Shown here: in pieces, positions 1 to 28,597 of the stretch
Layout: each line of letters begins with the position of its first letter
Position numbering within the stretch: the first letter of the stretch is position 1
IMG/VR virus record: IMGVR_UViG_3300037961_006528
Span: 1-28,597 of that record
Reading direction: 5' to 3' (one strand)
Length of the DNA: 28,597 bases
DNA from: a virus
Program-made: the position numbers and the translations under genes
The notes under the pieces: generated by a model
Database searches by the model: none
What the model was told of the DNA's origin: nothing
The model's input: the letters and a program-made list of their open reading frames with translations, nothing else

Positions 1-7
1 AGCTGGT

Positions 8-601
8 ATGAGTTTAGTTAGCTCAGGTAATCCTACTAGTTTAGCAGCTATGTCTTCTCAAGTAATTAAAACTATGTTAGATGAAGAAGGTTTAGCTCAA
101 GGTCAAGTTGTTAAAGAAGATTCTATGGAAGATTTTGAACCACAAGCACCAATGGTATCTCAACCTGTAGCTGAAGAAGATAAAGAAAAAGATATGCCAA
201 TGGATGAAAAAAAAGACCATGATGGTGATGGTGATATTGATTCAGATGATTATTTAGCTGCAAGAGATAAAGCAATTAAAAAAGCAATGGGTAAGAAAAA
301 ACCTAAAAAAGAATCTATTGAAACAAAATTAGCTGAAATAGGAAAAGCAGGTGATATTACAAAAATGGAAGCTCAATTAGAATTTTTAACTAACCATATT
401 AGTGAAAAAGAAGAAAGAGTAAATTCAATAAACGAAGATGAAAATCTTAAAGAATTAGTTGATAAGAAAAAGATGAAAGACATGCAAAAAGAAATCAAGC
501 TTTTAGAAAAAAGAAAAGCTAAGATGGAAAAAATGTATGAAAAAATGTCTGGTCAATCTTTTCAAATGCCTCAAATCGTAGGAGAAGAAGAAAATGAGTA
601 A
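8..601 (+). CDS. Prohead core protein with EF-hand-like loop (start uncertain)
   Basis: This 197-residue, very charged protein lies immediately upstream of the prohead protease, where T4-type phages carry small prohead core proteins (T4 67/68). Residues about 57–70 are acidic/lysine-rich. Residues 70–81 read DHDGDGDIDSDD, a spaced-aspartate loop like a calcium-binding EF-hand or dockerin loop, followed by a basic helix with KKAMGKKKPKK. The C-terminal half (about 105–185) is a predicted coiled coil rich in E and K. It overlaps the protease gene by 8 nt, so the two are translationally linked. The reading frame is open to the window edge, so the true start may lie upstream and the protein may be N-terminally truncated here. 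A role as internal prohead scaffold is inferred from position and composition; I do not recognise the exact family. Confidence 0.55.
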   Translation: MSLVSSGNPTSLAAMSSQVIKTMLDEEGLAQGQVVKEDSMEDFEPQAPMVSQPVAEEDKEKDMPMDEKKDHDGDGDIDSDDYLAARDKAIKKAMGKKKPKKESIETKLAEIGKAGDITKMEAQLEFLTNHISEKEERVNSINEDENLKELVDKKKMKDMQKEIKLLEKRKAKMEKMYEKMSGQSFQMPQIVGEEENE

Positions 602-1199
602 GAAATTATTAATAGAAACGCATACTGTTAATATTTCTCCTTCCCAATTAAATGAAAATGTAAGCAAGGAGAATGGAAATCTTGTAGTCGAAGGTATTTT
701 AGCTACATGTGAAGTAAAAAACGGTAATGGTAGATATTATAAAAAAGAGTTATGGGATCGTGAAATGGATAAGTACCAAGAACTTATCAATGAAAGAAGA
801 TCATTAGGTGAATTAGACCACCCAGAATCTCAAGTAATAAATTTACAAAATGTATCTCATCTAGTTACTGATTGGAATTGGGATGGTGATAATATAATGG
901 GTAAAATAGAAATTTTACCTACCCCCTCAGGAAATATATTAAAAGAACTTATTAAAAATGGTGTTACCGTAGGTGTATCATCTAGAGGAATGGGTTCACT
1001 AGAACAAAATGGTAATGTAATGGAAGTTCAAGATGATTTTGAATTACTATGTTGGGATTTTGTTTCAACACCTTCTAACCCAGGTTCATTTATGGGTGTA
1101 TTACAAGAAGGTAAAAATACAATTACATACGACTACACTAAAGTAAACGGAATAATACACGAAATTCTGTGTTCAAAAGGAAATTGCCCAATTATCTAA
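594..1199 (+). CDS. 21: Prohead protease, T4 gp21-like
   Basis: A serine protease that cleaves scaffold and capsid propeptides during prohead maturation. The 201-residue length is close to T4 gp21 (about 212). The herpesvirus-assemblin/gp21-type catalytic elements are visible: the GELDHP segment with His76 and the VGVSSRG segment with Ser129/Ser130. Early residues carry the conserved NGNGRYYKKELW pattern. A WDFVSTPSNPG segment near residues 155–165 is typical of the family. It starts inside the end of the upstream core gene (8-nt overlap) and is followed by a 132-nt structured leader and the scaffold gene, matching the T4 order 21-22-23. The family call is based on motif and synteny and is strong. 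Confidence 0.9.
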   Translation: MSKKLLIETHTVNISPSQLNENVSKENGNLVVEGILATCEVKNGNGRYYKKELWDREMDKYQELINERRSLGELDHPESQVINLQNVSHLVTDWNWDGDNIMGKIEILPTPSGNILKELIKNGVTVGVSSRGMGSLEQNGNVMEVQDDFELLCWDFVSTPSNPGSFMGVLQEGKNTITYDYTKVNGIIHEILCSKGNCPII

Positions 1200-1233
1200 T
1201 TTCTGCAATTTTAATAAATATTCATATACGTAT

Positions 1234-1306
1234 AATCGTAATACACCATCTCTTATATGGTGTCAACTAATGTATAACTTTTCTATTACGATTCTTAATA
1301 ATCGTA
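1234..1306 (+). promoter_or_regulatory. Structured leader with alternative stem-loops before scaffold gene
   Basis: The 132-nt gap before the scaffold gene holds nested inverted repeats. AATCGTAAT (1234–1242) is complementary to ATTACGATT (1285–1293). Directly inside, ACACCAT (1243–1249) pairs with ATGGTGT (1257–1263). A second partner, AATCGTA at 1300–1306, can pair with TACGATT at 1287–1293 around a 6-nt loop, so the outer stem and this hairpin exclude each other. No long T tract follows, so it is not an obvious intrinsic terminator. It may control scaffold expression or be an RNA processing site; the function is inferred. Confidence 0.45.
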
Positions 1307-1331
1307 TTTCACAAATTTAAATTTTGGGATT

Positions 1332-2720
1332 ATGGCAACAAACAGAGACTTGCTAAAAGAGGCTATTGCCGATGCTAAATCTGTAAAAGAAGTAGCAATT
1401 GCAAACGCCAAACTCGCTCTTGAAGAAGCTTTTACTCCTCATTTAAAATCAATGCTATCTGCTAAACTTGAAGAAATGGACAAAGAAGACGATAAAGTCG
1501 AAGAGTACGGTTCTTCTAAAAAGTATGAAGAAGATGACAAAGATAAAATGAACGAGAAAAAAGACAAAGACAAGGACGAAATGAACGAGGAAGACGCTGT
1601 TAGTTTCAGAAGAAAAAATTCTCCTTCCTATAACATGGACAAAGATGGTGGACCAGTAAATCCAGTACCTCATAAGGCTGGTAAATCTACTGTTGAAGAA
1701 GATGCAATAGATGAGGAAATTGATTTAGATGAACTACTTGCTGAACTTGATGATGAAGTACAAGAAAACAAACGTACTGACGCTGAACAAGAAGGCTATA
1801 AGGACGGATTCGATGACGCTAAAGACGATATCGAAAACGCTCTTAAGAAAATGAAAGTATCAGAAGAAAAAGAAGACGACAAAATGGATGAAGCTAAAAA
1901 AGCTGATGACAAAGATGACGTTAAAGAAGCAAAAGACAAAGACGACAAAGATGACGTTAAGGAAGATGCTAGAACTGATGCTGAAGAAGAAGGCTACTTG
2001 GATGGTATGAAGGACGAAAAAGAAGACATGGAAGACAGGATGGATGATGAAGAAATCGATCTTGAAGATATGTCTGAAGACGATCTTAAAGGATTCATTG
2101 AGGATGTTATCAAAGATATGGTTTCAGCTGGTGAAATTGAACCAGGTGATGATTTTGTTGAGGACGAAGTCGAAATCGAAGACGTTGAAGACGTTGATGT
2201 AGACGTAGAAATTGACGAAGAAATGAAACCTAAAAAAGATGACAAAAAAGAAGTAGATGAAATGAGTAACCCAGTAATGCGTAAAGGTGACGATGAAAGA
2301 AAAAAAGGTAAATTTAAACCTGAATCTGAACCAGAGCGAGAAACTGAGAAAATGAGATTTAAAGAAGAACTAGAAGATGCTCTTTCTGAAGTTAATAAAC
2401 TTAAGGAAGAACTTCAAGAAGTTAATCTATTAAATGCAAAGTTACTTTACACTAACAAAATCTTTAAAGCTAAAAACTTAACCGAAAGTAAAAAAGTTAA
2501 GGTATTAAAAGCATTTGACAAAGCTAAGGATGTAAAACAAGCGGAAACAATTTATGAAACATTAAAAGATGGTTTAATTGATAAATCAATCGTTAATGAA
2601 AATAGATTTAAAGGAACAGCTTCTAAAATAATAGGAGGTGGACAACCTAATGTTAAACAGCCAATAGTTGAATCTAATGCTGTGTATGACCGCATGCGTA
2701 AGCTTGCTGGTTTAATTTAA
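1332..2720 (+). CDS. 22: Prohead core scaffold protein, T4 gp22-like
   Basis: A scaffolding protein expected to form the prohead core on which gp23 assembles, then be degraded by the gp21 protease. The 462-residue protein is dominated by Asp, Glu and Lys from about residue 50 to 335. A helical, less extreme C-terminal domain follows (about 345–462), containing a coiled-coil stretch and ending in YDRMRKLAGLI, a tail I associate with T4-type gp22. Two copies of a 19-residue unit starting RTDAE(Q/E)EGY occur at residues 148 and 214, and a shorter DKDDVKE unit is duplicated between them. It is longer than T4 gp22 (about 269), the extra length being the acidic repeats. It lies between protease and capsid genes. 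C-ending codons (GAC, AAC) are frequent compared with the neck and baseplate genes, as expected for high expression. Confidence 0.85.
   Translation: MATNRDLLKEAIADAKSVKEVAIANAKLALEEAFTPHLKSMLSAKLEEMDKEDDKVEEYGSSKKYEEDDKDKMNEKKDKDKDEMNEEDAVSFRRKNSPSYNMDKDGGPVNPVPHKAGKSTVEEDAIDEEIDLDELLAELDDEVQENKRTDAEQEGYKDGFDDAKDDIENALKKMKVSEEKEDDKMDEAKKADDKDDVKEAKDKDDKDDVKEDARTDAEEEGYLDGMKDEKEDMEDRMDDEEIDLEDMSEDDLKGFIEDVIKDMVSAGEIEPGDDFVEDEVEIEDVEDVDVDVEIDEEMKPKKDDKKEVDEMSNPVMRKGDDERKKGKFKPESEPERETEKMRFKEELEDALSEVNKLKEELQEVNLLNAKLLYTNKIFKAKNLTESKKVKVLKAFDKAKDVKQAETIYETLKDGLIDKSIVNENRFKGTASKIIGGGQPNVKQPIVESNAVYDRMRKLAGLI
1773..2027 (+). repeat. Internal duplications in scaffold gene
   Basis: Two 57-nt units (1773–1829 and 1971–2027) encode RTDAEQEGYKDGFDDAKDD and RTDAEEEGYLDGMKDEKED. 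Between them a 22-nt unit (1908–1929 and 1944–1965) recurs with one mismatch, 36 nt apart. The 22-nt pair is nearly identical at nucleotide level, suggesting recent duplication. The 57-nt pair has diverged but is conserved in protein sequence. Confidence 0.7.
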
Positions 2721-2751
2721 AAATTATTATTAACCAATTAAATTTAAAACA

Positions 2752-4413
2752 ATGAGTTTAAATTCTCTATTAGAAAGCGCTAACCCATATCAGTCTTTAC
2801 AGTCTGATGCAGCTAAATTAGCTGGTAAGTGGGAAAAAACAGGCCTTTTAGAGGGACTAGATGGTACAAATAAAAACAATATGGGTATCATTTTAGAAAA
2901 CCAAGCTAAACAACTTGTAGTTGAGTCTTCACAAACTGGTGGAGGTGCTGCTTCAAGTGGTACATTTAGTTCACAAACTGCTGTTAACGTAGGTGGTCAG
3001 TGGGCTGGAGTAGCTTTACCATTGGTAAGAAAAGTATTCGGACAAATTGCTGCTAAAGAATTTGTTTCTGTACAACCAATGAATCTTCCTTCAGGTCTTG
3101 TATTTTATTTAGATTTCCAATATGGTACAACTAAAGCTCCATTCACTGCAGGAGATTCTCTATACGGTGATGGTTCATTAGCTCTTAACCCATTTGGTAA
3201 TACAAACTCAGGAGGTTTATACGGTGCAGGTAGATTTTCATATTCTACACAGATGACTTCGTCAACTGTATCTGCTACTGTACTTACTGCCTCTTGGTCT
3301 GATTTAGACTTTGATTCTAACTTCTCAGCTTCAGCTGTGAATGATGAATACAGATTAGTTTCTGTACAAACTTCATCTATTCCATTTGTTGATCCTAGAG
3401 CTGTTAAATCATTCCAAGTCTATACTGCATCTGTAAACACACCAGTTCAAGAATCTGCATTTAGTAGATACGAAGGTGGTGCGCACATCAGATTTGTGGT
3501 TTCAGCGTCTAAAATTCCTTCAGGAGCACAGACGTTACAGATTTCTTCTTCATTACAACCAACTGATCAATACAGAGGTGATTTTGAAGCAGGTAACCCG
3601 AAACCTAACGCTAACAACAACCAAACTGGTTCTTATTGCTGCCCAGAGCAGACAATTCCAGAAATCAACGTACAGATGAAATCATCTGCTATCGTTGCTA
3701 AAACTAAAAAGCTAAAAGCTGTTTGGACTCCTGAGTTCGCTCAAGATCTTAACGCTTACCACGCTTTAGATGCTGAGGCAGAATTAACTTCTATCTTAAG
3801 TGAGTATATTTCATTAGAAATAGACTTAGAAATCTTAAGTATGTTAATTACTTCTGCAGCTGCTGGTACTGAAGTATGGTCTGCAGTTAATAACCAAGCA
3901 TTTAGTTCAACTGCTGGAGATGGAACAGAAATCAGTTTAGGTTTCTACAATAGCCAAGGACAGTGGTTCCAAACTTTAGGAACTAAAATCCAAAAATTGA
4001 GTAATATTATTCACCAGAAAACATTAAGAGGTGGTGCAAACTTCCTTGTATGTTCTCCAACAGTAGGTACAATCTTAGAAAGTATTCCAGGATTTGCTGC
4101 TGATTCAGATGGTGATGCAGCTAAAGCTAACTATGCATTTGGTGTACAGAAAGTCGGCCAGTTAAATGGAAGATATAAAGTATACAAGAACCCATACATG
4201 ACTAGTAATGTAATTTTATTAGGATTTAGAGGTTCACAATTCCTAGAAAGCGGTGCAGTATTTGCTCCATATATTCCGTTAATCATGACTCCACTAGTAT
4301 ACGATCCAGATACGTTCGTACCTAGAAAAGGTCTATTAACTAGATACGCGAAGAAAATGGTTAGACCAGAATTCTACGGTATTATCGAAGTTGCTGGATT
4401 GAATACACTATAA
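2752..4413 (+). CDS. 23: Major capsid protein, T4 gp23-like
   Basis: The main head shell protein; 553 residues against 521 in T4. It carries the T4-type core pattern around residues 84–123: W(A)GVALPLVRKVFGQ, then KEFVSVQPMNLPSG and an FYLDFQYG strand. The C-terminal half has the conserved VCSPTVGTIL and YKNPYM elements and a closing RPEFYGIIEVAGL. The N-terminal ~58 residues look like a removable propeptide. T4-protease-type sites ((I/L)xE) are present at LLE34 and ILE49, with VVE58 as a weaker candidate; which is used cannot be told here. It follows the scaffold gene by 31 nt and is closed by a strong terminator. An insertion of Ser/Thr-rich sequence between about 160 and 290 is probably a surface-exposed domain. 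Confidence 0.95.
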   Translation: MSLNSLLESANPYQSLQSDAAKLAGKWEKTGLLEGLDGTNKNNMGIILENQAKQLVVESSQTGGGAASSGTFSSQTAVNVGGQWAGVALPLVRKVFGQIAAKEFVSVQPMNLPSGLVFYLDFQYGTTKAPFTAGDSLYGDGSLALNPFGNTNSGGLYGAGRFSYSTQMTSSTVSATVLTASWSDLDFDSNFSASAVNDEYRLVSVQTSSIPFVDPRAVKSFQVYTASVNTPVQESAFSRYEGGAHIRFVVSASKIPSGAQTLQISSSLQPTDQYRGDFEAGNPKPNANNNQTGSYCCPEQTIPEINVQMKSSAIVAKTKKLKAVWTPEFAQDLNAYHALDAEAELTSILSEYISLEIDLEILSMLITSAAAGTEVWSAVNNQAFSSTAGDGTEISLGFYNSQGQWFQTLGTKIQKLSNIIHQKTLRGGANFLVCSPTVGTILESIPGFAADSDGDAAKANYAFGVQKVGQLNGRYKVYKNPYMTSNVILLGFRGSQFLESGAVFAPYIPLIMTPLVYDPDTFVPRKGLLTRYAKKMVRPEFYGIIEVAGLNTL

Positions 4414-4442
4414 TTAGTATTTAACTAGATATTTCAAAAATT

Positions 4443-4470
4443 AGCCCAGTCATTGACTGGGCTTTTTTTT
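4443..4470 (+). terminator. Intrinsic terminator after capsid gene
   Basis: A perfect 8-bp stem, AGCCCAGT / ACTGGGCT, with a 5-nt loop CATTG is followed by a run of eight T. It lies 30 nt past the capsid stop codon and ends the head gene block. Confidence 0.93.
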
Positions 4471-4480
4471 ATATTTATAA
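4471..4480 (+). promoter_or_regulatory. ATATTTATAA box, copy 1 (putative late promoter)
   Basis: An exact decamer directly after the capsid terminator T tract. It is the first of two copies ahead of the gp13-like gene and is followed by TAATAAAA. It is part of a recurring set in the late region. The promoter role is inferred from position and repetition. Confidence 0.45.
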
Positions 4481-4497
4481 TAATAAAATCATTTTTA

Positions 4498-4507
4498 ATA
4501 TTTATAA
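4498..4507 (+). promoter_or_regulatory. ATATTTATAA box, copy 2 (putative late promoter)
   Basis: An exact decamer ending 14 nt before the ATG of the gp13-like neck gene, followed by CAAAATAA. No Shine-Dalgarno sequence lies between box and start. If it is a −10 element, the transcript leader would be very short. Confidence 0.5.
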
Positions 4508-4521
4508 CAAAATAATTTAGT

Positions 4522-5709
4522 ATGAATGTACCAATTTGGCCAGGTTCAAGTTCATTTGCTTCAGGTTCTGGAGATACACCATTTGGATTTTATGATGCTC
4601 AAACAGATTTTCAAACAGACGCTGATAAAGTTGCTGTTTTTTGTGCTAATAGATTAGGTTATCCTTTAGTTGATGTTGAACTACAATCAGGATCTTTTTA
4701 TACTGCTTTTGAGGAAGCAATTACAATATATGGTAATGAATTATATGCTTATAAAGTAAGGGATAATCAATTATCATTAGAAGGTTTACCAACTAGTTCC
4801 GTTTTAACACAATCATTAATAACACCTAGTTTTGAACCAATAGTAAGACTAACAGAAATGTATGGTGCGGAAGCTGGATCAGGAGGAAATATTCCTTGGT
4901 ATTCAGGTTCATTTGTATTAACTTCTAGTGTACAAGATTATTCATTTCAAACTTTTATGACTCAAAGTAATATTACTGGATCAGCAGGTGAGTTTGGAAT
5001 AGAAGTAAAAAGAGTTTATTACCAACCAGCCCCAGCAATTGTAAGATATTATGACCCTTATTCTGGTACTGGTTTTGGTTATCAAAATTTATTTGATTCA
5101 TTTGGTTTTGGTGGTATGAGTCCTGCTATTAATTTCTTGATGATGCCTTTAAATTATGATCTTCAAACAATTCAAGCAATTGAATTAAATGATATGGTTA
5201 GAAGATCTAATTATTCATTCGAAATACATAAAGATAAATTAAGAGTATTTCCAATACCTAATTTTTCTGATAGCGCTTGTGCAGGTGAAGGATTACATAG
5301 AATTTGGTTTGATTATATTATAAGATCTGAACGAATTGAAAGTTCTGTTAAAAACACACCTAGTCGTGTTACTAATGTTTCAAATGCACCTTATGCAAAT
5401 CCAAATTATAATTATATTAACTCAATAGGTAGACAGTGGATATTTGAATATACATTAGCACTAGCTAAAGAAATGTTAGGATATGTAAGAGGTAAATATG
5501 CAAGTATACCAATACCAAATGCTGAAGTAAATTTAAATCAAGGTGATTTAATTTCAGCTGCAACAGCAGAAAAAACTGCTTTAATTGAAAGATTAAGAAA
5601 TTACTTTGATGAAACATCAAGACAGGCTTTGTTAAATCGTAGGGCATCTGAAGCGGAAGCAAAAATGACTGAATTACAACAGGTTCCTTACACAATATAT
5701 ATAGCATAA
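4522..5709 (+). CDS. 13: Neck protein, T4 gp13-like
   Basis: A probable head-completion/neck protein that joins the portal to the tail. Its place after the capsid gene and before gp14-/gp15-like genes fits. Visible features are an N-terminal segment around residues 33–75 (ADKVAVFCANRLGYPLVDVE, then FEEAITIYGNE) and a C-terminal segment near residues 313–345 (AKEMLGYVRGKYASIPIPNA, then NLNQGDLISAA). Both resemble the ends of gp13-type neck proteins in marine T4-like phages as I remember them. It is longer (395 residues) than T4 gp13 (309); the middle part is Tyr/Phe-rich. One base separates it from the next gene, so the two are co-translated. The exact family should be confirmed by profile search. 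Confidence 0.65.
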   Translation: MNVPIWPGSSSFASGSGDTPFGFYDAQTDFQTDADKVAVFCANRLGYPLVDVELQSGSFYTAFEEAITIYGNELYAYKVRDNQLSLEGLPTSSVLTQSLITPSFEPIVRLTEMYGAEAGSGGNIPWYSGSFVLTSSVQDYSFQTFMTQSNITGSAGEFGIEVKRVYYQPAPAIVRYYDPYSGTGFGYQNLFDSFGFGGMSPAINFLMMPLNYDLQTIQAIELNDMVRRSNYSFEIHKDKLRVFPIPNFSDSACAGEGLHRIWFDYIIRSERIESSVKNTPSRVTNVSNAPYANPNYNYINSIGRQWIFEYTLALAKEMLGYVRGKYASIPIPNAEVNLNQGDLISAATAEKTALIERLRNYFDETSRQALLNRRASEAEAKMTELQQVPYTIYIA

Positions 5710-5710
5710 C

Positions 5711-6226
5711 ATGGCAATGTTTACTACACAAAGGGACATGTCTCTGGTAAGGAAACTTAACAGAGAATTGATGGGTAATATCATTACACAACAATGTTCT
5801 GTTTATCAATTTAAATTAGAAGAAACAAAAGTTAATTTATACGGTGAAGCAGATGCAGAAAAATTTTATGATGGTCCCTTTATTTTTAATGTTCTTATAA
5901 ATAGAACAAATGAAGAATATGCTGAAAATATCGAAGGTATTCAATTTGGTCAACCTATAGAATTTTATTTCTTTAGAGATGATTTAAAAGATGCTGATAT
6001 TTTAATTAGAGTTGGTGATATTATTTTATATCAAGAAAGATATTATGGTGTTCAAAGTACTGTAGCAAACCAATATTGGGGAGGTAAAAATCCATCTTAT
6101 CCTAATAATATTAATCCATTAAATCCAGGATTAGAAAATTATGGTAATAACCTTTCTGTATTAGTTTCTACCTATTATATACCAGCTGATAAAGTTGCTA
6201 TATCACCTTATAAAGAAAGATTTTAA
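5711..6226 (+). CDS. 14: Neck protein, T4 gp14-like
   Basis: A probable second neck protein (171 residues; T4 gp14 is about 256). It has the neck-protein signature of a short Arg-rich N-terminus, a VNLYGEADAEKFYDGP segment (about residues 42–57), a FFRDDLKDADILIRVGDII segment (about 91–110) and a QYWGGKNPSYP segment (about 122–132). These match the order '…YGE…FLRDDL…VGDII…Y…GKNP' of gp14-type proteins. It starts one base after the gp13-like stop codon, and its stop overlaps the next start (TAATG). Function is inferred from motif order and synteny. Confidence 0.6.
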   Translation: MAMFTTQRDMSLVRKLNRELMGNIITQQCSVYQFKLEETKVNLYGEADAEKFYDGPFIFNVLINRTNEEYAENIEGIQFGQPIEFYFFRDDLKDADILIRVGDIILYQERYYGVQSTVANQYWGGKNPSYPNNINPLNPGLENYGNNLSVLVSTYYIPADKVAISPYKERF

Positions 6227-7170
6227 TGGCTAAACCAAGAAAACCAATACCAAAAACACAAAGAGAAATTAGCCTTTCTAAACAAAGAACCTTTAAGGGA
6301 ATTGAAGGAAGAGGTGAAAGGGAAAATCCTAATAACGCAAGTGATCAATTTAATGCTAATGTACAAGAAACTGGTATAATACATAATAGATCAGAACAAT
6401 TAAGTTTTAAAGATGATGCAACTAAACAATACTCAGTTGGTATTCAGGATATTGATGAAGCAGTTTTTTATTATTTTCAAAATGTAATAAAACCTTTTGT
6501 AATACAAAATGGAGTAAGAAGAGAAGTACCAGTAATTTATGGTGCACCAGAAAGATGGAAATCATTTCAAAGAGATGGTTATTATAGAGATAAATCAGGT
6601 GCAATAATGATGCCAATTATTGTTATAAAAAGAGATAGTATTACTAAAGATAGAACTGTATCAAATAAACTAGATGCTAATTCACCTAATTTATATGGTG
6701 TTTGGCAAAAAGGATTTAGCAAAAATAATTTTTATGATAAATTTGGTATAGTTAATAATAGAAAACCTGTTGAAACTTTTTATGCAGTTGCACAACCTGA
6801 TTATGTTACATTAGAATATGAATGTTTAATTCAAACTTATTATATGTCCCAATTAAATAAAATTATTGAGGCGTGTGAATATGCTTCCGATGCTTATTGG
6901 GGCAATCCTGAAAGGTTTAAATTTAGAGCTTTTATTGATTCATTTAATACTGCAACTGAATTAGTTTTAAATCAAGATAGATTAGTTAAGGGTACTTTTG
7001 GTATTAGATTAAGAGGTTATATTATTCCCGATACAATACAAAAGGAATTAAATGCATTAAAAAAATATAACTCTAAAGCTAAAGTAACAATAAAAAGTGA
7101 AACTGTAGCAAATTTACAAGATATTGATAATTTAAGAAATCCTACCACAGATGGTAGAAAAAGAAGTTAA
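6226..7170 (+). CDS. 15: Tail sheath stabiliser/terminator, T4 gp15-like
   Basis: A probable tail-completion protein that caps the sheath and tube and connects the tail to the neck. The 314-residue protein has a disordered basic N-terminus (residues 1–45). A central segment reads VPVIYGAPERWKSFQRDGYY (about 101–120), followed by MMPIIVIKRD. A YECLIQTYYMSQLNKIIEAC segment follows (about 203–222). The VPVxYGxxER and mPxIxIxR elements followed by a two-helix segment are characteristic of gp15-type proteins. Its ATG overlaps the previous stop codon by one base. In T4 the terminase genes lie between 15 and 18; here only an 83-residue gene lies between. Confidence 0.65.
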   Translation: MAKPRKPIPKTQREISLSKQRTFKGIEGRGERENPNNASDQFNANVQETGIIHNRSEQLSFKDDATKQYSVGIQDIDEAVFYYFQNVIKPFVIQNGVRREVPVIYGAPERWKSFQRDGYYRDKSGAIMMPIIVIKRDSITKDRTVSNKLDANSPNLYGVWQKGFSKNNFYDKFGIVNNRKPVETFYAVAQPDYVTLEYECLIQTYYMSQLNKIIEACEYASDAYWGNPERFKFRAFIDSFNTATELVLNQDRLVKGTFGIRLRGYIIPDTIQKELNALKKYNSKAKVTIKSETVANLQDIDNLRNPTTDGRKRS

Positions 7171-7187
7171 TTTTAATAACAAAGATT

Positions 7188-7197
7188 ATATTTATCA
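7188..7197 (+). promoter_or_regulatory. Variant box ATATTTATCA
   Basis: Nine nt before the ATG of the 83-residue gene lies ATATTTATCA, matching the late-gene decamer at nine of ten positions, followed by CAAAAC. It may be a weaker member of the same set. Confidence 0.35.
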
Positions 7198-7206
7198 CAA
7201 AACATT

Positions 7207-7458
7207 ATGAGTAATAAAAAGTTATCGTCCGAAGAGTTGCAAACTTTAAAAGAATTTAGAACATTAAATAATGAAACAATAGTTTCTTTAGGTACAATAG
7301 ATCTTCAAATTCATAGGTTGCAAAAACAAAAAGAATCCATTTTAAATGGGTTTAATAAATTAGAAGAAGATCAAACGAAAACTGCTGCTGAGTTAGAAAA
7401 AAAATACGGCAGTGGACAAATAGATCTAGAAAAAGGAGAAATAATTTCAATAGATTAA
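7207..7458 (+). CDS. Small coiled-coil protein of unknown function
   Basis: An 83-residue, Glu/Lys/Gln-rich protein predicted to be almost all helix. Heptad-like hydrophobic spacing runs from about residue 8 to 65 and contains an IHRLQKQKESILNGFNKLEE segment. There is no signal peptide or membrane segment. It sits between the sheath terminator and the sheath gene and has its own upstream AT box, so it is probably a late protein (chaperone or minor virion component). I do not recognise a family. Confidence 0.6.
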   Translation: MSNKKLSSEELQTLKEFRTLNNETIVSLGTIDLQIHRLQKQKESILNGFNKLEEDQTKTAAELEKKYGSGQIDLEKGEIISID

Positions 7459-7477
7459 ATTTTTGAATAAGTTTCTC

Positions 7478-7487
7478 ATATTTATAA
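7478..7487 (+). promoter_or_regulatory. ATATTTATAA box before sheath gene
   Basis: An exact decamer followed by TAAAAC, 33 nt before the sheath ATG. Its spacing is longer than that of the other copies, leaving room for a normal leader containing AAGAAG just before the start codon. Confidence 0.5.
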
Positions 7488-7520
7488 TAAAACAAGATTT
7501 TTAAAAATTAATATAAGAAG

Positions 7521-9290
7521 ATGGCAGAAACATTAATATCTCCAGGTGTATTAGCAAGAGAAAATGATCAATCATTTATTCAAAATGCCCCAGCGGAATT
7601 TGGTGCTGCAGTTATAGGTCCTACCGTAAAAGGACCAGTTAGAGTTCCTACTCTAGTAACTTCCTATAGCTCATACATCAATATTTTTGGTGGTGCAGCA
7701 GAAAGTGGTTCAATTGATTATGGATACTTAACTAACGTAGCAGCAAATAATTATTTTAGACAAGGTGGAACTTCATTACTAGTAACAAGAGTAACACACG
7801 GAAGCTTCAGTTCAGCTTTTACTTCAGGTAGTACAGCTGGTTCAGGTAACTCGGGTATTTTAAATACCGCCACTTCTGAATCTTTCCAACTAGAAACTAT
7901 AAGTGAAGGAGCAATAATGAACAATTACCAAGCAGCAGATAGTGCTAATGGTACTTTAGATTCAGGTTCAGTTGATAATGTAAGATGGGAAATTTCAGGT
8001 GTAAATACTGGATCAGGAACATTTTCACTTATTGTTAGACAGGGTAATGATACGGCAACCCAGAAAAACATTTTAGAAACTTTTAACAATTTATCTTTGG
8101 ATCCCTTCCAAGATAATTATGTTGAAAAAGCAATTGGAAACCAAAAAAATACATTAAGAACAGATAGTGATGGAGTTGTTTATTTACAAACAACAGGTAG
8201 CTACGTTAACAAAAGTAGATATGTAAGAGTAAAACAAGTTTTACGTCCTACACCTCAGTTCTTTAATAACGCAGGTACACCAGCTTCAAGTTCAGCAGGA
8301 ATCCCATTTGTGGATTTTATACCTGTTGCAGGTTCAGGTTCATTTATTAGTGGATCTGGTGAAAATTTCCCTTCAGCAACATCACCTGCTAAATTTAATG
8401 AAAATATAACAAATGGTAATATTCAAGGTTTAACAGCTACTGATTATTCATCTTCAATTTCATTATTGAATAATAAAGATGATTATAATTTCAACGTTAT
8501 TACAATGCCAGGTTTAACTAATAATTTTGCAGCACATGCTACACAAATAAATTCATTAGTTTCATTAGCAGAAAATAGACAAGATTGTATAGCAGTAGTT
8601 GATGTACAAGCTTATGGTGCTACTGTAAGTGCTGTAACTACTCAAGCGGCAACGTTTGATTCTAGTTATGCAGCTGCTTATTGGCCTTGGGTTCAAGCAA
8701 CTGATCCATCAAGTGGACAAATTGTATGGGCTCCAGCTTCAGCATTTATACCAGGTGTTTATTCATTTACTGATCAATCTTCTGAACCATGGTTTGCACC
8801 AGCAGGTATGATTAGAGGAGCTTTAGGTAATGTAATTCAAGCAGAAAGAAAGTTAACTTCTTCACAAAGAGATACTTTATATTCTGCAAATGTAAACCCA
8901 ATCGCTTCATTCCCAGGAAGAGGAGTTGTAGTATTTGGACAGAAAACATTACAGAAAAGAGCAAGTGCTTTAGATAGAGTAAATGTTAGAAGATTATTAA
9001 TAGCTGTTAAAAGCTTCATATCTCAAATTGCGGATAACTTAGTATTTGAACAAAATACAATCGCTACAAGAAATAATTTCTTAAGTGAAGTTAACCCATA
9101 TTTAGAATCAGTTCAACAAAGACAAGGATTGTATGCGTTTAAAGTTGTAATGGACGAAACAAACAATACACCAGATGTTGTTGATAGAAATGAATTAGTA
9201 GGTGCTATTTATTTACAACCAACTAAAACAGCTGAATTTATTATATTGGATTTCAACGTACTGCCAACAGGAGTTGAGTTTCCAGCGTAA
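7521..9290 (+). CDS. 18: Tail sheath protein, T4 gp18-like
   Basis: The contractile sheath subunit; 589 residues (T4 gp18, 659). It begins with the typical sheath opening ISPGVLARENDQS (residues 6–18), followed by GPTVKGPVRVPTLVTS and the GGTSLLVTRV strand near residue 90. The C-terminal domain (about residues 430–589) is the most conserved part. It includes WFAPAGMIRG, FPGRGVVVFGQKTL, NVRRLLIAVKSFI and a closing ILDFNVLPTGVEFPA that provides the inter-subunit strand. The middle (about 95–330) is Ser/Gly/Thr-rich and variable, as usual for exposed sheath domains. The tube gene follows at once, as in all contractile-tail phages. Confidence 0.93.
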   Translation: MAETLISPGVLARENDQSFIQNAPAEFGAAVIGPTVKGPVRVPTLVTSYSSYINIFGGAAESGSIDYGYLTNVAANNYFRQGGTSLLVTRVTHGSFSSAFTSGSTAGSGNSGILNTATSESFQLETISEGAIMNNYQAADSANGTLDSGSVDNVRWEISGVNTGSGTFSLIVRQGNDTATQKNILETFNNLSLDPFQDNYVEKAIGNQKNTLRTDSDGVVYLQTTGSYVNKSRYVRVKQVLRPTPQFFNNAGTPASSSAGIPFVDFIPVAGSGSFISGSGENFPSATSPAKFNENITNGNIQGLTATDYSSSISLLNNKDDYNFNVITMPGLTNNFAAHATQINSLVSLAENRQDCIAVVDVQAYGATVSAVTTQAATFDSSYAAAYWPWVQATDPSSGQIVWAPASAFIPGVYSFTDQSSEPWFAPAGMIRGALGNVIQAERKLTSSQRDTLYSANVNPIASFPGRGVVVFGQKTLQKRASALDRVNVRRLLIAVKSFISQIADNLVFEQNTIATRNNFLSEVNPYLESVQQRQGLYAFKVVMDETNNTPDVVDRNELVGAIYLQPTKTAEFIILDFNVLPTGVEFPA

Positions 9291-9304
9291 AATTTAAAAA
9301 TTGA

Positions 9305-9314
9305 ATATTTATAA
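9305..9314 (+). promoter_or_regulatory. ATATTTATAA box before tube gene
   Basis: An exact decamer followed by CAAATAAATAATAAAAA, 17 nt before the tube ATG. It allows the tube gene to be transcribed independently of the sheath gene. The role is inferred. Confidence 0.5.
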
Positions 9315-9331
9315 CAAATAAATAATAAAAA

Positions 9332-9820
9332 ATGGCAATATTAGATCCAAACGAAATATTTTATACAGCTTTTGAGCCAAAGCAACAAAATAGATTTATC
9401 TTATATGTTGATGGAATACCTTCTTACCAAGTAAAAGGAGTAGGAGCTGTCTCACTAACTCAAGGTACAGTTCAATTAAATCATATCAACGTTGCAAGAT
9501 ATGTAAAAGGAAAAACTCTTTGGAATACAATTTCATTGACTTTATTCGATCCAATTACACCGTCAGGAGCTCAAGCGGTAATGGAATGGGTTAGATTGCA
9601 TCATGAATCAGTTACTGGTAGAGATGGTTACAGTGATTTCTATAAAAAAGATCTTACTTTCAATGTATTAGGACCAGTAGGAGATATAGTATCTGAATGG
9701 ATCATTAAAGGAGCTTTAATTACTGAAGCTGGATTTGGTGATTATAACTGGGATAATGAAAATGCTGCTCAAGAATTATCATTAACAGTACAACCAGATT
9801 ATTGTATCTTAAATTTCTAA
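9332..9820 (+). CDS. 19: Tail tube protein, T4 gp19-like
   Basis: The inner tail tube subunit; 162 residues, almost the same as T4 gp19 (163). The pattern NRFILYVDGIPSYQVKGVGA (residues 21–40) is followed by a strand pair (LWNTISLTLFDPITPSGAQA), the VMEWVRLHHE helix and a C-terminal ELSLTVQPDYCILNF. This is the usual tube fold order. It lies directly after the sheath gene and before a terminator, as expected for an abundant protein ending its transcription unit. Confidence 0.93.
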   Translation: MAILDPNEIFYTAFEPKQQNRFILYVDGIPSYQVKGVGAVSLTQGTVQLNHINVARYVKGKTLWNTISLTLFDPITPSGAQAVMEWVRLHHESVTGRDGYSDFYKKDLTFNVLGPVGDIVSEWIIKGALITEAGFGDYNWDNENAAQELSLTVQPDYCILNF

Positions 9821-9846
9821 AATAAATTTAAAGAAATATTAAAAAT

Positions 9847-9873
9847 AGCTTGGCCTCGCCAAGCTTTTTTTTT
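9847..9873 (+). terminator. Intrinsic terminator after tube gene
   Basis: A perfect 8-bp stem, AGCTTGGC / GCCAAGCT, with a 3-nt loop CTC is followed by nine T. It lies 26 nt past the tube stop codon and separates the abundant sheath/tube transcripts from the chaperone and tape-measure genes. Confidence 0.93.
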
Positions 9874-9912
9874 ATATTGATATGTATTATCAAACGTTAT
9901 TAAATAAAGACT

Positions 9913-10641
9913 ATGGCAGAATTTAAATTCCCCACAGAAGTAATGGATTTACCTTCAAAAGGTAAAATATATCCTAATGAAAACCCTCTATCTTCAGGTA
10001 AAGTAGAAATGAAGTACATGACTGCTAAAGAAGAAGATATTTTAACTAACCAATCTTATATTCAAAAAGGTGTTGTTTTAGATAAATTATTAAAATCCTT
10101 AATTGTTGATAAAAATATTAATATTGATGATTTAATAGTTGGAGATAAAAATGCATTATTAGTAGGAAGTAGAATTTTGGGATATGGAAAAGATTATGAA
10201 GTATCAATAGGTGGTTCTAGCTATACTATTGATTTAAGTACTTTAGAAAATAAAGAAATTGATTTTGATTCTATAGAAAAGGGTAAAAATGAATTTAATT
10301 TTACTTTACCTTCTAATGATACTGTAATTACCTATAAATTATTAACAGGAAAAGATGAAAAATCAATTGATAGGGAAATTAGTGGTTTGAAAAAAATTAA
10401 TAAAGATTCATCCCCTGAACTTACAACCAGATTAAAACATATGATATTATCTGTAGATGGTAAGGAAGATAAAAAAGATATTAGGAATTTTGTTGATAAT
10501 TATTTCTTAGCCAGAGATTCTCGCGCTTTCAGAGAACATATTAAGAATACTCAACCAGATGTTGATTTAAATTATGTACTTGAAAGTGGAGAGGAGGTTG
10601 CAGTGCCCATAGGGCTCAACTTTTTTTGGCCTGACGCCTAA
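9913..10641 (+). CDS. 26: Tail/baseplate assembly chaperone, T4 gp26-like (unshifted product)
   Basis: A 242-residue protein placed between tube and tape-measure genes, the position of tail assembly chaperones in many tailed phages. The N-terminus carries FPTEVMDLPSKGKIYPNENP and KYMTAKEEDILTNQSYIQKG (residues 5–55), a pattern of T4-type gp26-like baseplate hub/assembly proteins. The product ends in the conserved-looking tail FFWPDA, which suggests the unshifted stop is genuine. A T7 run lies six codons before the stop codon, and a 108-codon frame without an early start follows in the +1 frame. The last 20 codons are markedly more GC-rich than the rest of the gene. Whether it acts as a gp26/gp51-like hub chaperone or a λ G-like tape-measure chaperone is inferred from position. 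Confidence 0.75.
   Translation: MAEFKFPTEVMDLPSKGKIYPNENPLSSGKVEMKYMTAKEEDILTNQSYIQKGVVLDKLLKSLIVDKNINIDDLIVGDKNALLVGSRILGYGKDYEVSIGGSSYTIDLSTLENKEIDFDSIEKGKNEFNFTLPSNDTVITYKLLTGKDEKSIDREISGLKKINKDSSPELTTRLKHMILSVDGKEDKKDIRNFVDNYFLARDSRAFREHIKNTQPDVDLNYVLESGEEVAVPIGLNFFWPDA
10588..10641 (+). promoter_or_regulatory. Putative +1/−2 programmed frameshift signal
   Basis: The 0 frame reads CTC AAC TTT TTT TGG CCT GAC GCC TAA; the run TTTTTTT is at 10621–10627. The +1 frame is closed by TAG at 10610–10612 and then open to 10954, so any shift must occur between 10613 and 10641. A single Phe-tRNA slip on TTT (+1, or −2) joins the frames, whereas −1 meets TGA at 10632. A Shine-Dalgarno-like GGAGAGGAGG (10588–10597) and a 4-bp GC hairpin GCCC-ATA-GGGC (10605–10615) lie just upstream. 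An indel error in the T run would look the same. Confidence 0.6.
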
Positions 10642-10954
10642 GACAGCTCCCCAAATTAGAAAAAATTTATTTACTCAAATACATAATATTGTTTTCCATG
10701 GTAATGGAGGGTATGATTATTATACTATCTATAATTTACCAATATGGTTAAGAAAATTTACTTTTTCGGAAATTGATAATTATAATAAAGAACAAAATAA
10801 AAAATACAAAGAAGCTCAGGAAGGAAAAGGAAAACAAACATTAGTTAACTCAGACGGAAAAATTAATACTCCTGAGTTTATGAAGGCTTCTGAACAATAT
10901 AAACAAGCCGAACAAAATCTAAAAACATTCAAAGGTAAAACAGGTTATAAGTAA
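10613..10954 (+). CDS. Frameshift extension of tail chaperone (T domain-like)
   Basis: This frame, +1 relative to the gp26-like gene, has no ATG until about 10879, so it is unlikely to be an independent gene. From 10628 it encodes about 108 residues starting GLTPKTAPQIRKNLF. It includes an IHNIVFHGNGGYDYYTIYN segment and IWLRKFTFSEI, then a charged helical tail ending FKGKTGYK. The codon pattern is clearly coding, and the frame fills most of the 337-nt space before the tape-measure gene. Joined to the upstream gene it gives a product of about 346 residues, matching the short/long chaperone pairs (λ G and GT). In T4 the comparable neighbour would be gene 51; homology to it is possible but not shown. 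Confidence 0.65.
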   Translation, partial: GSTFFGLTPKTAPQIRKNLFTQIHNIVFHGNGGYDYYTIYNLPIWLRKFTFSEIDNYNKEQNKKYKEAQEGKGKQTLVNSDGKINTPEFMKASEQYKQAEQNLKTFKGKTGYK

Positions 10955-10956
10955 TA

Positions 10957-10966
10957 ATATTTATAA
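10957..10966 (+). promoter_or_regulatory. ATATTTATAA box before tape-measure gene
   Basis: An exact decamer followed by TAAAAT, lying 12 nt before the tape-measure ATG and just after the stop codon of the frameshift extension. Confidence 0.5.
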
Positions 10967-10978
10967 TAAAATACCTTC

Positions 10979-13378
10979 ATGGCTAAATTAGAAGATGTTA
11001 AAAAGCAATTAGCCGAGTTACAAAAACTATATAATGAACTCGGCCAGAATAATCCATTTGCAAATATGGACCCTAAAGTAATTGCTAACTCAGCCTCTGA
11101 AGCTGAAAAACTTTCCAGAGTTTTAAAGAATGTTAGAGAAGAAGTTGATGAAATTAATTCAACATTCGGAGATATTCAAAAAAGAGTTGCATCTCAATTA
11201 GCAGACCTATCTAAAGCTGCTTCCCCCGCTAATAAATTAACTCGTGCCTATGCTAGTATGGATAAATCCTTATCTAAATTAGTACTAGATGAAAAAGATA
11301 TTGAAAAACTTAATACTAAGCAATTAAAAACAATAGAAAAGAAAGCAAAAGCAGATAAAGAACAAGCAATTGCATCTTCAAAAGCATTATTAGCTGACAA
11401 GGGAATTTATAATGAAATAACAAAAGAAATAGACTTAGCTAAAGCTGAAAGAATGCAGCTTACTGAAGAGGAACAAGCTGCTGTAGGTTTGCTTACTAAA
11501 CAAGATAAAAACTTTGATACTTTAATTGCTAAGATTAAAAAAAGAAGGTTAGAAGAAGAAAGAGTTGCAGAAGCTACTTCTCTTACTGGTGCGGCCGTAG
11601 GAGGTATAGAAAGTGCTTTAAATAAAGCTGGTTTTGGTGATTTAGCTAAAAAACTTGGTTTTGAGGAAGCTGCTGAGGATATGGATACCTTAGCAAGAAA
11701 ACTTACTGATGGAGGAAAAGCTGCAGCTGATGGAAATGATAAAGCTAAAATTTTTGGTAAAGGATTAAAAACTTTAGGTAAAAATTTAGTAGAAAATTTA
11801 AAAGATCCTTTAGTTGCGTCTGTAGTTGCTGTTAAATTATTATCAGCTGTATTTACACCTTTATTTAAACTTGCATCTGCTTTAGATAAATCTTCAGGTG
11901 AATTAGCTAAAAACATGAACATGACCTATGATGAGGCTGTTCTATTAAATGATCAATTAGCTGAAGTTTCTTCTACTCATTTAAGGGATTCTTTAGTAAG
12001 TTCAAAAGGTTTATCAGAAAGTTTAATGGAAATAAACAAAACATTAGGTACTAATGTAATGTTAAACCAAGAAGATTTAGTTACATTTACTAAATTAAGA
12101 GAAGCAGCAGGATTTACTAATGAAGAGTTAATGGGCATTCAGCAATTAACTTTAGCTAATGGACAATCATTAAAACAAAATACAGGGGAATTTTTAGCTC
12201 AAGCTAAAGTTTCAGCAATGCAAAATGGTGTATTGCTTAATGAAAAAGAATTATTAAAAGGAATAAGTGAAGTTTCTGCTGCAACAACTTTATCATTTGG
12301 TAAAAATCCTAAATTAATTGCTGATGCTGTTGCTCAAGCAAAATCATTAGGTATGGAACTTGACCAAGTTGATGCTATAGCGGATAGTTTACTTAATTTT
12401 GAACAATCTATTGCTAATGAATTAGAAGCTGAATTAATGTTAGGTCAAAGTATTAATTTAGAAAAAGCAAGACAAGCAGCATTAGACAATGATTTAGCAA
12501 CTTTAGCAAAAGAAATTTCAACCCAAGTTGGCTCAGCAGCTGAATTTGGTGAAATGAATAGAATACAACAGGATGCATTAGCCAAATCTGTTGGAATGAC
12601 TAGACAAGATTTAGCACAAACCCTATTTGTTCAAGAACAATTAGCTGGAGCAACGGGAGAAGAAGCAGAAAGAAGACAAGCTATATTAGATAAAAGGATA
12701 GAAGAGGTTGGATTAGCTCAAGCTCAAAAAGAAATTGCAAAAGATGGATTAAAAGGTTTAGAAAGTCAAGCTTCGATTGCTGAAAGATTAGAAAAGACTG
12801 GTAAAAAAATAAAAGATACTTTTATGGGGTTTGCTGCCGTTATTTTAGAAGTTGTTTCTCCTTTAGTAGATATTATTCTTCCTGTTTTTAATGGTATTGC
12901 AGCTGCTGTTAAATTAGTTTTTGAAGGTTTATCTACAATACTTCCACTTATTAAAGGTTTAGGTATTGCTTTAGCAATAATGAATATACCACTTATGATA
13001 AATGCAGTCCTCTCTATTTTTAGAGGAGCATTTTTAGCTTTAAAAAATCCACTTATCGCTATTCCAGCAGCTTTAGCTGGTATTGCTTTAATGAAAAGGG
13101 CAATGAAAGCGGATGATATGGTTTCACTTGGTGATAATCAAGCAGGATATGGAAAAAGAACTTTAATAGCACCTGAAGGAGCAATAGCATTAAATAATAA
13201 AGATACTATAATTGCTGGAACAAATTTATTTGGAAGAGCTGATGATATGATTTCGGCTCCAAAAGGTACAGTGAATTTAGGTAAAAATACAAAAACTGAT
13301 ATGTTATTAGAAACATTAGTTAGACAAAATGCTAAAAAACCTCAAATATCACCTGTAGGTTTATATGAGGTTCAATAG
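10979..13378 (+). CDS. Tail tape-measure protein
   Basis: A 799-residue protein that sets tail length and is probably injected with the DNA (role of T4 gp29, 590 residues). Residues 1–270 are Lys/Glu/Ala-rich and coiled-coil-like. A hydrophobic segment lies at about 277–303 and a large hydrophobic region at about 617–705, typical of tape measures. The C-terminal ~80 residues have the Gly-rich ADDMVSLGD… GYGKRTLIAPEGAIALNN… ADDMISAPKGTVN pattern often found at tape-measure ends in Bacteroidetes phages. It follows the putative frameshifted chaperone directly, the classic arrangement. No peptidase or lysozyme domain is visible. Residues 340–600 are helical and Ala/Gln-rich with no recognised motif. 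Confidence 0.85.
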   Translation: MAKLEDVKKQLAELQKLYNELGQNNPFANMDPKVIANSASEAEKLSRVLKNVREEVDEINSTFGDIQKRVASQLADLSKAASPANKLTRAYASMDKSLSKLVLDEKDIEKLNTKQLKTIEKKAKADKEQAIASSKALLADKGIYNEITKEIDLAKAERMQLTEEEQAAVGLLTKQDKNFDTLIAKIKKRRLEEERVAEATSLTGAAVGGIESALNKAGFGDLAKKLGFEEAAEDMDTLARKLTDGGKAAADGNDKAKIFGKGLKTLGKNLVENLKDPLVASVVAVKLLSAVFTPLFKLASALDKSSGELAKNMNMTYDEAVLLNDQLAEVSSTHLRDSLVSSKGLSESLMEINKTLGTNVMLNQEDLVTFTKLREAAGFTNEELMGIQQLTLANGQSLKQNTGEFLAQAKVSAMQNGVLLNEKELLKGISEVSAATTLSFGKNPKLIADAVAQAKSLGMELDQVDAIADSLLNFEQSIANELEAELMLGQSINLEKARQAALDNDLATLAKEISTQVGSAAEFGEMNRIQQDALAKSVGMTRQDLAQTLFVQEQLAGATGEEAERRQAILDKRIEEVGLAQAQKEIAKDGLKGLESQASIAERLEKTGKKIKDTFMGFAAVILEVVSPLVDIILPVFNGIAAAVKLVFEGLSTILPLIKGLGIALAIMNIPLMINAVLSIFRGAFLALKNPLIAIPAALAGIALMKRAMKADDMVSLGDNQAGYGKRTLIAPEGAIALNNKDTIIAGTNLFGRADDMISAPKGTVNLGKNTKTDMLLETLVRQNAKKPQISPVGLYEVQ

Positions 13379-13382
13379 TATA

Positions 13383-13392
13383 ATATTTATAA
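13383..13392 (+). promoter_or_regulatory. ATATTTATAA box before small tail gene
   Basis: An exact decamer followed by TAAATTAA, 14 nt before the ATG of the 67-residue gene. It could drive the whole baseplate block that follows, since no further exact copy was seen up to 20.5 kb. Confidence 0.48.
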
Positions 13393-13406
13393 TAAATTAA
13401 TTAATT

Positions 13407-13610
13407 ATGAGTTTAAAAGACAAATTATTAGCAGGCCAAGCAAGCAATCAAAGTTTAAATGGTGATCAACCGAATATTGTTGATCAACAATTATCTAAAT
13501 TGCATGATGAATATTCGCTAAATGGCGATCCATTTATTCCTAATAAACCAGCTCCTACATCTTTAGGTAATATATCTCAAAGAAGATATATGAACAACCT
13601 ACCTAACTAG
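13407..13610 (+). CDS. Small hypothetical protein in baseplate block
   Basis: A 67-residue, Asn/Gln/Pro-rich protein without cysteine or membrane segments; likely unstructured (…SNQSLNGDQPNIVDQQ…). An upstream AT box, a plausible start and 2-nt spacing to the next gene support it as a real gene in the tail operon. I do not recognise a family. Candidate roles are a small baseplate linker or an assembly factor; nothing in the sequence decides between them. Confidence 0.6.
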   Translation: MSLKDKLLAGQASNQSLNGDQPNIVDQQLSKLHDEYSLNGDPFIPNKPAPTSLGNISQRRYMNNLPN

Positions 13611-13612
13611 GA

Positions 13613-15778
13613 ATGGGTTTAGTAGATTTACAAACCAATCTTAAATCATTTAAGTTTGGTAAAGATCGTGTTGGTGGAGGGAGTAGCAAACAACCATACA
13701 TAGTAAGAGATATCCCTGATAGTTTCAGTGATGTAGGGCGAACTGGGGGGCCTGATTTTTTACTTAGAGGAGGTACTTTATTCCCTAGGAGAGTGGTAAA
13801 TGATGTTTCTCGTTTATCACAAATGTTTTTTGATTTTAAATCAGTGGCTGGTCCCTTATTTTTAGCTAAACAAAATCTACTATCATTAACAAACCCAAAT
13901 ACAGCAACTGGATATAAAACATTTGAAGAAGTTCAAAACACTGGAGGAGGAGGAACAAGTAATCAAACAACACCTCAAACAGCAATTGGAAGATTTATTC
14001 AAGATAATTTAGCATTAAATCAAGGAATTTATACCCCACTTTCAACATTAGCAGCAGCTGCGGGTAATGCAGTTGGTGTTCATCCAAATAAACAAGGACT
14101 TAATCCATTTAATCCATTATTAGGTCAAGCACCAGGTAGTATTAGTAATACACCTGAAGGTTTAACCCTGCCAACCTATATAAAAATAACTGATGGTGGA
14201 GCAGATGGTAAAAAAAGTAGATTATTAGGTTTTTTAGATAAAATAAATAATAAACCTTCTGGAAATCAAGCAGGAAGTAATCTATTATATGAGTATACAG
14301 GTGGTCCTGGCGCTAATTTAGGTGTTGGTAAAACAACAATATCAATGCTTAATGATCAAAGAACGGGAATTAATAATCCTAACATAGGTAATCTTACTTC
14401 TGCAAATACACAAATATTTAATTTATCTCTTCCCACTCCAATAGGTAGTTTAAATGTTGATGGTTTATTTTATCAACCAAATAAATTTGATAATTATACC
14501 GCTGCTACAAAGAAAACAGGTGTTAGTGATAATATTTTAGATCTTATCAATAATGATTTAAAATTTAGAACTGGAGCCTCTGCAGCTTATATAACTAATA
14601 ACGCCCAAAAAGAATTACCAATTTATTTAAGTGGTTTTGATGGAGATGAAAAACAAGTTGTTTATAACATTTATGAATTAAATAATAATAAATTTTCTTT
14701 AAATACAAAAGTAATTAATGAAGCATTTAAAAGTGGTATAGGTAATAATACTAAAATCTCTACTTTAACACAAAATCAAATAATAGGAGCAGAGGGTGAA
14801 AATCTTGAAGGATTAACACCAGTTGTACCAACTAGTAAAGATAATAAATTTAATAAACCTAATTTTACAACATTAATATCTGATGTTGAAAATAACGAAT
14901 TAATCCCTAAATCACCAGATTATACTAATGAAAATAAAAGAATAGAAGGTAGAGTTAATCTTGGTGACCCAGGAAGAAAAGGCAACTTAAAAAGCTATAA
15001 AATAGGAAAATTACTTCCCCAACAAACAAAGGCACAACCTTTAGATAAAATAACAGCTTTACCTTTATATAATTCACGGTCACCTTTAAAAAATTCAATT
15101 ACAAATGATTTAGTAAAATTTAGAATTGGTGTAATGAATAATGATAACCCATCAGAAAAAACTTATGTTCATTTTAGAGCCCTTATTGAAGGTGTAAGTG
15201 ATTCTTATACAGCTGAATGGAATAATTTAAAATTTATGGGTAGAGGAGAAAATTATTACAAATATGCTGGATTTGATAGACAAGTTTCATTATCTTGGAC
15301 TGTTGCAGCCCAATCAAAACAAGAACTTATACCAATGCATCAAAAATTAAATTATTTAGCTTCCGTTTGTGCTCCTGATTATTCTAATGTTGGGTATATG
15401 AGAGGTAATTTAATTACATTAACAGTAGGAGGATGGTTTTATGAGCAACCTGGTATAATGACTGGTTTAGAACTTTCTGTTCCTGATGATTCACCTTGGG
15501 AAATTGCTATAGATGATGAAGGTAACTCTGATTCTAGTGTTAAAGAATTACCAATGATAGTAAATGTGGGAGGATTTAACTTTATTCCAATTCATGAATT
15601 TGTACCAAGAGTTCAACAAAATTCATTTAACTCATCTACTTATTTTGGAGCAGATGCAAATTATATTAGTACTTATGGTGCTCAAAGATATATTGGATTA
15701 ACTAATGGAATTTCTAATAATTATGATACTGGAATAGGAACAAATTATTCCACACAAAAACCTGATCAAGTAAACTAA
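13613..15778 (+). CDS. Baseplate tube-initiator-like protein with long N-terminal region
   Basis: A 721-residue structural protein. The C-terminal third (about residues 495–690) has a tube-like pattern resembling T4 gp48/gp54, the platform on which the tail tube starts. It reads VHFRALIEGVSDSYTAEWNN, then GRGENYYKYAGFDRQVSLSW, an MHQKLNYLASVCAPDY segment, a GGWFYEQPG strand and a closing strand before FIPIHEFVPRVQQ. The first ~490 residues are Asn/Gly/Thr-rich with no family I recognise. T4 gp48 and gp54 are only about 320–364 residues, so this protein carries a large extra N-terminal part. Its stop overlaps the next start (TAATG). The assignment to gp54/gp48 is by fold pattern and position. 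Confidence 0.6.
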   Translation: MGLVDLQTNLKSFKFGKDRVGGGSSKQPYIVRDIPDSFSDVGRTGGPDFLLRGGTLFPRRVVNDVSRLSQMFFDFKSVAGPLFLAKQNLLSLTNPNTATGYKTFEEVQNTGGGGTSNQTTPQTAIGRFIQDNLALNQGIYTPLSTLAAAAGNAVGVHPNKQGLNPFNPLLGQAPGSISNTPEGLTLPTYIKITDGGADGKKSRLLGFLDKINNKPSGNQAGSNLLYEYTGGPGANLGVGKTTISMLNDQRTGINNPNIGNLTSANTQIFNLSLPTPIGSLNVDGLFYQPNKFDNYTAATKKTGVSDNILDLINNDLKFRTGASAAYITNNAQKELPIYLSGFDGDEKQVVYNIYELNNNKFSLNTKVINEAFKSGIGNNTKISTLTQNQIIGAEGENLEGLTPVVPTSKDNKFNKPNFTTLISDVENNELIPKSPDYTNENKRIEGRVNLGDPGRKGNLKSYKIGKLLPQQTKAQPLDKITALPLYNSRSPLKNSITNDLVKFRIGVMNNDNPSEKTYVHFRALIEGVSDSYTAEWNNLKFMGRGENYYKYAGFDRQVSLSWTVAAQSKQELIPMHQKLNYLASVCAPDYSNVGYMRGNLITLTVGGWFYEQPGIMTGLELSVPDDSPWEIAIDDEGNSDSSVKELPMIVNVGGFNFIPIHEFVPRVQQNSFNSSTYFGADANYISTYGAQRYIGLTNGISNNYDTGIGTNYSTQKPDQVN

Positions 15779-16098
15779 TGGCAAGATACACAGACATACC
15801 TATATTTCAGGCACCACAACAATATAAAACAATGCCTAAAAAAAGATATTATGGTACAACTAAATATCCAGAGGTACCTTTATCATTTGAAGATATTTAT
15901 GTTACAGTTGAGATAGGTGATAGGTTTGATCAATTAGCATTACAATACTATGGTGAACCTTCTTTTTGGTGGATTATTTCTATTGCAAATGGTAATTTTA
16001 ATCAAGGATCTTATTTTCCAACCCCTGGTTCTCAAATTAGAATACCATCACAAATTGGACCTATATTAGCTCAATTTAAGGAATTAAATGAATTTTAA
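15778..16098 (+). CDS. 53: Baseplate wedge protein, gp53-like with LysM-type fold
   Basis: A 106-residue protein. Its core (about residues 40–92) reads FEDIYVTVEIGDRFDQLALQ, then YYGEPSFWWIISIANG and a PGSQIRIP end. This is the LysM-like 'tail protein X/gp53' pattern: a strand, a helix ending LAxxYYGxxxxWWxI, then a loop and strand. In T4, gp53 joins wedges to the hub. Here the protein is about half the T4 length (196), keeping only the LysM-like part. One-base overlap with the upstream gene and 5 nt to the hub gene show tight coupling with the baseplate hub. Confidence 0.7.
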   Translation: MARYTDIPIFQAPQQYKTMPKKRYYGTTKYPEVPLSFEDIYVTVEIGDRFDQLALQYYGEPSFWWIISIANGNFNQGSYFPTPGSQIRIPSQIGPILAQFKELNEF

Positions 16099-16103
16099 AA
16101 GTT

Positions 16104-19100
16104 ATGATTGGAAATATAGTAGGGGAGAGATTTGACGAACGAGTAATCAAAGCCATAAATGCAAGGCAAAAATTGTTTGGTAGTGGCTTTAATATTTCTA
16201 GAACCCCACAACAAATACAATATTTAAATAATAGAAACGCTTGGCTAAAAATGGCTTCTGGTGTTTATATTATGGGTGATAATACATTAGTAGATTTTAA
16301 TGCTAAAGACCCAGATGTAAAAATTAATACCCCTGGTACTTATAATACTTTAGATGTTGATGTAGATAATAATAACACCCCAGATGGAGTTGATAGATTA
16401 AAAAAAATAGGGATTAATGATACCCAAAATTTTGTTGGTAATCAATTAGCCCAAAAAACAGTTCTATTTAATACATTATCAGAAGCACAATTTAATGCGG
16501 ATGGTACTTTTGCTGGTTATAAATTTAGAAGTGGAGTAAGTAAAACTTCAAATTTATATAATAATAGTGCTTATGGTTTAGGAGGTTCTGATTTTGGTTT
16601 AAATCCAGCTCCTGGTTTAATAGATGCTAACATAGAATGTATAAATAGAGGTTCAATAAGAAAGGCACAAGTTACTCTTAAAGCTTTTAATAAATTTCAA
16701 TTTGAATTATTAGAATTAGTTTATCTTCGTTTAGGATACACAGTAATGTTAGAATGGGGATTTGATAAATACATAGATGATAAAGGTAAACTACAATCAG
16801 TAGGTAATACAATAATTGAAAATAATTGGTTTAAATCAAATTCACTTAATAGTACACAAATTTATACTGAAATTGAAAAAAATAGACAAAAATATTTTTA
16901 CCATTACGAAGGATTTTTAGGTAGGGTAACTAATTTCAACTGGCAATTTAATTCTGATGGAAGTTATGATATTTCCCTTGATTTAATTACTCAAGGTGAT
17001 GTGATAGAATCATTAACCGCTAGAAGTAAAACAACAGCAATATCAGCTGCTGATGTAGAAAGTCAAACTGAAGGATTTTTATTTGGTATAGGTGCTAATG
17101 AATATTTAAAAGAATTAAATGATGAATCTGATTCAACATTAGTCAGTAATGCTTCTAAAGATAAATTTTCTGCTTTTTTATATAAAAAAATAAGAGATAC
17201 TGATTGGAAAGCAAGAGAAGAAGGTGTAAATAAAAAAGGACCTTATTATAGTTTTACAGTTTCTAGAAATCATTACTTACAAGGTGGCTGGTTTTCTTCC
17301 GAATTTCCAGAATTAGCTGACCCTAAATATTCATATTATATGACAATAGGGGAATTATTAAATCAAGTTCAAAATCTATTAATTCCTAGTTTAGTTAAAG
17401 AATCACCTGAAAAAATGTTAAAAGTTGAAAATGATATCAACTTAAATGTTTGTAGTAATTATCCAAATTTAATTTCATTTGATCCTAGAGTTTGTTTAAT
17501 TAAACCATTTTTTGTACAAGGTTCTGGAGAAAACGCTCCTAAAAACTTTAGAATAACTTATCCTGAATATTTAAATGATTTACTTGATTTTACTGCTCAA
17601 AATGGTGATGTGGTATATGGTAGAGTAATGAACATTTATGTTAACTTTGAATTCATTTCAGAATGTTTAGCTCAAACAAGTGAAAAAGGTGAAATTTCAA
17701 TTTTTAAATTTTTAGAAAAAGTAATAGTAGGTGTAAATAGAGCTTTAGCTAATGTAATTGAATTAGAAGTAATATTAAAAGATGATGTTACAATAACTAT
17801 TATTGACAATAAAGAGGTTCCTGGGTTATTACCTAAATTAGATGATACTTTAGAAGTTTTTGGGTATGACCCAAAAGATAAATCATCCAATTTTGTTAGA
17901 GATATTAATTTCCAAACAGAAATTACCCCTGATTTAACAGCCCAAATATCAATAGGTGCAACAGCACAAGGAGGATCTACAAAAAATTATGATGGAACAG
18001 CATTTTCGGCTTGGAATATTGGTTTATTAGATAGAGCTAAACCCGCTATTGCTGAAATTGAAGTAGATGAAACTAATGATCCTGCTTTAACTGATGAAGA
18101 AGAATCAATCTGGGATAATGCCCCAGTTGCTAGTATTTCTGCTGGTGCAATTGGATTAGCAATTGTTTCTTTAGCTAACCCTGTTACTGCAGTAGCTGGT
18201 GGTATTAATCTTTTTAGAGATAGTAGAAAAAATAAAAATGCACAAAATGCTGAGGTAGTTGATAAATTAAAAGAAATTAAAAATCCTAAATTTAAAGGAT
18301 TTACTTATTATGGAATTAATTATTCTCAATATGTTACAATTGTAAAAACATATAATAAAGCTGCTGCAACATTAAAAACTTTCTATACAGCTTTAAATGC
18401 TGGATCTGGAGGGAGATTAACTAGTGCAGTCAAAACAGTAAAAGGATGGTTTTATAATGAGGAAGCACAATATAGTTCTAATTATTATTTATATTTAGTA
18501 AGGGCTTTTAGTGGTGAAATTGATATAGATGCTCCAAATGGTGGAATAAAATCTATAGAAGTAAAACCTGGTAAAACATTATATAGTGAGTTAGATGAAA
18601 CGTTTTTTGAGGAAGGACATCAAAGTTTTAAAGCTTTTATAAATACCCAAAATGATATTTTATTTAAACAAACAAGAAATCCATCTAACCAAATAGGTTT
18701 TATTCCTGTAACTTTAGGACTTGAAGTAGATGGAATTTCAGGAGTAAAAATATATAATGGAATGAAATTAAGACAGGGATTTTTACCTGCTCAATATAAT
18801 GAAGCTTTAAAATTTATAATTAAAAAAGTAAATCATACAATATCTGACAATGATTGGTCTACTAATTTAGATGCCTTAGCATTCCCTAATATTAACCCAG
18901 AACAAGGTCAACCATTTTCTACTTTTGGTAGTAGTAATAATTTACTCAACTCAGTTCCATTTGTTGAAGATAAGGGACCTAAAACAGATTTTTTATTTAG
19001 AGATTTTCTAATTATTGATAATAGAACAGAAAATAATGTAAAAATAAATGAAGATACTTTTGGGAAAAGAATATCAATTCTTGAAGCAGTAAATTATTTA

Positions 19101-19805
19101 AACCCTGATGTTAGGGGTCCATTTCAATCATTTTTTAATGATCTAAAAGAAAATTATAATGGTTATAGATTATTTATTAATGCCGTTTATAGAAGTTTTG
19201 AACGATCAGAACAATTAAAACAACAAAACCCAGGTAATGCTGATGCTGGAAGATCTAAACATAATTATTCCGGTGCAATTGATTTTTCTATACAGGATCC
19301 TAGAGGTAGATGGTTTAAAAAAGCAGAAAGAGCACCTTGGATTGAACAAGGTATTGTAAGCACAGCTAAAAAATATGGAATTGAATGGGGAGGTAATTTT
19401 GCTGGGTATGTTGATTCTGTTCATTTCTTTGTTCCATTTAATATCAATACAGCATATGAAAATGCAGAAGCTGATAATGAGGGTAAACCAATATCTAAAT
19501 GGGATACACAAAAAACAAAATTAAAAGGCAAACCATCATTACGATTTAATATAAATAAATTAAAAAGGAATGATACAAGACCAATAAAAAATAGACGTGA
19601 TTTAGATGAGATAATATATGAAAGTATAATGGACTATCAACTTCCAAATGGTGAAATTAAAACTTTTAAAACAACAGCTAATAGAACAACCCGAACTAAT
19701 TGGGCTAATGGAAAATCCCATACTGAGAATATTAGAAGAACAATCCAAAAAGCACAAGATAAAAATGAAAGAATAATAACTGAATATTTAAATGATAATT
19801 TTTAA
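16104..19805 (+). CDS. Baseplate hub protein fused to M15 peptidase
   Basis: A 1233-residue multidomain hub. Residues about 170–310 have the gp27-like hub pattern: PAPGLIDANIECINRGSIRK, a LELVYLRLGYTVMLEWGFDK strand-helix and a GFLGRVTNFNWQF strand. A hydrophobic stretch lies at about 675–705. The C-terminal region (about 985–1125) is a zinc D,D/L,D-carboxypeptidase-type M15 domain. It has SKHNYSGAID (His1053, Asp1060) and EWGGNFAGYVDSVHF (Asp1104, His1107), that is SxHxxGxAxD plus WGGxF…DxxHF. By analogy with T4 gp5 lysozyme it probably cuts peptidoglycan, here the peptide stem rather than the glycan, during tail penetration. The tail (about 1125–1233) is basic and of unknown role. Zn ligands and catalytic Asp are all present, so activity is expected. 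Confidence 0.8.
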   Translation: MIGNIVGERFDERVIKAINARQKLFGSGFNISRTPQQIQYLNNRNAWLKMASGVYIMGDNTLVDFNAKDPDVKINTPGTYNTLDVDVDNNNTPDGVDRLKKIGINDTQNFVGNQLAQKTVLFNTLSEAQFNADGTFAGYKFRSGVSKTSNLYNNSAYGLGGSDFGLNPAPGLIDANIECINRGSIRKAQVTLKAFNKFQFELLELVYLRLGYTVMLEWGFDKYIDDKGKLQSVGNTIIENNWFKSNSLNSTQIYTEIEKNRQKYFYHYEGFLGRVTNFNWQFNSDGSYDISLDLITQGDVIESLTARSKTTAISAADVESQTEGFLFGIGANEYLKELNDESDSTLVSNASKDKFSAFLYKKIRDTDWKAREEGVNKKGPYYSFTVSRNHYLQGGWFSSEFPELADPKYSYYMTIGELLNQVQNLLIPSLVKESPEKMLKVENDINLNVCSNYPNLISFDPRVCLIKPFFVQGSGENAPKNFRITYPEYLNDLLDFTAQNGDVVYGRVMNIYVNFEFISECLAQTSEKGEISIFKFLEKVIVGVNRALANVIELEVILKDDVTITIIDNKEVPGLLPKLDDTLEVFGYDPKDKSSNFVRDINFQTEITPDLTAQISIGATAQGGSTKNYDGTAFSAWNIGLLDRAKPAIAEIEVDETNDPALTDEEESIWDNAPVASISAGAIGLAIVSLANPVTAVAGGINLFRDSRKNKNAQNAEVVDKLKEIKNPKFKGFTYYGINYSQYVTIVKTYNKAAATLKTFYTALNAGSGGRLTSAVKTVKGWFYNEEAQYSSNYYLYLVRAFSGEIDIDAPNGGIKSIEVKPGKTLYSELDETFFEEGHQSFKAFINTQNDILFKQTRNPSNQIGFIPVTLGLEVDGISGVKIYNGMKLRQGFLPAQYNEALKFIIKKVNHTISDNDWSTNLDALAFPNINPEQGQPFSTFGSSNNLLNSVPFVEDKGPKTDFLFRDFLIIDNRTENNVKINEDTFGKRISILEAVNYLNPDVRGPFQSFFNDLKENYNGYRLFINAVYRSFERSEQLKQQNPGNADAGRSKHNYSGAIDFSIQDPRGRWFKKAERAPWIEQGIVSTAKKYGIEWGGNFAGYVDSVHFFVPFNINTAYENAEADNEGKPISKWDTQKTKLKGKPSLRFNINKLKRNDTRPIKNRRDLDEIIYESIMDYQLPNGEIKTFKTTANRTTRTNWANGKSHTENIRRTIQKAQDKNERIITEYLNDNF

Positions 19806-19808
19806 TAA

Positions 19809-20474
19809 ATGTATTATCCAAAATCACAAATAATAGAAAATAAAACAGCTAATCCTGGTGAATTTATAGATCCAAGAACGGGAAAAGAATATACTGGTGC
19901 TTATTTTGAAACATCTGCTGGTGAATTTTATACTGGAAAAAACCCACAAGATTATCCTAATAGACAAATTATACCTAATTCAAATGATTCATTAACAAGA
20001 AATACCCAAGATACTGAAATTAGACCAGAGTCATATTATGTTGTAGATGATGTTTATTATTATGCTAAAAATAGAGATACTAATTTAAAGTCACCCAGAC
20101 CACCAAAATTTTCACAACCTCACCCAACAGAAAAAGATTATCAAATTGGAGAATTTCAAAGATATTTTTGTAAAAAAACAAATGAAAACAAAATAATTGA
20201 AGTTAACCAACAAGAATATCAATTATTTGCTAGCAAAAGTCCTAATGTTCAATGGGAATTTTATCAACCTTTATCCATTAATTGGAATTTAGTAGGTAAA
20301 AAAGAAGTAATTTCATCGGTTAATGAAAATATTGTATTCTTATTAGAAAAAAGAAATAGTTATTTTGGTTTTTTTAATTATTTTAAAGGTAACTTTTCCC
20401 AATATCAAATCGAGGATATAAAAAAAATAGATGAAGTTATACAAGTAAGTAGAGAAGAGAGTGGAGGTTACTAA
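19809..20474 (+). CDS. Probable virion/baseplate-associated protein, unknown
   Basis: A 221-residue, Tyr/Asn/Lys-rich protein 3 nt after the hub gene and therefore in the same operon. The N-terminus (residues 15–50) has a short internal near-repeat (GEFIDPRTGKEYTGAYFET, then AGEFYTGKNPQDYP), reminiscent of small beta-structured modules in marine T4-like virion proteins. The middle has DYQIGEFQRYFCKKTNENK. There is no signal peptide; a Phe-rich stretch near 180–192 is too short to call a membrane helix. Function is unknown; a tail or baseplate accessory role is inferred only from its place. It is the last gene of the structural block. Confidence 0.6.
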   Translation: MYYPKSQIIENKTANPGEFIDPRTGKEYTGAYFETSAGEFYTGKNPQDYPNRQIIPNSNDSLTRNTQDTEIRPESYYVVDDVYYYAKNRDTNLKSPRPPKFSQPHPTEKDYQIGEFQRYFCKKTNENKIIEVNQQEYQLFASKSPNVQWEFYQPLSINWNLVGKKEVISSVNENIVFLLEKRNSYFGFFNYFKGNFSQYQIEDIKKIDEVIQVSREESGGY

Positions 20475-20505
20475 ATAGGTTATTATATTAGAGTAAAATG
20501 GTTGT

Positions 20506-21780
20506 ATGTATTGGCTTATAGAAGACAATGACAAATTAGAGGTTTTAATTAATAGTGGTTATAAAAAAGCGTTTATCGATATAATCCCAAGTGATCATAT
20601 TGAACATCCTGTTTATAATTCTATTAGTTTATTGTATATTCGCCCGCTAGAAGCGGATAAAGGGTATATGCTAGGTATTAACCATGATGAAGTTATTAGT
20701 GTTAATAAAACACGTATAGACACATTATTATCAAAGTTTGATACATTATATTGTGTAGATAAAAAAGAACTATTACATTATTTGCCACTAAAAACTCTCT
20801 ATGACATTAATGTATTTCCTAATACGTATATACGACCGCTAACATCAACTCACAACATTTATTATAGTAGATATCCTAAAGGAGAAAACATAAATAATAT
20901 AATACCCGTAGTAAAGCACTACGAGATGTGTGAGGAATTATTTTATAATATTAATACGCAAGACGTATTTAACTTAAAACCAACAGATTATGCCAGATTC
21001 TACAATGACAGAGTTTCAGTGGTGTTCAACGCTATCGAACGAAATGGATTACAGATACATTTACAACGATTTGAGCGACATTTTTACAGAGAAGTACACG
21101 ATAGAGTACACACTAGATACAACACCAAAACATTAACAACTAGACCAAGTAATAAATTCAAAGGAGTAAACTATGCAGCACTTAATAAACAAAATGGATG
21201 TAGGAAATCTTTTATACCAAGTAATGATATTTTGTATGAGATTGATATTAGCGCTTATCATCCTAGCTTGTCTTGCCGCCTCATTGATTATAATTTCCCC
21301 ACTAGCGATATTCATAGTCACTTACAATCACTTTACGGAGTAAGTTATGCTAAGGCAAAAGAATTAACATTTAAACAATTATACGGAGGTGTATTTAAAG
21401 AATATGAGCACCTGGAATATTTTAGTAAAATAAAAGAGTATATACATAATATGTGGCTCGATTTTTATAGAGGAGAGGACATTGTGTGTCCTATTTCAAA
21501 TTATGTTTATCAAAGAGATTACTATAAAGAAATGAATCCTCAAAAATTGTTTAATTATTTGTTGCAAAACTTGGAGACCTCAATGAACGTTCGTATACTA
21601 TGGGATATATTAAAGTTACTAAGAGGTAAAAAAACGAAATTAGTACTATATACGTATGATTCATTTTTATTTGATTTTAGTGAAGAGGATTCAAGTGTTT
21701 TAGAAGATATTCATAACGTTTTTAAAAAATATAAATTAAATATAAAAGTTAAACAAGGAAATGATTACGACTTTGGATAA
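20506..21780 (+). CDS. Compact family-A-type DNA polymerase without evident exonuclease
   Basis: A 424-residue protein with the three family A palm/finger motifs. Motif A is EIDISAYHPS (Asp247), motif B is AKELTFKQLYGG (Lys285 to Gly294, the exact AKxxxFxxxYG spacing of Pol I), and motif C is YTYDSFLFDF (Asp385). Both metal-binding aspartates and the motif B lysine are kept, but the Pol I motif C HDE reads YDS and the motif A glutamate position is His252. Distances between motifs (38 and 100 residues) are shorter than in E. coli Pol I (53 and 124). Residues 20–130 resemble a worn 3'-5' exonuclease domain but lack the DxE motif. It starts the replication block. Rhodothermus phage RM378, which as I remember has polymerase and exonuclease on separate genes, is a precedent. 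Confidence 0.75.
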   Translation: MYWLIEDNDKLEVLINSGYKKAFIDIIPSDHIEHPVYNSISLLYIRPLEADKGYMLGINHDEVISVNKTRIDTLLSKFDTLYCVDKKELLHYLPLKTLYDINVFPNTYIRPLTSTHNIYYSRYPKGENINNIIPVVKHYEMCEELFYNINTQDVFNLKPTDYARFYNDRVSVVFNAIERNGLQIHLQRFERHFYREVHDRVHTRYNTKTLTTRPSNKFKGVNYAALNKQNGCRKSFIPSNDILYEIDISAYHPSLSCRLIDYNFPTSDIHSHLQSLYGVSYAKAKELTFKQLYGGVFKEYEHLEYFSKIKEYIHNMWLDFYRGEDIVCPISNYVYQRDYYKEMNPQKLFNYLLQNLETSMNVRILWDILKLLRGKKTKLVLYTYDSFLFDFSEEDSSVLEDIHNVFKKYKLNIKVKQGNDYDFG

Positions 21781-22228
21781 AAAAAGCAGTATGTATAACA
21801 CGAATTATGACGTTATTACGTCTGTACAAAATTTAGGAGATTTGAATAATAAATTATTCTGTACATTTACTGATTTAGATAGTTTAGATAACTTGATTAA
21901 TGAAATAACTTCCAAGTATACTATTATCTATAATAAATTATTTATTTTAGAAATAGTTGGCAAAGAAGAATATGTTGTAACATATAATGTTGATCAAGGT
22001 AATGTTCATACTATTCCTGAAAATACTATTCTTGTTCATAGAAAAAAAGAATCAAATACTTTATATACAATTAATGCTCTAAATGAGCTAATAAAAAAAT
22101 TAAATGGTGGCGTAGTAGATACTTCCTATCAGGTTGATTGGCAACACTATAAAAATTGTATACTACTTACCCAACATAACGAACTAAACCAATTAAATAC
22201 AAAAATTTATAAAATAATTGAAGTATAG
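21761..22228 (+). CDS. Small conserved-looking protein of unknown function
   Basis: A 155-residue protein beginning inside the end of the polymerase gene (20-nt overlap in another frame). A second ATG ten codons later (21791) would remove the overlap, so the start is uncertain. It has one Trp and is rich in Asn, Ile and Leu. The C-terminal third (LYTINALNELIKKLNGGVVD, then a WQHYKNCILLT strand and KIYKIIEV) seems to be its ordered core. No catalytic motif is visible. It lies between polymerase and ssDNA-binding protein, so a replication accessory role is possible but not shown. Confidence 0.6.
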   Translation: MITTLDKKSSMYNTNYDVITSVQNLGDLNNKLFCTFTDLDSLDNLINEITSKYTIIYNKLFILEIVGKEEYVVTYNVDQGNVHTIPENTILVHRKKESNTLYTINALNELIKKLNGGVVDTSYQVDWQHYKNCILLTQHNELNQLNTKIYKIIEV

Positions 22229-22248
22229 TTTGGATTAGCAAAAAAGGT

Positions 22249-22256
22249 TATTTATA
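22249..22256 (+). promoter_or_regulatory. TATTTATA upstream of gp32-like gene
   Basis: The octamer core of the late-gene box occurs 28 nt before the gp32-like ATG, but the flanks differ (GGT before, TTAATG after). It is a weak candidate for the same or a related promoter class. Confidence 0.25.
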
Positions 22257-22284
22257 TTAATGTTACAAAAAAAAGTTATAAATT

Positions 22285-23127
22285 ATGGACTTATCAATGC
22301 TTAAACAGAAGTTGGACACACTCCAACAAAAACAATCCACTGGTCAAAAAAGAGATTATAGTTTGACATTTTGGAGACCTACTGTAGGTAAACAACAGAT
22401 TAGGATAGTACCTAGTGCTTTTAATCCTAAAAACCCATTTTCAGAACTTAAATTCTATTATGGTATTACAAATAAAGTTATGGTTTCACCACTTAATTTT
22501 GGTGAGAAGGATCCAATTGCTTTATTTGCTAGTAAATTAAGAGAAGAGTATAATAAAGAAAATTATATTCTAGCTAAAAAATTGGATCCAAAAACTAGAA
22601 TCTTTGCACCTGTAGTAGTTAGAGGTGAAGAAGATAAAGGTGTTAGACTATGGCAATTCGGAAAGTTAATTTATGAAGAATTACTTTCATTAGCTGTAGA
22701 TGAAGAAATCGGTGATTACACTGATATTGTAAATGGTAGAGACCTTACTATTGAAACAGTTGGTCCTGAATCTACAGGAACTAATTATAATAAATCTTCT
22801 GTAAGGGTTAGATTAAAGCAATCACCATTGAGTGAAGATGCTGCTTTAGTAGAAAAATGGACTAAAGAACAACCTGATCCAACTAAGGAATTTAAAAGAT
22901 TTACTTTTGATGAAATGAAAACTGCTTTAGAAAAGTGGTTATCACCTGAGGAAGGAGAAGAAGGTGATATTATATCTGAACCAGCTGTAGAATTTGATGG
23001 TAAACCTGAACCTAGCAAATTTCAATTAGATACTTCTAAAGCTAAAAAAACAAAGGAAGATAAATTTGATTCTTTATTTGATGAGAATAGTCAAGTAGAG
23101 GATAAACATGACGATTTACCCTTTTAA
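22285..23127 (+). CDS. 32: ssDNA-binding protein, T4 gp32-like
   Basis: Coats single-stranded DNA in replication and recombination. The 280-residue protein (T4 gp32, 301) has an N-terminal helical arm (MLKQKLDTLQQKQ), an OB-like core starting LTFWRPTVGKQQIRIVPS (about residues 28–45), a PLNFGEKDPIALFASKLREE segment (about 69–88), and an acidic C-terminus ending DDLPF. That last tip resembles the DDDIPF tail of bacterial SSB, which recruits partners. It has no cysteine at all, so the T4 gp32 zinc site (one His and three Cys) is absent. It sits directly before uvsX with 2 nt between, consistent with joint control of recombination proteins. Confidence 0.88.
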   Translation: MDLSMLKQKLDTLQQKQSTGQKRDYSLTFWRPTVGKQQIRIVPSAFNPKNPFSELKFYYGITNKVMVSPLNFGEKDPIALFASKLREEYNKENYILAKKLDPKTRIFAPVVVRGEEDKGVRLWQFGKLIYEELLSLAVDEEIGDYTDIVNGRDLTIETVGPESTGTNYNKSSVRVRLKQSPLSEDAALVEKWTKEQPDPTKEFKRFTFDEMKTALEKWLSPEEGEEGDIISEPAVEFDGKPEPSKFQLDTSKAKKTKEDKFDSLFDENSQVEDKHDDLPF

Positions 23128-23129
23128 TT

Positions 23130-24203
23130 ATGGCTAGAAAGAAGAAATCATTGTCAGCAGCAGTGTCTGCTGAGATACAGGCTAACTTTGACTTAAATAA
23201 ATTTAAATCTAAAAAAGGTTTAGATAAAAATATTAAGTTTAAAGAACAAGAATGGATTCCACTTTCCCCTGCCTTTAGAGACGTTACGTCTGTACCAGGT
23301 ATTCCTATGGGGCATATAGTTTTACTTAGAGGTCATTCGGACACTGGTAAAACTACAGCAATGATCGAAGCAGCAGTATCCGCTCAAAACAATGGGATAC
23401 TGCCTGTTTTTATCATTACTGAGATGAAATGGAATTGGGAACATGCAATCCAAATGGGGTTAGATATCAAAGTAGAAAGAGATGATAATGGAGAAATTAC
23501 TAATTATGATGGTAATTTTATCTATGTTGATAGAGAAACTATTCATTCTATTGAAGACGTAGCTGGATTTATTTTAGATTTAATGGACGAACAAAAGAAA
23601 GGTAATTTACCTTATGACTTATTATTCTTATGGGATAGTATTGGTTCAGTACCTTGTGAAATGTCACTTAAATCAAATAAAAATAATAATGAATGGAATG
23701 CAGGTGCTATGTCAACTCAATTTGGTAATAATGTAAATCAAAAAATTACATTATCAAGAAAAGAATCTTCACCATTTACTAATACATTAGTTTGTGTTAA
23801 TAAAGTTTGGACATTAAAACCAGAATCACCTATGGGTAAACCTAAATTAATGAATAAGGGTGGTTATGCAATGTGGTTTGATTCAACATTTGTAGTTACA
23901 TTTGGTAATATTATGTCTGCAGGTACATCTAAAATTAAAGCAATTAAAGATGGTAAGCAGGTAGAATTTGCTAAACGAGCTAATTTACAAATTGATAAAA
24001 ACCATATTAATGGTGTTACTACTAGAGGTAGAATTGTAATGACACCTCATGGTTTTATTAATGATGATCCAAACGAACTTAAAAAGTACAAAAATGACAA
24101 TGCTCAAGATTGGTCTAAAATATTAGGTGGTATGGATTTTGATGTAGTAGAAGAAGGAGAAGAAATCCGAGATATTTCTCATTATGAGAAAGAACCAGAC
24201 TAA
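23130..24203 (+). CDS. uvsX: RecA-like recombinase, UvsX
   Basis: A strand-exchange ATPase of recombination-dependent replication and repair; 357 residues (T4 UvsX, 391). Walker A is GHSDTGKT at residues 68–75. A catalytic-glutamate-like TEMKW follows the next strand (about residue 96). Walker B is LLFLWDSIGS with Asp169. An EWNAGAMSTQFG segment precedes loop L1, and loop L2 lies near the KGGYAMWFDST segment. An acidic C-terminal tail (EEGEEIRD…) resembles that of UvsX/RecA. It is packed between gp32 and the 5' nuclease with 2- and 3-nt gaps, so it is one operon. Confidence 0.93.
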   Translation: MARKKKSLSAAVSAEIQANFDLNKFKSKKGLDKNIKFKEQEWIPLSPAFRDVTSVPGIPMGHIVLLRGHSDTGKTTAMIEAAVSAQNNGILPVFIITEMKWNWEHAIQMGLDIKVERDDNGEITNYDGNFIYVDRETIHSIEDVAGFILDLMDEQKKGNLPYDLLFLWDSIGSVPCEMSLKSNKNNNEWNAGAMSTQFGNNVNQKITLSRKESSPFTNTLVCVNKVWTLKPESPMGKPKLMNKGGYAMWFDSTFVVTFGNIMSAGTSKIKAIKDGKQVEFAKRANLQIDKNHINGVTTRGRIVMTPHGFINDDPNELKKYKNDNAQDWSKILGGMDFDVVEEGEEIRDISHYEKEPD

Positions 24204-24206
24204 AAT

Positions 24207-25247
24207 ATGAAACAAAAAGAGCTATTTAAACTTCTAGATGAAATTCAAGAGCAGAAGGAAGTACCACAATTAAAAAGACATGATAGAGTTTTAGTAATAG
24301 ATGGATTAAATCTATTTTTTAGAAACTTTGCAATGTTAAATATGGTAAATCCTGATGGAGTCCATATTGGTGGATTAGGAGGATTTCTAAGATCGTTAGG
24401 AGCTCTTATTAGACAAACACAACCAACATCTGTTTATGTAGTATTCGATGGAGCAGGTTCAACAACCAACCGTAAGAATCTGCTCCCCGAGTACAAATCA
24501 GGTAGAAATTTACAGCGAATAACAAATTGGGAAGTGTTTGAGGATCTTGATGATGAACATGATTCAAAAGTTGACCAAATAGTACGTTTGATCCAATATT
24601 TAAAGTTATTACCTATTAAGACCACCATAATCGATAAGGTAGAGGCTGACGACATTATAGCCGTGTTATCTCAACGATTAGTAGATAAATTTAATTCAAC
24701 TGTTTTTGTGGTTTCTAGTGATAAAGATTTTGTTCAATTAATAACTGACAAAATAATTTTATATAGACCAATAGAAAAAGAATATTACACACCAGAAACA
24801 GTAAAAGATAATTTTGGTGTTTTAGCTGAAAACTTTATTATTTATAAAACCCTACTTGGAGATAATTCTGATAAAATTCCAGGAGTTAAGGGATTAGGTG
24901 AAAAAGGTATATTTAAAAAATTTCCTGAATTAGCAGAAAGAAAAGTTACAATGGAAGAAGTTTTTGATATATCTGCTAGGAAGTATAAAGAACATGTTGT
25001 ATATTCTAGAATAGTTCAGGATCGAACTAAACTAGAAAACAGTTTTAAAATAATGGATTTAAGTATTCCATTTTTAGATGATGAACAAAAAGAATATATT
25101 GAATGGGTTATTGATCAGGATTTACCTGAATTCCATCCTAAATTATTTATACAAATTTATAATGAGGATAAATTAGGTGGTATGATAAGAAATTTAGATA
25201 TTTGGTTAGATAATAATTTTACACAATTTAAAGGTTATAAAAATTGA
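24207..25247 (+). CDS. rnh: 5'-3' exonuclease / RNase H (FEN-PIN family)
   Basis: Removes RNA primers and flaps at lagging-strand fragments (role of T4 Rnh). It is 346 residues (T4, 305). Acidic metal-binding positions are visible: VLVIDGLNLFFRNF (Asp32), VVFDGAG, VEADDIIAVL and VSSDKDFVQLI. An arch-type NRKNLLPEYKSGR carries the Lys/Arg expected to hold DNA. A helix–two-turn–helix GDNSDKIPGVKGLGEKG follows at about residues 217–233. All expected elements are in order, so the enzyme should be active. Its stop overlaps the TTG start of the helicase gene. Confidence 0.9.
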   Translation: MKQKELFKLLDEIQEQKEVPQLKRHDRVLVIDGLNLFFRNFAMLNMVNPDGVHIGGLGGFLRSLGALIRQTQPTSVYVVFDGAGSTTNRKNLLPEYKSGRNLQRITNWEVFEDLDDEHDSKVDQIVRLIQYLKLLPIKTTIIDKVEADDIIAVLSQRLVDKFNSTVFVVSSDKDFVQLITDKIILYRPIEKEYYTPETVKDNFGVLAENFIIYKTLLGDNSDKIPGVKGLGEKGIFKKFPELAERKVTMEEVFDISARKYKEHVVYSRIVQDRTKLENSFKIMDLSIPFLDDEQKEYIEWVIDQDLPEFHPKLFIQIYNEDKLGGMIRNLDIWLDNNFTQFKGYKN

Positions 25248-26626
25248 CATTACAAAATTTAAATCAATACGGTGCAGATTTTCAAATTAAAGTATTATCC
25301 TCTTTATTAACACATAAAGAATTTTTAACTAATATACATGATATTATTAGTGATGAGTATTTTGAAAATAGTGCTCATAAATGGGCTATAAAGGAAATAA
25401 TTAAATATTATGACAAGTATCATACTACTCCTTCTTTAGATGTTTTAAAAGTTGAGTTACAAAAAATAGATAATGATGTTCTAAAAATATCTATAAAAGA
25501 TCAGTTAAAATTAGCTTATGTTACATCAGATGAAGATTTAAAATATGTACAAGAAGAATTTACTAATTTTTGTAGAAATCAACAATTAAAAAAAGCACTA
25601 ATGTCTTCTGTTGATTTATTAAAAGCTGGTGATTTTGATGGAATCAGAACATTAGTTGATGGGGCATTAAAAGCAGGTCAAGATAAAAATGTAGGTCATG
25701 AATATAATAAAGATATTGAAGAACGTTATAGAGAAGATTCAAGAACAGTTATTCCTACACCCTGGGATAAGATCAATGGTTTATTACAAGGTGGATTGGG
25801 AAATGGAGATTTTGGTCTTATTTTTGGTAATCCTGGAGGTGGTAAATCGTGGTCTCTTGTAGCAATAGGAGGACACGCAGTTAGATTAGGTTATAATGTT
25901 TTACATTATACCTTAGAATTAGGTGAAGATTATGTTGGACAAAGATATGATGCTTTCTTTACTCAAATAGGAGTTGGCGATAAAGTACCACTTAAGGCAA
26001 AGGCAGAAGAAATAGTACCTAAGCTACCAGGTAAACTGATCATCAAAGAATACCCAACAGGAAGGGCAACTATGTCAACAATTGAATCACATATTAACAA
26101 AGTTGCAAATATGGGAGTAAAAGCTGATCTTGTAATTATTGATTATGTTGATCTTCTCTCATCAAGAAAGAAAAATAGGGAGCGTAAGGACGAAATTGAT
26201 GATATTTATAGCAGCACTAAAGGTTTAGCACGTGAGCTTGATATTCCCATTTGGTCAGTTTCCCAAGTTAATCGTGCAGGTGCAAAAGATGAGATAATTG
26301 AAGGTGATAAAGCAGCTGGTTCCTATGACAAGCTAATGATCACTGACTTTTCAATGTCTTTATCACGTAAAAAAGAAGATAAAGTAAAAGGTACTGGTAG
26401 ATTTCACATTATGAAAAATAGATATGGTATGGATGGTCTTACATTTCAAGTAACGGCAGATACATCTACAGGCCATTTTGATGTTCATAGTTATTCAGTT
26501 GATCAGGATGAGGAGGAACATTTTACCCCTACTGTTCAAACTAATAAGTTTGATACTGATGTAGATACTTTTGATAAAGCTAGATTAAAATCTAAGCTAC
26601 CTGGTTTTTTAGAAACTTTAAAATAA
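25244..26626 (+). CDS. 41: Replicative DNA helicase, DnaB/gp41-like (TTG start)
   Basis: A hexameric 5'-3' helicase; 460 residues (T4 gp41, 475). The N-terminal domain (residues 1–110) has the DnaB-type opening NLNQYGADFQIKVLSSLL. The RecA-like core has Walker A GNPGGGKSWS (Gly195–Ser202), a HYTLELGEDYVGQRYD segment (motif H1a-like), Walker B VIIDYVDLL (Asp300) and a PIWSVSQVNR motif, then RFHIMKNRYG. The start is TTG at 25244, overlapping the preceding stop as TTGA. No in-frame ATG occurs before about residue 116, which would delete the whole N-terminal domain, so TTG is the supported start. It probably works with a primase located elsewhere; none is in the window. Confidence 0.92.
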   Translation: MTLQNLNQYGADFQIKVLSSLLTHKEFLTNIHDIISDEYFENSAHKWAIKEIIKYYDKYHTTPSLDVLKVELQKIDNDVLKISIKDQLKLAYVTSDEDLKYVQEEFTNFCRNQQLKKALMSSVDLLKAGDFDGIRTLVDGALKAGQDKNVGHEYNKDIEERYREDSRTVIPTPWDKINGLLQGGLGNGDFGLIFGNPGGGKSWSLVAIGGHAVRLGYNVLHYTLELGEDYVGQRYDAFFTQIGVGDKVPLKAKAEEIVPKLPGKLIIKEYPTGRATMSTIESHINKVANMGVKADLVIIDYVDLLSSRKKNRERKDEIDDIYSSTKGLARELDIPIWSVSQVNRAGAKDEIIEGDKAAGSYDKLMITDFSMSLSRKKEDKVKGTGRFHIMKNRYGMDGLTFQVTADTSTGHFDVHSYSVDQDEEEHFTPTVQTNKFDTDVDTFDKARLKSKLPGFLETLK

Positions 26627-26642
26627 CTCTTAAAATTTAAAA

Positions 26643-27629
26643 ATGGCAAAAAAATCTTTAATAAAAGAACGTATTGTTTATAAACCATTTGAATATCCAA
26701 AGGCTTTTGATTTCTATATGAAACAACAGCAAGCACATTGGCTTTGGACAGAAGTACCTATGATGGCGGATGTAAACGATTGGAAACAAAACTTAACAGA
26801 AACAGAAAAAAACATAATAGGATCCATACTTAAAGGATTTGCTCAAACAGAAACAGTAGTAAATGATTATTGGTCTACATTAGTAACAAAATGGTTTAGA
26901 AAACCTGAAGTAATTGCAATGGCTGTAACTTTTGGTTGTTTTGAAACTATTCATGCTGAAGCTTATTCTTTACTTAATGAAGAATTAGGATTGGATAATT
27001 TTGAGGAGTTTTTAGAAGATGAAACTACAATGGCTAAGATAGAAAATTTAATGAATGTAAGAGATGATCATGATGGTAATCCTGATTGGCATGAAAGAGC
27101 TAAATCATTAGCTATATTTTCTGCATTTACTGAAGGAGTAAATTTATTTTCTTCATTTGCAGTTTTATTATCTTTTAAACTTAGAAATTTACTTAAAGGA
27201 GTAGGTCAAATAGTAGAATGGAGTATTAGAGATGAATCTTTACATTCAAATGCTGGATGTTGGTTATTTAGAACTTTATTAAAAGAAAATCCTGAATTAG
27301 ATACTCCTGAATTAAAAGCACAAATTGAAGAAGCTGCTCATTTATCTTTAAAATTAGAATTAGATTTTATTGATAAAGTTTATGAAATGGGAGATTTAGA
27401 AGGATGTTCTAAATATGATTTAGTTTCTTTTATAAAACATAGAATTAATACTAAAATGGGTGATTTAGGTTATGGTCCTATTGTAAATGGTATTGATGAA
27501 GAAGCAGTACAAAGAATGAGTTGGTTTGATAGCTTATCAGCGGGAAAACAACATACAGATTTCTTTGCAAATAGAGTAACAAATTATAGTAAAGGTGTTC
27601 AAAATTGGGATGCCGCTGATTTATTTTAA
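26643..27629 (+). CDS. nrdB: Class I ribonucleotide reductase small subunit, NrdB
   Basis: Generates the radical used by NrdA to make deoxynucleotides. It is 328 residues (E. coli NrdB 376). Metal ligands can be traced: Asp46 (NDWKQNL), Glu101 and His104 (FETIHAEAY), Glu164 (TEGVNLFSSF), and Glu198 and His201 (IRDESLH). The radical tyrosine is Tyr108, four residues after His104. The protein therefore looks intact and of the tyrosyl-radical type. The C-terminus ends DAADLF, a flexible acidic tail for NrdA docking. One base separates it from the start of the nrdA 5' fragment. Confidence 0.93.
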   Translation: MAKKSLIKERIVYKPFEYPKAFDFYMKQQQAHWLWTEVPMMADVNDWKQNLTETEKNIIGSILKGFAQTETVVNDYWSTLVTKWFRKPEVIAMAVTFGCFETIHAEAYSLLNEELGLDNFEEFLEDETTMAKIENLMNVRDDHDGNPDWHERAKSLAIFSAFTEGVNLFSSFAVLLSFKLRNLLKGVGQIVEWSIRDESLHSNAGCWLFRTLLKENPELDTPELKAQIEEAAHLSLKLELDFIDKVYEMGDLEGCSKYDLVSFIKHRINTKMGDLGYGPIVNGIDEEAVQRMSWFDSLSAGKQHTDFFANRVTNYSKGVQNWDAADLF

Positions 27630-27630
27630 T

Positions 27631-27873
27631 ATGGATAATAATTTAATAGTAGATTATAGTGATTGGACCCCAGGAAAAGAATATCCTGAGTGGATGGATG
27701 AAATTTCACTAGCAACAATATCAAAGGGATATTTACTCCCAGGTGAAACAGTAAAACAAGCTTATAGAAGAGTAGCTAATGCAGCTGCTGAAAGATTAAA
27801 AAAGCCTGAATTAGCAAATAAATTTTTTAGATATATTTGGAATGGTTGGATCGGTCTTGCATCTCTGAATTAA
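27631..27873 (+). CDS. nrdA: Ribonucleotide reductase large subunit, N-terminal fragment (broken nrdA)
   Basis: An 80-residue fragment starting at ATG 27631, one base after the nrdB stop. It matches the start of the catalytic domain of NrdA/NrdE-type large subunits: LATISKGYLLPGETVKQAYR, a RVANAAAERL helix and NKFFRYIWNGWIGLAS. It then ends with LN and TAA where family members continue PVLSNTG…ISCF. No ATP-cone domain precedes it. The remainder resumes in another frame at 27873, after a loss of roughly 30–40 residues. The fragment alone cannot be an enzyme. An upstream in-frame ATG inside nrdB (27595) exists but would add residues unlike the family. Confidence 0.8.
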   Translation: MDNNLIVDYSDWTPGKEYPEWMDEISLATISKGYLLPGETVKQAYRRVANAAAERLKKPELANKFFRYIWNGWIGLASLN

Positions 27874-28597
27874 TGAGATTAACTTCTAAAGGAGGTGGTG
27901 TTGGTATTAGTGTTTCAAGAATTAGACCTCGAGGAAATGAAATAACAGGAAATGGTAAGTCTGAAGGTGTGGTACCTTGGTGTAAAATTTATGATTCATC
28001 TATTATAGCTACTAACCAGGGTAATGTAAGAAGAGGAGCAGCATCTGTTAACTTAGATATTGAACATCCAGATATAGATGAATTTTTAGAAATAAGAAGA
28101 CCTAAAGGTGATGTTAACAGACAATGTTTGAATTTACATCAATGTGTAGTTGTTGGAGATAATTTCATGCGTAAATTAGAAGCAAGAGATTCAGAAGCAA
28201 TGAATAGATGGGCTAAAATTCTTAAAGCTAGAATGGAAACAGGAGAACCTTATATTATGTTTAAAGATAATGTAAATAAAAATAATCCTATAGCTTATAG
28301 AATGAATAATTTAGATGTTACTATGACTAATATTTGTAGTGAAATTACTTTATTTACTGATGAATGGCATTCATTTATTTGTTGTTTATCTTCTCTTAAT
28401 TTAGCTAAATGGGATGAATTTAAAGATACAGATTGTATTCAAACTGCTATTTGGTTTTTAGATGGTGTAATGGAAGAATTTATACAAAAATCTAATGGTA
28501 AAGATTCATTAGTTAGAACTCATAATCATGCTAAAAAAGGTAGAGCATTAGGTTTAGGTGTAATGGGATGGCATACTTTTTTACAACAGAAAAATTT
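27873..28597 (+). CDS. nrdA: Ribonucleotide reductase large subunit, C-terminal part (runs off window)
   Basis: The frame open from ATG 27873 (overlapping the previous TAA by one base) to the window end encodes at least 241 residues. It starts MRLTSKGGGVGISVSRIRPRG, the NrdA segment just after the first active-site cysteine. It continues with GNVRRGAASVNLDIEHPDID, GEPYIMFKDNVNK and TNICSEITLF. The last holds the Asn-x-Cys-x-Glu active-site triad, and the following ICCLSSLNL holds the second redox cysteine. The end AKKGRALGLGVMGWHTF is also typical. Thus Asn, radical Cys, Glu and second redox Cys are present, but the first redox Cys (E. coli Cys225) falls in the missing part. This is either a split gene or one broken by deletion or misassembly. 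Confidence 0.82.
   Translation, partial: MRLTSKGGGVGISVSRIRPRGNEITGNGKSEGVVPWCKIYDSSIIATNQGNVRRGAASVNLDIEHPDIDEFLEIRRPKGDVNRQCLNLHQCVVVGDNFMRKLEARDSEAMNRWAKILKARMETGEPYIMFKDNVNKNNPIAYRMNNLDVTMTNICSEITLFTDEWHSFICCLSSLNLAKWDEFKDTDCIQTAIWFLDGVMEEFIQKSNGKDSLVRTHNHAKKGRALGLGVMGWHTFLQQKN

Follow-up and report, generated by a model that had tools for sequence, protein, structure and literature searches.

Organization of the tail chaperone locus

The DNA analysed here (the window, 28,597 nucleotides in length) represents part of the genome of a T4-like myovirus, with gp23-type capsid, sheath and tube genes. A gp26-like gene, denoted G, lies between the tail tube and tape measure genes, the position expected of a lambda-type G/GT gene, and overlaps a second reading frame, denoted T, in the +1 register (Table 1). 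Among the relatives listed, the gap to the tape measure start is ≈ 24 to 43 nt.

Table 1. Tail genes and associated elements in the window
Feature	Position	Strand	Product and evidence
Tail sheath gene	7521..9290	+	PF04984, 1.9e-18
Tail tube gene (gp19-like)	9332..9820	+	PHROG_4542, 2.6e-22
Intrinsic-terminator-like hairpin and T run, between tube and G genes	9847..9873	+	
G-like tail assembly chaperone gene (gp26-like)	9913..10641	+	242 aa zero-frame product; PHROG_150, PF12322, AF2, BFVD
Putative shift site TTT TTT TGG C	10621..10630	+	202 distinct junctions share the NTT TGG C core
T-like domain, +1 frame	10628..10954	+	108 aa without usable start codon; predicted GT fusion 346 aa
Tape measure protein gene	10979..13378	+	Match to annotated tape measure protein of Flavobacterium phage immuto, 2e-40

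The zero-frame product of G ends in ...PIGLNFFWPDA. An open +1 frame runs from 10613 to its stop codon at 10952-10954, and the -1 frame is closed by a TGA at 10632-10634. The first-pass annotation had given G and the +1 frame these same limits, had placed them between tube and tape measure genes and had excluded a -1 mode; all of this was confirmed. It was also right that the +1 frame has no early start, since the first ATG is codon 84 and GTG and TTG are absent. The FFWPDA ending, regarded there as a plausible native C-terminus, is part of a zero-frame tail beyond the slip point (WP, then usually D or E) that is conserved in relatives.

Beyond the zero-frame stop, purifying selection acts on the +1 frame. 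The dN/dS of the T region was ≈ 0.27 to 0.29 in the +1 frame; when the same DNA was read in the two alternative frames, the values were 1.18 and 1.32, so the open frame is not due to chance. The corresponding value for G was 0.25. In the complete genomes of Flavobacterium phage immuto and Microcystis phage Mel-JY01, G and T each have a single match, and the two matches are adjacent.

Two further features of the window were noted. A terminator-like hairpin similar to that between the tube and G genes is found in 64 of 91 relatives, and one is annotated at the same place in Bacillus phage SP-15 (L092). Such a hairpin could lower the expression of the chaperone relative to that of the tube. At 27595-28595, the NrdA gene is interrupted: the reading frame changes near 27850, and ≈ 33 residues including the GLPISC segment are absent by comparison with phage immuto (L381). 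The break is either a deletion or an assembly fault.

A conserved YTT TGG C junction

The T7 run of the window occupies positions 10621-10627, and TTTTTTTGGCCTGA occurs once against 0.01 expected by chance. In the zero frame, TTT (10624-10626) would be the P-site codon and TGG (10627-10629) the A-site codon; if T10627 is skipped, the +1 frame resumes at GGC (10628-10630). Scanning of IMG/VR yielded 80 relatives, nearly all of which read TTT TTT TGG CCT GA at the junction and keep the +1 frame open for 86 to 104 codons beyond the zero-frame stop. The exceptions were L003, in which the frame break lies farther upstream, L010, for which the scripted analysis gave no usable frame, L059, with an early stop that is absent from its near-relative L060, and a few contigs that end too early.

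After further scans, an in-frame NTT TGG C was on record for 202 distinct junctions (156 with TTTTTTTGGC, 32 with TTTCTTTGGC, 11 with TTCTTTTGGC and 3 with CTTTTTTGGC). The A-site codon is TGG in all 202. The codon before it is TTT or CTT, and the tRNA on either can move forward by one base to pair with UUU, so that every variant permits a +1 shift in the P site. A handful of additional relatives have TTT CTA TGG or YTT TAC at the junction; with TTT CTA, re-pairing of UUU onto UUC is also possible. Microcystis phage Mel-JY01 and Rhodothermus phage RM378 carry TTT TTT TGG. The cultured phage immuto, in which T is annotated only as a fragment, has TTT CTT TGG C and no T7 run; the predicted tryptic peptide across its shift is FFPEDGPDGGVDIPIGVSFLGLTPEYR. 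By comparison of these junctions, the conserved core is [C/T]TT TGG C and the full T7 run is dispensable. The T7 run, proposed in the first-pass annotation as the slip signal, is not the signal: both frames are conserved among related phages but the complete run is not.

Three Firmicute phages, Streptococcus phage GXN1, Listeria phage LIS04 and Bacillus phage SP-15 (L085, L087 and L092), have xCC CGA TT near the end of G together with an open +1 frame. The GXN1 site fits a slip on CCC C. Candidate slip sites in SP-15 and LIS04 are GCC CGA, ACC CGA or an upstream TTT TTT.

A programmed shift into the +1 register of a tail chaperone-type gene, as first proposed from the window, is thus strongly supported by conservation, with 202 distinct junctions and selection on the T frame. 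The direction had been left as +1 or -2. Both lead to the same frame, and the TTTTTTT of the window permits a Mu-like slip in which the tRNA re-pairs two bases back; the product would contain NFFFGL instead of NFFGL, one residue more. At the 11 distinct TTC TTT TGG junctions, however, a -2 slip would place tRNA-Phe on UCU with a mismatch in the middle position, and the CCC CGA T of GXN1 would require re-pairing with GUC. The GXN1, TTC TTT and CTT sites are all compatible with +1 re-pairing. Because -2 re-pairing fails at the sites of some relatives, +1 is favoured, and we consider a -2 slip very unlikely.

Alternatively, T might be translated separately, by an internal start or by coupling, without any shift. 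In L186/L200, in L191 and in the huge phage L088, T is indeed an ATG-started gene of its own directly behind G, in the -1 frame, and the cyanophage gp51 is likewise annotated with its own ATG. In the window, however, the first possible start comes only at codon 84, and 76 of 90 relatives lack a start within the first 15 T codons. Moreover, T codons 6 to 29, which lie upstream of the usual first ATG, have a pN/pS of 0.31 in the +1 frame versus 1.30 and 1.78 in the other two. Since these codons are selected in the +1 frame, mostly with no start ahead of them, a shift from G accounts for them most simply, and separate translation of T is highly improbable as the general explanation.

No relative with one uninterrupted ORF, an outcome that would have told against the first-pass proposal, was found; a few carry T as a separate gene instead. 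The predicted fusion of G and T is thus common but not universal. Among those with a separate gene, L191 retains CTT TGG C where G ends, but its +1 frame runs for only five codons. In Pseudomonas phage Cygsa01, there is a TAATG stop-start overlap and no heptamer.

RNA polymerase might instead slip on the T run and give rise to a mixed mRNA population, as a T7 within an AT-rich gene might do to some extent. The arrangement is nevertheless kept with TTTCTTT or CTTTT, which are too short for efficient slippage, and this explanation is scarcely credible. A homopolymer miscount or a broken gene, with a single continuous ORF as the true gene, can practically be dismissed: errors are typical at T7 runs and the data come mostly from metagenome contigs, but the identical frame break recurs in 202 distinct junctions, including those with only four T (TTC TTT TGG), it is present in the isolate immuto, and the zero-frame tail after the slip is conserved as well.

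Two predicted chaperones from one gene

We estimate a probability of about 0.9 that the locus makes two tail assembly chaperones, G and GT, from a single gene by +1 frameshifting. Most ribosomes would terminate at the zero-frame stop and release G. At UUU-UGG-C, some would slip when the P-site tRNA-Phe moves one base forward onto the overlapping UUU; GGC would then be decoded and translation would continue, through 108 codons, to yield GT. The two frames and the selection on them, the lack of a start codon, the conserved site and the homology to gp26/gp51 are observed; shifting at this site, its direction and the ratio of the products are inferred from sequence. By analogy with lambda, we infer the binding roles as well: a coat of G on the tape measure protein, with tube subunits recruited through the T part of GT.

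The likeness to lambda G/GT extends to the layout. In both, the first ORF is overlapped at its end by a second one that lies in a different frame and lacks a start codon, and in both there is a conserved slip site with coding in the two frames. The usual, though not universal, slippery heptamer for a -1 shift is replaced in the window, where the -1 frame is closed, by the putative +1 site YTT TGG C. A +1 mode in a G/GT-type gene has a precedent in the haloarchaeal myovirus HSTV-2, whose tail chaperone is very likely made by a +1 shift (cited in PMC5009743); its host group is unrelated.

The core also resembles a cellular recoding site. The +1 frameshift site of RF2 (prfB) is CUU UGA C. It has in common with [C/T]TT TGG C a P-site YUU followed by U, re-pairing on UUU and a C after the A-site codon. 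The A-site codon of RF2 is the stop codon UGA, whereas that of the window group is UGG, an ordinary sense codon; the Shine-Dalgarno-like stimulator located ≈ 3 nt upstream in RF2 has no evident counterpart at that position in the +1 group, and no autoregulation is implied. In tests of prfB-type sites (RF2 context), CCC and UUU ranked directly behind CUU in +1 slipperiness (PMC10885494). Downstream RNA in the +1 group was as stable as shuffled sequence (mean z between 0.05 and -0.23), and a pausing signal was found neither in RNA structure nor at the RF2 position. The only conserved G tract, at -12 to -10, was considered as a stimulator and rejected, ending 10 nt upstream, which is too far, and missing in about one-third of relatives.

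Relation to T4 gp26 and gp51

Window G matched PHROG_150 (E 9.4e-8) and reached 23.0 bits with PF12322 (E 7e-5), just under the cut-off of 24.5. Bacillus phage SP-15 links the two, matching both the window G profile (5e-25) and PF12322 (1.5e-29). A PF12322 search of the window's record gave no match in the window or in the controls and was given no weight. G and T were modelled separately. The AF2 model of G had a pLDDT of 91, and its BFVD matches were gp26 proteins of T4-like phages. On re-alignment to 789 PDB chains, the best match was the HK97 tail assembly chaperone 2ob9 with a modest and only suggestive Z of 4.3 (rmsd 3.3, 75 of 104 residues; the runner-up had a Z of 2.5). Foldseek found no significant match for the G model in the PDB, and sequence searches of the PDB with the G and T profiles returned chance matches only.

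The T model was of modest confidence (pLDDT 73) and had no Foldseek match in the PDB. A Pfam scan of T gave recurrent but individually insignificant matches to DUF6760 and Phage_TAC_13. Members of the T alignment gave weak but recurrent matches to PHROG_32580 'tail assembly chaperone' (16 of 42) and PHROG_634 'baseplate hub assembly catalyst' (9 of 42).

These matches place window G, unlike lambda G, in the gp26/gp51 family of T4, so that the finding is wider than the first-pass annotation had claimed. T4 gp26 and gp51 are baseplate hub assembly chaperones that are required for hub assembly and absent from the particle (PMC3004832). Both match PF12322 and PHROG_150, and gp51 has an extra C-terminal part. 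There are two PF12322 copies in T4 and one each in P-SSM2, KVP40 and SP-15. As judged from these profiles, T4 gp26 and gp51 are paralogues with a G domain homologous to that of the window, gp26 being G-like and gp51 consisting of G plus a T-like tail. T4 has two genes and no frameshift where the window has one gene and a predicted shift.

In cyanophages and vibriophages, gp51 lacks the first ≈ 200 residues and resembles the C-terminus of T4 gp51, as described in a part of Sullivan et al. 2010 (PMC3037559) that mentions no frameshift for this short protein. In P-SSM2, S-SM2, KVP40, Atu_ph07 and Rhizobium phage IC12, we found that the -1 frame behind gp26 encodes the short gp51 or a counterpart of it, and all five carry T TTT TTC where gp26 ends. 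As in the window, an ORF of the size of T comes directly after G in a different frame and a T run ends G; these pairs differ from the window group in that the frame is -1 and T has an ATG.

Among the relatives of P-SSM2 gp26, TTT TTC is preceded by T in 80 of 80, even where the preceding amino acid differs. In the P-SSM2-type group, the 50 nt downstream have a stability well above that of shuffled sequence (mean z -3.3), whereas the +1 group has no downstream structure. The hairpin begins six bases after the heptamer and encloses the annotated gp51 start codon. Its stem is conserved but not proven by covariation: 94% of cells are paired and two are compensatory, and one pair is unpaired in 16 of 41. 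S-SM2, Atu_ph07 and KVP40 fold differently 3' of the heptamer. The cyanophage gp26/gp51 junction looks like an unannotated -1 frameshift signal. The same elements (T TTT TTC, a six-base spacer and a stable hairpin enclosing the gp51 ATG) are present at L090:3199-3258 and in ≈ 40 distinct relatives (alignment A4).

Profile similarity between the T domains of the +1 group and the gp51-type T domains of the -1 group is weak (hhalign 62%, E 7e-5), and the equivalence of these domains is judged mainly by their position behind a homologous G. T4-type phages thus probably make G and GT in three ways: by a +1 shift at YTT TGG C (the window group), by a -1 shift at T TTT TTC (cyanophages, KVP40 and the Agrobacterium and Rhizobium phages) and by duplication (T4, with gp26 as G and gp51 as GT). 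In that case, decoding would have changed direction inside a single homologous gene, with the same two products retained.

The G-T frameshift has been described as widely conserved 'except T4' (2016 Atkins review, PMC5009743), and a literature search of open papers found no description of a gp26/gp51 frameshift. From our comparison, T4-type phages seem to be no exception and to make, like other tailed phages, a short and a long tail chaperone. If true, this would remove the best-known exception to the assembly rule of tailed phages. It would also assign a concrete function to T4 gp26 and gp51, which have long carried the label of hub assembly chaperones with no mechanism attached. Deposited gp51 genes, and small hypothetical ORFs located behind gp26, are probably in many cases misannotated portions of fusion proteins. 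In the window group, a putative +1 shift site with a sense codon is conserved in many phages from marine and fresh waters, and a single gene position that would reach the same outcome by +1, by -1, by duplication or by separate genes may serve as a model for the origin and replacement of recoding signals.
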